Shown here: positions 1-61,166 of the stretch, one piece after another | Numbering within the stretch: the first letter of the stretch is position 1 | Layout: each line of letters opens with the position of its first letter | DNA from: Nitrospirota bacterium | GTDB lineage: Bacteria > Nitrospirota > Thermodesulfovibrionia > Thermodesulfovibrionales > JdFR-88 | Length of the DNA: 61,166 nucleotides | Assembly: GCA_014874185.1 (NCBI GenBank) | Contig: JACWAF010000012.1 | Location: 1 to 61,166, forward strand | Direction of reading: 5' to 3' | Notes under the pieces: model-generated | Databases searched by the model: none | What the model was told of the DNA's origin: nothing | Seen by the model: only the letters and a program-made list of their open reading frames with translations | Position numbers and translations under genes: made by a program

Positions 1-137
<137 letters not shown>

Positions 138-692
138 AACTTAGAAGAAACTCTTTAAATTGAAACGGGGCCTGCTTACGGTTTTCAAAGATCAATTTGA
201 AGGCAGAAAAAAAACTCTCCGCGATTTCCCTGGGGCGCAGAGCCAGAGGCTCTTTCCCTAAGTGGGTGCCCCGGCGGAAGTTTAGGGTTTCCGGGCTTTC
301 GCCTCGAAGCCACACCACTTGCCGCACTCAAGCTCCCATCCAGAGTTACTTAATCCCTTGGCTCGCTTTCCCCAGGGACAACCGCAGAGAATAATAAGCC
401 ATGCAGATGGCTTGCTTTTTAAAAGAACCATCGGCTTCAGGCTGCCTACCCTTCGCCTTCTATCCTTACAAATTTATTATGACATTTATCGAAATATTAT
501 GAAACCCCGAATTAGACTGAAAATATATATTTAAAGGCCATTTTTACCTTTATCCGCCGGTTTAATCGTCTTATTATATATATGCTCTTAAAAGGATATT
601 CTAAGGCGGCTTTCTAAATCCCGGCGCTAGGGTCTGGATTCCAAAGAGCAATAAAGAAATGAACAACTTTATTTATTATATCAAAGCCTGAC
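138..692 (-). other. 16S leader region, no protein gene
   Basis: About 555 bases between the 16S 5' end and the MBL hydrolase gene contain no credible CDS; the short ORFs lack support. On the minus strand this is the transcribed rRNA leader. It holds a boxA-like TGCTCTTTGG (650..641) and, just before the 16S, the AT-rich stretch ending in TTTGAAAACC that is typical of 16S leaders. A second TATAAT occurs at 578..573 but has no matching -35. I could not trace the processing stem, since its 3' half lies outside the window. Confidence 0.7.
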
Positions 693-703
693 TTAAAGCT
701 CAA
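675..703 (-). promoter_or_regulatory. Probable rrn promoter
   Basis: On the minus strand TTGAGC (703..698), a 17-nt spacer and TATAAT (680..675) form a near-consensus sigma70 promoter directed at the 16S gene. The boxA-like element follows about 25 nt downstream. The -35 and spacer overlap the last codons of the MBL hydrolase gene. Confidence 0.65.
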
Positions 704-1322
704 TCCCCTGATAAAATGGGTTCTCCCGGACCTCTTCGCCGATGGTGCTGGATGGCCCGTGGCCCGGTATAACCCGGGTATCTTCCGGCAGGGAGGCCAG
801 TTTCTTAAGAGACGCCAAAAGCCGCTCCATGCTGCCGCCGTAAAAATCCGTCCTGCCGATGGAGCCCGCAAACAGGGTGTCGCCGGTTATGACCACCCCC
901 TGCCCGTAGAGGCAGATGCCGCCCGGGCTGTGGCCAGGGGTATGGATGACCAGGAAGGTGAGCGGCCCGGCCTTCAATTCATCCCCGTCTTTCAGGATGA
1001 GGTCGGGCGGCGGGAGGTCTTCCAGCTCATATCCCCACATGGCGGCCTGGTCGCGCACCGCCCCGTATAGCTCAATTTCCGCCCCATGCACGGCAACAGG
1101 GGCCCCGGTCTTCCGTTTCAGCTCCGGGATGGCCCCCACGTGGTCGAAGTGGGCGTGGGTGCAGATTATATATTTCACCCTGATTCCGTTATCGTCCAAA
1201 AGGTTAAATATCCTGTCCGGCTCGTCTCCGGGGTCAACGACGATGCCCTCTTTGGTCCCGGCATCCCAGGCTATAACGCAGTTTGCCCCAAGGGGGCCCA
1301 GCTCAAGGGTTTTTAGAAGCAT
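693..1322 (-). CDS. MBL-fold metallo-hydrolase (glyoxalase II-like)
   Basis: A 209-residue metallo-beta-lactamase-fold hydrolase. The metal motif THAHFDH lies at about 55-61, followed by GHSPGG, GDTLFAGSIGRTD and a final GHGPSS, all in the order expected of the GloB/YcbL group. These are small single-domain proteins acting on thioesters such as S-lactoylglutathione; the substrate here is not known, and many anaerobes carry such homologues without a glutathione system. I chose the ATG at 1322 because the family usually begins with a sequence like MLLKTLELGPLGANC; a TTG at 1337 lies too close to the upstream GGAGG. Its start overlaps the end of murJ by 20 bp, so the two are probably cotranscribed. 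No signal peptide; cytoplasmic. Confidence 0.88.
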   Translation of the reverse strand: MLLKTLELGPLGANCVIAWDAGTKEGIVVDPGDEPDRIFNLLDDNGIRVKYIICTHAHFDHVGAIPELKRKTGAPVAVHGAEIELYGAVRDQAAMWGYELEDLPPPDLILKDGDELKAGPLTFLVIHTPGHSPGGICLYGQGVVITGDTLFAGSIGRTDFYGGSMERLLASLKKLASLPEDTRVIPGHGPSSTIGEEVRENPFYQGIEL

Positions 1323-2886
1323 AGCGGCTGGACGCAAACCTCCTTTTCAGGTAATCAATCAGATAGCCAAGCTCTTCGCTTTTTAGAAGATAACATACCA
1401 GCATGTAAATTCCTATGGAGAGGGCCACCCCGGCAGAAAGCCGGACCGCCTTTTCAAATGCCATGCCCGTGGCCTCCCACATGCCCGAGCGCAGGAACAG
1501 ATAGCCCCCCGCTCCCATCAGGGCGGAAGCCAGCACGGACTTCACGAACGAGCGCGCTATGCGCCTGCCCTCCACCCGGCCCAGTTTTTTTCTTAATAGA
1601 TAGAAGAGCACGGTGAAGTTGATCATGCTCGAGAGCGAGTTGGCCAGGGCGAGCCCGCTTGCCTTCAGAGGGAACATGAGCACTATACTGAGCACGATGT
1701 TTGCCGAAAGTGCAATGACGGCCGATTTCACGGGCCTTCTGGTGTCCTGCATGGAGTAGAACGTTGCGGCTATGACCCTCACGCCCACCATCGCCCATAT
1801 GCCCATCGAATAAAAAAGGAGGGCCTGCGCAGTACCGTCCACGGCCGCGAGATCGAACCTGCCCCGGTAGAAAAGCGTGCTTATTATCGGAAACCGAAGA
1901 GCGATAAGCCCCGCCATGGAGGGCAGGGTTATAAAAAAAAGCAGCCGCAGGGCGAACGAGAAATCCTGCCTCAGCGCCTCGAAATCCTTTTTGACCGCAT
2001 GGGACGAGAGCGCGGGCAGCACTGCAAGCCCCATCGCCACGCCGAATATGCCCACAGGGAAGTGTATGAGCCTCATCGAATAGAAAAGATAGGTAATGCT
2101 GCCGGCGGGCAGGAACGAGGCCAGCACGTTGCTGGTAACAATATTTATCTGGGCCACCGCCATGCCCACTGTTGCGGGCAGTATGAGCATTATTATCTTC
2201 CTCACGCCGGGGTCCCTGAACCTGAAATCGGGCCTGAAATCGTAGCCTGCCCTGAAATAAGAGGGCACCTGGAACAAAAACTGAGCGAACCCCCCTATCA
2301 GCACGCCCAATGCCGCGGCCAGTATGGCGTTATGCCGCGCAAGCACCATGGCGGTGGCTATCATGGCCAGATTGAAGACCGCCGAGGCCAGGGCTGGCAG
2401 GAAGTAGACGCCTGATGTGTTCAGGGAGCCCATCACGAGGGCGGCAAGGCTTATGAAGATCAGGAACGGGAACATCATCCGCGAGAGGTGCACCGTAAGC
2501 GCGAACTTCTGCGGGTCTTTCAGGAACCCGGGCGCGATGACGCTTATAATTCCGGGGGCGGCGACTATGCCTATCATGGTGATGACGCCAACCAAAAGCA
2601 CAAGGAGCGTAAACACCTTCCTCACCAGCCCGCGCGCGCCTTCCATGCCCTCTTTCACGTGGTACTCGCTCAGGACGGGGATGAACCCGGAAGACATGGA
2701 GCCCTCGGCGAAAAGCTCCCGAAGCAGGTTGGGTATCCTGAAAGAGACATAGAAGGCGTCCGAGACGCCGCTTGCCCCCAGGTAGAAGGCCAGCACCATG
2801 TCTCTTATGAAGCCCAGGACCCTGCTAATGAAAGTGGCTACGGACATCTGCCCGGCTGCGCGCGCGATCTTGCCCTTGGAAGTCAT
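1303..2886 (-). CDS. murJ: Lipid II flippase MurJ (MviN)
   Basis: A 527-residue polytopic membrane protein of the MOP exporter superfamily, MurJ branch, which moves lipid II across the inner membrane for peptidoglycan synthesis. The N-terminus has the family-typical pattern RVLGFIRDMVLA and, further on, EGSMSSGFIPVLSEY (compare the EGA-x-AFVPV motif). About 14 hydrophobic segments are visible. The ATG at 2886 is preferred over the longer ORF because the upstream 32 codons are low-complexity non-family sequence and a TATAAT sits at 2898..2893, six nt before the ATG, which would make the mRNA leaderless. There is no Shine-Dalgarno. The stop overlaps the downstream MBL hydrolase. Confidence 0.95.
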   Translation of the reverse strand: MTSKGKIARAAGQMSVATFISRVLGFIRDMVLAFYLGASGVSDAFYVSFRIPNLLRELFAEGSMSSGFIPVLSEYHVKEGMEGARGLVRKVFTLLVLLVGVITMIGIVAAPGIISVIAPGFLKDPQKFALTVHLSRMMFPFLIFISLAALVMGSLNTSGVYFLPALASAVFNLAMIATAMVLARHNAILAAALGVLIGGFAQFLFQVPSYFRAGYDFRPDFRFRDPGVRKIIMLILPATVGMAVAQINIVTSNVLASFLPAGSITYLFYSMRLIHFPVGIFGVAMGLAVLPALSSHAVKKDFEALRQDFSFALRLLFFITLPSMAGLIALRFPIISTLFYRGRFDLAAVDGTAQALLFYSMGIWAMVGVRVIAATFYSMQDTRRPVKSAVIALSANIVLSIVLMFPLKASGLALANSLSSMINFTVLFYLLRKKLGRVEGRRIARSFVKSVLASALMGAGGYLFLRSGMWEATGMAFEKAVRLSAGVALSIGIYMLVCYLLKSEELGYLIDYLKRRFASSRYASKNP

Positions 2887-2892
2887 CAGGGA

Positions 2893-2898
2893 ATTATA
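2893..2898 (-). promoter_or_regulatory. -10 element, murJ (leaderless type)
   Basis: TATAAT on the minus strand ends six nt before the murJ ATG. No convincing -35 hexamer is visible 16-18 nt upstream. Confidence 0.4.
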
Positions 2899-3669
2899 AC
2901 ATTTGAAATTCGGGGGTGATTCCGTAGGAGATAGAAAATTAAAACAAGCAAAAAGATTTTCATATCCAATCCCGCCCGCCACCCCTTATCTGTATGAGGG
3001 CAAGCCCCTCATACTCCCCGGAAAACAACAAAAAGGTGGTAGCCCGCAGGGGGGCGCTCCTCCGCGGCTGTGGATTGCCCTCGCAAGGTGCGGCCTCGAA
3101 TGGGAAGGCCATTCTTCGGCCGATAAGAATTTATCCCGCCCTTCGGGCTCAAATATTTTCTCGGGCGTCCTCGCCCGCTTCGGAGCATCTCCCCCTGTGG
3201 GCATATACGCTCGTTTAGAGTATGTCGTTTGCCTTACCTGCTACCAGACCTGTCCAAGATAAATTTTTTGGACAGCATTTCAATTAAGGGGAAAAGCGAA
3301 AATAGTTCGTCATTCCCGCAGGCCTTAAGCGGGAATGACGAGGCCCGGCGTCTTTTGGACAGCATTCGGGGGCCTGATTCCGGGCGAGAAGGCAAGGCTT
3401 GTCCAAAAGACTGCTATTTCAACAAGTCATTTCTCTTAAAAGGGTCTTTTCGTGGGAGTCACCCGCCCACGGGTGACCCGATCCGCTTTGGAGCAGAAAG
3501 GTCCTTTTTAGATTATCTTGGACAGCAGTGGTTTGCAAAACCTGAACCAGCATAGAAAATAGTTCGTCATTCCCGCGAAAGCGGGAATCCAGATTTGATG
3601 AGTTTTCATTTTTGTGGGGAGTCACTGAGCGACCCGGGGCAAATCCCGATTGTTAAGAGAAAACTGCAT
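2899..3669. repeat. Repeat-rich intergenic region without a gene
   Basis: Roughly 770 bases without a credible CDS. They contain: a segment starting near 2968 that recurs at about 40759 (cccgcccgccacccctta, then a variable tail); hairpins such as TATGAGGG/CCCCTCATA near 2993 and GTCACCCG/CGGGTGAC at 3457..3476; two copies of ATAGTTCGTCATTCCCGC (3303 and 3559), the second running into the dRS3-like palindrome ATTCCCGCGAAAGCGGGAAT; and four TTGGACAG/CTGTCCAA motifs at about 3249, 3273, 3355 and 3400, two of which form a perfect 12-bp inverted repeat (3350..3361 and 3400..3411). It looks like a landing zone of nested small repeats. I see no known RNA gene in it. Confidence 0.6.
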
Positions 3670-3697
3670 TTGCCGTTTATGATAAAATATTTAATAT
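3670..3697 (+). promoter_or_regulatory. Promoter of the dCMP deaminase-cdaA-glmM operon
   Basis: TTGCCG (3670..3675), a 16-nt spacer and TAATAT (3692..3697) precede the operon. A GGGGAGG ribosome site follows at 3712..3718. Confidence 0.45.
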
Positions 3698-3724
3698 TTT
3701 TTCTTTCCTTTGGGGAGGCGGCGA

Positions 3725-4201
3725 TTGAAAACATTTAAACGGCCGGACTGGGACGAGTACTTCATAAACATCGCCAGGGCCGTCTCCACGCGCGCAACCT
3801 GCATGAGGCGCAAATACGGCGCCGTGATCACAAAGGACAACACCATCGTAAGCACGGGGTATAACGGGGCATCCAGGGGGGTTGTGGACTGCCTTGAGGC
3901 GGGCCAGTGCACCAGGCAGGTGCTGCAGATACCGCACGGCGAGCGCTATGAGCTGTGCCACAGCGTGCACGCGGAGGCAAACGCGATAATCCGCGCCTCG
4001 CAGGAGGAATTAAGCGGCGCAACCATCTACATCTCCGGCGTGGGCGGCGAGGACGGATGCGAATGCGAATCCGAGCCCTGCATGATGTGCAAGCGCATGA
4101 TACTGAACGCCCGGATAGCCAAGGTGGTCTACTCCAACGGGAAAGGCGGCCTCAGGAAGATAAACCCGCTCCGATGGGCCCGCTCCGACAAACGCCTCTG
4201 A
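3725..4201 (+). CDS. comEB: dCMP deaminase (ComEB-like)
   Basis: A 158-residue zinc-dependent deoxycytidylate deaminase, which makes dUMP for thymidylate synthesis. The catalytic zinc motif is HAE at 82-84 with CMMC at 119-122. Extra cysteines near 26, 56 and 62 match the second metal or allosteric region of bacterial and phage dCMP deaminases. The start is taken as TTG at 3725 because GGGGAGG lies six nt upstream; an in-frame TTG at 3710 would place the Shine-Dalgarno inside the gene. The stop overlaps the next start by one base (TGATG), so translation is probably coupled to cdaA. Confidence 0.9.
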   Translation: MKTFKRPDWDEYFINIARAVSTRATCMRRKYGAVITKDNTIVSTGYNGASRGVVDCLEAGQCTRQVLQIPHGERYELCHSVHAEANAIIRASQEELSGATIYISGVGGEDGCECESEPCMMCKRMILNARIAKVVYSNGKGGLRKINPLRWARSDKRL

Positions 4202-4971
4202 TGCGGCAGATAATAAGCCAGTTCACCATCTACGACCTGATAGACATCTTCCTTGTCGCGCTCGTCGTCTATCGGCTCCTCCTTATAGTAAAAGGCACCA
4301 AGGCCGCCCAGATGCTGATCGGCCTGGCGGTCCTGCTGCTGGCCTCGATAGTGGCCAGGTACTTCCACCTGATCACCCTGGACTGGCTCCTGCAAAGTTT
4401 CTGGGCCTATATAGTCATCGCGCTTGTGGTCATATTCCAGCCGGAGATAAGGAGGGCCCTGGCAAAGATGGGCGAGACCTCGTTCCTGCAGGCATTCACC
4501 ACGGCGGAAGAACTGAAATCGATCGAGGAGATAGTGCGCGCCGCCGTATCGCTCGCCAACAGGAAGATAGGCGCCCTGATCGTCCTCGAGCGCGAGACCG
4601 AGTTGAAGGACTTTATCGAAATAGGCGTGCCGCTTGACGCGCGGGTGTCCAGGGAGATACTTCTGAGCATCTTCCACCCCAGCTCGCCCATCCACGACGG
4701 GGCGGCCATCATAAGGGGAAACCGCATAGCGGCGGCGGGCTGTTTCCTGCCCATCACGCTCACGGCGGACTTGAAGAAGACGCTGGGCACAAGGCACCGC
4801 GCCGCCCTTGGCATCACGGAGGAGACCGACGCCGTCGCGATAGTGGTCTCCGAGGAGACGGGCGGCATCTCGCTTGCCATGAATGGAAAACTTATGGAGC
4901 AGCTAGATATGACTGCATTAAGGCAGGCCCTTACGGAGGTGTTCACCGCCTCCAAGAAGGCGCAAAAATGA
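4201..4971 (+). CDS. cdaA: Diadenylate cyclase CdaA (DisA_N domain)
   Basis: A 256-residue membrane-bound diadenylate cyclase that makes c-di-AMP from two ATP. Three hydrophobic segments occupy about residues 10-82. The DAC domain follows, with the ATP-binding DGA in PIHDGAAI (166-168) and the RHR in GTRHRAALG (198-200), both intact, so an active enzyme is expected. The start ATG at 4201 shares one base with the preceding stop, and its end overlaps ybbR by four bases. The order cdaA-ybbR-glmM is the classic c-di-AMP/cell-wall cluster, in which CdaR and GlmM regulate the cyclase. Confidence 0.95.
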   Translation: MRQIISQFTIYDLIDIFLVALVVYRLLLIVKGTKAAQMLIGLAVLLLASIVARYFHLITLDWLLQSFWAYIVIALVVIFQPEIRRALAKMGETSFLQAFTTAEELKSIEEIVRAAVSLANRKIGALIVLERETELKDFIEIGVPLDARVSREILLSIFHPSSPIHDGAAIIRGNRIAAAGCFLPITLTADLKKTLGTRHRAALGITEETDAVAIVVSEETGGISLAMNGKLMEQLDMTALRQALTEVFTASKKAQK

Positions 4972-5609
4972 TAAAAGAGATGATCAGGAACAACCTCTGG
5001 CTGAAAGTCGCGGCCCTGGTGCTGGCCATTATCTTATGGCTTTTCGTGATCTTCAGGACGCAGGCGGAGGTCTCCATGGAGGTGGAGCCGCGGATTAAGA
5101 ACGCGCCCGGGGACATGTGCGTAATGGACCAGAAGCCCTCCACCATAAACATCGTCCTGCGGGGAAACGAGAACTTCCTGCAAAGGCTCAAGCCCTCAGA
5201 CGTGCGGGTTTCGGTTTATGTCCAGGAGCCCAGGAGGGGGCGCGTGTATGTGCCCATTAAAAAAGAGAACGTGAAGCTCCCGCCCCATACCTACGTGGTG
5301 GGCTTGAATCCGGCGGGGATTTGGCTTACCCTTGAGGAGAAGACGAAGACCGTCCTGCCCATAAAACCCCAGATAATAGGGGAGCCGGCGAAGGGGTTTG
5401 TTGTTGAGAGGATAGAAACAGACCCGGACGTTGCGGAGATAGAGTGCGCCCGGGAGGAACTGAAGAGCATCTACACGGAGCCGGTGGACATATCGGGCGA
5501 GAACAGGACCGTGGAGCAGGAAGTGGCCCTCAGGGGCCCCGAAAAGTCTACCGGCGTGAGTCCCGAACAGGTGAAAGTCAAGGTGTTCATAAAACGGAGG
5601 ACGCGATGA
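4968..5609 (+). CDS. cdaR: YbbR-domain protein (CdaR-like)
   Basis: A 213-residue protein with one N-terminal membrane segment (about residues 12-27, after a short basic start) and a YbbR-type beta-rich extracytoplasmic region. It has only two to three YbbR repeats, fewer than Bacillus CdaR. CdaR binds and tunes CdaA in Firmicutes; the same role is inferred here from gene order. The start overlaps cdaA in an ATGA and the end overlaps glmM in an ATGA, so all three are translationally coupled. No catalytic motif. Confidence 0.85.
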   Translation: MIKEMIRNNLWLKVAALVLAIILWLFVIFRTQAEVSMEVEPRIKNAPGDMCVMDQKPSTINIVLRGNENFLQRLKPSDVRVSVYVQEPRRGRVYVPIKKENVKLPPHTYVVGLNPAGIWLTLEEKTKTVLPIKPQIIGEPAKGFVVERIETDPDVAEIECAREELKSIYTEPVDISGENRTVEQEVALRGPEKSTGVSPEQVKVKVFIKRRTR

Positions 5610-6946
5610 AACTCTTCGGCACCGACGGCATAAGAGGCAAGGTCAACGAGCACCCGGTAGACCCGCAGACCGTCCTCAAGGTGGGGATGGCGGCCGCCAT
5701 TGTCCTGAAAAAAGAATACGGCAAAAATATGGTCCTCATCGGAAAGGACACCAGGCTCTCTGGTTACATGCTGGAGAGCGCCCTCACCTGCGGCATCTGC
5801 TCCATGGGGATGAACGTCACCCTCACCGGCCCGATGCCCACCCCTGGCGTGGCCTTCCTCACCAAGACGATGCGGATAGACGCGGGCGTTGTAATCTCCG
5901 CCTCCCACAACCCCTATGACGACAACGGGATAAAGTTTTTCAGCGGCCAGGGCTTCAAACTGCCCGACCGGCTGGAAGAGGAGATAGAGCGCCTGGTGCA
6001 TGAAAACCGCTTCGAAAACAGGCCCTCCGGCGCGGGCATAGGCCGCACTTACAGGCTTGAGGATGCCAAGGGCAGGTATATCGAATATATAAAATCCACC
6101 ATACCCAAGGGCGAGACCCTCGAAGGGCTTAAGGTGGTTGTTGACTGCGCGAACGGGGCGGCCTACAGGATCACCCCCTGGGTGCTGGAAGAGCTTGGGG
6201 CCGAGGTGATAAACATCAATAACTCCCCCGACGGGCTGAATATAAACGAGGGCTGCGGCTCTTTGAACCCCGAACTCCTGAAAGACGCCGTCCTGAAGCA
6301 CAAGGCCCATGTGGGCGTGGCCCATGACGGCGACGCGGACAGGACCATCCTAATCGACGAAAAGGGCCAGGTGGTGGACGGCGACCACGTGATGGGCATA
6401 TGGGCCACAGAGCTTAAAAGCGAAAAGAAGCTGAAGAAGAACACCGTGGTCTCCACCGTAATGAGCAACCTGGGTCTGGAGCATTATCTGGACTCCCGGG
6501 GCATACGCCTTATAAGGACCAGGGTGGGCGACAGATATGTGACCGAAGAGATGATGCGCGGCGGATACGTGCTGGGCGGGGAACAGTCAGGCCATATCGT
6601 GAACCTGGGGCTGAATACCACCGGTGACGGGCCGATTACGGCCCTGCACATAATTTACCTGATGAAGAAGACGGGGCTCCCGCTCTCGGAACTGAAAGCG
6701 CCGATCCCCATCTATCCTCAGGTGCTTATAAACGTGGAGGTGAAGGCCAGGCCGGACCTCTCGAAGGTGGCCGGGCTTGAGGACTTCATAAGGAACTCCG
6801 AGAAGGAGCTTGCGGGGGAGGGCCGGGTGCTGGTGCGGGCTTCGGGCACAGAGCCCAAGGTGCGTGTGATGGTCGAGGGGAGCAGGGATGATGCGGTAAG
6901 GAGCACGGCCGAGCGCATCGCCTCTTTCCTCAGGGAAAATATCTAG
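5606..6946 (+). CDS. glmM: Phosphoglucosamine mutase GlmM
   Basis: A 446-residue alpha-D-phosphohexomutase converting glucosamine-6-phosphate to glucosamine-1-phosphate on the way to UDP-GlcNAc. The N-terminus KLFGTDGIRG and the phosphoserine loop ISASHNP (Ser near 100) are typical of GlmM. The metal loop DGDADR is near residue 240 and the sugar loop GEQSGH and phosphate loop RASGTEPKVRVM follow in order. The ATG at 5606 overlaps the ybbR stop and has GGAGG just upstream. Its length equals the family norm. Confidence 0.97.
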   Translation: MKLFGTDGIRGKVNEHPVDPQTVLKVGMAAAIVLKKEYGKNMVLIGKDTRLSGYMLESALTCGICSMGMNVTLTGPMPTPGVAFLTKTMRIDAGVVISASHNPYDDNGIKFFSGQGFKLPDRLEEEIERLVHENRFENRPSGAGIGRTYRLEDAKGRYIEYIKSTIPKGETLEGLKVVVDCANGAAYRITPWVLEELGAEVININNSPDGLNINEGCGSLNPELLKDAVLKHKAHVGVAHDGDADRTILIDEKGQVVDGDHVMGIWATELKSEKKLKKNTVVSTVMSNLGLEHYLDSRGIRLIRTRVGDRYVTEEMMRGGYVLGGEQSGHIVNLGLNTTGDGPITALHIIYLMKKTGLPLSELKAPIPIYPQVLINVEVKARPDLSKVAGLEDFIRNSEKELAGEGRVLVRASGTEPKVRVMVEGSRDDAVRSTAERIASFLRENI

Positions 6947-6952
6947 AAGCCA

Positions 6953-9256
6953 TTGGGCGCGCTCCTTGGCTTCCTGGCTGGGGCGGGGCTCTTCCATCTC
7001 TGGCGTTTCTTCCCGGTTACGTCGATATTGCTTTCATCCGTTCTGATTTTCCTGTTCATTTATAAAAAAAGGGCCGCCGCGATCTTTCCCGTTTTATTTC
7101 TCTTAACAGGCTTTTTTTATGCGGACTTCAGATACGAACCGCCGCCGCGATTTGAAGGCGGCGGGAAGCTTATCGTAACCGGCTATCCGGGGCTTTCGCA
7201 TGATGGCCGGAACGGCCCCATCCAGCGGATACATATTAAAGAAGCAAAAGACGAAACCGGAAGACTTTACCCTCTGAATGAAATCAATATTGATGACGCA
7301 AGCCCGCTGGAGCCGGGCCATGAATACACCCTCCTTTTAAAGATAAAACCGCCCCATATCCGCCTGAATCCCGGCGGGCCGTTTCAGAAGAGGTTCAGCG
7401 CGCAGCTTCTCACCGTGCTCGGAAAAAGTCCGGGCAGCGTTATTGAGCGGATACGGGGCAGGCTGAACCAATTTTACGCCGCGCATTTCGAGCAGGACAA
7501 TGCCGGTTTCATAGCATCCGTGATAACGGGCGAGCGGGCCCTTCTGGACCAGCGGCTGTGGGACAGTTTCAACAACGCCGGGGTAGGTCATCTCCTGAGC
7601 ATATCCGGGGCGCACTTCGGCATCTTCAGCGTGTGCGTATTTTTCGTGCTCAGGCAATTGTTCGGCCTTCTTCCATTAAAATGGCTGGAGCGCATGTCTC
7701 TCCACGTCACGCCCGCGCAGGCGGGCGCGGCCCTTACCCTGCCCTTCATAACGGGCTACCTGCTCCTTTCGGGAATGGAAGTGCCCGCGGTGCGGTCTTT
7801 CGTAATGATCAGCCTCTTCCTGGTCGGACTCCTGATAGGAAGGAGGCGGGCCTGGCTCGCCGGTCTGCTCTTTTCGGCGGTGATAATAGTGCTGGCCGAC
7901 CCATCCGCCATCCTCGACGTCCCGTTCCAGCTCTCGTTTTTTTCGGTTTTTTTCATAGGGGCGTTTACTTCGAATATAAAAAATATGCAGAAAGGCCGGC
8001 TGGGCAAATACGTTCTTGGAAGCCTTATGGTAAGCCTCTCGGCCATATTGGGGATACTGCCCCTTACGGCATTTTATTTCCACAAGGCCTCGCTTGTCTC
8101 TCCGGCTTCAAACCTCATCATGGTTCCTTTTGCCGGGTTCGTTCTTGTGCCCCTTTACCTGGCGTCCTCGGTTATTTATCTCATCTCCGGCCATTTTCCT
8201 CTAATATGGCTATCGGGCTGGCTCACGGGCATTTTCCTGAAGACGGCTGGCCTTTTTTCAGACCTCCCCTTCTCGCATATCAGGCTGGCGGCCTTCCCGC
8301 CCGGACTCCTCTTTCTGAGCTATCCCTTCCTGGTCCTCTTTTCGCTTAGAAGGAAAACGGTCTTCGCCGCGCTCGCCGTGCTCCCGTTCGCCCTTTTCAT
8401 AGCGCTTTCCTTTTTTAAAACGCCTTCTTTGAAGGTGGCGTTTCTGGATGCCGGGGAGGGGGACGCCTCGGTCGTGAGCCTTCCTGACGGTAAGGTGCTG
8501 GCCGTGGACACGGGGCCGACAGGAGTAGAGGAGGCATCCTATCTGGATTACACCGGAACGGGGAAGATAGACGCGCTGGCGCTCTCGCATCCTCATTCGG
8601 ACCATACGGCCGGAGCGGGCTGCCTGCTTGACAGGTTCAAAGTGGGCGAGATCTGGGACAATTCGGATTTCAGCTATTCGGGAAAGCTCTTTGACGGGGT
8701 CCCCCGGAAGAGCCTCTCCAGGGGGGACACACTTGCGGGCAAGGGGTACAGGATAACCGTGCTTCACCCCTATAAGGGTTTTGACGGCGGCGGAAACGAC
8801 AATTCCCGGACGAACGACCGCTCGCTTGTCCTCAAAATAGAAGACGGCCAGGGAAGGGGCGTGCTCTTCACCGGCGACATCGGCGAGAGAGCGGAAGAAG
8901 ACCTGATACGGGCCGAAGATATTTCGGGGCTGAATTTTCTGGGATGCTATTGCCTGAAGGTGCCCCACCACGGCTCAAGCCATTCCGTCTCGCTGGAGTT
9001 CATCCGGCGGGCGCACCCGGGGCTGGCCGTGATCACCGCCGGGGCGGGCAACGTATTCGGGTTTCCCCGCCCGGAGACCCTGGCGGAGCTTTCCGGCATC
9101 AGAGTGCTCCGGCCGGACCTGGAAGGCACGATACTGCTGGACTTCAAAAGAAACGGGGTGGAGGTGAGCAGATATTCCGATCTCATCCTCAGAGAGCGGC
9201 CAGGCCTTGAGGGCGAGCTGCACAACCTGCGGTATCTTTTTTCCGTGCTGCGATAA
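6953..9256 (+). CDS. comEC: ComEC/Rec2-family DNA uptake channel
   Basis: A 767-residue inner-membrane protein for passage of single-stranded DNA during transformation. It has an N-terminal DUF4131-like part with membrane segments, the central multi-pass Competence domain (including LLSISGAHFGIF, the family signature) and a C-terminal metallo-beta-lactamase domain with SHPHSDH near residue 545 and FTGDI and PHHGSSHS further on. All three domains are complete. It starts at a TTG six bases after the glmM stop, without a strong Shine-Dalgarno, and is probably the last gene of this operon. A full-length ComEC with a small HhH protein (20313) suggests possible natural competence. Confidence 0.93.
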   Translation: MGALLGFLAGAGLFHLWRFFPVTSILLSSVLIFLFIYKKRAAAIFPVLFLLTGFFYADFRYEPPPRFEGGGKLIVTGYPGLSHDGRNGPIQRIHIKEAKDETGRLYPLNEINIDDASPLEPGHEYTLLLKIKPPHIRLNPGGPFQKRFSAQLLTVLGKSPGSVIERIRGRLNQFYAAHFEQDNAGFIASVITGERALLDQRLWDSFNNAGVGHLLSISGAHFGIFSVCVFFVLRQLFGLLPLKWLERMSLHVTPAQAGAALTLPFITGYLLLSGMEVPAVRSFVMISLFLVGLLIGRRRAWLAGLLFSAVIIVLADPSAILDVPFQLSFFSVFFIGAFTSNIKNMQKGRLGKYVLGSLMVSLSAILGILPLTAFYFHKASLVSPASNLIMVPFAGFVLVPLYLASSVIYLISGHFPLIWLSGWLTGIFLKTAGLFSDLPFSHIRLAAFPPGLLFLSYPFLVLFSLRRKTVFAALAVLPFALFIALSFFKTPSLKVAFLDAGEGDASVVSLPDGKVLAVDTGPTGVEEASYLDYTGTGKIDALALSHPHSDHTAGAGCLLDRFKVGEIWDNSDFSYSGKLFDGVPRKSLSRGDTLAGKGYRITVLHPYKGFDGGGNDNSRTNDRSLVLKIEDGQGRGVLFTGDIGERAEEDLIRAEDISGLNFLGCYCLKVPHHGSSHSVSLEFIRRAHPGLAVITAGAGNVFGFPRPETLAELSGIRVLRPDLEGTILLDFKRNGVEVSRYSDLILRERPGLEGELHNLRYLFSVLR

Positions 9257-9296
9257 TTTTATACTTTAAGCGAGAGGCGGGCAGGAGGGAGATGAA

Positions 9297-9989
9297 GTGA
9301 AGGACACATCCGGCGGGCCCCATTACCTGGAACACAGGAAAAGGCTCCGCGAGAGGTTCAGAGAAACCGGCTTCGAGGGCTTCAGAGACTATGAGGCGCT
9401 CGAACTTCTGCTCACCTATGCCATCCCCCGGAAAGACGTTAAGCCCCTTGCAAAAAAGCTGATCGGAAAATTCGGCGATTTTCAGGGCGTGCTGGATGCG
9501 ACTTATGACGAGATTGTCTCATCCGACGGGATAGGCGAGAACGCCGCCACCTTCCTAAGCCTCCTCAAGGGCTGCGCCGCCCTTTACCTGAAGCAGAATA
9601 TAAAAAAGAAAAAGCAGATAAGCGGCACGACATCGCTGATAGACTATTGCCGGGCGGAGATGCGCGGCCTCAAGGACGAGCAGTTCAGGGCCATATTCCT
9701 GAACTCGCAGAACGAGGTCATAGCCGACGAGGTGATACAGGAGGGCACTGTGGACCAGTCGGTGGTCTATCCCCGGAAGGTGATGGAGCGCGCGCTCCAT
9801 TACAAGGCAAGCTCGATGATATTCGTCCACAATCACCCGAGCGGAAGCACGAAGCCTTCCAAGCAGGACATCGTGATAACCGAGGTCCTCAGGCAGGCGG
9901 CCCAGAGCCTTCAGATAAAGGTCCATGACCACCTGATTATCTCAAAGAGCGGCTACTTCAGCTTCCTGGAAAGCGGAATATTGAAGTAG
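9297..9989 (+). CDS. radC: RadC-family JAB-domain protein
   Basis: A 230-residue protein with an N-terminal helix-hairpin-helix part and a C-terminal JAB/MPN metalloprotease-like domain. The metal motif is complete: FVHNHPSGSTKPSKQD (H-x-H-x10-D) around residues 178-193. Despite the name its cellular role is unsettled. The start is GTG at 9297; AGGAGGG (9282..9288) fits it, while an ATG five bases earlier meets a stop at once. A TATACT at about 9269 is a possible -10. It faces the rimO/protease operon convergently. Confidence 0.93.
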   Translation: MKDTSGGPHYLEHRKRLRERFRETGFEGFRDYEALELLLTYAIPRKDVKPLAKKLIGKFGDFQGVLDATYDEIVSSDGIGENAATFLSLLKGCAALYLKQNIKKKKQISGTTSLIDYCRAEMRGLKDEQFRAIFLNSQNEVIADEVIQEGTVDQSVVYPRKVMERALHYKASSMIFVHNHPSGSTKPSKQDIVITEVLRQAAQSLQIKVHDHLIISKSGYFSFLESGILK

Positions 9990-10041
9990 GACCGCCCGGC
10001 GGCCCTGCTCTATTTGCAGTTTTTGCAGGTTGAAAAACAGG

Positions 10042-10869
10042 CTAGCCCAGCATGAAAGGCCGGGGTATGAAGGTCAGGACGAAAATGACAAGGGCGAGTA
10101 TGCCCATGGTGCGCCGCTTGCCGTCGAGGGGCACCTCCCATTCGTAGACGGGCGGGTGCTTGAGGCCAAGTATAATGAGGAGCGCGGCCCAGATGAGCCA
10201 GCCCTCCCAGAAGACAAGCCCAATCACTGCAAGCGTGGCCACGATCCCGGCCGAGATGTAATAATGCTTCCGTCCTAAAAAGGCGAACGCGATATGTCCG
10301 CCGTCAAGCTGGCCCACCGGCAGCAGGTTCAGCGAGGTGACAAACAGCCCTATCCATCCCGCGAAGGCTATCGGATGGAGCATCACGTCATAGCCCTTCG
10401 GCACCGGGCCGACAATCAATCTGGACAGGCCTGAAAATATAAGCGAATCACCAAGAGAAAGAATGGCGCCAGAAGACCTGACCACGGTGGAGTTCAAAAG
10501 CCCCACGACACTGGCCACTATCGAAAAGGCAAAGCCCACCAGCGGGCCGGAGGCCCCTATCTCTATCAGGGCGCTCCTTGAGAGAATGGGGGACTTCATC
10601 CTTATCACCGCGCCGAAGGTGCCTATAAGCGTGGGGGCGGGGATGAAATATGGCAATGTGGCTACAGTGTGATTTCTCTTCGAGGTGAAGAAATGGCTAA
10701 GCTCGTGGCTTAACAGTATTACCATCAGCGCAGCCGAAAAGGGCAGTCCCTGATATATCCGGAATGGTTCTTTTAGCGGGTCAACGCCCTTCTGAATGGC
10801 CCCCGCCGTAAGGGTGGTGAGCGCGGTCATTATGAAGAGAACAATATGCAGGTAGGGGATCTTCCTCAA
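10042..10869 (-). CDS. Site-2 protease-family membrane metalloprotease
   Basis: A 275-residue multi-pass membrane protein of the M50 family. The zinc motif HELSH lies in LLSHELSHFFTSKR (about residues 53-57) and the second motif LNLLPVGQLDGGH supplies the aspartate. There are six or more hydrophobic segments and no PDZ domain, which places it with the group of S2P homologues lacking PDZ rather than RseP. Substrate unknown. Its ATG overlaps the rimO stop by four bases, so it is the second gene of a two-gene operon. Confidence 0.88.
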   Translation of the reverse strand: MRKIPYLHIVLFIMTALTTLTAGAIQKGVDPLKEPFRIYQGLPFSAALMVILLSHELSHFFTSKRNHTVATLPYFIPAPTLIGTFGAVIRMKSPILSRSALIEIGASGPLVGFAFSIVASVVGLLNSTVVRSSGAILSLGDSLIFSGLSRLIVGPVPKGYDVMLHPIAFAGWIGLFVTSLNLLPVGQLDGGHIAFAFLGRKHYYISAGIVATLAVIGLVFWEGWLIWAALLIILGLKHPPVYEWEVPLDGKRRTMGILALVIFVLTFIPRPFMLG

Positions 10870-12137
10870 CAGGCGTCCCCTTTAAGGTCGTAGTCGTAGG
10901 CCTCCGTGATTAGCACGTCCGCGAAATCGCCTTTCTTTAAGCTGCCGCCCTGCACAAATACCACCCCGTCTATCTCCGGGGCCTGCGAGTAGAGACGGCC
11001 AATCTTTATCTTCGGGTCGGAGTCGTCCTCGACAAGCGTTTTCAACTTCCGCCCGATGAGGGCTTTGTTCCTTTCCAGGCTGATCGCGGCCTGGGCTTGC
11101 ATAAGCTCTTCATAGCGGCGCTTCTTTACGGACTTGGGCATCTGTCCTTTGTATGAGGCCGCGCGGGTGCCCTCCTCCTTCGAGTACATGAAGGCCCCCA
11201 TATGCTCGAACTGCGCCTCCTCCACAAAGTCCCGCAGCGCCCGGAAGTCCTCTTCTGTTTCACCTGGGAATCCCACTATGAAGGCCGTCCTGATCGCCGC
11301 GCCGGGAATCCCGCGCCTCAGTCTTGTTATCAATTTGCGCGGGTCGCCTCCCCCGCCCCTTCCCATGAGCCGCAAAATCCTGTCCTCCGAATGCTGGAGA
11401 GGGATGTCCATATATTTGACAACCTTCTCCTCGCCGGCAAACGTCTCCATCAGCCCGTCGTCTATCGCGGACGGATAGAGGTAATGCACCCGCAGCCAGA
11501 AATCCCCTTTAAGAGAAGAGATGTCCTTAAGCAGGCGGGCGATGCCGTACCCCTTGTAGTTGTAGCTTGCCGTGTCCTGCGAGACTATAATGAGTTCCTT
11601 GATCCCCAGTTGGATATACGCCTCCGCCTCTTGTAAAATTTCTTCGGGCGGGAAGCTTGCAAGCGGGCCCCTGATTGCGGGTATCGAGCAGAAGGCGCAC
11701 TTGCGCTTGCAGCCCTCGGCGATCTTCAGATAAGCATATGGGAAGGTGGCTGGCAGCTCTATTTCAGCAGTCCCGCGGTTCCCGTTTTCGCCCAGATGGC
11801 GGGCTATGTTTTCTTCCGCATCAACGCCCCAGATGGAATCGATCTCGGGTATCTCTTTTACAAGGTCATTCTTATATCTTTGCGCCAGGCAGCCGAAGAC
11901 CAGAAGCTCCTTGCCGTTTTCCTTGTACTTTGAGAGTGAGAGTATTTCGTTCACGGATTCCTTTTTGGCTTCCTCTATGAACCCGCAGGTATTCACAAGA
12001 AGGGCGTCAGCCTCCTCCGGCCCTTCCACCATGGAGTTGCCGGCGGCCTTCAGCCTTCTTACGAGGTGCTCCGAGTCCACCATGTTTTTGGGGCACCCGA
12101 GCGAGAGTAAATAAATCTTTTTACCTTTAGGTTCCAA
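10866..12137 (-). CDS. rimO: Ribosomal protein S12 methylthiotransferase RimO
   Basis: A 423-residue radical SAM methylthiotransferase that modifies an aspartate of ribosomal protein S12. It has the UPF0004 N-domain starting LLSLGCPKNMVDSE, two further cluster cysteines (in VNTCGFI and FGCLAQR), the radical SAM motif CKRKCAFC followed by SIPAIRG (typical of RimO), and a C-terminal TRAM domain. The start is TTG at 12137 with AGGGA a few bases upstream; no ATG gives a better N-terminus. Coupled by a 4-bp overlap to the site-2 protease. Confidence 0.96.
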   Translation of the reverse strand: MEPKGKKIYLLSLGCPKNMVDSEHLVRRLKAAGNSMVEGPEEADALLVNTCGFIEEAKKESVNEILSLSKYKENGKELLVFGCLAQRYKNDLVKEIPEIDSIWGVDAEENIARHLGENGNRGTAEIELPATFPYAYLKIAEGCKRKCAFCSIPAIRGPLASFPPEEILQEAEAYIQLGIKELIIVSQDTASYNYKGYGIARLLKDISSLKGDFWLRVHYLYPSAIDDGLMETFAGEEKVVKYMDIPLQHSEDRILRLMGRGGGGDPRKLITRLRRGIPGAAIRTAFIVGFPGETEEDFRALRDFVEEAQFEHMGAFMYSKEEGTRAASYKGQMPKSVKKRRYEELMQAQAAISLERNKALIGRKLKTLVEDDSDPKIKIGRLYSQAPEIDGVVFVQGGSLKKGDFADVLITEAYDYDLKGDAC

Positions 12138-12179
12138 CTATTTCCCTGCTTGAAGCTTTATAAGCTCACCTTTCATATA

Positions 12180-12305
12180 TCATTCCGGCCCAAGGGGCTT
12201 TAGCCCCATATCTGTGTCCGGAATCCACCCACCGGAATCCACCCACCCCTAATCCCCTCCCGGGAGGGGAATTTAAAGAGTCCCCTCGCCTCTTGGGGGA
12301 GAGGG
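12180..12305. repeat. Composite intergenic repeat
   Basis: This gap between rimO and the end of thiL contains the modules CATTCCGG, GTCCGGAATCCACCCACC and AATCCCCTCCCGGGAGGGGA, which also occur at 51806-51932 and at the window end. It also holds a hairpin AAGGGGCTTTAGCCCC. No gene. Confidence 0.7.
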
Positions 12306-13298
12306 TCAGGGTGAGGGGTATCCGAAGTGCTCCCAGCCCGAGGGCCCTATCGGCCGCTCGCCGCCTTCGCGGTCCACAAGATAGAGACCGGAAGGGATTA
12401 TCTCTCCTATAAGGATATCTTTTCCTTTCCCCTTAGGCGCGGTGTACAGGAGTTCGTAATCCTCACCGCCCGCGGACCAGAGCGCGAAGAGATCCAGATC
12501 GAGCGCCTTCGCCGCGTTCCTCAACTCATCGGATACCGGGATTTTGTCCTCGTATATTTTCGCTCCCCGGCGGCTTTCTTTGCAAACGCGTGCCAGGTCC
12601 AGGAAGAGCCCGTCGCTTATATCTATCATCGATGTGGCGTTCTTCGGGGGGCGTTTGGCCTCCGGTATGAGATGCCTTTTCAGAAGCGGCCCCATGTCTG
12701 CCCAGGAAAGGCCGCCCATCTTCGCCCGCTTTCCTTTTTCAATCTCAACGGGCTTTCCCATCTTCTGCAATATTTCAAGTCCGCCAGCCGAATCCCCCAG
12801 CGGCCCCGTAACGTATATGCCATCTCCTGGCCGTGCGCCCGCCCTCTTCACAGGGTTCTTCGCATAACCCAGAAGCCCCATCGTAAGGACAAGGCCCCCT
12901 CTGGAACCCGAGACATTACCCCCAACGAGCACGGCCCCGTAAAGGGCCAGGCCGTCCAGAATCCCATCGAACAGCCGCTCTACAAAACGCTTTTCGGTGG
13001 TGGCAGGCGCGGTCAGCTCGAATGCGGCGAACCCGGCGCTCCCGCCCATGGCGTGGATGTCGCTGGCGTTTACCGAGGCCAGCTTGAATCCAAGCTGATA
13101 AGGGGTAGCGTACTTGAGATCGAAGTGCACCCCTTCGGCAAGTGTATCGGTGGTGAAGAGGAGTTTCTTGCCGGGCTGCGGAGAGATTACCGCCGCGTCG
13201 TCGCCGATGCCCAGAACCAGTCCGCGTTTCTTTGCCGCTCCAGCCCTGTCTCTGATCCAGTCCAGGAGGCCCAGTTCCCCCCAGTCGGCAAGCCTCAT
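12306..13298 (-). CDS. thiL: Thiamine-monophosphate kinase ThiL
   Basis: A 330-residue AIR-synthase/PurM-fold kinase that phosphorylates thiamine phosphate to the diphosphate. The N-terminus ([10 protein letters not shown] near residue 30), the metal-binding [11 protein letters not shown], the AMGG near 85 and the DISDGL near residue 225 are in the usual order. ATG at 13298 overlaps the lon stop by four bases. It is the last gene of galU-hsp20-lon-thiL, a grouping with no obvious functional unity. Confidence 0.94.
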
Positions 13299-15703
13299 GC
13301 GGCCTTCCGGCTCTTCCTGCTCTTCTCTGACTTCTTTTCGGCCTTCCTGGCGGATTTTTTTACCAGGGCGAGGCCCAGGACCTCGTCCATCGTCTCGGCC
13401 GGGATGAAGTTCACGTCCTTTGTTACGTATTTGGGGATCTCCTCAAGGTCCTTGGCGTTCCGCCTGGGGATGATTATGTTCTTTATGCCCATCCTCTTTG
13501 CGGCAAGGGATTTTTCCTTCAGCCCGCCGATTGGCAGCACCCTGCCCCGCAGCGTGACCTCGCCGGTCATGGCGATGTCCTTCCTGACGGGCCTTCCGGT
13601 GAAGGCCGACGCGATGGCCGTGGCCATCGTGATGCCCGCCGATGGGCCGTCCTTTGGGATCGCGCCCGCGGGCACGTGTATGTGCAGGTCCGTCTTGCTG
13701 AAGAGGTCTTCGTTAATGCCGAGAGAGGCGGCCCTGGAGCGCACATAACTCAAAGCGGCCTGGGCGGACTCTTTCATCACATCGCCCAACTGGCCGGTTA
13801 TGGTAAGGCTGCCCTTGCCCTTCATTATGGTTGCCTCTATGAAGATTATCTCGCCGCCCGCTTCCGTCCAGGCAAGCCCGGTGGCAACGCCCACCTGCTC
13901 TTTCTCCATCTCCTCCTCGGGCAGGAACTTGGGCACGCCAAGATATTTGCCCGCGTTCTTGGGGGTGATGAGGAATTCCTTCTTCTTCCCCTCGGCGATC
14001 TCGCGGGCCACCTTCCTGCAAAGGCGCGCGATCTCCCGTTCCAGGTTCCTTACCCCCGCCTCCCTGGTATACTGCATTATTACCACCCTCAGGGCGTCAT
14101 CGGTTATCTTCAGCATCTTCCCGGTGATCCCGTGCGCATCGAGCTGTTTTGTTACGAGGTAGTTTTTGGCGATGCCCAGTTTCTCTTCTTCCGTATAGCC
14201 GCTAAGATAGATTATCTCCATCCTGTCCCTGAGGGGGCCGGGGATGGTGTCCATCATGTTGCCGGTGGTGATGAATATGATATTCGAGAGGTCGAAGGGC
14301 ACCCCAAGATAATGGTCCGTAAAGGTGTTGTTCTGCTCCGGGTCAAGGACCTCCAGTAAGGCGGATGAGGGGTCTCCCCTGAAGTCCATCCCTATCTTGT
14401 CTATCTCGTCAAGCATGAAGACGGGGTTGTTGGTGCCCGCCTGCTTCAGGCCCTGTATTATCCTGCCCGGAAGCGCGCCAACGTATGTCCTTCTGTGGCC
14501 CCTGATCTCGGCCTCGTCCCGCACGCCGCCAAGCGATACGCGCACGAACTCCCTGCCAAGGGCACGCGCTATGGACTTCCCAAGAGATGTCTTCCCCACG
14601 CCGGGAGGGCCTATGAAGCAGAGGATTGGGCCTTTCATCCTGGCCTTCAGCTTCCGCACGCTCAGGTATTCGAGGATCCTCTCTTTTATCTTTTCGAGGT
14701 CGTAGTGGTCCTCGTTCAGCACCTGCTCGGCCTTTTTTATGTCCAGGTGGTCCTTGGTGGACTTGGACCACGGCAGTTCCACCAGCCAGTCCAGATACGT
14801 GCGTATCGTAGCGCCCTCCGCGCTGTCGGGGTGCATCTTCTGGAGCCGTCGGAGCTGCTTTTCCGCCTCTTTCTGGACCTTCTCGGGCATTTTGGCCTTG
14901 TCCACCTTGGCCTGGTACTCGCGCATCTCTTCGGCCCGCTCGTCTATATCTCCAAGCTCTTTCTGAATTGCCTTCAACTGTTCACGCAGAAAATATTCGC
15001 GCTGGGTCTTGTCTATCTCGCCCCTCGCCTCGGTCTGTATCTTCTGCTGGACGATAAGGAGTTCTATCTCGCGGCCCAGTATATCGTTTATCTTCCTCAG
15101 GCGCGAGATGGGGTCGGCTATCTGAAGCACCTCCTGGGCCTGCTCTGTCTTCAGTCCCAGGTTAGAGGCAACGAGGTCTGCCAGCCTCCCCGGCTCGTTC
15201 AGGTTCTCTATGACCACCATCACGTCCGGGATGATGCTCTTTCCAAGCGATATGGCCTTGTCGAGCTGCTCTTTCACCGTCCTCAGGAGCGCCTCGTCTT
15301 CGATGGTAAGCTCCTTGGGCTTCTCCTCCGGGAGCTTCTCTATCACCACTTTGAAGAAGGGCTGGGCCTGGATGAAATCCAGCACCTTGGCCTTGGCTAT
15401 GCCCTGAACCAGTATCTTCACCCTGCCGTCCGGGAGCTTCAGCATGCGCATGATGAGCCCCACCGTGCCCACGCGGTAGAGGTCGTTCTGCCCGGGGGTC
15501 TCAATGCCCATGTCCTTTTGCGTAAGGAGCATGACCATGCGGTTGGAGCCCAGGGCGTTGTCTATGGCGTTTATGGATATGTCCCTGCCCACGAACAGGG
15601 GTATTATCATATATGGGAATACTACAATGTCCCTTATCGGGAGGACGGGAAGGGTATCCGGTATTTCCGGCTCCTTGCCCTCTTTCTCGGAGAATTCTAC
15701 CAA
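13295..15703 (-). CDS. lon: ATP-dependent protease Lon
   Basis: An 802-residue LonA protease. It has an N-terminal substrate-binding LON domain, a coiled linker, an AAA+ module with GPPGVGKTS (Walker A) and MLDEIDK (Walker B), and the C-terminal peptidase with the Ser-Lys dyad: Ser in KDGPSAG near 688 and Lys in GGLKEK near 731. The tail is lysine-rich (about residues 780-800). The start is a TTG at 15703, supported by GAGGTG five bases upstream. It sits eight bases after hsp20; pairing a small heat-shock protein with Lon suggests one proteostasis unit. Confidence 0.97.
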
Positions 15704-15711
15704 TTAGCACC

Positions 15712-16086
15712 TCACTCTTTTTCTATTTTTATTTCTATTGCGTTCTTCGCGCCAAGCTTCTTGAAGGTGATGGTGAGCACCCCGTTTTTATATGCGGCCC
15801 TTCCTGAACTTACCTCTACGGGGACCGGGAAGCTTGTCGCCCTTTTAAACTTCCTGAAATTCCTTTCCATGCATATATACCTGAGCCCCTGCTTGTAAAG
15901 GCCCCTTTTCGTCCCTTCTATTGAGAGCGTATCCCCGTCCACGTTCACACGCACGTCATTGGTGTTTATGCCTGGCAGGTCCATCTCAAATACCAGGCTC
16001 TCCCTCGTCTCGTAAATGTCCAGGAGGGGGCCTTCTATCGAGGCCGGCTGGAACTTAATCGCCTCCGCGAAATATCTTTCTTTCAT
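15712..16086 (-). CDS. Hsp20/alpha-crystallin small heat-shock protein
   Basis: A 124-residue holdase of the Hsp20 family. The alpha-crystallin domain covers about residues 20-115, with the strand FEMDLPGI and the conserved A-x-x-x-N-G-V-L as AAYKNGVLTI near 105. N- and C-terminal arms are short, and no I-x-I tail motif is obvious beyond IEIKI. The ATG at 16086 is preferred to one three codons earlier, though either is possible. The gene overlaps the galU 3' end by about 32 bp and lies just ahead of lon. Confidence 0.88.
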   Translation of the reverse strand: MKERYFAEAIKFQPASIEGPLLDIYETRESLVFEMDLPGINTNDVRVNVDGDTLSIEGTKRGLYKQGLRYICMERNFRKFKRATSFPVPVEVSSGRAAYKNGVLTITFKKLGAKNAIEIKIEKE

Positions 16087-16945
16087 TATCGACAATCCCG
16101 AAGAGGAATTTCCTGAACCTCTCGCTCAGGGCGCTGTCCCTGAGGGCCAGTTCCACCGTGGCCTGCAGGAACCCGAACTTGTCGCCCGCGTCGTAGCGCT
16201 TGCCGGCAAACAGCACGCCGTACATCGGCCCCCTCTGGGCCATTATCTTCAGGGCGTCAGTGAGCTGTATCTCGCCGCCCTTTCCGGGCGGCAGGTTCTC
16301 AAGCACCTCGAAGACATCGGGGGTAATTATGTACCTGCCGATAACGCCCAGACTGGAGGGCGCCTCTTTCGGCTTCGGTTTTTCGACAAGGCTTTTGATC
16401 CTGTAGAGGCCGGGCCCTACCTCCACCCCGTCTATGATGCCGTATTTCTCCACGTCGGCGTGGGCCACCCGCTCCAGCGCGACCACCGGGGCCCCGTACC
16501 TGTTGTAAACCTTGACCATCTCGGCCAACAGGGTTTCATTGAGGCCTATTACGTCGTCGGAAAGAAGGACGGCGAAGGGCTCCACCTTCACGAAGGGCTT
16601 CGCGCACAGGATGGCGTGGCCCAGCCCGAGGGGGGCGCGCTGCCTTATATAGGCGAAATTTATCTTGTTCAGGTTTGTTATCTGCTCCAAAAGCTCCTTC
16701 TTGCCCTTTTTCGTGAGGGCGTCCTCAAGCTCGTATGCGCAATCGAAATGGTCCTCTATGGCGCGCTTGTTTTTGCCGGTTATGATTATGAACTCCTCAA
16801 TACCGCAGCCCTGGGCCTCTTCCACCGCGTACTGGATAAGCGGCTTGTCCACTAACGGAAGCATCTCCTTGGGAGAGGCCTTGGTAGCCGGAAGGAACCT
16901 GGTGCCAAGCCCCGCGGCTGGGAATACGGCTTTTCTGATCATCAT
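16055..16945 (-). CDS. galU: UTP-glucose-1-phosphate uridylyltransferase GalU
   Basis: A 296-residue nucleotidyltransferase forming UDP-glucose. The N-terminal signature KAVFPAAGLGTRFLPATKA and the KPLIQYAVEEA that follows are diagnostic. Other family motifs (ILLSDDVI-like AVLLSDDV, VEKP) appear in order. Starts with two tandem ATGs at 16945/16942; an AGGAGCGAG lies just upstream. A TAGAAT at about 16985..16980 is a possible -10. It heads the galU-hsp20-lon-thiL set. Confidence 0.96.
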   Translation of the reverse strand: MMIRKAVFPAAGLGTRFLPATKASPKEMLPLVDKPLIQYAVEEAQGCGIEEFIIITGKNKRAIEDHFDCAYELEDALTKKGKKELLEQITNLNKINFAYIRQRAPLGLGHAILCAKPFVKVEPFAVLLSDDVIGLNETLLAEMVKVYNRYGAPVVALERVAHADVEKYGIIDGVEVGPGLYRIKSLVEKPKPKEAPSSLGVIGRYIITPDVFEVLENLPPGKGGEIQLTDALKIMAQRGPMYGVLFAGKRYDAGDKFGFLQATVELALRDSALSERFRKFLFGIVDNERKIFRGGD

Positions 16946-17070
16946 CTCGCTCCTATTGCAAGTAGATGTTTTTTCAGTATTCTATCACAAAAAACACTCT
17001 TGAAAACCCGGGGCCCTTCAAGTAATTATACTACTTAAACTGGAATTGATTCCGGCGAGGAGGGTTTTTC

Positions 17071-17643
17071 ATGATCGAAAAGAAAGTGGTCTATTTCGAG
17101 AAGCCGGGCAAAGAGAACACGGACAAGTGCGTGAATATAGTAAAAGAGGCTGTTCGCGCGGAGGGCTTCGGGCATGTCGTGCTGGCTACCACGACCGGGG
17201 AGACGGCGGAAAAAATGGCTGAAGCCCTGGCTGGTGCCGGCGTCAACATTGTGGCCGTCACACACTCGGCTGGTTTCAAGGGCCCGAACACGTTTGAGAT
17301 GCCAGAGGGCACGCGGCAGAAGCTCATCTCTTCCGGGGTGAAGATATTCACCGGGCCGATGCTCACCCACTCGCTTGAGGCCGCGTTCAGCTCGAAATTC
17401 AGCGGCATATATCCGGCGATGATAATCGCGCAGAGCCTGAGGCGCATGGGCGAGGGGACGAAGGTGGTCTGCGAGTGCGTGATGATGGCCGCTGACGCCG
17501 GGCTGATCCCTGAAGGGGAAGAGGTGATCGGGGTGGCGGGCACGGCGTACGGGGCCGATACGGTGCTGGTTGTGCGCAGCGCGGCCTCGAAGAGGTTCAT
17601 GGAGCTGAAGATACTGGAGATTCTGGCGAAGCCGAGAGGATGA
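17071..17643 (+). CDS. Pyruvate kinase C-terminal (alpha/beta) domain protein
   Basis: A 190-residue stand-alone protein resembling the C-terminal allosteric domain of pyruvate kinase (PK_C). It has the N-terminal stretch starting KVVYFEKPGKENTDKC and a glycine-rich mid part (VVLATTTGETAEKMAEAL) that matches PK_C strands, but no catalytic barrel, so it cannot be a pyruvate kinase by itself. Homologues of this free-standing type occur in other anaerobes; function unknown, possibly ligand sensing. A good GAGGAGG precedes the ATG. Single gene between the divergent galU operon and a repeat region. Confidence 0.8.
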   Translation: MIEKKVVYFEKPGKENTDKCVNIVKEAVRAEGFGHVVLATTTGETAEKMAEALAGAGVNIVAVTHSAGFKGPNTFEMPEGTRQKLISSGVKIFTGPMLTHSLEAAFSSKFSGIYPAMIIAQSLRRMGEGTKVVCECVMMAADAGLIPEGEEVIGVAGTAYGADTVLVVRSAASKRFMELKILEILAKPRG

Positions 17644-17689
17644 TATTTTTAGGGTCATTGTCCCGAAAATGACCTTTATTTTTTATCTG

Positions 17690-18000
17690 AAAATCTCCCC
17701 TAACCCCTCTTTGCCAAAGAGGGGGACAACCCACCCCTGCACCCCTCCAAGGAGGGGACTTTAAAATCCCCGGCAATGATCTCTCGCCGGTACTTTTTTT
17801 ATAACTGCACCCCTCCAAGGAGGGGACTTTAAAATCCCCGGCAATGATCTTCTCGCCGATACTTTTTTTATAACTGCACCCCTCCAAGGAGGGGACCCCG
17901 GCTTAAGCCTGCCCCGTACTTGATACGGGGACCTTCCGGGGCATGCTTTAAATCCCCCTTTGGAAAAGGGGGATGGAGGGGGATTTTTCGATTATGATTT
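17690..18000. repeat. Tandem and interspersed repeat block
   Basis: A 68/69-bp unit beginning TGCACCCCTCCAAGGAGGGG starts at 17738, 17806 and 17875; the first two copies are nearly complete and the third is cut short by other modules. It is flanked by CCCCTCTTTGCCAAAGAGGGG (17705) and by CTGCCCCGTACTTGATACGGGG (17909), the latter recurring inverted near 61060. A long minus-strand ORF crosses it but consists only of translated repeat. No gene between 17644 and 18184. Confidence 0.8.
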
Positions 18001-18106
18001 TCATGCTTCTTTGTGAGCCGAAGGCTCATGTCGCTGAATTTTCGAAGGGGCCCCGCTTCGGAACCAAAGACATTTATTTTTGATAAAGATAAAGGTCAGT
18101 GGTCAA

Positions 18107-18138
18107 AAAAAAATTCCCGCATATGCGGGAATTTTTTT
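18107..18138. terminator. Bidirectional rho-independent terminator
   Basis: AAAAATTCCCGCAT/ATGCGGGAATTTTT forms a near-perfect palindrome with U-tracts on both strands. It would end the aminotransferase transcript on the minus strand and anything entering from the left. Confidence 0.8.
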
Positions 18139-18140
18139 CT

Positions 18141-18180
18141 AAAAGTTCTTTTTGGTTCTTTTTCTTACAAGAAAAAGAAC
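18141..18180. repeat. Palindromic repeat, copy A
   Basis: A 40-bp element (AAAAGTTCTTTTTGG, then stem GTTCTTTTTCTT/AAGAAAAAGAAC at 155-166 and 169-180 of this kilobase). Related copies lie at 33256 and, inverted, at 48955. Four bases separate it from the aminotransferase stop. Confidence 0.8.
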
Positions 18181-18184
18181 GATA

Positions 18185-19363
18185 TTACTCTTTATTCAGT
18201 GCCTTTTTGATGCCTTTGCATGCCTGTTTTATGCGGTGCTCGTTCTCGACGAGGGCGAACCTGACGAAGCCCTCGCCGCCCTCGCCGAAGCCGATGCCCG
18301 GGCTTACGGCAACGCCCGCCTCTTTTATGAGGTATTTGCAGAACTCCAGCGAGCCCATCTTCTTGAAGGGCTCCGGGATTTCGGCCCAGACGAACATGGT
18401 GGCCTTCGGGGGTTCCACCGGCCAGCCCGCGCGGCGCAGGCCCTTTATGAGCACGTCCCTTCTGGCCTGGTAGGTCTCGCAGAACTCGCCGACGCAGTTC
18501 TGGGGGCCGCGGAGGGCGACGATGCTTGCTATCTGGATGGGCTGGAACATGCCGTAGTCAAGGTAGCTCTTTATCTTCACCAGGGCGCCCACAAGCTCTT
18601 TATTGCCGGAAAAGAAACCCACGCGCCAGCCCGCCATCGAATAGCTCTTGGTCAAAGAGAAAGACTCCACGGCGACGTCCTTGGCCCCTTTCACCTGCAA
18701 TATGCTTGGGGCCTTGTAGCCGTCGAAGCAGAGGTCCGCGTAGGCGAGGTCGTGTATGACGATGAGCTTGTTCTCTTTGGCGAAGGCCACCAGCTTCTCG
18801 AAGAAACTTAACCCGTCAAGGACCTCGGTAGTCGGGTTGTGGGGGAAGTTCACGATGATCATCTTTGGGCGCGGCCAGGTCTTTTTGTAGGCGTTTTCGA
18901 TCTCGGCCATGAAGTCCAGGCCCTTTCCGATGGGGACGCTTGTGACCTCGCCCCCGGCGATTATCACGCTGTAGGGGTGGATGGGGTATGCCGGGTATGG
19001 CGTCATCACCACGTCGCCCGGCTGGATAGTGGCCAGGATGAAATGCGAGAGCCCTTCCTTGGAGCCTATTGTCACAACCGTCTCAGTGTCGTGGTCCAGG
19101 TCCACATCGTAGCGCCTTTTGTACCATTCGGTGAGTGCCATCCGAAGCTGGGTGATGCCCCTGGAGGCCGAGTAGCGGTGGTTGTGGGGCTTCCTGGCGG
19201 CCTCGCAGAGCTTGTCTATCACGTGCTTCGGGGCGGGCATGTCGGGGTTGCCCATGCCAAGATCTATAATGTCCTCGCCCTTCTTCCTCGCCTCCATTTT
19301 AAGGTTGTTGACGATGGCGAAGACGTAAGGGGGAAGCCTTTTTATCCTGTTGAACTCATACAT
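18185..19363 (-). CDS. Class I/II PLP aminotransferase (AlaC/DapL-like)
   Basis: A 392-residue fold-type I aminotransferase. The PLP lysine is in [14 protein letters not shown] near residue 237; the substrate-carboxylate arginine region (GFVRFAL) lies near the C-terminus, and NFPHNPTT carries the conserved Asn-Pro. The subfamily resembles alanine transaminase AlaC/YfdZ and LL-diaminopimelate aminotransferase; sequence alone does not decide the substrate. The start overlaps the lipA stop by eight bases, so the two are cotranscribed. A strong terminator lies about 50 bp after its stop. Confidence 0.88.
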
Positions 19364-20201
19364 GCTGGTAGTATTCCTCCGCGTTCATTGAGCTTCTGAC
19401 GAGCGGCCCGGAGGCCACGGACTTGAACCCGATCGAGAGAGCGAACTGCTTAAGCTCATCAAACCGCCCGGGCCTTATATATTCGATAACGGGCAGGTTC
19501 TCCTTGCCCGGCCTAAGATACTGTCCCAGGGTGATCATCTCGCAGCCTGCGGCCCTAAGGTCCCGAAGGACCCCAAGCACCTCCTCCCCGGTCTCCCCGA
19601 ACCCCAGCATCAGGCCGGACTTGACCGGTGTCCCGGGCGCGTGCTGCCGGGCGCTTTTTAAAACGAAAAGAGACCGCTGGTAATCCGCCTGGGGCCTTAC
19701 GACCGGATAGAGGAAGGGCACGGTCTCGATATTGTGATTGAAGACATCGGGCTCTGCTTCCAGAACGGCGCGGAGTGCGTCCAAATCCCCCTTGAAGTCG
19801 GGCGTGAGGACTTCCACCTTCGCACCAGGAATGGCGCTTTTCACGGCGCGTATGCAATTTGCGAACTGTCCCGCACCGCCGTCCGGGAGGTCATCCCGCG
19901 TAACCGATGTGATTACAACGTATTTCAAACCCATCTCTTTCGCGGCCCGGGCGAGCTTTTCAGGCTCTTCCTGGTCCTGCGGAAGCGGCGCAGAATGCCC
20001 TACGGAGCAGAAGCCGCAATTGCGGGTGCAATCTGTGCCAAGTATCATGAAGGCCGCCGTGGGGCGGGCGAAGCACTGGCCCATATTGGGGCAGCGGGCC
20101 TCCTCGCAGACCGTGTGCAGGCCCTTTTCGCGCAGTGATTTTTTCAGTTCGTGCACCTTCTGCGGGGGGTACTTGGTCTTCACCCAGTCAGGGAGCCTCA
20201 T
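19356..20201 (-). CDS. lipA: Lipoyl synthase LipA
   Basis: A 281-residue radical SAM enzyme inserting two sulfur atoms into octanoyl chains on carrier proteins. The auxiliary cluster motif [12 protein letters not shown] near residue 32 and the radical SAM motif CTRNCGFC near 59 are intact. A C-terminal serine (SGPLVRSS) is the third-ligand region typical of LipA. Its likely target in this window is GcvH (24469). No lipB or lplA is nearby. Start ATG 20201 lies in an AT-rich stretch with no Shine-Dalgarno. Confidence 0.97.
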
Positions 20202-20253
20202 AATCTATTAAGATTAATGGAATGCAAAACGGGATGTCAAATTAGAGGAGCGC

Positions 20254-20281
20254 TTGACTCGCCCCGGCCCCTTGTTATGCT
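20254..20281 (+). promoter_or_regulatory. Promoter of the small HhH gene
   Basis: TTGACT (20254..20259), 16-nt spacer, TATGCT (20276..20281); AAGGAGG follows at 20300..20306. Confidence 0.6.
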
Positions 20282-20312
20282 TTTTATAGGAACTGACTCA
20301 AGGAGGCGAGCC

Positions 20313-20555
20313 ATGGCCGGGAAAGCGGCAAGGAACATAAACCTGAATACGGCTACACTGAATGAGATGAAAGGCCTGGGGATCAATCCTGAAGCCGCCC
20401 AGGCGCTCATAAATTTCCGCGAGGCCAACGGCCCTTTCGAAAGCTGGGAAGACCTGAAGGCCGTTGCCGGCTTCACGCCGGATTTGATAGACGGCGTGAG
20501 AAAAAAAGGGGCCGTGCTGGGCGAGGTCCTGGAGATCGAAAGCCACGGGGACTGA
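20313..20555 (+). CDS. ComEA-like helix-hairpin-helix protein
   Basis: An 80-residue protein made almost entirely of one HhH DNA-binding unit: INLNTATLNEMKGLGINPEAAQALINF, then a second hairpin around WEDLKAVAGF. This is the C-terminal domain of ComEA, but the N-terminal membrane anchor is missing, so it is not a normal ComEA receptor and is predicted cytoplasmic. It has its own promoter and a good Shine-Dalgarno (AAGGAGG). Single-gene unit between divergent lipA and convergent genes. Confidence 0.85.
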   Translation: MAGKAARNINLNTATLNEMKGLGINPEAAQALINFREANGPFESWEDLKAVAGFTPDLIDGVRKKGAVLGEVLEIESHGD

Positions 20556-20619
20556 ATTGGCCTTCTTCTGAAGGAGTCGAGCCCTTGGGGCCAAACAGTA
20601 TTAGGCTTGCAAAAAATTA

Positions 20620-20844
20620 CTATTCCGGAAAAAGCGGCACGGGGCCGCAAAGGGACGCCTCATCTTCCGAAAACCTCCCGCACCGGAGGCAGACGAACCG
20701 CACTTTCCTTATCTTTTCAGGGCAGAGGTGGCCGCTGAGGGAGGGCCTTCCGCAGACGGGACAGGGCTTCAGTTGAGGGGCGGGATGGCAGAAGTGAAGG
20801 GAACCGCCGGTTTCACGGGCACATCCCGGACAGATCGGGCACAC
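20620..20844 (-). CDS. Small cysteine-rich zinc-ribbon-like protein
   Basis: A 74-residue protein with ten cysteines: CPICPGC at 2-8, single Cys near 19, CPVC at 28-31, single Cys near 41, CLRC at 52-55 and a Cys near 66. The CxxC pairs suggest two or three small zinc ribbons. It starts at a GTG three bases after the stop of the DsbC-like selenoprotein, so it is probably the last gene of that unit. I do not recognise a family. The weak ribosome site and short length leave some doubt. Confidence 0.5.
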   Translation of the reverse strand: MCPICPGCARETGGSLHFCHPAPQLKPCPVCGRPSLSGHLCPEKIRKVRFVCLRCGRFSEDEASLCGPVPLFPE

Positions 20845-20847
20845 GGG

Positions 20848-21687
20848 CTATCTCTTCCGGGAAACTTTTTTGACCGGGCTCAGTCTATTTTTTGCGTTCT
20901 CGTCCAGTATCTTTATAAGCTCGGCGGCCGGCCTGTATCCGGCCAGTATCTTCCCATCGGGAAGTATGATAGTGGGCGTGCCTGTGATGCCAAGCTGCTG
21001 GCCGAGTTTAATGTTCTGGTCTATTTCGGGGGCCGCGCATTCGGGCTTGGGTATGGGTTTGCCGTTGAACGAGTCTTCAAGGAGCGCCAGGGACCTCTTG
21101 CACTCTATCTCCTTGGCCCTCTCGTAGGAGCCGGGGTGCATCTTCAGCGGGAAGAGCTTCAGATAGAACGCGATGTCCTTTCTCTTTTCGACCACCTTCT
21201 TCATCTCCTGATGAAGTTTTCCGCAGAATGGTCATTCGGGGTCGTCGAAGACGATGGCCTTTATCGGGGCGTCGGCCCTGCCCAGGAGGAGCGCGTCCTT
21301 GACGGGGACCTTCGCGAAATCGACTGTCTTCTCATTAAGCTCTTCTATCTTGCTGCGGGTAAGGGATTTCCTGTCTTTTACGCTTATTATCTCGCCGGGT
21401 ATTATGTGCTGCTTGGCATAATCCAGGTAGACGAGGCCGATCCCGTTCTTCCCGGTCATCTCGTATTCGATCTCCCACAGGCCGCCCACTGGCGAGAGGT
21501 TCACCTTGAGCACTTTTACCTGCGGGTTCAGGGCCCTCAGAATGTTCTGGGCCTCGCCTTTGTCCAGCTTGTGGCAGGTGCGGCAGTCGCCTCCGCAGGT
21601 GCCCGCCGCGCTTCCGAAGGCGTGCGCCGAGGCGCGGGCCGATATCGCAAGCACAACCGCGAAGATTATGGGCAGAATTTTGCGCAT
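20848..21687 (-). CDS. DsbC-like thioredoxin-fold selenoprotein with CxxCH motif
   Basis: A 279-residue exported protein if the in-frame UGA at 21234..21232 is read as selenocysteine (residue 152). A signal peptide covers about 1-23. Next comes C31, then CRTCH at 35-39 (a c-type heme motif or redox cysteine pair), a beta-rich dimerisation-like region, and a thioredoxin fold with active site Sec-Pro-Phe-Cys (152-155) in the context VFDDPE-U-PFCGKLH, matching the FxDPxCPxC of DsbC/DsbG. A second Cys pair (near 183 and 203) and the cis-Pro loop TGTPT near 225 are also as in DsbC. Conventional gene calling would give two ORFs (21232-21687 and 20848-21204). TATAAT lies seven nt before the ATG and there is no Shine-Dalgarno. 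Alternatives are a sequencing error or a recent nonsense mutation. Confidence 0.82.
21190..21234 (-). promoter_or_regulatory. Candidate bacterial SECIS element
   Basis: Directly after the UGA (21234..21232) the RNA can fold into a lower stem GACCAUU/GGUGGUC (21233..21227 with 21196..21190) and a perfect 7-bp upper stem CUUCAUC/GAUGAAG (21216..21210 with 21205..21199) closed by the loop AGGA. The loop starts 22 nt after the UGA and has G at its second position, within the published bacterial SECIS rules (16-37 nt; G in the first two loop bases). Confidence 0.7.
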
Positions 21688-21694
21688 CGGGAAA

Positions 21695-21700
21695 ATTATA
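21695..21700 (-). promoter_or_regulatory. -10 element of the selenoprotein gene
   Basis: TATAAT on the minus strand, seven nt before the ATG at 21687; leaderless type. The -35 is weak. Confidence 0.5.
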
Positions 21701-21729
21701 TCATATTTTGAAGATAAAAAACCCCCGCC

Positions 21730-21759
21730 TTGAAAATTCGAATTGGTTTTTGTTTTAAT
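21730..21759 (+). promoter_or_regulatory. mutS promoter (leaderless type)
   Basis: TTGAAA (21730..21735), 18-nt spacer, TTTAAT (21754..21759), then seven nt to the mutS ATG. No Shine-Dalgarno. It lies back to back with the selenoprotein promoter. Confidence 0.6.
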
Positions 21760-21766
21760 CAACCGT

Positions 21767-24349
21767 ATGCCTGAGCCCACTCCCCTCATGAAGCAGTTCC
21801 AGGAGATAAAGGACGCCCACCGCGACGCGATAGTCTTCTTCAGGCTGGGGGACTTTTACGAGATGTTCGGCGAGGACGCGGTGACGGCCTCCGGGATACT
21901 GCAGATTGCCCTTACAACCCGCGACCGCACAAGCGAAGAACCCACGCCCATGTGCGGCGTGCCCTATTTCGCGGCGGACTCTTACCTGCAAAAGCTGGTT
22001 GCCGGGGGCCATAAGGTCGCCATATGCGAGCAGGTGCAGGACCCGAAAGAGGCCAGGGGCGTTGTAAAGCGCGAGGTCGTCCGCGTAATAACGCCCGGCA
22101 CGGTCACGCCCGAAAACCCGAAAGAGAACAACTATATCATCTCTTTTCTGCCACTGGGGAACAAGCACGGCGTCGCCGCTGCCGACGTGTCCACGGGCGA
22201 GTTCATGCTGTTCGAGACCGAAAACCCGCTGGAAGACGAGATTGAAAAATTCGAGCCCGGCGAGGTCGTCTACCCTGAAAGCCTGGGGCAGGACCTCCGC
22301 TACGCCGAGATGCTGAAGGGCTTCCATTCCACTGCCGCGGACGATTTTCTCTTCGAATATTCCGAGGCGTACCGTGAGCTTCTGTCCTACTTTAAAGTCT
22401 CAAGCCTTGACGCCTTCGGGTGCGAGGGGTTCCATGCCGCAGTAAGCGCGGCGGGCGCACTGCTTTCGACGCTGAGGCGCACGCAGAAAGAGGCGCTCTC
22501 CTTCGAGAAGCTCACGCCCGTGCGGGACAACTCCCAGATGTTCATAGACGCCTCCACAAGGAAGAACCTTGAACTGGTCCAGAACCTGCGCGAGGGCTCC
22601 AGGGAGGGCACACTCCTCTGGGTGCTGGACGAGACGCTCACGCCCATGGGGGGCAGGCATATGCGCCAGGCGGTGCTCCGCCCCTTGAAGAGCGTGGACG
22701 ATATAAAGCTGAACCTTTTTTCCGTGCGCAGCCTCACGGAGGATTACGAGCTTCTTGACAACCTCAGAAACGTCCTCAGGGGCATCCAGGACATCGAACG
22801 GTTCTCCACCAGGGTGCAGATGGGCACGGCAAACGCCAGGGACCTCATAGCCCTCAAGAACTCGCTTAAAAGACTGCCGCAGCTCAAGAAGGCCCTCCTG
22901 CAGAGCGACGACGAGCAGTTGAAAGAGATGGCGCGCGGGATGAGGGAGTTTTCGCAGGTGGTCTCTCGGATAGAGGCGTCCCTCTCGGAGCACCCGCCCG
23001 TATCGCTCCGGGACGGGGGGCTCATAAAAGACGGCTGCAACAGGGAAGTGGACGAACTGCGCCTCCTGCAGAACAACTCCAGGGAATACATAGCGCGGCT
23101 CGAGGCCGGGGAGAAGGAGAAGACGGGGATAAACTCCCTGAAGGTGGGCTTCAATAAAATCTTCGGCTATTACATAGAGATCACAAGGCCCAACCTCCCG
23201 CAGGTGCCGGGGCATTACATAAGGAAGCAGACCCTTGTGAACGCGGAGCGCTTCATCACGCCGGAGCTGAAAGAGTACGAGACGAAGGCGCTGGGTGCTG
23301 AAGAGAGGCTGAAGGCGCTGGAGTACGAGCTTTTTCAAGGCATAGCGGCGGAGATAAAGGACCAGGCGGCCGGCATCTCGCAGGCCGGCGCGAAAGTCGG
23401 CAAGCTGGATTTCCTTGTGTCCCTGGCCGTTGTGGCCAAGCGGAATAACTACGTTATGCCGCAGGTGGACCCGGGCCTTGAACTCTCGATCGTAAACGGA
23501 AGGCATCCCGTGGTGGAAAAAACGCTCCAGGCGGGCGAGCGGTTCATACCAAACGGCATCCAGATGGACGGCGAGGGCCGCAGGATGCTCATCATCACCG
23601 GCCCCAACATGGCCGGCAAGTCCACCTACATGAGGCAGAACGCCATAATAGTGCTGATGGCCCAGATAGGCAGCTTCGTCCCCGCCGATGAGGCCCGGAT
23701 AGGCGTCGCGGACAGGGTCTTCACCCGGATAGGGGCCTCGGACTTTCTGAGCATGGGGCAGAGCACCTTCATGGTGGAGATGCTGGAGACCGCGAACATC
23801 CTTCACAACGCCACCGGGCGCAGCCTTATTATCCTGGACGAGGTGGGCCGGGGCACCAGCACATTCGACGGGATAAGCATCGCCTGGGCAGCGGCGGAAT
23901 ACATCGCGAACACGCTGAAGGCCCGCACCATGTTCGCCACCCATTACCACGAGCTGACGGAACTGGGGCACAGCCTGGAAGGGGTGGCCAACTGCAACGT
24001 GGCCGTGAGGGAATGGGGCGAGGAGATAATCTTTTTGCGGAAGATAGAGGACGGCCCCTCGGACAAGAGCTACGGCATACAGGTGGCGAGGCTTGCCGGG
24101 CTGCCGCCGGAGATCGTGGACAGGGCCAAATCCGTTCTTGCCAATCTCGAGAAACAGATACTGAATTCCAAAGGGATGCCCAGGCTCCTTCCCGTAGGCG
24201 TCAAAAACAGGAACCAGCTCAGCCTCTTCGGCTCCAGGGAGGACTACCTGGTCCGGGAGCTTCTGGCCCTGCCCGACGGCATCACCGCCGAGGAGGCCAT
24301 GAAGGCGCTCTTCAAGCTCAAAAAGGCATTAAAAGAATCGATTTCTTGA
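21767..24349 (+). CDS. mutS: DNA mismatch repair protein MutS
   Basis: An 860-residue mismatch-recognition ATPase. The N-terminal mismatch-binding domain has GDFYEMFG (Phe-x-Glu reading motif) near residue 30. Connector, lever and clamp domains follow, then the ATPase with TGPNMAGKSTYMRQ near 610 and DEVGRGTSTFDG near 690. A C-terminal tail beyond 780 may tetramerise. I start at ATG 21767; the longer ORF adds eight codons inside the promoter. No mutL in the window. Confidence 0.97.
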   Translation: MPEPTPLMKQFQEIKDAHRDAIVFFRLGDFYEMFGEDAVTASGILQIALTTRDRTSEEPTPMCGVPYFAADSYLQKLVAGGHKVAICEQVQDPKEARGVVKREVVRVITPGTVTPENPKENNYIISFLPLGNKHGVAAADVSTGEFMLFETENPLEDEIEKFEPGEVVYPESLGQDLRYAEMLKGFHSTAADDFLFEYSEAYRELLSYFKVSSLDAFGCEGFHAAVSAAGALLSTLRRTQKEALSFEKLTPVRDNSQMFIDASTRKNLELVQNLREGSREGTLLWVLDETLTPMGGRHMRQAVLRPLKSVDDIKLNLFSVRSLTEDYELLDNLRNVLRGIQDIERFSTRVQMGTANARDLIALKNSLKRLPQLKKALLQSDDEQLKEMARGMREFSQVVSRIEASLSEHPPVSLRDGGLIKDGCNREVDELRLLQNNSREYIARLEAGEKEKTGINSLKVGFNKIFGYYIEITRPNLPQVPGHYIRKQTLVNAERFITPELKEYETKALGAEERLKALEYELFQGIAAEIKDQAAGISQAGAKVGKLDFLVSLAVVAKRNNYVMPQVDPGLELSIVNGRHPVVEKTLQAGERFIPNGIQMDGEGRRMLIITGPNMAGKSTYMRQNAIIVLMAQIGSFVPADEARIGVADRVFTRIGASDFLSMGQSTFMVEMLETANILHNATGRSLIILDEVGRGTSTFDGISIAWAAAEYIANTLKARTMFATHYHELTELGHSLEGVANCNVAVREWGEEIIFLRKIEDGPSDKSYGIQVARLAGLPPEIVDRAKSVLANLEKQILNSKGMPRLLPVGVKNRNQLSLFGSREDYLVRELLALPDGITAEEAMKALFKLKKALKESIS

Positions 24350-24396
24350 CAAAAATTCCCGCCTGTGTTTGAATTCATTTCACCCCCTGAATTGGG

Positions 24397-24424
24397 TTGA
24401 TTAAGCAGGCATTACTGATATACT
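24397..24424 (+). promoter_or_regulatory. gcvH-lpdA promoter
   Basis: TTGATT (24397..24402), 16-nt spacer, TATACT (24419..24424). A second candidate, TTGACA (24346..24351) with TTGAAT 17 nt later, overlaps the mutS stop. AAAAGGAGGG precedes gcvH. Confidence 0.5.
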
Positions 24425-24468
24425 AAGCACAATAACTTGAAAATATTTTTCAAAAGGAGGGCCGCACC

Positions 24469-24855
24469 ATGAATCCAGACAACCTGAAATATCACAAAGA
24501 GCATACCTGGGCCAGAGTGAAAGGCAACAGGGCCACCATCGGCATTACGGATTACGCCCAGGAAGCCCTTGGCGATATTGTTTACATAGATCTCCCGGAA
24601 ATGGACAGCACCGTGGAAGCAAACAACGAGCTCTCCGAGATAGAATCCACGAAGGCCACATCCCCGGTCATCTCTCCCATAAGCGGCACGGTGGTGGAGG
24701 TGAACGAGGAGCTTGGCGACAACCCCGAAATAATAAACGAAGACCCTTACGAGAAGGGCTGGATAGCGGTCATCGAGATGAGCGACCCCAAGGAGATCGA
24801 CGAGCTGATGGACTCAGGCGAGTACGAAAAGCTCCTCGAAGAGGAGGCTAAGTAG
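24469..24855 (+). CDS. gcvH: Glycine cleavage system H protein
   Basis: A 128-residue lipoyl carrier. The lipoylated lysine is K62 in ELSEIESTKATSPV, and the hammerhead fold motifs (WARVKGNRATIGITDYAQ, LGDIVYIDLP) are standard. It has a strong Shine-Dalgarno and is separated from lpdA by one base. The glycine decarboxylase (gcvP) and aminomethyltransferase (gcvT) are not in the window, so it may serve a distant set or another lipoate-dependent process. Confidence 0.96.
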   Translation: MNPDNLKYHKEHTWARVKGNRATIGITDYAQEALGDIVYIDLPEMDSTVEANNELSEIESTKATSPVISPISGTVVEVNEELGDNPEIINEDPYEKGWIAVIEMSDPKEIDELMDSGEYEKLLEEEAK

Positions 24856-24856
24856 C

Positions 24857-26248
24857 ATGAGACTTGCTATCATCGGGGCGGGGCCGGGCGGATATGTGGC
24901 CGCCCTGAAGGCCGCCCAGCTTGGCGCCGAGGTAACCGTCATAGAGGCCGGAGAGGTGGGCGGGGTGTGCCTGAACTGGGGATGCATACCCACAAAGTCG
25001 CTTATCGCCTCCGCCGAACTGATGCTGAAACTGAAAGAGATAGCCAACTACGGGATAGACGTAAACGGAGAGATCGCCCCCAACCTTGAAAAGATAATGC
25101 AGAGGAAGAACAAGGTTGTGGAGACCCAGGTAAAAGGGATAAGGGGACTCTTCAAGAGCTGGGGCGTAAAGCTGGTGGAAGGCAGGGGGCGCCTCGTCTC
25201 ACAAAACAAAGTGGAAGTCGAAAAGAAAGACGGCACGACCGAAACGGTGGAGGCCGACAAGATAATAATAGGCACGGGTTCGCGCCCGGCCGCCATCCCC
25301 ACGTTTCCGTTCGACGGGCAGAACATCCTCTCAAGCGACAACGCGCTTACCATCAACAAGATACCCAAGAGCATGCTCATCGTGGGGGCGGGCGTCATCG
25401 GGTGCGAGTTCGCGGGCATCTTCAACGCCCTGGGCACCGAGGTGACCATGGTCGAGATGCTTGACCGCGCCGTTGCCACCGAGGACGTGGAGATATCCGA
25501 GGTGCTGGAGCGCGAGTACAAGAAAAGAAAGATAAAGCTCTTCAAAGGCATAAAGGTTGAGAAGGTGGACGTTCAGCCCGAGGGCGTGCACGTCTTCACA
25601 TCCGACGGCAAGGAGCACGTGGCCGAAAAAGTGCTGGTATCCATCGGAAGAAGCCTAAACACCGAGCGCATGGGCCTTGAAGAAATGGGCGTAGAGAAAG
25701 GAAAGCGCGGCGAAATTCTAGTCGATGACAGGATGGAGACGAATGTAAAGGGCATCTACGCCATAGGCGACTGCACGGGTAAGATACTCCTTGCCCATGT
25801 GGCTAGCACTCAGGGCATCGTTGCCGTGAAGAACGCCTGCGGGCAGGATGCCGTTATGGATTACTCCACCGTGCCCGCCGCCATATTCACCACGCCGGAG
25901 ATAGCCTCCGTGGGGATCCGCCAGTTCCAGGCCGAGAGTGTTGGCCGAAAGGTGAAGACCGGACAGTTTCCATACCGCGCCCTGGGCAAGGCCCACGCCC
26001 TGGGGGAGATAGCTGGGTTCTTCAAACTGGTCTGCGACCCCGAGACCGACAGGATACTGGGCGCGCACATCATCGGGGCGCACGCCTCCGATATAGTGCA
26101 CGAGCTGGCCCTCGCGATAAAATACGGGCTTACCGCAAGACAGGTGGCCGGGACGATACATGCCCACCCCACCCTCTCCGAGGGCGTGATGGAGGCCGCC
26201 GAGGCCGTGCACGGCGAGGCCATACACATGCCCCGGGAAAAGGCCTGA
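24857..26248 (+). CDS. lpdA: Dihydrolipoyl dehydrogenase
   Basis: A 463-residue flavin disulfide reductase reoxidising dihydrolipoamide. FAD-binding GAGPGGYVAALKA at 8-20; redox cysteines C38 and C43 in GGVCLNWGCIPTKS; NAD-binding GAGVIGCEFAG near 180; second FAD motif YAIGDCTG near 300; catalytic HAHPTLSE near 437. It lacks an N-terminal lipoyl domain. Next to gcvH it is most likely the L protein of the glycine cleavage system. A hairpin follows the stop. Confidence 0.96.
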   Translation: MRLAIIGAGPGGYVAALKAAQLGAEVTVIEAGEVGGVCLNWGCIPTKSLIASAELMLKLKEIANYGIDVNGEIAPNLEKIMQRKNKVVETQVKGIRGLFKSWGVKLVEGRGRLVSQNKVEVEKKDGTTETVEADKIIIGTGSRPAAIPTFPFDGQNILSSDNALTINKIPKSMLIVGAGVIGCEFAGIFNALGTEVTMVEMLDRAVATEDVEISEVLEREYKKRKIKLFKGIKVEKVDVQPEGVHVFTSDGKEHVAEKVLVSIGRSLNTERMGLEEMGVEKGKRGEILVDDRMETNVKGIYAIGDCTGKILLAHVASTQGIVAVKNACGQDAVMDYSTVPAAIFTTPEIASVGIRQFQAESVGRKVKTGQFPYRALGKAHALGEIAGFFKLVCDPETDRILGAHIIGAHASDIVHELALAIKYGLTARQVAGTIHAHPTLSEGVMEAAEAVHGEAIHMPREKA

Positions 26249-26254
26249 ACCCAA

Positions 26255-26271
26255 GGCGGATGAAATCCGCC
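26255..26271 (+). terminator. Hairpin after lpdA
   Basis: GGCGGAT-gaa-ATCCGCC followed by an AT-rich but not strictly U-rich stretch. The core GCGGATGAAATCCGC recurs in the hairpin at 60883. Could be a terminator or a repeat. Confidence 0.45.
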
Positions 26272-26279
26272 GTATTTAA

Positions 26280-28105
<1,826 letters not shown>

Positions 28106-28151
28106 TCGGGAAATTTTTCCCTGCTGACCGCGCCGCTATTGCGGACAGGTC

Positions 28152-28871
28152 CTACCTGCGGCCATCTTCGTATCCGGTAAGCAACTGGAGCGGCAGGACA
28201 TGGGGCCAGTGGTATCCCCCTATCTTCACCCGCGGCAGCCAAAACGGGTCATCTCCGGGCCTGGCCCGCCCCCGCCGCACCGTTACGGCCGCCGTAAATC
28301 CCGCCCTTGCCGCAATTTCACGCACCCTCCTGTCTTCAGCGCCATAAGGATAACAGAATTGCGATACGGAAACGCCAAGGGTATCTTCCAGTTCCGCCTT
28401 GGAGCCTGCCACCTCGTCCCAGAGGGCCGCATCGCCCAATTGCGTCAGAAAGGCATGCCTGCGCGAATGGGCGCCGGCCTCCATGCCCGCATCCAGCCAT
28501 CGCCGTAATTGCACCCGGTCCATCAGGGGTTTGCGCACACCCAGCGAGCTGGCATCCCAGTCGTTGTAACCGCCCACTCGGCCGCTCACAATGTAACAGG
28601 TCGCGTGGTGCCCATGACGGGCCAGGACCGGCAGGGCCGCTTCCAGGTTGTCCCGGTATCCGTCATCGAAGGTGATTACCGCTACCCTGCCTTCACGCCC
28701 GCCATTCAGATAAGGCATCGCCTCCGTCATTGTCAGCCCCCGATAGCCCAGCCATTTCAAGAGGGCCATCTGGTACGCGAAGGCGCCGGGCCGCACATAC
28801 AGCCCGCGCAGGCGCGCGCCATCGGGCGGCCTGCTTATGCTGTGATACATCAGGATGGGAATGGTTCTCAT
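28152..28871 (-). CDS. Polysaccharide deacetylase (NodB-type)
   Basis: A 239-residue carbohydrate esterase family 4 protein. It starts PILMYHSI, has the metal Asp pair in ITFDDGYRDN (69-70) and HSRRH (135-139) in place of the usual HTxxH, and a late FCYPYG motif near 190. Such enzymes N-deacetylate GlcNAc polymers or modify exopolysaccharide. No clear signal peptide, so it may be cytoplasmic or anchored otherwise. Single minus-strand gene convergent with ftsB and divergent from a glycosyltransferase; the two probably form a small surface-sugar islet. Confidence 0.88.
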   Translation of the reverse strand: MRTIPILMYHSISRPPDGARLRGLYVRPGAFAYQMALLKWLGYRGLTMTEAMPYLNGGREGRVAVITFDDGYRDNLEAALPVLARHGHHATCYIVSGRVGGYNDWDASSLGVRKPLMDRVQLRRWLDAGMEAGAHSRRHAFLTQLGDAALWDEVAGSKAELEDTLGVSVSQFCYPYGAEDRRVREIAARAGFTAAVTVRRGRARPGDDPFWLPRVKIGGYHWPHVLPLQLLTGYEDGRR

Positions 28872-29046
28872 CAGAGTGAATTCAATTCGAGCAATTAAAT
28901 CATTTTTGTCTCAAAAATTTCAAATCGAACGGCGTATGCCCCTGAGAAAAAACCGTCTGGTCTGCAAGCTGATTCAAAATAATCTGGACATCTTAACAGT
29001 CTTTACATTATCATCCTTTAATTTTCGAAATCTTAAAAAGAGCTGA

Positions 29047-30207
29047 ATGAGAATACTCGATATTAACATTGAAGGGTACTGGGGCGGGGGCGAGAGGCAG
29101 ACATGCAACCTGTTGAAGGGGTTTGCCGACGCGGGACATGAAGGCGAACTCCTCTGCCGCGGCGGATCTCCGCTTTCCTGGAGGGCCCGGCAAGCGGGCA
29201 TAAAGACCCATCCCGTTCGTGGATATTATGAAGCTGTAAAGTTTATTGCAAGGCACGGCTCAAAGTTCGATGTGATCCACGCGGAGACGCCCAGGGGGCA
29301 GACACTTGCCGTTTTGACAAGGCCTGTTCATAAAAGACCGGTAGCATATACAAGAAGGGTCTATTTCGCGCCTCGTGGATACCTGACGGGCCTCAAGTAC
29401 TTTTTTACCGGGAAGGTGATCGCAATCTCCAGGGCCGTGAAGGAAATTCTCGAGGGGTTTGGAGTAAGGGATATAGAAGTGATTCCCGACAGCTGCATCA
29501 AAAGGGACCTGGACAGAGGACGGGCGGAAAAACTGCTCAGGCAGCTCGGTGTGCCCGAAAGGAAAAAAATCATAAGCACCATGGCGGCCCTGGTGCCGCA
29601 CAAGGACCCGCTTACAATGGTAGCGGCCGTAAAAGAGCTTTCCCTGATAAGAAACGATTTTGTTTTTGTCCATTTCGGAGGCGGCCCCCTCAAGGGAGAG
29701 GTAGAAAAAGCGATCGCCAGGGAAGGGCTGCGAGATATCTACCTTCTTGCCGGGTTCCACAATGAGCCTGAGGATTTTTACTCCATTATGGATGTCTTCG
29801 CAATGAGCTCCGTCCAGGAGGGACTGGGAAGCAGCGTGCTTGACGCGTTTCTATATAAGGTCCCCGTGGTGACGACGGACGCGGGCGGCTTGAAAGAGAC
29901 CGTCTCCGGGAGGGGCTATCTCTGCCCCTCGATGGACCCAAAAAGACTCGCCAGGCAGATCAATACGGCCCTTGAAGACAAGGCCGGCACAAGAGAGCTG
30001 GCGGAAGCTGCCTATCAGGGAGTAATCGAAAATTATTCTCTTTCCGGCTCGGTAGAAAAATACCTTAACGTATTCGGCAAATTGACAGCTTCAGGGCCTC
30101 GCCTGCAGACTGCGGGCAGGCTGCCAGCTCCTCAGGCGGAACCCGCATATTCGCTAAGCGGCAGCGAGGCGGCCGAAAAAGACCTGGTGCCCCTGATGAA
30201 AAGGTGA
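29047..30207 (+). CDS. GT4-family glycosyltransferase
   Basis: A 386-residue GT-B glycosyltransferase. The N-domain has the GGGERQTCNLLKGF acceptor loop near 15 and the C-domain has the donor-binding SSVQEGLGSSVLDAF near 260 (a variant of the EGFGxxxLEA motif) and TDAGGLKETV. The last 40 residues are a low-complexity tail. Sugar and acceptor are unknown; lipopolysaccharide or exopolysaccharide synthesis is likely. Local GC is lower than in neighbouring housekeeping genes, hinting at later acquisition. The Shine-Dalgarno is weak (AAGAG). Confidence 0.88.
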   Translation: MRILDINIEGYWGGGERQTCNLLKGFADAGHEGELLCRGGSPLSWRARQAGIKTHPVRGYYEAVKFIARHGSKFDVIHAETPRGQTLAVLTRPVHKRPVAYTRRVYFAPRGYLTGLKYFFTGKVIAISRAVKEILEGFGVRDIEVIPDSCIKRDLDRGRAEKLLRQLGVPERKKIISTMAALVPHKDPLTMVAAVKELSLIRNDFVFVHFGGGPLKGEVEKAIAREGLRDIYLLAGFHNEPEDFYSIMDVFAMSSVQEGLGSSVLDAFLYKVPVVTTDAGGLKETVSGRGYLCPSMDPKRLARQINTALEDKAGTRELAEAAYQGVIENYSLSGSVEKYLNVFGKLTASGPRLQTAGRLPAPQAEPAYSLSGSEAAEKDLVPLMKR

Positions 30208-30393
30208 AAAAAGGGCGGTAATCCAAGAAACCCTCCGGCCTATTTCAAGAAGTACAAGTTTCCCTTTCAGGATGGCAAAGGTAACCGGTAAACTGCCTCC
30301 GCCCCTAATATCTAAACCGGCCTTCCGGTCTTCGCACCGCCTTATAAGCAGTCCAGGCATGTTTGACATCCGCTTATATCTGGTATTGAAACC

Positions 30394-30620
30394 ATGTCGG
30401 CAATGCGGAAAGTGCTTACCGACAGGCGGCTGATTGTCAGAGGCCCAGGTCCGTTTATGAGCTTGCCAATATGCTGGGGCGGGATTTGAAAAATATTAAT
30501 CAGGATTTGAAGCTGCTTGCCGACCTGGGCCTGGTCACTATCGAAGTGGTGAAAGATGGCAAGAAAAGGCTTGTCCCGCATGTGGACTATAACAGGATTT
30601 TGCTGGAGATAACGGTGTAG
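30394..30620 (+). pseudogene. Broken helix-turn-helix regulator
   Basis: Bases 30453-30620 read in one frame as an HTH end: SVYELANMLGRD, LKNINQDLKLLADLGLV and a C-terminal VPHVDYNRILLEITV before TAG. This resembles HVO_A0114/MarR-type winged-helix antitoxin-like regulators. The preceding part (MSAMRKVLTDRRLIVRG, from 30394) lies in another frame, so a frameshift sits near 30440-30455. No full-length start exists. It is a remnant, and its toxin or target partner is not visible. The adjacent 30208-30393 holds nothing I can identify. Confidence 0.6.
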
Positions 30621-30662
30621 ATTGATTCTGCCCTCTCAAGCTGCGGAAAGGGGCGGTTTAGC

Positions 30663-30694
30663 CCAAAAAAAATTCCCCCGGATGGGGGAATTTT
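30663..30694. terminator. Rho-independent terminator of ahcY
   Basis: AATTCCCCC (30671-30679) pairs with GGGGGAATT (30684-30692) around loop GGAT. On the minus strand it is followed by a run of eight U, giving a strong terminator for metK-ahcY. A shorter T-run serves the plus strand. Confidence 0.85.
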
Positions 30695-30733
30695 CAATTC
30701 AGTTATCTTTGATTTTTGCGCTCTGCTGCCTAT

Positions 30734-31995
30734 TTACGTCCCCATCTCCCAGCTCTGGAGGTATTTCTGCTGCTCGGGGGTGAGCCTGTCTATCTTTATG
30801 CCCATGGCCTGAAGTTTCAGCACGGCTATCTTCTTGTCAATATCCTGAGGTACGGAGTAGACGCGCTTCTCCATTTTCTTGTAGTTTTTCGCCATGAACT
30901 CCGCGCAGAGGGCCTGGTTGGCGAAGCTCATGTCCATGACCTGCGAGGGGTGCCCCTCGGCGGCGGCAAGGTTTATGAGCCTGCCCTCGCCAAGGAGGTA
31001 TATCCTCCTGCCGTCCTTGAGGGCGTATTCGTCAACGAACTCCCGTATCTTGCGGGTGGATTTGGCGAGTTTCCGGAGGGCCGGGATGTCTATCTCCACG
31101 TTGAAGTGGCCGGAGTTGGCCACCACCGCTCCGTCTTTCATCTTCATGAATGAGGCCTCCGCTATAACGTTGATGTCTCCTGTCACCGAGACGAAGAAAT
31201 CCCCGATGGGGGCGGCCTCTTTCATGGTCATCACGGCGAGGCCGTCCATGGTGGCCTCCAGCGCGCGCAGGGGGTCCACTTCGGTTACCACCACCTTCGC
31301 CCCAAGCCCGCGGGCCCGCATCGCCACGCCCTTGCCGCACCAGCCATAGCCCGCAATAACGAAGACGGAGCCCGCGATGAGCCTGTTTGTGGCACGCATA
31401 AGGCCGTCTATGGTGGACTGCCCTGTGCCGTAGCGGTTGTCGAACATGTACTTGGTGTATGCGTCGTTCACGGCGATGATGGGGTAATTGAGGACGCCCT
31501 TTTCGGCCATGGCGCGAAGCCGGATGACCCCGGTGGTGGTCTCCTCGGTGCCGCCCATTATGCCGTTCAGGAGCTGTTTTCCGTTTTTGTGGATGGTGCT
31601 TACCAGGTCCGCCCCGTCGTCCATGGTGATGTTGGGCTTCGCAGAGAGGGCCTGCTCTATATGCTTATAATACGTTTTGTTGTCCTCGCCTTTTATGGCA
31701 TAGGTGGGCACGCCTATGTGCTTCACGATGGCGGCGGCCACGTCGTCCTGCGTGCTGAGGGGGTTGGAGGCGCAGAGACGCACGTCCGCGCCGCCCGCCT
31801 TCAGGGTGTCCATAAGGTTTGCCGTCTCCGTGGTCACGTGGAGGCAGGCCGCAAGCTTTACGCCCTTCAAGGGCTTTTCCTTCTGAAACCGCTCTTTGAT
31901 TCCCTGGAGGACGGGCATGTCCTTGGCCGCCCATTCCACCTTGAGCATGCCTTTGTCGGCAAGCTTTATGTCCTTTACGTCGTAATTCCCGTTTT

Positions 31996-31999
<4 letters not shown>
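30734..31999 (-). CDS. ahcY: S-adenosylhomocysteine hydrolase
   Basis: A 421-residue NAD-dependent enzyme splitting S-adenosylhomocysteine. N-terminal [22 protein letters not shown], the substrate region [11 protein letters not shown], the NAD motif AGYGWCGKG near 220, the NSGHFN motif and the C-terminal [14 protein letters not shown] are present. The C-terminus lacks the KPDHYRY of eukaryotic-type enzymes, as in archaeal and some bacterial forms. ATG at 31999 overlaps metK by four bases: one operon for SAM making and recycling. Confidence 0.97.
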
Positions 32000-33147
<1,148 letters not shown>

Positions 33148-33255
33148 AGGCCCACCTCCAGGAATAAGATGCCGTCGAATCAATATTCTAACAAAAAAGA
33201 AGGGAAATGGATTAAAAAAGTTCTTTGGCTGATTTATATGAATAAGGGGGATGGT

Positions 33256-33318
33256 AAAAGTTCTTTTTGCTTCTTTTTCTTACAAGAAAAAGAAGCGGGG
33301 TGCGGGGCAGGCCCCGCA
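33256..33318. repeat. Palindromic repeat, copy B, with extra GC hairpin
   Basis: AAAAGTTCTTTTTGC then stem CTTCTTTTTCTT/AAGAAAAAGAAG (33270-33281 and 33284-33295), followed by TGCGGGGC/GCCCCGCA (33301-33318). It lies between the ftsK 3' end and metK. Confidence 0.8.
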
Positions 33319-33327
33319 AAGAAAAAC

Positions 33328-35415
33328 CTAATTAAAATTTCTTCTGCCAAGAAATGCCCTGGGCTTGCCGGCGCCTTTTGGGGGGCCCACAAGGCCGTCC
33401 TCCTCCATAAGCTCCATGATGCGGGCCGCGCGGTTGAAGCCGACCTTCAGCCGCCGTTGGAGATAGCTTATGGACACCTCGCCCATGGCGGCGGCGGCGT
33501 CAATGGCCTTTTCGTAAAGCTCGTCCCTGCCGCCCGCGGTCACGCCGGGCTCTTCGCTCTCGGGTTCTTTTATGGACTCGAAGAGCGCGTAGTCCGGATC
33601 GCCCTGAGCGCGCACGAAGTCCGAGAGGGCCTTTATCTCCTGTTCGCTGATGAACGCGCCGTGTATGCGCAGGAGCCTTGTGCCGGGAGAAAGGAGGAGC
33701 ATGTCCCCCCTGCCGATGAGTTGCTCCGCGCCCTGGCTGTCCAGGATGGTGCGCGAGTCTATGCGCGAGGCCACCTGGAAGGATATCCTGGTTGGGAAGT
33801 TGGCCTTGATGACACCCGTTATCACGTCCACGGACGGCCTCTGCGTGGCCACTATCAGGTGGATGCCCGAGGCACGGGCCATCTGGGCGAGGCGGGCTAT
33901 GGAGTCCTCCACTTCGGCCGCCGAGGAGAGCATCAGGTCGGCAAGCTCGTCTATCACCACCACTATATAGGGAAGGCGCTCTTCTTCCGGGGCTATCTTA
34001 TTAAAGCTCTCTATCCCCTTGGCCCCCTTTTCGGCTATCACGCGGTAGCGCCTCTCCATCTCGAAGACCATCTTCTTGAGGGCCTCCGAGGCGGCCTTGG
34101 GCCCGGTCACAACCGGGGAGATGAGGTGCGGGATCTTCTCATAGGCCGAAAGCTCCAGGAGCTTGGGGTCTATCATGAGCATCTTCACATCCCGCGGGGA
34201 GGCCTTATAGAGGAGACTTGCCACCATCGAGTTCAGACAGACGCTCTTTCCGGCCCCGGTGGCCCCGGCCACCAGCAGGTGGGGCATACGCGTGAGGTCG
34301 GCGGAGATGGGACAGCCGAAGATGTCCTTGCCAAGGGCAAGGGTTAGTCTGGAGGGGTTTTTTCTGAACGCATCGGAAGATATTATCTCCCGAAGAAGCA
34401 CGGTCTCGCGCTGCCTGTTGGGTATCTCTATTCCCAGCGCGGCCTTGCCGGGGATGGGGGCGATGCGCACGCTCTGCGCCTTCATGGAAAGCGAGAGGTC
34501 TTCGGAGAGCGAGATCACCTTCTGTATCTTTACGCCGGGGGCGGGCTCGAACTCGTACATGGTCACAACAGGGCCCGCCTGCACCTGTGCCACCTTCCCC
34601 TGTATGCCGAAGTCCTTGAGCTTTCTCTCTAAAAGGGCGGTTCCCGCCAGGAGTTCCTCCCTGTCCGGTTTTTCCACCTGCACGGGCTGATTGGCGGAGA
34701 GCAGCTCAACCGGTGGAAGCTCGTAGGCCCCGCCCGAGGGTTTTTTACTCGCGGGAGCGGGGATTTCAGGCCCCTCCATCCCTTCCGGCCCGAAGATGTC
34801 GTTATCAACCACGATGGCGGGCGCCTCCACGGGGTCGTCCTCAAGGTCCACGGCTGTCTCCGGAAGCTCCGGTCCGGCTTTGGCGGGTTCTTCAGGTCCA
34901 GCCTCTTCTTTTTCTCTCCTGGAGAGCAGATGCGTGACCGGGACCGGGCTTACCAGGATTATGGACGAAATCAATATGAGCGCGACGAATATATACCCGC
35001 CCACGGGCGAGACAAGGCCGGTTACGAAACCGGCCGCGACGGAGCCCATCATCCCGCCGGCATTCCACCCGGTAAGCGGAAGGACAATGCCCGTAAGGCC
35101 CAGGAATAGACAGATGGAGAGCACGAACAGGGCGGAGCCGATTATCTGGAACAGCATCTCTTCGCCTTCCATGAACAGTTTTCTGAGGCCGAAATAAATG
35201 GCGAAAAAAGGGACAAGGAACGCCGACGCCCCCAACATGGAGATGAGCAGGTCCGAGAGGTACGCGCCCACCCGCCCGCCGTAATTTTTAACGGCAAAGG
35301 TGCTGTAAGTGAAAAATGAAGGGTCCCAGCGGGAATAGGAAAAAAGCGAGACGGCCAGATAGAGCGCGCCCAGCACGCATGCTATGCCGAGGAGTTCTTC
35401 CTTCTTCCTCTTCAC
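33328..35415 (-). CDS. ftsK: DNA translocase FtsK/SpoIIIE
   Basis: A 695-residue septal DNA pump. Four to five membrane segments in about 1-165, a short acidic/proline-rich linker (about 170-260), the FtsK alpha-beta domains and RecA-like motor with GATGAGKSVCLN near 400 and VVVIDELADLM near 495, and a winged-helix gamma domain in the last 65 residues (ISYLQRRLKVGFNRAARIMELM), which reads KOPS sites. Linker length is far shorter than in E. coli. Starts at GTG 35415, overlapping uppP by four bases. Confidence 0.97.
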   Translation of the reverse strand: MKRKKEELLGIACVLGALYLAVSLFSYSRWDPSFFTYSTFAVKNYGGRVGAYLSDLLISMLGASAFLVPFFAIYFGLRKLFMEGEEMLFQIIGSALFVLSICLFLGLTGIVLPLTGWNAGGMMGSVAAGFVTGLVSPVGGYIFVALILISSIILVSPVPVTHLLSRREKEEAGPEEPAKAGPELPETAVDLEDDPVEAPAIVVDNDIFGPEGMEGPEIPAPASKKPSGGAYELPPVELLSANQPVQVEKPDREELLAGTALLERKLKDFGIQGKVAQVQAGPVVTMYEFEPAPGVKIQKVISLSEDLSLSMKAQSVRIAPIPGKAALGIEIPNRQRETVLLREIISSDAFRKNPSRLTLALGKDIFGCPISADLTRMPHLLVAGATGAGKSVCLNSMVASLLYKASPRDVKMLMIDPKLLELSAYEKIPHLISPVVTGPKAASEALKKMVFEMERRYRVIAEKGAKGIESFNKIAPEEERLPYIVVVIDELADLMLSSAAEVEDSIARLAQMARASGIHLIVATQRPSVDVITGVIKANFPTRISFQVASRIDSRTILDSQGAEQLIGRGDMLLLSPGTRLLRIHGAFISEQEIKALSDFVRAQGDPDYALFESIKEPESEEPGVTAGGRDELYEKAIDAAAAMGEVSISYLQRRLKVGFNRAARIMELMEEDGLVGPPKGAGKPRAFLGRRNFN

Positions 35416-36191
35416 CTTACAGACCAGACGGTAAGTCCGATTATAAGGGCCGCAAGACCAAACCTGTAATAGGCAAACGTGTTTATGGAGTGGTTCTGAA
35501 GGAATTTGAGCAGGTATTTTATCGCGAAGAGGCCGGAGATGAACGAGGCGGCCACGCCCGCAATGAATAGATTGATTTGCAATCCACCGGCCCCTCCGGC
35601 GTGGAGCATCTTCCTGCCTTCGAAGAGGCAGGCGCCGGCCACGATAGGCATAGACAGAAGAAACGAGAACCGCGCGGCCTCCTTCCTCTCCATCCCGGCA
35701 AAGAGCCCCGCCGTTATCGTCGCGCCGGAGCGGGACACACCCGGCACAAGCGCCAGGGCCTGTGCAAACCCTATGAACAGGGCATCTTTCAAGCCGACGT
35801 CCCGCACGCTCTTTCTGCTTTTGAATTTCTCGGAGGCCAGCATCACCAGCCCGAAGACGGCCATCCCACCCGCTATTATCAGGGGAGTCCTGAAACGGGT
35901 CTCTACCAGGTTCTCGAGGAGCACGCCCAGGACCGCGCCCGGAACGGTCGCGATCATTATGAGCACGAAGAGCCTCTTGTCTCCCGTTATTATCTTTATC
36001 CAGTCACGCCAGAAAAAGACAACCAGGGCAAGAAGAGTGCCCGCATGGAGGGCGACATCAAAGCCCAGGCTTTCCATCTCCGGATTGTGACTGGCAAAGA
36101 GTTTGGGTACAAGGATGAGATGGGCAGTGCTGCTTACAGGAAAGAATTCCGTAATCCCCTGTACAAGACCCAATACCAGCGCTTCTAGCAT
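35412..36191 (-). CDS. uppP: Undecaprenyl-diphosphatase UppP (BacA)
   Basis: A 259-residue membrane phosphatase recycling undecaprenyl diphosphate. The two catalytic motifs are intact: QGITEFFPVSSTAHL near residue 10 and PGVSRSGATI near 150. Seven or eight membrane segments. TATAAT is seven nt before the ATG with no Shine-Dalgarno, so the message is probably leaderless. It leads the uppP-ftsK operon. BacA overproduction gives bacitracin resistance in other species. Confidence 0.96.
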   Translation of the reverse strand: MLEALVLGLVQGITEFFPVSSTAHLILVPKLFASHNPEMESLGFDVALHAGTLLALVVFFWRDWIKIITGDKRLFVLIMIATVPGAVLGVLLENLVETRFRTPLIIAGGMAVFGLVMLASEKFKSRKSVRDVGLKDALFIGFAQALALVPGVSRSGATITAGLFAGMERKEAARFSFLLSMPIVAGACLFEGRKMLHAGGAGGLQINLFIAGVAASFISGLFAIKYLLKFLQNHSINTFAYYRFGLAALIIGLTVWSVR

Positions 36192-36198
36192 ACGCGAG

Positions 36199-36204
36199 AT
36201 TATA
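36199..36204 (-). promoter_or_regulatory. -10 element of uppP (leaderless type)
   Basis: TATAAT on the minus strand, seven nt before the uppP ATG. A plus-strand TACTCT (36231..36236) lies six nt before the divergent gene at 36243. Confidence 0.5.
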
Positions 36205-36242
36205 CCATTTTTGCGGGGCCCGGTTTCTGATACTCTTTATCT

Positions 36243-37181
36243 ATGAAGGTAAGGTTCGGTCACTTCAACATCCGGGACCTCTCCATGGAGAAACTGGCGG
36301 ACCCCGATAACATTCAGGCGCGCATGGCCGCTTCGATAGTAAAAAGGTTCAGGCCTGATGTGCTCTCGGTCAACGAGATTGAGGCATCCCCCGAAGCGCC
36401 GGGGTTCTTTGTGGAGAAATTCCTTAACCGGGGTGATGACCCGATCGATTATCCGCACCATTACCTGTGCAGGACCAACTCCGGGATACCCAGCGGGGGG
36501 CCCGCGCCTTTCGATTACCGGGGGTTCGGCCTTTTCCCGGGCCAGTACGGGCTGGCTCTTTTAAGCAGGTTCCGGATACTGCCCGGAACCAGGGAATTTT
36601 TTGATTTTCCGTGGCGGGCATTGCCGCAGACCGTGCTTGGCTGCGACAACACCGAGGTCCCGCCGGACTATCCCCTCTTCAGCACGGGCTGCGCGGATAT
36701 CCCGGTGGACATCGAAGGCAAAGGTGTGCACGTCATACTTACACATCTCTCCATCCCTATACGCGGCTATCTGAGCCGGGAGAGAAACGCCGATCAGTCG
36801 GTCTTTCTGCGCCAGTATATAGACGGGAAGCCCCTGCCGGGGCTGGGCCCGCTTGAAAGCGACCGCTTCGTACTTATGGGAGACCTGAACTCAGACCCCG
36901 AAGCGGGGGACGGAATAAAGGAGCCGATTAAGGAATTGCTGGAAGACGGGCGCATCACGTTCCGCCGGGCGGAAGAGGCGACGTTCCTTGAAGGGGGCGG
37001 CCTGCCAGGGCCCTTGCTTGCCCCGGAAGGATTTCAGTTGAGGCTTGATTACGTATTGCCCTCCAGGGCGCTCAACTCGGAGGGCATGCGGGTCTTCCGG
37101 CCCGAGGGTGAAAGGGACTGGTGGAAGAGGGCGCGGATAGCCTCTGACCACTTCTTTTTATGGTGCGATTGCGATATATGA
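36243..37181 (+). CDS. Endonuclease/exonuclease/phosphatase-fold protein
   Basis: A 312-residue EEP (DNase I-like) fold hydrolase. Visible motifs are FGHFNIRDLS at the start, SVNEIEA with the metal Glu near 41, ILTHLSIP near 164, VLMGDLNSDPEAGDG near 208 (Asp-x-Asn) and SDHFFLWCDCD at the end with the catalytic SDH. Proteins of this shape cleave DNA, sphingomyelin or phosphoinositides; the substrate here is open. No evident signal peptide. Monocistronic. Confidence 0.85.
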   Translation: MKVRFGHFNIRDLSMEKLADPDNIQARMAASIVKRFRPDVLSVNEIEASPEAPGFFVEKFLNRGDDPIDYPHHYLCRTNSGIPSGGPAPFDYRGFGLFPGQYGLALLSRFRILPGTREFFDFPWRALPQTVLGCDNTEVPPDYPLFSTGCADIPVDIEGKGVHVILTHLSIPIRGYLSRERNADQSVFLRQYIDGKPLPGLGPLESDRFVLMGDLNSDPEAGDGIKEPIKELLEDGRITFRRAEEATFLEGGGLPGPLLAPEGFQLRLDYVLPSRALNSEGMRVFRPEGERDWWKRARIASDHFFLWCDCDI

Positions 37182-37192
37182 AGCGGATTCTA

Positions 37193-37428
37193 GCAGGATG
37201 CTGAAAAACTGTTTTTACCTCACGTGATGCGATGCATTGGCCCTCACCCTCGCCCTACCTCTGCCCCAGAAAATATTCGATTTCCCGGGGACCCCGTTTC
37301 TCCCCCAAGGGGAGAGGGTTGATAATATTAGCCCATCCCTTCCGCCCCGGAAAGCCTCCGGTTTTTCGGGGGCCCCCTGAATCGGGGAGGGGTTGGGGAG
37401 GGTGAATTTGAGGACTTTTTCAGCAGTC
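37193..37428. mobile_element. MITE-like element
   Basis: About 235 bp bounded by imperfect terminal inverted repeats: AGGATGCTGAAAAACTG on the left (37195) and, inverted on the right, GACTGCTGAAAAAGTCC (ending 37428). The inside has GC-rich hairpins (CCCCAAGGGGAGAGGG, CCGGTTTTTCGG) and no ORF. The right end abuts the stop codon of the YchF-like gene. No clear target duplication. Confidence 0.6.
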
Positions 37429-37429
37429 G

Positions 37430-38518
37430 TTAGACGTTAAACCGGAAGTTTATTATGTCCCCGTCCTGGACGATGTAGGTCTTCCCTTCAAGGCGGATGA
37501 GCCCCTCTTTTCTGGCGCGGGCCATGCTGCCGCCCACTTTTATGAAATCATTATATGAAATGACCTCGGCGCGGATGAAGCCCTTCTCTATATCGGTGTG
37601 TATCTTGCCCGCGGCCCGCTGGGCCGTGGTGCCGTTCTTTATCGTCCAGGCGCGCACCTCGTCCTCCCCGGCGGTAAGGAAAGATATATAGTCCAGAAGC
37701 CTGTAAGACACCTTTATGAGCCTTTCCAGGGCGGGCTCTTCTATCCCCAATTCCTCAAGAAAGGCCGCCGCCTCTTCGGGGGCAAGCTGGGCAAGCTCCA
37801 TCTCGATCTTCCCAGAGAGGGCCACGGCCCCGGTGTTGCCCTTCAAAAGCTCTTTTGCCCTGCCTGTATAATTTTCGATGAGCGCCTTGTCCTTCAGCGC
37901 CTCCTCGGAGACATTGAAGACGACCACCTCCGGCTTTATCGAAATGAATTCAAGATGCCGGATGGCCTTCTGCTCCTCCTCGTCAAACTCGATGGCCCGC
38001 AGCGGGGTTTCCGCCTCAAGGGCCTCCCTGCATTTAATAAGGACCGCCTTTTCGGATTCGCTGGGCTTCTTGCCTTTTTTTGCGCCCTCCTCCATCCGCT
38101 GGAGCCTCTTTTCCACAAGCTCCAGATCGCCAAATATCAGCTCAAGCTCAAGGGCCTGCAGGTCCCTGATGGGGTCCACATTGCCAAGAGGATGGGGCAC
38201 GGAGGGGTCCTCGAAGGCCCTCACTACCTGCAGGATGGCATCGGCGTCCTTTATCATATCGAATACCTTTGCATTCTGCTTCGGGTCGCCCTTGGTGAGC
38301 CCAAGATAATCCACATAATCCACCATGGCGTAAGTGGTCTTCTTGGGCTTATAAAACTCGGAGAGCTTGTCCACCCTTTTATCGGGCACGTGGACCGCGC
38401 CAAGATGCGGCTCGCCCCCGGTGGTGGGGTAAGGGGCGGTCTCCAGGCTCTGCCCGGTAAGGGCGTTGAATATCGCCGTCTTCCCTGAATTTGAAAATCC
38501 CGTGAGCGCTATCTTCAT
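37430..38518 (-). CDS. ychF: YchF-like P-loop ATPase (Obg family, divergent)
   Basis: A 362-residue TRAFAC protein with a C-terminal TGS/DUF933 domain (IRAEVISYNDFIKVGG, then KTYIVQDGDIINFRFNV). The G1 loop is GFSNSGKTAIFN rather than the usual GLPNVGKSTLFN, and the G3 region YVDYLGLTKG is not followed by the usual GEGLGN. The G4-like position is NVSE, which in YchF favours ATP over GTP. YchF binds ribosomes and responds to oxidative stress; the same role is likely but the changes suggest a distinct subgroup. Length is normal. Confidence 0.85.
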   Translation of the reverse strand: MKIALTGFSNSGKTAIFNALTGQSLETAPYPTTGGEPHLGAVHVPDKRVDKLSEFYKPKKTTYAMVDYVDYLGLTKGDPKQNAKVFDMIKDADAILQVVRAFEDPSVPHPLGNVDPIRDLQALELELIFGDLELVEKRLQRMEEGAKKGKKPSESEKAVLIKCREALEAETPLRAIEFDEEEQKAIRHLEFISIKPEVVVFNVSEEALKDKALIENYTGRAKELLKGNTGAVALSGKIEMELAQLAPEEAAAFLEELGIEEPALERLIKVSYRLLDYISFLTAGEDEVRAWTIKNGTTAQRAAGKIHTDIEKGFIRAEVISYNDFIKVGGSMARARKEGLIRLEGKTYIVQDGDIINFRFNV

Positions 38519-38657
38519 AAGGACATTTTTTATAACATATTCCGGCGGGAAAAGGAAAAAACCGCCTTAAACCGCTTGCAAAATCCGCGGATTGTGGGAA
38601 AATATGTCTGGAATATTTTTTAAGAATGGAATTTCAAGAAGAGATCGGAGGACTTAA

Positions 38658-39029
38658 GTGAAGAAAGTGCCGACGAGGAAAAAAACGATGAGCAGGAAGG
38701 AGGAAGGCAGCATGGCCACGGTTGCGGGAATAAAAAAGCAGTACCTGAAAAACCGCCCCAATTGCAAGGTGACATTCAGGCTGCCCAAAGAGGCCGCGCA
38801 TGATGCGAACGAAGTGACCATAGTGGGGGACTTCAACAACTGGGACAAAGGCGCAACCCCTCTTAAAAGGCAGAAAGACGGCGAGTTCTCCGCCACCCTG
38901 GAGCTTGAATGCGGCAGGGAATACCGGTTCCGCTACCTGGTGGACGGCCAGCGGTGGGAGAACGACTGGAACGCCGACAGGTACGAGCCCAACCCCTTCG
39001 GAGAGGAAGACTCGATAATAGTGGTCTAG
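38658..39029 (+). CDS. Small CBM48/isoamylase-N (glycogen-binding) protein
   Basis: A 123-residue protein: lysine-rich start, then one early-set domain with VTIVGDFNNWDKGATPLKR and YRFRYLVDGQRWENDW, the CBM48/AMPK-beta glycogen-binding pattern. No catalytic domain. Such solo domains occur in Nitrospirota and deltaproteobacteria and may tether or sense alpha-glucans. The GTG at 38658 has GGAGG seven bases upstream; an ATG eleven codons in is an alternative. Confidence 0.82.
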   Translation: MKKVPTRKKTMSRKEEGSMATVAGIKKQYLKNRPNCKVTFRLPKEAAHDANEVTIVGDFNNWDKGATPLKRQKDGEFSATLELECGREYRFRYLVDGQRWENDWNADRYEPNPFGEEDSIIVV

Positions 39030-39034
39030 ATTGT

Positions 39035-39150
39035 ATTTAAATTCCCCCTCTTAATTTTAAGAGGGGGCGAGGGGGAGTTAACCCCGATCATTCGTAACCC
39101 CTCCCAACCTCCCCTTTGACAAAGGGGAGGGATATTCGCCTTTCAGGTTT
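39035..39150. repeat. Interspersed C-rich hairpins
   Basis: CCCCCTCTTAATTTTAAGAGGGGG (39044) and CCTCCCCTTTGACAAAGGGGAGG (39110), members of the CCCCTCTTT-type family also seen at 17705, 45190 and 52715. The first follows the CBM48 gene and could terminate it. Confidence 0.6.
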
Positions 39151-39183
39151 CCGGTGTCCAGCTTTCTACTTAAGCCCCTCTCC

Positions 39184-39213
39184 TTGACTTCACCCATAGC
39201 CGCTTTTTACAAT
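39184..39213 (+). promoter_or_regulatory. lysS promoter (leaderless type)
   Basis: TTGACT (39184..39189), 18-nt spacer, TACAAT (39208..39213), and the lysS ATG eight nt later. No Shine-Dalgarno. Confidence 0.7.
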
Positions 39214-39221
39214 ATCCGTTC

Positions 39222-40703
39222 ATGGCTGAACCAATTAACGAACAGGTGGAGCAAAGACTCAGGAAACTCCACGAGCTTAAGGGAATAGGGGTGGAGCCCT
39301 ACTCCGGCCCCTTCGAGGCGGCTGACCACGCCTCGGAGCTTATCGCCAGGTATTCCGAAAAAGAGAAAGAGGAGCTTGAGGCTAACCCGCCCGTGGTCTC
39401 CGTATCAGGCCGGCTGATGACCGTAAGAGACTTCGGCAAGGCATCTTTCGCCCACATGCAGGACGCCACCGGGCGCATACAGCTCTATATCAAAAAAGAC
39501 ATCGTGGGCGAAGAGCAGTACCGGGTTTTCAAAAAGTACACCGATATGGGCGACATAATCGGCGCGGGGGGAAGGCTCTTCAAGACAAGGACCGGCGAGC
39601 TTACCATTGAGGTCACGGATTTCCGCCTGCTGACAAAATCCCTGCACCCCCTGCCCGAAAAATGGCACGGCCTCCAGGACGTGGAGACCAGATACCGCCA
39701 GCGCTACCTGGACCTCATAGCGAACCCTGAGGTGAAGGAGACCTTCAAGCTCAGAAGCGCGATAATCAAGGCCCTGCGGGATTTCTTCGAGCGGCACGGC
39801 TTCATTGAAGTCGAGACCCCGATGATGCACCAGATAGCGGGCGGGGCCGCGGCCCGGCCCTTCAAGACGCACCATAACGCCCTGGATATAGACCTCTACC
39901 TGCGCATAGCGCCGGAGCTTTACCTGAAACGCCTTCTGGTGGGCGGCTACGAGCGGGTCTTCGAGCTTAACAAGAATTTCCGCAACGAGGGCATCTCCAC
40001 GAAGCACAACCCGGAGTTCACGATGCTTGAGTTCTACATGGCAAACCGGGACTACAATTTCCTGATGTCCTTCACGGAGGAGCTTTTCGCTCATATCGCC
40101 CAAAAGACCATCGGCACAATGACGTTCGCCTACGGCGAATATTCGATAGACCTCACGCCGCCCTGGACTAGACTCACCATGCAGGAAGCGATGGAGCGGA
40201 AAGACGTGCCAGCCGAGGTGTTCGGCAATGTGGACGTGGCGCTCGAATGGGCCAGAGAGCAGAAACTGGACATCCCCGCCGGCTCGTCCTTCGGGAAGAT
40301 CCTGGACGAGATATTCAAGGAGAAGGTGGAGCCTTATTTGATCCAGCCTACCTTCATTATCGATTACCCGATAGAGCTTTCGCCCCTGGCAAAACGCAAG
40401 CCATCGAACCCGGCCCTGGTTGAGAGGTTCGAGCTGTTCGTAGTGGGGCGGGAGATCGCAAACGCCTTCAGCGAGCTTAACGACCCCCTGGACCAGCGCG
40501 AGAGGTTCGAGGCGCAGGTGGAGGAGAGAAAGAAGGGCGACGAGGAGACCCACCCGATGGACGAGGACTTCGTGCGCGCGCTGGAGTATGGCATGCCGCC
40601 CGCGGCCGGTGAAGGCATTGGGATAGACAGGCTTGTGATGCTGCTGACCAACTCGCAGTCGATAAGAGATGTTATTTTATTCCCTCAGATGAAGCCGGAG
40701 TAG
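39222..40703 (+). CDS. lysS: Lysyl-tRNA synthetase, class II
   Basis: A 493-residue class II enzyme. The OB-fold anticodon domain covers about 1-145; class II motif 1 (GFIEVETPMM), motif 2 (FRNEGISTKHNPEFTMLEFYMA) and motif 3 (GEGIGIDRLVM) are intact. ATG at 39222 is placed eight nt after a good -10, so initiation is probably leaderless. Monocistronic. Confidence 0.97.
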   Translation: MAEPINEQVEQRLRKLHELKGIGVEPYSGPFEAADHASELIARYSEKEKEELEANPPVVSVSGRLMTVRDFGKASFAHMQDATGRIQLYIKKDIVGEEQYRVFKKYTDMGDIIGAGGRLFKTRTGELTIEVTDFRLLTKSLHPLPEKWHGLQDVETRYRQRYLDLIANPEVKETFKLRSAIIKALRDFFERHGFIEVETPMMHQIAGGAAARPFKTHHNALDIDLYLRIAPELYLKRLLVGGYERVFELNKNFRNEGISTKHNPEFTMLEFYMANRDYNFLMSFTEELFAHIAQKTIGTMTFAYGEYSIDLTPPWTRLTMQEAMERKDVPAEVFGNVDVALEWAREQKLDIPAGSSFGKILDEIFKEKVEPYLIQPTFIIDYPIELSPLAKRKPSNPALVERFELFVVGREIANAFSELNDPLDQRERFEAQVEERKKGDEETHPMDEDFVRALEYGMPPAAGEGIGIDRLVMLLTNSQSIRDVILFPQMKPE

Positions 40704-40756
40704 AGTTTTTTCTTAGACGCCGCCAAAGCAAATAAAGAAGAGAACAGATTCCATCT

Positions 40757-40800
40757 AATCCCGCCCGCCACCCCTTATTTGTATAGGGGCCCCGCCCCCA
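40757..40800. repeat. Copy of the repeat at 2966
   Basis: The stretch from about 40757 repeats that at 2966 (ATCCCGCCCGCCACCCCTTA, then TTTGTATAGGGG against TCTGTATGAGGG). The rest of 40704-40922 is AT-rich and holds no gene. Confidence 0.6.
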
Positions 40801-40884
40801 TGACCCTGAAAAAGCAAAAAAGAACTAAAAAAGCTTCCTTTCCCCTTTATTATTTCATTTTCCCTTTATCGAAATCCGATTAAA

Positions 40885-40914
40885 TTAGCAAATCCCCGTC
40901 AAACGGTTTAAAAT
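40885..40914 (+). promoter_or_regulatory. Promoter of the LolC/E-like gene
   Basis: TTAGCA (40885..40890), 18-nt spacer, TAAAAT (40909..40914), ATG eight nt later; leaderless type. Confidence 0.45.
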
Positions 40915-40922
40915 AAAATGTC

Positions 40923-42152
40923 ATGCGTCTTCCGTATACATATTTCGTGGCCCTCCGGTACATGAAATCCAAGAAAAAAAAGGGGATCTCCTTCAATACC
41001 TTCGTCTCCATAGGCGGGGTGCTTGTGGGGGTGATGACCCTGCTGGTGGTCCTTTCGGTGATGGGCGGCTTCCAGGAAGACCTGCAAAAAAAGATAATAG
41101 GCGTAAGCTCCCATGTGATCATCCTCAGCCCGGACGGGGCCATGGAGGACTACGGGCAGATAATGGACAGCCTTAAAAAGGAAAAGCACGTGGTCTCGGC
41201 CTCGCCGTTTGTCCTGGGGCAGGCAATGCTCTCTTATGACCGCTCCGCCCAGGGCGTGTACATAAGGGGCATAGACCCGGCGCATGAAAAGAATGTCACT
41301 GAAATAGCCAAGCACATGAAAGAGGGCTCGCTGGCCGACCTGGAACCCAAAGCCGGCGGCCCGCCCGGGATAATCCTGGGCTCGGACCTAGCCGGGCACC
41401 TCGGCGTGATGCCGGGGGATAAAATAAAGGTGCTTTCCCCCACCGGGGATATCGGTCCCCTGGGCATGATCCCCAAGATGAAGGAGTTCAGGGTGGCTGG
41501 CATCTTCGAGGTCGGGATGTTCGAGTACGACTCCAACCTGGCCCTGACCGCCATCCCCCCCCTTCAGGAGTTCTTCGGCATGGGCGACAGGATCACCGGG
41601 ATAGAGATCAAGCTGGACGACATCTACAAGGCCCCTGAGGTGAGGAGGGACCTGCAAAGGAAATTCGGTTATTCCTATGTTGTCAAGGACTGGATAGAGA
41701 TGAACCGCAATCTCTTCGCCGCCCTGAAGCTTGAAAAAATGACCATGTTCGTCATCCTCACGCTGATAATCCTGGTGGCCTCCTTCAACATCGTAAGCAC
41801 CCTGATGATGAACGTCATAGAGAAGCAGAGGGAGATAGCCATCCTGAAGGCCATGGGGGCCACCAACAGGGGCATAATGAGCATCTTCATGATACAGGGG
41901 CTACTGATAGGGCTTGTGGGGACAATCCTCGGCGTGGCTGGCGGCTTTGCCCTCAGCTATGCCCTGAACGCCTTCCAGATAATCAAGCTCCCCTCGGATG
42001 TCTATTACCTCAGCCATCTGCCGGCCAGGATGAACCCCAGGGACTTCATCCTTGTGGCCTCCGCGGCCATAGCCATATCCTTCTCCGCCACCATATACCC
42101 AGCCCTCCAGGCGGCAAAGCTCAACCCCATAGAATCAATAAGGTACGAGTAA
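40923..42152 (+). CDS. LolC/LolE-family lipoprotein-releasing permease
   Basis: A 409-residue ABC permease of the FtsX/MacB type. One membrane segment near 25-50, a large periplasmic domain (about 50-270), then the FtsX domain with three membrane segments ending in ALQAAKLNPIESIRYE, the LolC/E-type end. It would extract lipoproteins from the inner membrane with LolD, but no lolD or lolA lies next to it, so its ATPase must be elsewhere. A single gene may form a homodimer (LolF-like). Confidence 0.9.
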   Translation: MRLPYTYFVALRYMKSKKKKGISFNTFVSIGGVLVGVMTLLVVLSVMGGFQEDLQKKIIGVSSHVIILSPDGAMEDYGQIMDSLKKEKHVVSASPFVLGQAMLSYDRSAQGVYIRGIDPAHEKNVTEIAKHMKEGSLADLEPKAGGPPGIILGSDLAGHLGVMPGDKIKVLSPTGDIGPLGMIPKMKEFRVAGIFEVGMFEYDSNLALTAIPPLQEFFGMGDRITGIEIKLDDIYKAPEVRRDLQRKFGYSYVVKDWIEMNRNLFAALKLEKMTMFVILTLIILVASFNIVSTLMMNVIEKQREIAILKAMGATNRGIMSIFMIQGLLIGLVGTILGVAGGFALSYALNAFQIIKLPSDVYYLSHLPARMNPRDFILVASAAIAISFSATIYPALQAAKLNPIESIRYE

Positions 42153-42212
42153 CATCTTCCCGGAATTTCTCTTTTAAAACAACTCCCTTGCGCTGCGGCG
42201 GATTGATTTCGC

Positions 42213-42253
42213 GGGGAAAAGAAGCTTGACTCTTTTCCCCAAGGTGATAATTT
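42213..42253 (+). promoter_or_regulatory. Promoter with inverted-repeat operator, radical SAM pair
   Basis: TTGACT (42226..42231), 16-nt spacer, TAATTT (42248..42253). A perfect 9-bp inverted repeat GGGGAAAAG (42213..42221) and CTTTTCCCC (42232..42240) brackets the -35. This could be a repressor or activator site. An untranslated leader of about 100 nt would follow. Confidence 0.5.
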
Positions 42254-42361
42254 AAAAATAAAGGGAGTATTTTCCTTACGCAATGTAAGCTCTTCGCAGT
42301 TCTCCATTTAAAGTCCGGCATTCTCGCCAACAGGAAGGGATTTTCCCGCGAGAGGGGAAAG

Positions 42362-43804
42362 ATGAAATTCAGCCAGGTCTGGATGAAACTGTCGCCGGAA
42401 GTGATCGATAAAATAATAAGCATAGAGGCCGTCCGTTCAATAGCCCTTAAGAAGGGGCTTAAGGAATTGCGGCGCAAGTTCATGGAGGAGAACGAGGACA
42501 ACCGGCCCGCCGGGGTGCAGGAAGGCCGCTGTCTCATGCTCCAGAACCTGCTCCATTCGGTGAACAGGGCCCTCTCGGACGGCCGCATCTCGCCCGGCGT
42601 GCGGAAGGCCATCGTAAGCAATTTCATCGGGCGCATAATCCTGGAGGACGCCTCGGCAAAGGACAGGTTCCAGGCCGAAAACGGCATCGCCCCCCCGGCC
42701 TTCCTTACCATAAGCCCCACGAAGAAATGCAACCTCTTCTGCAAGGGCTGCTACGCCTCAAGCTCATCGGAGAACGCCGAGACCCTTTCCTACACCGTAT
42801 TCAACAGGATAATAAAAGAGATGAAAGAGAAATGGGCGTCGCACTTCACGGTGATCTCAGGCGGCGAGCCCCTGCTCTACAAAAGCGAGGGCAAGACCCT
42901 GTTTGACATACTGGCCGGAAACCAGGACAGCTATTTCATGATGTACACCAACAGCACGCTTATTACCAAAGACGCTGCAAAGAGGCTCGCGGATCTGGGC
43001 AATCTCACCCCGGCCATCTCCGTGGAGGGATACGAGGCCGAGACCGATGCCCGCAGGGGCGATGGCACCTTCAAGCGGATAATGGGCGCCATGGAGAACC
43101 TTCGGAACGCGGGCGTGCCTTTTGGCGTGAGCATCACCGCCACCCGCCACAACGCGGAACTCGTAATGGAGGACCGGTTCATAGACTATTATTTCCAGGA
43201 GCAGGGGGCCATTTACGGCTGGATATTCCAGTACATGCCAATTGGCCGAAGCTACACCACTGACCTCATGATAACCCCGGAGCAGAGGCTGGCGATGTTC
43301 GAGAGGGAGGAGCGCCTTATAAGGGAGCGGAACGTCTTCATCGTCGATTTCTGGAACGGCGGCCCCTATGCTGTGGGGTGCATATCCGCGGGCAGGCCGG
43401 GCGGCTATTTTTATATCGACTGGAACGGCAATGTCGCCCCGTGCGTCTTCTTCCCCTACCACCTCGCCAATATCTACGACCTTTACAGGGAGGGCAAGGG
43501 GCTCAATGACGTGCTCTTTTCCCCTTATTTCAAATCAATCCGCAAATGGCAGAACGACTATGGCTACACACAGCCTCCGCACAATGTGGACAACTACATC
43601 GTCCCCTGCCCCATCCGCGACCATCACGAAAACGCCTTCAATCTGGTGAGGGAATTTGGCGCGAAGCCGATGGACAACGAGGCCGAATCGGCCCTGAACG
43701 ACCCCGAATACCACAGGAAGATGGCCGAGTACGGAAAAACGGTCAAGTCTCTGACGGATGAAAAATGGAAGAGCGGGTTTCTTAATATAAAGAGATTCAA
43801 ATAA
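42362..43804 (+). CDS. Radical SAM protein with SPASM-like C-terminal cysteines
   Basis: A 480-residue radical SAM enzyme. An N-terminal helical region (1-110) precedes the SAM core with C123-C127-C130 in SPTKKCNLFCKGCY, SGGEP near 168 and TNSTLITKDAA near 196. C-terminal cysteines near 340, 361 and 416 (GCISAGRPGG, GNVAPCVFFP, VPCPIRDHHE) could bind an auxiliary cluster in SPASM fashion. Substrate unknown. GAGGGGAAAG gives a good ribosome site. Twelve bases after its stop begins a second radical SAM gene, so the pair is probably one pathway. Confidence 0.85.
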   Translation: MKFSQVWMKLSPEVIDKIISIEAVRSIALKKGLKELRRKFMEENEDNRPAGVQEGRCLMLQNLLHSVNRALSDGRISPGVRKAIVSNFIGRIILEDASAKDRFQAENGIAPPAFLTISPTKKCNLFCKGCYASSSSENAETLSYTVFNRIIKEMKEKWASHFTVISGGEPLLYKSEGKTLFDILAGNQDSYFMMYTNSTLITKDAAKRLADLGNLTPAISVEGYEAETDARRGDGTFKRIMGAMENLRNAGVPFGVSITATRHNAELVMEDRFIDYYFQEQGAIYGWIFQYMPIGRSYTTDLMITPEQRLAMFEREERLIRERNVFIVDFWNGGPYAVGCISAGRPGGYFYIDWNGNVAPCVFFPYHLANIYDLYREGKGLNDVLFSPYFKSIRKWQNDYGYTQPPHNVDNYIVPCPIRDHHENAFNLVREFGAKPMDNEAESALNDPEYHRKMAEYGKTVKSLTDEKWKSGFLNIKRFK

Positions 43805-43816
43805 GCTGGAGGCGTT

Positions 43817-45217
43817 ATGGACATAAGAAAGATCGCCTTCATAGAGGCGGGCTCGTCCGGTATCCAGATGCTGGGCAGGTTCACCATGTCCCGTGTGGGC
43901 AGCGCACTGCTCTCCACAATCCTCAGGGACAGGGGCTATCAAGTACGGGCCTTCATAGAAGACATCGCCGCAACGGACTGGGATTTCGTAAAGGATTCAG
44001 ACCTGGTCTGCATCTCGTCGCTGACAAACACGGCCATCCGGGCCTATGCGATAGCCCGGAAGGTGAAGGCGCTGGGCATACCCGTCATAATGGGCGGGGT
44101 GCATCCGACCTTTCTGCCCAATGAGGCCCTTGAGCACGCCGATTTCGTGATCAGGGGCGAAGGGGAGCGCGGTCTCACCCGCCTTCTTGAATATCTCACA
44201 AAAGGCAAGCCGCCCCTGAATGAGATCGATGGGCTTTCATACAGGCAGAAGGACGGCGGCATAGTCCATAACCCGCAGGGGCCTTTCCTGGACGAGGGCG
44301 ATCTGAATGCCCTGCCGGACCCGGACTTCTCGCTGGTGCACAAATGGAAGCCCTCCTACATATATCCGATATCCACGTCCAGGGGGTGCCCTTTTAACTG
44401 CAAGTTCTGCTCGGTGGTGCCCATGTTCGGCAGGAAATACAGGTTCAAGTCCGTCGAGAGGACAATCAGTGAACTGAAATACGTCAGAAGCATAAATCAC
44501 GGCACCAAGTTCTTCGTGGACGACAACTTCACGGCCAATAAAGGGAGGTCCAAGGAGCTGCTGCGGGCGATAATCGGGGAAGGGCTGAAGGACTGCTGGG
44601 TCGTGCAGGCCAGGACGGATGTGGCCCAGGACCCGGAGCTGCTGACCCTCATGGCGGACGCCGGGGTGCATACGGTATATATAGGTTTCGAGTCCATAAA
44701 CCCCAGGACCCTTGAGGAATACAACAAGAAACAGGAACTGCAAGACATCGTGAACTGCATAAGGGCGATAAAAGGACACGGGATGCATATCCACGGGATG
44801 TTCATAGTTGGCGCTGATACGGACAACATTGACACTATAAGAAGGACCACCGATTTCGCCATCGCAAACGGGATAGACACCGTGCAGGTCATTGCGCTCA
44901 CCCCGCTTCCGGGCACCAGGGTCTTCGAGGAGATGAGAGCGAAGGGCAGGATACTGCATACTGACTGGAGCAAGTACAATCTGCAGCATGTCGTCTTCAG
45001 GCCGCAGGAGATGAGCCCCAGTGCCCTCCAGATGGAGATGCTGAAGGCCAATCTCCGCTTCTACTCCTGGAAATACATTCTGAAGCACCTTGCCATGCTA
45101 GATTTCCATTATGCCGCCGTGGGGCTCATCGGCAGACAGATAACGGCACGCACCCTGAAAGAGACCGCAAATTATATAGAGAACTTGAAATTCCCCCTCC
45201 TTTCCAAAGAGGGGTGA
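43817..45217 (+). CDS. B12-binding-domain radical SAM protein
   Basis: A 466-residue class B-type enzyme. The N-terminal half has a cobalamin-binding Rossmann fold (GSALLSTILRDRGYQV, IMGGVHPTFLPNEAL), lacking the DxHxxG motif, as is common in this class. The radical SAM cluster is C191-C195-C198 in STSRGCPFNCKFCSV. The C-terminal domain is DUF4070-like. Relatives include hopanoid (HpnJ/HpnP) and bacteriochlorophyll (BchE) enzymes, but I cannot assign a reaction. GGAGGCGTT precedes the ATG. The last ten residues are translated from an interspersed repeat. Confidence 0.88.
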   Translation: MDIRKIAFIEAGSSGIQMLGRFTMSRVGSALLSTILRDRGYQVRAFIEDIAATDWDFVKDSDLVCISSLTNTAIRAYAIARKVKALGIPVIMGGVHPTFLPNEALEHADFVIRGEGERGLTRLLEYLTKGKPPLNEIDGLSYRQKDGGIVHNPQGPFLDEGDLNALPDPDFSLVHKWKPSYIYPISTSRGCPFNCKFCSVVPMFGRKYRFKSVERTISELKYVRSINHGTKFFVDDNFTANKGRSKELLRAIIGEGLKDCWVVQARTDVAQDPELLTLMADAGVHTVYIGFESINPRTLEEYNKKQELQDIVNCIRAIKGHGMHIHGMFIVGADTDNIDTIRRTTDFAIANGIDTVQVIALTPLPGTRVFEEMRAKGRILHTDWSKYNLQHVVFRPQEMSPSALQMEMLKANLRFYSWKYILKHLAMLDFHYAAVGLIGRQITARTLKETANYIENLKFPLLSKEG

Positions 45218-45254
45218 GGAGAGATTACAGAAAAGTCCCGCTACAACCGGGGGT

Positions 45255-45656
45255 TTAGTATATGGACCTCATCTTTCCAGTCTTCCGGTCCAGGATTATG
45301 CTGTCCACGTGGTCATTATTCCTGTAAATGTCCGCCTTGACGAAACGCCCCATATGAGACGTCACTACCGCGTTCAAGCCCTTTTTCGCGAAATATACAT
45401 GCAGCGCCTCGGCGGATTCCTTTACGCTCATCTCCTTCTCGGCGGCGCCATAAGGGTTCAGGCAGGAATCTCCGTAGGAAACCGAGGAATTGCTGGCGGG
45501 TATCATGGGAGAGGAACTGAACTGCCCTGTCCTCCCCTGTCGAATCTCACCGCGCCCCGGATATCCTCTTTCCGGAGAAAAATTGCGCATTCCCCCGGCC
45601 AATGCCGGCGCTGACAAAATACCTATTATAAAAGAGCACAAAAGCAACCTTCGCAT
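45255..45656 (-). CDS. Small exported protein of unknown function
   Basis: A 133-residue protein with a clear signal peptide (1-20, ending PALA), a low-complexity Gly/Arg/Ser region (25-60), and a folded C-terminal part (about 75-133) with YFAKKGLNAVVTSHMGRF and IILDRKTGKMRSIY, faintly PepSY-like. One cysteine remains in the mature form (near 65). I do not recognise a family. TTTAAT lies eight nt before the ATG with TTCATA 18 nt further up, another leaderless candidate. Convergent with the B12 radical SAM gene. Confidence 0.7.
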   Translation of the reverse strand: MRRLLLCSFIIGILSAPALAGGMRNFSPERGYPGRGEIRQGRTGQFSSSPMIPASNSSVSYGDSCLNPYGAAEKEMSVKESAEALHVYFAKKGLNAVVTSHMGRFVKADIYRNNDHVDSIILDRKTGKMRSIY

Positions 45657-45853
45657 ACGCTTAGATTAAATCTCAAATTTGAAGAATTTATGAAAAGCAA
45701 CCAGGGAGAGCGGGGAAATGCGTCTTTTTTACAATTTCATGCCTGAATAAAAAAATATGTGTTTTATTTTTACACTAATGCCAAATAAATTGGGTCTTTT
45801 AACGCAGGTGCCGGCCAGATCGGGAATTTCCAAAGAAAAATTCCAATTCCGGC

Positions 45854-46045
45854 CTATGCGGATTTATAACCGGGGCAGCCCTCGAAACCCGTGCACCCGT
45901 AAACCCTCAGCCGGCATTCTCTATTTGTGCATCCGGCAGGTCTTTTTTGTGTGCGCGGGGAGGACTTCAGGAGATCAAGCTCGAACTCCTTCGATGGCAA
46001 GACGGACGTGAGTTTGGAACTGGTCTTCTGCTCTTTGATTTTCAT
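45854..46045 (-). CDS. Small four-cysteine protein
   Basis: A 63-residue protein: lysine/serine-rich leader-like half (1-37), then C39-x4-C44-x6-C51-x5-C57 with the end GCTGFEGCPGYKSA. The Cys spacing and conserved-looking glycines suggest a metal-binding knuckle; a modified-peptide precursor is another possibility given the radical SAM genes 0.6-3.5 kb away, but they are on the other strand. ATG 46045 has GGAGAG six bases upstream. Flanking 45657-45853 and 46046-46140 hold nothing else I can identify. Confidence 0.55.
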   Translation of the reverse strand: MKIKEQKTSSKLTSVLPSKEFELDLLKSSPRTQKRPAGCTNRECRLRVYGCTGFEGCPGYKSA

Positions 46046-46140
46046 CACGCACTCTCCATAAGGATTCTCTCATAACCTGAACTATTTGCAAAGCTAAAAG
46101 AAAGCCGGCCTGCCGCATTTCTCCCTTTTTGCCCGTAATT

Positions 46141-46764
46141 TTATTGTTTTTTGAGCAAAATCAGATGCCTCTCCAGGCTGGTCCCCGGCAGCCTTGCACT
46201 AATCACCCGGACACCCGCCAGGCCCTTGATTTCACCTTCGTATTTCGGGCCTTTGCTCATGACCAGCCAGCCCCCTTTTCTCAGGACCGGCGAGGCCTCT
46301 TTTACAAAATCCGCAACCTTGAAAAGCGCCCTGGTCATGAGTATGTCAAAAGAGCCTGGAGGCAGGTCTTCAAGCCTCGTCTCCAGGACCGGGACCGTAC
46401 CCAGGCCCAATCTCCTCCCCATGTGTCTCAGAAAGGCCGCTTTCTTTCCCGAGGGCTCTACCAGCGTGACACTGAGTTCGGGCCTGAGTATCTTTACCGG
46501 CAGCCCCGGAAACCCGGCGCCGCTTCCGATATCGGCTATCTCCATGCCTTTCGCGTCTATTTCATCAAGCGCTTTTAAAAAAAGGGCCGAATCCAGAAAG
46601 TGCGTCGTGACTATGCCCTCATCCGAGCTTATGGCGGTAAGGTTATGCGTCCTGTTCCATTTCTTCAACTCGGAGAGGTATTCAAGGAATTTATCCAGCA
46701 CCCCCCTGCCGGGAGTTATCCCCAGCTCTCCGAGCCCGTCCTCAAGGAGCCTCTCAGGGCTCAT
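46141..46764 (-). CDS. rsmG: 16S rRNA m7G527 methyltransferase RsmG (GidB)
   Basis: A 207-residue SAM-dependent methyltransferase acting on G527 of 16S rRNA. SAM-binding IADIGSGAGFPGLPVKI near 70 and the N-terminal KWNRTHNLTAI with THFLDSA are diagnostic. I use ATG 46764 because GAGG lies six bases upstream; a TTG four codons earlier is possible. It overlaps the preceding small gene by 11 bases and follows mnmG, the classical gidA-gidB linkage. Confidence 0.95.
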   Translation of the reverse strand: MSPERLLEDGLGELGITPGRGVLDKFLEYLSELKKWNRTHNLTAISSDEGIVTTHFLDSALFLKALDEIDAKGMEIADIGSGAGFPGLPVKILRPELSVTLVEPSGKKAAFLRHMGRRLGLGTVPVLETRLEDLPPGSFDILMTRALFKVADFVKEASPVLRKGGWLVMSKGPKYEGEIKGLAGVRVISARLPGTSLERHLILLKKQ

Positions 46765-47065
46765 AGTAATCCTCAATAAAAACGAGCAGGCCCGCTTCCT
46801 CCAGGATGGCCTTGAACTCGGCCAGGTCCTGCTCGAACCCGGCCTGGGGCTGCACCTTCCTTAGCACCTGTTTCTGCCACAGGAGGTTCCCGGCGTTGTC
46901 CGTGAAAATAATGAAATTAAGTGCCTCGATCTGGCCGTCCAGTCTTTTTTTCGAGATCATCGCCCTGGCCCAGCCCGGCTTTCCGGGTATGAAATACCCC
47001 TTGTAATGCCTCTCGCCGGGCCCAAGGAGCATGAACCCCTTCAGGTCCAGTATCAGCTTCGGCAT
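46754..47065 (-). CDS. Conserved-looking orphan between mnmG and rsmG
   Basis: A 103-residue soluble protein without a family I can name. It is mixed alpha/beta ([12 protein letters not shown], then [21 protein letters not shown] and a C-terminal helix-acid tail ending VFIEDYYEP). No cysteine, membrane segment or signal. Overlaps mnmG by 13 and rsmG by 11 bases, so it is surely translated as part of this tRNA/rRNA-modification operon. Confidence 0.75.
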
Positions 47066-48930
47066 CTTCTTTCCTTCCCGGCCGCCACCATGATAAGCGT
47101 AAGGGCCGCCGGTGTCATTCCGGGTATCCTGCCGGCCTGCCCGATGCTCCTGGGTCTGACCTCTTCCAGCTTTCCCGCAAGCTCGTTCGATATGCCGGGT
47201 ATCCTTCTGAAGTCCAGCCCTTCCGGTATCTTCTGGTCCTCAGAGGACCGGAGCTTCTCGACCGTCTCCAATTGTTTTTTGATATACCCCCGGTATTTGA
47301 TCTCCGTCTCGACCAGTTTTTCCGCGTCGGTTCCGGGTGAGTCCGTGGCAGGGGAGAGCATCTTTATTAAATCATAGGCCACGGCGGGCCTCTTTAAAAG
47401 CCTTTCAAGGGCAATGTCCTCCGGCACGGCCGGTTCCCCCGCTTTTTCAAGGGCGGGATTAATGACGGCGGGCTTCACCCTGGTCTCTTGCAGCCTCTTT
47501 ATTTCCTTTCGCACCCAGTCCCTTTTCAGCATGAATTTCTTATGCTCCTGCTCTTTTACCAGCCCGGCCGCATATCCCTTTTCCGCAAGACGCATATCCG
47601 CGTTATCGTGCCGCAGAAGCAGCCTGTACTCCGCCCTGGATGTGAACATCCGGTAGGGCTCGCTTGTGCCCTTCGTTACAAGGTCGTCTATCAGCACGCC
47701 TATATATGCCTCGTGCCTCTCCAGTACCAGAGGCGGCCTGCCCTGCACCTTGAGGGCGGCATTAATGCCCGCCATGAGGCCCTGCGCCGCCGCCTCCTCG
47801 TAACCCGACGTGCCGTTTATCTGCCCGGCCAGGTACAGCCCGGAAATCTTTTTTGTCTCCAGCGTGTGATGAAGCTCAAGGGGGTTTACGAAATCGTATT
47901 CTATCGCGTAGCCCGGACGCATGATCCCGGCATCCTCAAGCCCCGGTATGCTCCGCACGATTTGCACCTGCACGTCATAGGGCAGGCTTGTGGAGATGCC
48001 GTTCGCATAATATTCTTTCGTTTCCAGCCCCTCCGGCTCAAGGAAGACCTGATGCCGGGGCCTGTCGGCAAACCTTACCACCTTGTCCTCTATCGACGGG
48101 CAGTAGCGCGGCCCCACGCCCTTTATCTTTCCGCTGTAAAGGGGCGAGCGGTCCAGGTTGGAGAGGATGGCCTTTCTGGTCTCGTCGTTCGTATAGGTCA
48201 CAAAGCAGGGCAGCTGCTGGTTCGTAATGTCACCGGTAGAGTGCGAAAAGGCCACCGGCGGGTCTTCGCCCCGCTGGGCCTCCGTCTTCGAAAAATCTAT
48301 CGTCCTCGCGTCAAGCCTGGGAGGGGTGCCCGTCTTCAGCCTGCCCATTTTGAGGCCAAGGGCGCGCAGGGAATCAGACAGCTTTACCGAAGGGAACTCG
48401 CCCGCCCTCCCCGCCTCCTGCGTATCAAGCCCGATGTGAATAAGCCCTTTCAGAAAGGTGCCCGTTGTTACAATAACCGCCCCGGCCCCGTAAAACGCCC
48501 CGGTTGAACTCACCACGCCCGCTATCCTGCCGCCCTCGACAATAAGGCGGTCCGCGCTCGCCTGCCTGATCGCCAGGTTGGGCGCGCTCTCAATCACCCT
48601 GCGCATATTTATCCTGTAAAGCAGCCTGTCCGCCTGGTGGCGCAAAGACCAGACTGCCGGGCCCTTCGAGCGGTTCAGGATGCGGCTCTGGATACATGAG
48701 AGGTCCGACATGCGGCCCATCTCGCCCCCCAATGCGTCTATCTCCCTCACCAGGTGGCCCTTGGCAAGCCCCCCGATCGCGGGGTTGCACGATAGCTGCG
48801 CGATGGTGTCCAGGTTCAGGGTGAACAGGCAGGCCGAAAGCCCCATCCGGCTTGCGGCCAGCGCGGCCTCGCACCCGGCGTGCCCCGCCCCGATAACGAT
48901 AACGTCAAAGTCTCTTTCCCTGAAAGGCAT
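47053..48930 (-). CDS. mnmG: tRNA U34 carboxymethylaminomethyl enzyme MnmG (GidA)
   Basis: A 625-residue FAD protein that with MnmE modifies U34 of tRNAs. FAD-binding [19 protein letters not shown] at 12-30, the [22 protein letters not shown] block near 48, and the GidA signature [11 protein letters not shown] near 270 are intact. No mnmE in the window. Its start faces the DsrC-like gene across a palindromic repeat. Confidence 0.97.
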
Positions 48931-48952
48931 ATTTTTATTATGGCAAAACGGA

Positions 48953-49022
48953 TTCTACTTTTTCTTGTAAGAAAAAGTAGCAAAAAGAACTTTTGGTTTC
49001 CGCTCACTTTCGTGAGCGGAAA
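48953..49022. repeat. Palindromic repeat, copy C (inverted), with second hairpin
   Basis: CTACTTTTTCTT/AAGAAAAAGTAG (48955-48966 and 48969-48980), then TTTCCGCTCAC/GTGAGCGGAAA (48997-49007 and 49012-49022). It lies between two divergent genes, where a terminator is not needed. Confidence 0.8.
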
Positions 49023-49084
49023 AAATGCAAACCTTCCAGCGCTTTCAGTGCTACAATCTCCTCAGAAAGGAGGCATGCACTGAA

Positions 49085-49420
49085 ATGGAAACCCCGAAGC
49101 CGGACCTGAGAGTGGACAAGGACGGGTTCCTGGCGGACTACCACGAATGGAATGAACAGGCTGCCCAGCTGCTGGCGGAACGCGAGGGGTTGGGCCCGCT
49201 CACAAAAGACATGCTGGATATCCTCATATTCCTGAGGAGCTATTACGAGAAGTACAAATTCTTCCCTATTATCCGGGCCGTCTGCAAGAACGTGCACAAG
49301 CCCAAGGACTGTCTGACCGAGGAGTTCATCGACCCCGTAAAGGCCTGGAAGATAGCGGGGCTGCCAAACCCGGGCGAGGAAGTGGAAATCTTCAGGGACT
49401 GGAACCCGCTGGGGTTTTGA
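49085..49420 (+). CDS. DsrC/TusE-family protein lacking the C-terminal cysteine
   Basis: A 111-residue protein of the DsrC/TusE family. The family pattern is clear: DKDGFLADYHEWNEQAAQLLAE, LTKDMLDILIFLRSYYEKY and the C-terminal AGLPNP near 91-96. Family members with sulfur-carrier function end in ...GLPKPTGCV with a penultimate cysteine. Here that arm is replaced by a longer tail ending DWNPLGF without cysteine; Cys remain at 67 and 76. It is therefore unlikely to carry sulfur as DsrC does, and may be regulatory. Start ATG 49085 is eleven bases after AAAGGAGG. Confidence 0.85.
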   Translation: METPKPDLRVDKDGFLADYHEWNEQAAQLLAEREGLGPLTKDMLDILIFLRSYYEKYKFFPIIRAVCKNVHKPKDCLTEEFIDPVKAWKIAGLPNPGEEVEIFRDWNPLGF

Positions 49421-49430
49421 AAAGCGGGGC

Positions 49431-50739
<1,309 letters not shown>

Positions 50740-51390
50740 ATGGGCAAAAAAATTAACCGCAAGCTGGAAAAGATTTATCACGCGCTCTACGGCGCCTTCG
50801 GGCCGCAGCACTGGTGGCCCGGAGAAACCCCTTTCGAAGTGGCCGTGGGCGCCATCCTTACTCAGAACACGAACTGGACGAACGTGGAGCGCGCCATAGC
50901 CAACCTGAAGAAGGCCAGCGCCCTGGACCCGCTTGCCATGCACGGGATGAGCGAAGAGCGGCTCGCTGAACTGATACGGCCGTCCGGGTATTACAACGTT
51001 AAGGCAAAGAGGCTTAAGGCGTTCATATCGTTTCTGGTGGAAGGATACAGCGGGAAAACAGAAGCCATGTCGCGCGAGGAGACGGGCGCGCTCAGGGAAA
51101 AACTTCTCTCCATAAAGGGCATAGGCAAGGAGACGGCGGACTCCATCCTCCTCTATGCCCTTGGGAAGCCGGTGTTCGTAATAGACGCTTATACGAAGAG
51201 GGTCCTTTCAAGGCATAACGTGCTTTCAATGGATGACGCCTATGACGATTTCCAATCTCTTTTTCATTCCGGCCTGGGACCCCATTCGCCGCTGTACAAC
51301 GAATACCATGCGCTTTTCGTAAGGACGGGGAAAGACTTTTGCAGGCCCGGCAGCCCCGCCTGCAAGGGCTGCCCCATCGAGGGGTTCTGA
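50740..51390 (+). CDS. Endonuclease III-family DNA glycosylase (MagIII-like)
   Basis: A 216-residue HhH-GPD protein. The hairpin LLSIKGIGKETADSILLYA (122-140) and catalytic Asp149 in VFVIDAYTKR are present. The lysine that makes E. coli Nth a lyase (GVGRKTA) is Glu131 here (GIGKETA), so a monofunctional glycosylase such as MagIII is expected. Near the end only three of the four Fe-S cysteines remain (C201, C208, C211); the protein stops just before the place of the fourth. Start ATG 50740. Stop overlaps yvlD by one base. Confidence 0.85.
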   Translation: MGKKINRKLEKIYHALYGAFGPQHWWPGETPFEVAVGAILTQNTNWTNVERAIANLKKASALDPLAMHGMSEERLAELIRPSGYYNVKAKRLKAFISFLVEGYSGKTEAMSREETGALREKLLSIKGIGKETADSILLYALGKPVFVIDAYTKRVLSRHNVLSMDDAYDDFQSLFHSGLGPHSPLYNEYHALFVRTGKDFCRPGSPACKGCPIEGF

Positions 51391-51752
51391 TGGCTGAATT
51401 CTTCCTGAAGCTGGCCGTCACCGCCATCTCGCTTGCCGCCTCGGTAAGGCTTATAGAGGGCATAACGTTTACGGGCAAATGGTGGACGATGCTGGTCATA
51501 GCCCTCATATTCGGGTTGGTGAACTCGATAATAAAGCCCGTGGTGAAGCTCTTCTCGCTCCCTTTCCTTATCCTCACGCTGGGGCTTTTCAGCCTGGTGA
51601 TAAACGCCCTCATGCTGAAGCTCACGGCCTGGCTCTCGGGCGGGATGGACCTCGGCTTCTTCGTGAACGGCTTCTGGCCCGCCGTGAAGGGCGCCCTTGT
51701 GGTAAGCATAGTGAATTTCCTGCTGACCTGCCTCATCGGGCTCAGGGAATGA
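51390..51752 (+). CDS. YvlD/phage-holin-family-4 membrane protein
   Basis: A 120-residue membrane protein with four hydrophobic segments, GLVNSIIKPVVKLFSLPF and ALMLKLTAW, the DUF360/YvlD pattern. Function unknown; the family name is historic and holin activity is not implied. Starts inside the stop of the glycosylase gene (TGATG). Confidence 0.85.
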   Translation: MAEFFLKLAVTAISLAASVRLIEGITFTGKWWTMLVIALIFGLVNSIIKPVVKLFSLPFLILTLGLFSLVINALMLKLTAWLSGGMDLGFFVNGFWPAVKGALVVSIVNFLLTCLIGLRE

Positions 51753-51805
51753 TCCCGCCCCGGTTCCCATGCTTTCTTCTATGCTTACCAAGAAGTATAA
51801 TTATC

Positions 51806-51932
51806 TTGTTGTCATTCCGGCTTGTCCGGAATCTACCCACCCCTTAATCCCCTCCTGGGAGGGGACGGGGGTGGGTTGGATTCCCGATGCCCGAGCACTC
51901 AGGGCCTGAGCGCTTCGCTTGCGGGAATGACA
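51806..51932 (+). repeat. Composite repeat, copy 1
   Basis: Outer ends TTGTTGTCATTCCGG and GCGGGAATGACA are imperfect inverted repeats. The inside carries TCCGGAATCTACCCACCCC, a CCCCTCCTGGGAGGGG palindrome and GGGTGGGTTGGATTCCC. The same unit lies inverted at 61041-61166; about 70 bp of the core appear identical. Confidence 0.85.
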
Positions 51933-51950
51933 CCTTGCAAATTAGCGCGG

Positions 51951-52418
51951 ATGGAAAAAGACGACATCTTTTATATGCGCATGGCAATCGAAGAGGCGGA
52001 AAAGGCCGCAGCCAGGGGCGAAGTGCCCGTTGGCGCGGTGCTGGTGGCGGGCGGCGAGGTCATAGCCAGATCCCATAACCGGAAAGAGACCGCCCCCGAT
52101 CCAACGGCCCACGCGGAGATAATCGCCCTCAGGGAGGCCGCGCGAAGACTTGGCAGGTGGAGGCTTACGGACGCGGCCCTTTATGTAACCAAAGAGCCAT
52201 GCGTAATGTGCTCCGGGGCGATGGTGAACGCGCGGCTTGGCAGGCTGGTCTACGGCTGCGCGGACGCTAAGGGCGGCGCCGCTGAAAGCCTGTACAATAT
52301 ACTTTCAGACGGCAGGCTCAACCACCGCGTAGAAGTCTCTTCGGGAGTCCTGGAAGAAGAGAACCGGCAAATTTTGAAGCGGTTTTTTGAGCAAAAAAGG
52401 GTTAAAATAGACGGTTAG
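51951..52418 (+). CDS. tadA: tRNA adenosine(34) deaminase TadA
   Basis: A 155-residue zinc deaminase making inosine at position 34 of tRNA-Arg(ACG). The zinc ligands are HAE at 54-56 and PCVMC at 83-87. ATG 51951 is chosen because all earlier starts lie within the composite repeat. Ribosome site not evident. Its stop codon TAG (52416-52418) shares its last base with the first base of the tRNA-Ser gene. Confidence 0.93.
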   Translation: MEKDDIFYMRMAIEEAEKAAARGEVPVGAVLVAGGEVIARSHNRKETAPDPTAHAEIIALREAARRLGRWRLTDAALYVTKEPCVMCSGAMVNARLGRLVYGCADAKGGAAESLYNILSDGRLNHRVEVSSGVLEEENRQILKRFFEQKRVKIDG

Positions 52419-52507
52419 GAGAGGTGCCGGAGCGGTTGAACGGGGCGGTCTCGAAAACCGTTGTGGGGGCAACCTCACCCAGGGTTCGAATCCCTGCCTC
52501 TCCGCCA
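52418..52507 (+). tRNA. tRNA-Ser (CGA)
   Basis: A 90-nt tRNA with 7-bp acceptor stem GGAGAGG/CCTCTCC, D-loop with AGCGGTTGAA, anticodon loop CTCGAAA (CGA), a long variable arm typical of serine tRNAs (TGGGGGCAACCTCA), T-loop GGTTCGAATCC and encoded CCA (52505-52507). It starts on the last base of the tadA stop. Confidence 0.96.
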
Positions 52508-52553
52508 TAAAATTTATTTCCAGCCGGCAAAAGATCAGGATTGTTTCCGGGGC

Positions 52554-52602
52554 AATGGGGCGGAGCCCCATTCAACAAAAGGGGCCGCTTCCGGCCCCCT
52601 TT
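52554..52602 (+). terminator. Hairpins after tRNA-Ser
   Basis: AATGGGGC/GCCCCATT (52554-52572) and AAAGGGGCCG/CGGCCCC...TTT (52578-52602), the latter followed by ATGCTTTTTC. The second is the likelier terminator. Confidence 0.65.
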
Positions 52603-52619
52603 ATGCTTTTTCAACCGAA

Positions 52620-52788
52620 TTATTAACAGTCTCATAATAGGATGCGCTTAATTATTAGAAAATCCCTCCTATACCTACCCTTTGTCAAAGGGCCTTTACC
52701 AAAGGGAGGAATTACCCCTCTTTGGAAAAGAGGGGTAAGGGGAGATTTTCCGGCCAAAATGTCTGTTCAATTATGAGACCCTTAATAA
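52620..52788. mobile_element. MITE-like element with 19-bp terminal inverted repeats
   Basis: Left end TTATTAACAGTCTCATAAT (52620-52638) matches the inverted right end (52770-52788) except two bases. The 169-bp body holds two hairpins, CCCTTTGTCAAAGGG and CCCCTCTTTGGAAAAGAGGGG, and no ORF. A 34-bp copy of the left end lies at 60966. The right end stops four bases before the ytxH stop codon. Confidence 0.7.
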
Positions 52789-52792
52789 GCAA

Positions 52793-53140
52793 TTACATTA
52801 TCTGTTCGCCGGGTTCGCCGCCCAACTCTTCGCCGTCGCCGCTTTCGATGCGCTCTTTTTCCCTCTGATAGGCCTCCTTGCCGGCCTCGTAGGCTGTCTT
52901 CAGCATGGACTTGCGGTCGGTTATGGCGCTCTTGCCCTTCTTGATATTGGAAGAGACCGTCTCACCCAGGCTGCTGGCGTAATCGCTCACCCTGCATCGC
53001 ACGTCCTCGGCAAGGTCCTTGATGTCCTGCCTGGTCTCCTTTCCCGACTTCGGGGCCAACAGGAGGGCTGCCCCGGCGCCTACCAGGCCCCCAAGGAGAA
53101 AGGCGAAGAATGTCCTGCTGCCGTTTCCTTCAGTATTCAT
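52793..53140 (-). CDS. YtxH-family protein
   Basis: A 115-residue protein with an N-terminal glycine-rich membrane segment (FFAFLLGGLVGAGAALLLAPKSGKETR, the YtxH signature) and a helical charged region (30-100). Family function is unknown, with links to stress in Firmicutes. Overlaps the DUF948 gene by 11 bases; these two are paired in many bacteria. Confidence 0.85.
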   Translation of the reverse strand: MNTEGNGSRTFFAFLLGGLVGAGAALLLAPKSGKETRQDIKDLAEDVRCRVSDYASSLGETVSSNIKKGKSAITDRKSMLKTAYEAGKEAYQREKERIESGDGEELGGEPGEQIM

Positions 53141-53528
53141 TATTGCCCCCTTTTTTAAAAACGTTCGTTTTCAGTATTCCGAAGGCGGTTGAAAAACCCG
53201 CCTTGAATCCTCCTATATTCGCTTTTGCCTTTACGACCGTGGAGCCTATAAGATGTGCAAGCTGTTCAATCTCGCTGCCCATCTGCCCTACCGCGGTTGT
53301 CACCTGCCGCAGGTCCTTCGTCATCCCGTTGACCTCGCCCGTTATCTCTTTAACGTTCTTCAGGGTCCCCTGAAGCTCCTCGATGGCGGGCAGTATCTTG
53401 TTTTCAGTCCTCTCAAAGAAAATATTCAGGATTTTCAAGGTCTTGACAAGCTCGAAGAAGACAGCCGCAAGCAACCCTATACCTATTATTGCCACGATTA
53501 CAAGAACGATTATAAGGGCATCAAGCAT
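53130..53528 (-). CDS. DUF948-family membrane protein
   Basis: A 132-residue protein: membrane segment at 3-27, then a long coiled coil (30-100; MTKDLRQVTTAVGQMGSEIEQLAHLIG). Matches DUF948 (YtxG-like). Function unknown; usually next to ytxH, as here. Confidence 0.85.
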   Translation of the reverse strand: MLDALIIVLVIVAIIGIGLLAAVFFELVKTLKILNIFFERTENKILPAIEELQGTLKNVKEITGEVNGMTKDLRQVTTAVGQMGSEIEQLAHLIGSTVVKAKANIGGFKAGFSTAFGILKTNVFKKGGNNEY

Positions 53529-53700
53529 TGGGCACCCGTCTCCTTTTCCCGAAACAGTATCCGCTTAAGCTATTTACCTTATATCATACATCCTATTGCC
53601 CGTCAAGAAAACCGGGGGGGAACCGGAAAAATCATCCGCCCGGAAAAACCTGATTTCCGATAACTTTGGAATCGCCCGCACGATTGCTTTAATATAGTTA

Positions 53701-55860
53701 ATGCCCCTCGAAATTGAAGGCAGGGTGGAGAGGATCGTCTTCCACAATCCCGCAAACGGCTATGCCGTCCTGAAGCTGGAGGCGGACGGGGAGATATCCA
53801 CCGTTACCGGCAATATCCCGGACCCCAGAGAGGGGCAGTATGTCCGGGCGGCCGGTGCCTGGGAGACCCATCCGCGGTTCGGAAGACAGTTCCGCGCCAT
53901 AAGCCTGGAGCCCTGCAATCCCCCCACCCCCGAAGCCGTGGAGCGCTATCTGGCCGCGGGCTTCGTAAAGGGGATAGGCCCCGCCATGGCCCGCAGGATA
54001 ATCGAAAAATTCGGCCCGGACTGCCTGGAGTTGATCGAAAGGGAACCCGAAAGGCTCTGCGAGATACCCGGCATAGGCCTCAGAAAGCTTGAAGGCATTA
54101 AAAAATCCCTCTCCGGGCAGAGGGAGTTCAAAGAGACGATGCTGGCCCTCCAGGAATACGGCATAAGCCCCGCATGGTCAATGAGGGTATACAAGTGCTA
54201 TGGCAGAGGCGCCCCGCAGGTGCTGAAGGAAGACCCTTACAGGCTTGCCGAGGACATTAAAGGGATAGGTTTTCTCACGGCAGACAAGATAGCCGAGAGG
54301 ACGGGCATCCCGAAGGATTCGCCAAAACGGGCCGAGGCCGGGATACTCTATCTTCTTGGCAGGCTCTCCGAGGACGGGCACGTCTTCTTCCCCTATAAAG
54401 AACTCCTCCGGGAGGGGGAAGCGGCCCTGGGCATCCGGAGGGAGCCCCTCTTGAAGGCCATAGCCGGCCTGTTTGAAAAGAAAAAGATAATCCTGGAGCC
54501 CCTGCCCTCGGCCGGGATTGAAAATGCCGATGAGAAGGCCGTCTACCTGAGGCGGCTCCATGAGGCGGAAGAGGAGACGGCGGAGAGGACCAGGGCACTT
54601 ATGAGCGCCGGGAGGCGCTCCAAAATACTGGTGAAGAGCGCCCTGGAATGGATCGAAAGAGAGCTGTTCATGGAGCTTTCTTCGCAGCAGGCCCTTGCGG
54701 TGGAGGCCTCCCTTAAAGAGAAGGTGCTTATCATAACGGGCGGTCCCGGCGTGGGGAAAACAACCATCATAAAGGCAATTGTAAAAATCTATAAAGAGTT
54801 CCTTGAAAAAGACGTGCTCCTTGCCGCCCCCACTGGAAGGGCGGCAAAGAGGCTCTCGGAAGTGGCGGGCCAGCCGGCAAAAACCATCCACCGGCTCCTT
54901 GAGTACAGCCCGGTTGAGGAGGGTTTCAGGAAAAACGAAGAGAACCCCCTTGCGGCCGATTTGGTCATACTGGACGAGGCCTCGATGGTGGACATCCAGC
55001 TCATGCGGTCGCTCCTCCTGGCAATCCCCGAAGAGGCCGGGCTCATAATGGTGGGCGATGCCGACCAGCTTGCCTCCGTGGGGCCGGGGAATGTCTTTCT
55101 GGACATGACAGCCTCCGGGGAGATCCCCCTGGTGCGGCTTACCGAGATATTCAGGCAGTCCGCCCGAAGCCTTATCATCCGGAATGCGCACCGGATAAAC
55201 CGCGGCGAGATGCCTGAGTTCCCTAATGACAAGGACTCGGACTTCTACTTCTTCGAGCGGGAAGACCCGCAGGAATGCCTGGAAAAAATCCTTGAGCTTT
55301 GCACCGCCGCCCTGCCAGCCCGCTTCGGGCTGGACCCGGTGAGGGACATCCAGGTGCTCTCTCCCATGCACAAGGGCATAAACGGCGTGCAGAACCTGAA
55401 CCGCCTGATACAGGGAATTCTGAATAAAAGCGGCGAAACCGGGGCGTTCAGGCCGGGGGACAAGGTAATGCAGCTGCGGAACAATTACGACAAGGATATT
55501 TTCAATGGCGATACAGGCATGGTAAAAACCGTCTCAGGCGGGGGGGTAACAGCCGATTTTTACGGAAGGGAGATTTCCTATGGCCCCGCCGACCTGGACG
55601 AGATCCAGCTTGCCTATGCGGCCTCGGTGCACAAGTCGCAGGGGAGCGAATACCCGGCCATAGTGATGCCCCTCCTCACGGAGCATTACATCCTTCTCCA
55701 GCGGAACCTCCTCTACACGGCCGTGACCAGGGCGAAGCGGCTGGCGGTGATAGTGGGCTCCAGGAAGGCACTGGGAATAGCCATACGGAACGCGAAGACC
55801 CAGGAGAGGTACACCATGCTGGCCCGGAGGCTTCGGGCCTCCGGGCCTAAACCCATATAG
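53701..55860 (+). CDS. recD2: RecD2-type ATP-dependent DNA helicase
   Basis: A 719-residue superfamily 1B 5'-3' helicase. It has the RecD2 N-terminal domain (GRVERIVFHNPANGYAVLKL), HhH repeats (GIGPAMARRII, EIPGIGLRKLEGI), Walker A GGPGVGKTTI near 348, DEASMVD near 424 and the C-terminal UvrD-like motif YAASVHKSQGSEYP near 640. No RecBC partners, as usual for RecD2. TAATAT sits five nt before the ATG with TTGGAA 18 nt up; leaderless type. Confidence 0.95.
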   Translation: MPLEIEGRVERIVFHNPANGYAVLKLEADGEISTVTGNIPDPREGQYVRAAGAWETHPRFGRQFRAISLEPCNPPTPEAVERYLAAGFVKGIGPAMARRIIEKFGPDCLELIEREPERLCEIPGIGLRKLEGIKKSLSGQREFKETMLALQEYGISPAWSMRVYKCYGRGAPQVLKEDPYRLAEDIKGIGFLTADKIAERTGIPKDSPKRAEAGILYLLGRLSEDGHVFFPYKELLREGEAALGIRREPLLKAIAGLFEKKKIILEPLPSAGIENADEKAVYLRRLHEAEEETAERTRALMSAGRRSKILVKSALEWIERELFMELSSQQALAVEASLKEKVLIITGGPGVGKTTIIKAIVKIYKEFLEKDVLLAAPTGRAAKRLSEVAGQPAKTIHRLLEYSPVEEGFRKNEENPLAADLVILDEASMVDIQLMRSLLLAIPEEAGLIMVGDADQLASVGPGNVFLDMTASGEIPLVRLTEIFRQSARSLIIRNAHRINRGEMPEFPNDKDSDFYFFEREDPQECLEKILELCTAALPARFGLDPVRDIQVLSPMHKGINGVQNLNRLIQGILNKSGETGAFRPGDKVMQLRNNYDKDIFNGDTGMVKTVSGGGVTADFYGREISYGPADLDEIQLAYAASVHKSQGSEYPAIVMPLLTEHYILLQRNLLYTAVTRAKRLAVIVGSRKALGIAIRNAKTQERYTMLARRLRASGPKPI

Positions 55861-55922
55861 CTTTAGGGCGCCATCCTTTTGGCTTCACCCCGCGCCGGAG
55901 CGGTCCGGTGCAGCCGCGGTCT

Positions 55923-57392
55923 TTATAGCCTGGGGCTTGGGGCAACTCCGAGCAGGTATTTGAAATCCTTGTCCTCGAACCTCAGGCCGCCTCCGAAATA
56001 AACGCCCCGCAAATTGCTGTTCAGGAGGTTGTCCATGCCCCCTTCCAGATAGAGGTGCTTGAAGATATAGTAGCTTGCCCCTATTTGCACGTGTGGATGT
56101 TTGGCCCCGTCTTCTTCGGCGGAGAAGTCCCATGCGTCACCGGAGACCTTGAGCCTGTCATTAAGGAAGAACTGGTCTACGCCGAGGCCGAAGGTGTTCT
56201 GGGTTATCCCCAGGCGGCCCGCCGTGTTCTTATACCGCCGCGCGTATTGGGCGTTGAACTCGATGACCTTCTTCTCATTTGTGTATGTAGTGACGGTATG
56301 GTCCACGATATTGGTCTGTGTGACCGTCCTTGGTATCGGGTCTGAGACTATCCCGACTATGTAATATTTATCCGGACTGGGCTGGAGAGTGAGGGTGAAC
56401 TTGCCCCTGGTATCGGAGACCTTGGTCAGATATTGCGCCTCGAAATCGAGGAATGTCCTGAACCTGGTTATAGCGCCCAGGGTCTCGCCCAGGCCCGATA
56501 CGGCGTTGTTGACGTTCGTATAAAGGGTCTCGTCCTTGAGGAGTTTTCCAATGGTGCCTTTGCCCTGCTGGAGGTCGCTGGTGATCTTGTCCACATTGTT
56601 CACTATCCCCTCCATCTGGGGTTTGGTCTGGGCCACCAGGCTCCTGATCTCGCCCGATGTGGATTTCACATCCCGAATCATCCCGGGCACATCGGTTTTC
56701 AGCGAGGCCGAAAGGTCTCTCAGGTTGGCGATCAGTTCGTTCGTGCTCTGCTGGTTTTGCGCCACAATGGTGTCCAGCCTCGTCACAAGGCGGTTCGCGT
56801 TGTCCAGCACCCGTCTGGCCCTCTTGTCGTTTTCGACAACCATGGTGTTGGCGTTTCGAGCGGTGTCCCTGATGGAGGCGATGGTCTCCTTGAGCTGGCG
56901 TATCTGCTGGTCCGAGAGGACCTTGTTCAGGTTTGCAATTAACTGGTTGGCGCTTCCGGAGACCTTCGAGATGCTCCTTATCAGCTCGCCCAGGTCGGCC
57001 GTCTCCACGGAGCAGGAGAGCGTATCTCCATCATGCAGCAAAGGCGGTTTTGAGCCGATATCCAGTTCCAGGTAATTCTCCCCCAGCAGGCCCACTGTCT
57101 TGATGCTGGCGCAGGCGTCAGAGTAGAGCTTTATGCCGGGGTTCACCCTCAACGTGAGTTTTGCCTTTCCGTCCGCAAGCTCGATGTCCTCGATGTAGCC
57201 TGCGTCAACGCCCGCCACCCTTATCCGGCTCTTTTTTTCCAGGCCGGAGATGTTTTTGAAATAGACGTAAACTATATATCCCTCTTTCTTTCTAAGCCAG
57301 CTGAGGCCGCCCACTTTAAACGTCATATATGAGAGCAGCAGGATTATGATAAGTGCGAATATGCCCACCTTGAGGTCTGCCGATGCCTTCAC
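55923..57392 (-). CDS. mlaD: MCE-domain protein MlaD with C-terminal beta-rich extension
   Basis: A 489-residue lipid-transport protein. Membrane anchor at 8-27, MCE domain about 38-115, a long helical region (about 145-300) and a C-terminal part (about 310-489) with alternating beta strands, many aromatics and LYLEGGMDNLLNSNLRGVYF, resembling an outer-membrane barrel. E. coli MlaD is only about 183 residues, so this protein could span the periplasm. Starts at GTG 57392, overlapping mlaF by four bases. Confidence 0.88.
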   Translation of the reverse strand: MKASADLKVGIFALIIILLLSYMTFKVGGLSWLRKKEGYIVYVYFKNISGLEKKSRIRVAGVDAGYIEDIELADGKAKLTLRVNPGIKLYSDACASIKTVGLLGENYLELDIGSKPPLLHDGDTLSCSVETADLGELIRSISKVSGSANQLIANLNKVLSDQQIRQLKETIASIRDTARNANTMVVENDKRARRVLDNANRLVTRLDTIVAQNQQSTNELIANLRDLSASLKTDVPGMIRDVKSTSGEIRSLVAQTKPQMEGIVNNVDKITSDLQQGKGTIGKLLKDETLYTNVNNAVSGLGETLGAITRFRTFLDFEAQYLTKVSDTRGKFTLTLQPSPDKYYIVGIVSDPIPRTVTQTNIVDHTVTTYTNEKKVIEFNAQYARRYKNTAGRLGITQNTFGLGVDQFFLNDRLKVSGDAWDFSAEEDGAKHPHVQIGASYYIFKHLYLEGGMDNLLNSNLRGVYFGGGLRFEDKDFKYLLGVAPSPRL

Positions 57393-58147
57393 GTCTCACG
57401 CACCCCTTCTATTTTTATCGGGCCCTGCGCGCTGCCGGTGACGAACTGCCTTATATAGGGGTTCGTGCTGCTCTTTATCTCTTCGGGAGTGCCCTCCCCT
57501 ACGATCCTGCCCTGATAAAGCATTGCTATGCGGTCGCCTATCTTGTACGCGCTTTGCATATCATGCGTGATGGCGACACCGGTGACGTGCAGTTCCACTT
57601 TCATTTTTATTATCAAGTCGTTTATGGCGTCGGCCAGAATGGGGTCTATCCCCGTAGTCGGCTCGTCATATAAAAGCACCTCGGGCTTGTGGGCTATGGC
57701 CCTTGCAAGCCCCACCCTCTTCCTCATGCCGCCCGATAGCTCGGAGGGCATCAAGTCTTCCACATTGGTGAGCCCCACGCGCCTCAGGTTCTCTATGGCT
57801 ATATATCTGGCCTCTTCCTCTTTCATTCCGGCCCTCAACAACGCAAAGCTTACATTTTGCCACACATTCATCGAATCGAAAAGGGCCGCGCCCTGGAAAA
57901 GCATACCAAATTTCTTCCTGATTTCGTAAAGGGATTTTTCATTGAGCCTAGTGATGTCCATGCCTTCGATGAGGACGGAGCCGCTGTCGGGCTTCAGGAG
58001 ACCTATTATATGCTTCAAAAGGACGCTCTTACCCGTGCCGCTGCCGCCGATGACCACCATCGTCTGCCCGCGCTCTACATGCAGGTTCGTGCCGTCCAGC
58101 ACCTTTTTGGTGCCAAAAGCCTTATGAAGGTCTATTACGTCTATCAT
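57389..58147 (-). CDS. mlaF: MlaF-type ABC transporter ATPase
   Basis: A 252-residue ATPase of the phospholipid-trafficking Mla system. Walker A GGSGTGKSVLLKH near 35, signature LSGGMRKRVGLARA near 140 and Walker B VLLYDEPTTGID are intact. Starts one base after the mlaE stop and overlaps mlaD by four. Direction of lipid flow cannot be told from sequence. Confidence 0.96.
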   Translation of the reverse strand: MIDVIDLHKAFGTKKVLDGTNLHVERGQTMVVIGGSGTGKSVLLKHIIGLLKPDSGSVLIEGMDITRLNEKSLYEIRKKFGMLFQGAALFDSMNVWQNVSFALLRAGMKEEEARYIAIENLRRVGLTNVEDLMPSELSGGMRKRVGLARAIAHKPEVLLYDEPTTGIDPILADAINDLIIKMKVELHVTGVAITHDMQSAYKIGDRIAMLYQGRIVGEGTPEEIKSSTNPYIRQFVTGSAQGPIKIEGVRET

Positions 58148-58148
58148 C

Positions 58149-58919
58149 CTAGAAGAGCCATGCCGAGAGGAAGTAATCCGATATCAAAATGGTCATGAAG
58201 CTTATCACAACCGCCCCCGTTGTCGCCTTGCCAACGCCCTCCGCGCCTCCGCTTGTATAGAAGCCCTTGTAGCAGCTTATCAGTGATATGGCCGCCCCGA
58301 AGAAGGCGGCCTTTACGAGCCCGTGATAGATGTCCCCCGTCTCCATAACGTCCCACGTCCTCTTCCAGTAGAGGACGGAGTTCAGCCTGAAGAGCCCCAC
58401 GGCGACGGCATAGCCGCCCAATATTCCTATTATGTCGGCCAGTATGGTGAGGGAGGGCAGCATGAAAAGGCCGCTCAGGAACCTGGGCACGATGAGGTAC
58501 TTGACCGGCTTTGTGGCAAGGGTCTCCAGGGCGTCTATCTGCTCCGTGACGCGCATGGTGCCAAGCTCCGCGGCCATTGCGGCCCCGGCCCTTCCGGCCA
58601 CTATAAGTCCGGTGAGCACCGGGCCCATCTCCCTGGTCATGGACAGGGCCACAACAGATCCCACCAGGGATTCCGCGCCGAAGCGCTTGAACCCGGTGAA
58701 GGTCTGCAGGGCCAGCACCATGCCTGTGAAAACGGCGGTGATCAGCACGACCGGCACGGAATTTATGCCGATCTCCTGCATCTGCTTTATTGTGTTCTTT
58801 ATCTCGAAAGGGGGTATGATGCTCTCTTTCAGGACCTTCCAAAAGAGGAGCAGCAGGCTTCCGGTCTCTTCGGTAAACCGCCTTATGAGCGCGCCAAGGG
58901 CGGCTATCAGGTTAATCAG
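58149..58919 (-). CDS. mlaE: MlaE-type ABC permease, probable CTG start
   Basis: A 256-residue permease with five or six membrane segments (VPVVLITAVFTGMVLALQ, MREMGPVLTGLIVAGRAGAAMAAE is the family core). From the first ATG (58781) it would lack the usual 45-residue N-terminus. The frame continues upstream without stop to a CTG at 58919 with AGGAGG seven bases before it, restoring INLIAALG and the amphipathic helix found in homologues. It overlaps alr by eight bases. Confidence 0.88.
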   Translation of the reverse strand: MINLIAALGALIRRFTEETGSLLLLFWKVLKESIIPPFEIKNTIKQMQEIGINSVPVVLITAVFTGMVLALQTFTGFKRFGAESLVGSVVALSMTREMGPVLTGLIVAGRAGAAMAAELGTMRVTEQIDALETLATKPVKYLIVPRFLSGLFMLPSLTILADIIGILGGYAVAVGLFRLNSVLYWKRTWDVMETGDIYHGLVKAAFFGAAISLISCYKGFYTSGGAEGVGKATTGAVVISFMTILISDYFLSAWLF

Positions 58920-60000
58920 TGTAGCGCCTCCTGGCCCCAGACCCCAGTGAGGTCATGATCTCGTATGGATTGGTCCCCGCCCAGTCCGCAAGCTCCAGAT
59001 GGCTTATTCCATTGCCTAAAAGCACCACCTCGTCACCCTCGCTTACGCCTGGTACGGCCGTTACATCGAACATGGTAAGGTCCATGCAAACCCTGCCCGC
59101 AAGCGGCACGCGCGCTCCCCTCACCAGGGCCTCGGCCCTGTTGGAGAGCGCCCTGTGGTAGCCATCGGCATAGCCCACGGGAACGACCGCGATAAGGGAG
59201 TCCCGTTTGGTCACGAATGTGCGGTCGTAGCTCACCGCCTTTCCGGGGCCAAGCCTCTTCAGGAGGGATATCTTCGATTTGACCTTCATCACGGGCTTCA
59301 GATTGCCGCTGTCACCTCCATGAAAAGGCGGGCACCCATAGAGGATGAGCCCCGCTCTCACGCCGTCCAGATGGGACTCCGGCATGACCAGCGTGGAGCC
59401 GCTCGCAGCCATATGGCAGAAGGGTTTTATCCCTTTTTCCGAAAGGGTCCTTTTTATCGAATTGAAATTTTCCAGTTGAGTTCTTGCATAGCCCAGGCCG
59501 CCGGGGCTTACGTCGGAGAAATGGCTCATCAGGCCGCTAAGCCGGATCCCCTGGAGGGAGGCCATCTCCAGCACCTCTTTAACCGTGTCCGCGCCGTTCA
59601 GGCCCATCCTGCCCATTCCGGTATCCAGCTTTAAGTGCACCCCGATGGGCCCGTCCCTTTTCAGGGCCTCTTTGGAGAACCGCTCGGCATCCCTGACCGA
59701 GTGGATGACCGGGGTCAGTGAATATTTGAGATACAGGGCCGGGTCTTCGGTGTCGAAGAGGACGAGGATGGGCGAGCTTATCCCGGACTCGCGCAGTTCA
59801 ACGGCCTCCGACAGAAAGGCCACGGCAAGGAGGGGGATGCCCTCTGGCTCCAGGGTCTTTGCCACCTGTGCCGCCCCGTGCCCATAGGCGTCCGCCTTGA
59901 CCACGGCGATTACGGGGCGGTTTGCCGTAATGGCCCTTATGGCCCCGAGGTTTCCCCTCAGGGCCGCCAGGTCTATCTCCGCTTCAGGCCCCCTCTGCAC
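58912..60000 (-). CDS. alr: Alanine racemase
   Basis: A 362-residue PLP enzyme producing D-alanine for peptidoglycan. The PLP lysine is K35 in VVKADAYGHGA; the catalytic tyrosine is in KAVSYDRTF near 245; the C-terminal MDLTMFDV and GTNPYEIMTSLG are as in the family. Starts at GTG 60000, sharing one base with the tatA stop. Confidence 0.96.
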   Translation of the reverse strand: MQRGPEAEIDLAALRGNLGAIRAITANRPVIAVVKADAYGHGAAQVAKTLEPEGIPLLAVAFLSEAVELRESGISSPILVLFDTEDPALYLKYSLTPVIHSVRDAERFSKEALKRDGPIGVHLKLDTGMGRMGLNGADTVKEVLEMASLQGIRLSGLMSHFSDVSPGGLGYARTQLENFNSIKRTLSEKGIKPFCHMAASGSTLVMPESHLDGVRAGLILYGCPPFHGGDSGNLKPVMKVKSKISLLKRLGPGKAVSYDRTFVTKRDSLIAVVPVGYADGYHRALSNRAEALVRGARVPLAGRVCMDLTMFDVTAVPGVSEGDEVVLLGNGISHLELADWAGTNPYEIMTSLGSGARRRYTD

Positions 60001-60197
60001 TATTTCTTTTCCTCTTCCTTCTTCTCCCCGCCCACCTTGGGCGTTACGTTTATCTCTTCAGGTTCGGATACGCTTTTTTTGAAATTTTTTATCGCCTGTC
60101 CCAGGCCGCGTCCAACCTCCGGCAGCCTTCCGGCGCCGAAGAGGACAAGGGCTATGACCAGGATGATCAGTATCTCCGGAAGTCCGAGTCCAAACAT
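60000..60197 (-). CDS. tatA: Twin-arginine translocase subunit TatA
   Basis: A 65-residue TatA/E protein: membrane helix at 5-21, the [22 protein letters not shown] hinge and amphipathic helix, then a Lys/Glu tail. It would form the Tat pore with TatC, which is not in the window. GGAGG precedes the ATG. Next to mobA, this is sensible, as molybdoenzymes are Tat substrates. Confidence 0.95.
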
Positions 60198-60221
60198 CAG
60201 GTTCCTCCGTTTCCGGGCCCT

Positions 60222-60812
60222 TCAATGAGCAATGAGGGCCCGCGCCTTTTCCAGGTCTTCGAGGGTGTTTATGTTCACGAAAGACTTGCCTCCGGGGTCT
60301 ACCGCCCCGACCTCGTCCTCGCTTACGTATTCCGCGCCCGCATCGGACAAAATCCCCTGAAGGGAGGTATGCCCTTCAAGGATGCGCTTTTCCATCAAGG
60401 GGGCGCACCGCGCCGAATAGAGCGCGAAGAGCGGCTCGGCCTTTCCTTTCCAAACCGGCGCCACCGCGTCCGCGCCGGTCCGGTCCATCCTGTCTATTAT
60501 AACTCTAACAAGGCGGATGTCGATGAAAGGCATGTCACAGGCAACCGCGAAAAGCCGCCTGGCCCCGGTGGCCGCGAATGCGCTGAACAGGCCGGTCATC
60601 GGGCCGCGGACCGGATAGACGTCCCCAATGAGGGGCAGGCCGAGATGGAAATATTTCTCCGGCTCGTTGGCGCTTATCACCGTTTGGCGGAAGGGCAGCA
60701 TCGAGAACGCCCCTATCTGCCATTCTATTATCTTTTTCCCTTCCAGTCGCACAAACGCCTTCGGGGCGGGGAACCTTGTATTTTCGCCCCCGGCAAGGAT
60801 AACGGCAAACAT
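60222..60812 (-). CDS. mobA: Molybdenum cofactor guanylyltransferase MobA
   Basis: A 196-residue nucleotidyltransferase that adds GMP to molybdopterin for bis-MGD enzymes. The loop LAGGENTRFPAPKAFVRL at 6-23 is a variant of LAGGxSxRMGxxK; VACDMPF near 90 carries the metal Asp. ATG is six nt after a good -10; no Shine-Dalgarno. First gene of the run to mlaD. Confidence 0.92.
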   Translation of the reverse strand: MFAVILAGGENTRFPAPKAFVRLEGKKIIEWQIGAFSMLPFRQTVISANEPEKYFHLGLPLIGDVYPVRGPMTGLFSAFAATGARRLFAVACDMPFIDIRLVRVIIDRMDRTGADAVAPVWKGKAEPLFALYSARCAPLMEKRILEGHTSLQGILSDAGAEYVSEDEVGAVDPGGKSFVNINTLEDLEKARALIAH

Positions 60813-60818
60813 GGTGAT

Positions 60819-60847
60819 AGTTTATGGAAATCCTGCGGCAAATACAA
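60819..60847 (-). promoter_or_regulatory. mobA promoter (leaderless type)
   Basis: TTGTAT (60847..60842), 17-nt spacer, TAAACT (60824..60819), then six nt to the ATG on the minus strand. Confidence 0.6.
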
Positions 60848-60882
60848 GGAAATGGAGCGGTTTTGGGGATTATCGCATAACA

Positions 60883-60913
60883 TAGAAGCCGCGGATGAAA
60901 TCCGCGGCTTCTA
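60883..60913. repeat. Strong 14-bp hairpin
   Basis: TAGAAGCCGCGGAT-gaa-ATCCGCGGCTTCTA, perfect. Its core GCGGATGAAATCCGC is shared with the hairpin at 26255. A TTCTTTC...GAAAGAA palindrome follows at 60925-60947 and may be a distant relative of the palindromic repeat family. Confidence 0.7.
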
Positions 60914-60965
60914 TAACTCTCTTCTTCTTTCTTTCAAAGAGAAAGAAACTGGCTTTTATTTTGCT

Positions 60966-60999
60966 TTATTAACAGTCTCATAATAGGATGCACTTAATT
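60966..60999 (+). repeat. Copy of the MITE left end
   Basis: TTATTAACAGTCTCATAAT and the next 15 bases match 52620-52653 with one difference. No right end follows, so this is a solo terminus. Confidence 0.75.
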
Positions 61000-61040
61000 C
61001 AATTATCTGCTTATCCGGTTGGCTCATAAACTTCCCCGAT

Positions 61041-61166
61041 TGTCATTCCCGCAAGCCCCGTATCAGGTACGGGGCAGGCTCAGCGCGTCGGGAATCCAAC
61101 CCACCCCCGTCCCCTCCCAGGAGGGGATTAAGGGGTGGGTAGATTCCGGACAAGCCGGAATAACAA
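61041..61166 (-). repeat. Composite repeat, copy 2 (inverted; may run off the edge)
   Basis: Inverted copy of 51806-51932: same GGATTCCC, GGGTGGGT, CCCCTCC palindrome and TCCGGAATCTACCC modules. It differs internally by CTGCCCCGTACCTGATACGGGG, a module also found at 17909. 60813-61166 has no gene. Confidence 0.85.

Follow-up and report, generated by a model that had tools for sequence, protein, structure and literature searches.

Two open reading frames (ORFs) lie in one frame on the minus strand of a 61,166-nucleotide stretch of Nitrospirota DNA (here called the window), with nothing but a UGA codon between them. Are these two genes, one gene broken by mutation or by a sequencing error, or one gene in which the UGA is read as selenocysteine (Sec)? 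Comparison with homologues makes us highly confident that the last is the case, and that the gene encodes a DsbC-like selenoprotein.

The gene and its predicted product

On translation of the window, the UGA (21234..21232) proved to be the sole interruption of the minus-strand frame 21687..20848, and the coordinates and the split into two ORFs without a frame change were as the initial annotation had given them. With TGA translated as U, the motif VFDDPE-U-PFCGKLH described there was reproduced. The read-through product (279 aa, then a TAG stop; 20848..21687) is an exported protein with a DsbC_N and a thioredoxin domain and the active site U152-P-F-C155, in which the UGA (21232..21234) would supply Sec as residue 152, the first residue of the UxxC site. 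Genome-wide reassignment of UGA, which the initial annotation had already discounted, was ruled out because, of the window's 36 other long ORFs, 17 have TGA as their normal stop.

The product begins with a putative signal peptide (approximately residues 1-22; 21622..21687, minus strand, as are all features of this gene), recognised by inspection from its AxA-type end and appearing in the structural model as a helix at residues 5-16 followed by a low-confidence stretch. After it comes a CxxCH motif, C35-R-T-C38-H39 (21571..21585), which is invariant in a 54-row alignment. A DsbC_N-type dimerisation domain (PF10411; 31.2 bits, cut-off 25) covers residues 45-110 (21358..21555) and a thioredoxin-fold catalytic domain (PF13098; 71.3 bits, cut-off 27) residues 143-261 (20905..21261); both Pfam families were matched by 54/54 aligned homologues, PF10411 at E<=0.01. 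Beyond the UGA lie the second Cys pair, C196 and C217 (21037..21102), and the TGTP loop with the cis-proline pair T237-P238 (20974..20979). The initial annotation had counted both as family features, and they are indeed conserved, the Cys pair in 100% of Sec and Cys forms and P238 likewise in 100%.

An AlphaFold2 model built from the 54-row alignment (pLDDT 90, pTM 0.72) had DsbC as its top structure matches (1eej, 4i5q), with both domains covered. Over both domains the TM-scores were 0.44-0.58 with a large rmsd, which we take to reflect a differing domain orientation. The catalytic domain by itself superposes well on 3gv1_A (TM-score 0.83 by target length, 2.5 A). DsbC is also the nearest curated NCBIfam name, at 66.9 bits, well under the equivalog cut-off of 215; we therefore regard the protein as DsbC-like and not as an E. 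coli-type equivalog, and an isomerase function of the E. coli type is not assured.

Codon usage at residue 152 in homologues

A pattern-based scan of GTDB genomes returned 48 loci, nearly all from Nitrospirota metagenome-assembled genomes. Since one of the patterns (KLHQEMKK) falls within the hairpin described below, we also searched 396 genomes of the phylum with a profile, which is free of this bias. Matches at E<=1e-20 occurred in 147 of them, and the DNA of most of the stronger matches was retrieved. In a first set of 163 distinct genes, the codon for residue 152 was TGA in 83, TGC in 42 and TGT in 38. When this set was enlarged with 30 genes of a second phylum, the 192 distinct homologues had TGA (85), TGC (65) or TGT (42) and no other codon, so that exactly this column holds only Cys or UGA; none of them was seen to end naturally there. 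The active site follows the pattern U/C152-P-x-C155; residues U/C152 and C155 are 100% conserved, with Sec in place of the first Cys in about half of the homologues. Sec forms are scarcer outside Nitrospirota, where they account for 3 of 30 genes (L219, L220, L238).

These counts bear on the idea that the TGA is a nonsense mutation in a pseudogene, or a sequencing error, at an original TGC or TGT. Only one base separates TGA from either Cys codon and the assembly is in 42 contigs, so such a change is easily pictured. Against this, 85 distinct homologues, down to approximately 42% identity, carry the same UGA together with the hairpin, and both halves of the gene are still conserved in frame. 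Recurrence of the same UGA in independent genomes makes a sequencing error very unlikely, and the explanation as a whole is vanishingly improbable.

The hairpin downstream of the UGA

A candidate bacterial SECIS hairpin, CUUCAUC-AGGA-GAUGAAG (21216..21199, minus strand; loop 21209..21206), is present where it had been reported, with the loop starting 22 nt past the UGA. Folded alone, the window hairpin had a z-score of -2.4 and was equalled by 4 of 200 shuffled sequences; as this is only modestly above the shuffles, conservation and not energy must support it. In the unbiased Nitrospirota set, which was not selected on the motif, all 7 pairs occurred at the fixed position in 71/72 Sec genes versus 1/76 Cys genes. 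When the codons of these Sec peptides were resampled among synonyms, an average of 2.2 genes out of 72 had the pairs, and never more than 8. Across all loci the 7-bp hairpin is kept in 84/85 Sec and 3/107 Cys genes, and the first or second loop base is a G in 85/85 and 60/107, respectively. Compensatory changes were found as well: three genes have C-G for U-A (CAC...GTG), with Met replaced by Val as a consequence, and L238 has a change at a different pair, CTC...GAG.

The same stretch is biased at the level of codons and residues. The codons CTT and AAG are each found in 72/72 Sec genes, as against 17/76 and 35/76 Cys genes, respectively, while residue +8 is Q in 83% of Sec versus 14% of Cys forms and residue +10 is M in 94% versus 26%. 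This bias in the Sec genes indicates that the RNA, besides the enzyme, fixes the hairpin stretch. An RNA element here dictates protein sequence: positions +8 and +10 are close to fixed in the genes that need the hairpin and in no others.

The hairpin also contains an in-frame ATG (21204), 30 nt past the UGA. Together with the existence of the two ORFs, this would allow a reading in which the UGA ends translation and the ATG starts it anew, giving a CxxCH/DsbC_N protein and a separate C-terminal thioredoxin fragment. A protein restarted there would lack U152 and C155, the two catalytic residues, each 100% conserved; moreover, 107/192 homologues run through the column uninterrupted, with Cys, and this reading would explain neither the hairpin nor the absence of TAA and TAG among the stops. 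We consider two proteins very improbable. Conservation ruled out a pseudogene, a sequencing error and two independent ORFs alike.

Selenocysteine machinery

The initial annotation had proposed a search for the Sec machinery, and in the assembly containing the window (2.43 Mb, 42 contigs, 100% complete) tRNA-Sec, SelA, SelB and SelD were all found above curated cut-offs. The tRNA-Sec scored 71.9 bits (gathering score 47), with the anticodon TCA according to ARAGORN, and the proteins scored 359.8 bits for SelB (cut-off 242), 627.2 for SelA (cut-off 268) and 348.3 for SelD (cut-off 125). The SelD of this genome (G000:C12, L018 1387..2448, minus strand) itself contains Sec, encoded by a TGA in frame at the canonical position (SSCAG-U-AAK), and is an independent selenoprotein.

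Among genomes with a Sec allele, selA was found in 63 of 65. It is also present in 34 of the 39 genomes with Cys forms only, so its co-occurrence is consistent with Sec decoding but, taken alone, is weak evidence. In G140, which has two UGA copies with an intact hairpin (G140:C38 and G140:C8; L122 and L151), we found neither selA nor selB; the cause is either an assembly gap or a recent loss of the machinery. In G215, which has a Sec allele, no selA was found and the SelB-like match was only partial.

Exchange between Sec and Cys forms

We placed 178 proteins on an unrooted tree, with the Sec column and the stretch encoded by the hairpin masked. Sec and Cys forms are intermixed on it, with at least 24 changes by parsimony; this count is soft, as the tree method was a quick one, and six or seven of the changes are required by branches with good support. 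Among the 104 genomes read, the Sec form stands alone in 38 and the Cys form alone in 39, and both occur in 27. Tandem Sec and Cys gene copies were observed at L193 and L215 (G215, G388).

Three Cys genes (L137, L226 and L227) retain the full 7 pairs. These hairpins are apparent fossil SECIS elements left after a Sec-to-Cys change, and the grouping of L226 and L227 with the Sec gene L238 fits a recent change of this kind. From the genes sampled, the Sec DsbC-like protein is mostly one of Nitrospirota, interchanging with Cys forms. The many interchanges, the fossil hairpins and the genomes with both forms offer a natural experiment on what selenium gains for an extracytoplasmic enzyme. Sec forms make up nearly half of the Nitrospirota homologues sampled, and standard annotation would split each of them in two.

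Genomic surroundings and expression

The gene is divergent from mutS. Immediately downstream is a small Cys-rich ORF (20620..20844, minus strand; 74 aa, GTG start) that has several CxxC pairs and is zinc-ribbon-like. At the edge of the window a 16S rRNA gene is cut, with its 5' end at 1..137 on the minus strand. Clustering of neighbours in the 5-kb flanks of the homologues revealed no conserved operon partner; the only recurrent families were that of the gene and a loose cluster of response regulators.

An extended -10 element, TGATATAAT (21695..21703, minus strand), lies 7 nt upstream of the ATG at 21687, with no Shine-Dalgarno motif, and the mRNA is probably leaderless on this sequence arrangement. 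The TGATATAAT-type -10/ATG arrangement recurs among the homologues, in 26/66 of the Sec and 16/85 of the Cys genes, just one of these 42 having a Shine-Dalgarno-like motif, and also precedes 3 other genes of the window.

Proposed function and the CxxCH motif

We propose that the two ORFs together form a single gene, and that its product is an exported DsbC-like thiol-disulfide oxidoreductase that would use Sec as its catalytic nucleophile. SelB and Sec-tRNA-Sec, the latter supplied by SelA and SelD, whose genes were found in the genome, would decode the UGA at 21234..21232 under the guidance of the hairpin beginning 15 nt on, a step that the comparative evidence makes nearly certain. Once exported, the protein would probably form a dimer through its DsbC_N domain. 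As in its family, U152-P-F-C155 may attack wrong periplasmic disulfides and reduce or isomerise them, and the chemistry of UxxC sites in thioredoxin-fold selenoproteins suggests that the attack by Sec on the substrate disulfide would be resolved by C155. Two CcdA-type DsbD_TM proteins, one adjoining a TlpA-like thioredoxin, are encoded in the genome, so a membrane thiol-electron route exists there, and re-reduction could proceed by such a CcdA/TlpA-type pathway. Under selenium shortage, termination at the UGA would leave a 151-residue product with the CxxCH motif and the dimerisation part.

The N-terminal CxxCH was the one point on which the initial annotation did not hold: it had judged the fusion unusual for this gene, and the motif, which follows the signal peptide of the exported protein, is conserved in approximately 93% of Sec and of Cys homologues and is present in all listed relatives of the second phylum. 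Being common to both forms, it is a family trait and not a peculiarity of the window gene. The motif probably binds haem c or makes an extra redox pair, although this assignment from sequence is uncertain; an obviously invariant distal haem ligand was not identified.

The near-invariance of CxxCH across the family, the unreached DsbC equivalog cut-off and the presence of CcdA-type proteins would also suit a selenoprotein with a role other than that of DsbC, acting mainly in cytochrome c maturation or on another substrate, with CxxCH as a haem site or a mimic of an apocytochrome. This we find rather doubtful, since the DsbC_N domain, the second Cys pair and the cis-Pro loop are all retained and DsbC gives the best structural matches. 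By analogy with DsbC, an isomerase or reductase role of the Sec protein is the probable one. A bolder form of it, in which a dimeric periplasmic DsbC selenoenzyme acts throughout the family as isomerase or reductase with the Sec site coupled to a CxxCH haem, seems improbable to us; if true, electrons would have a new path between cytochromes and protein disulfides.

Comparison with known systems

We take the domain cd02953 to be DsbD-gamma. A 2026 review of prokaryotic selenoproteins counts 119 families or subfamilies, among them a PF13098 'thiol:disulfide interchange protein' with UxxC (Table 1, PMC13188914). That family comprised three deltaproteobacterial sequences in 2006, from Syntrophus aciditrophicus, Geobacter metallireducens and G. 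uraniumreducens (PMC1794560), and the GOS study placed such proteins under cd02953 (PMC2398784). In itself, a disulfide oxidoreductase with Sec in a UxxC motif is plainly not new. The term 'DsbC' is absent from the main text of the review (PMC13188914), neither its list nor NCBIfam holds a family combining DsbC_N with Sec, and NCBIfam 20.0 has no fitting selenoprotein model. Our paper searches, with most subscription papers outside their scope, found no report of a Sec-DsbC, which is not proof of absence. The present gene would extend the use of selenium to a DsbC-type protein, in a phylum whose selenoproteome is little described in the papers searched.

The PF13098 UxxC family (PMC13188914, PMC1794560; WP_011366075.1) shares with the window protein the Pfam thioredoxin domain and the UxxC motif, whereas DsbC_N and CxxCH are undescribed there; the two were compared by description only and may be the same family. 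The DsbG-like NF041057 (Rcas_1661 family (seleno)lipoprotein) likewise shares the thioredoxin fold and UxxC, but only 7/54 aligned homologues match it, weakly (best E 0.0076), and it is absent from the window protein's NCBIfam matches at E<=10. In common with bacterial SECIS elements such as that of fdhF, the family hairpin is a stem-loop right after the UGA inside the coding region with G as its first or second loop base; it differs from them in its short 7-bp stem, its 4-nt loop and a sequence that is almost invariant family-wide. DsbC of E. coli and Salmonella (PDB 1eej, 4i5q) shares the signal peptide, the DsbC_N dimerisation domain, the thioredoxin fold, a CxxC-type site, the second Cys pair and the cis-Pro loop. 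In contrast to DsbC, the window protein is only about 22-26% identical to it, scores under the NCBIfam equivalog cut-off, has an extra N-terminal CxxCH and, on our reading of the UGA, carries Sec for the first active-site Cys.
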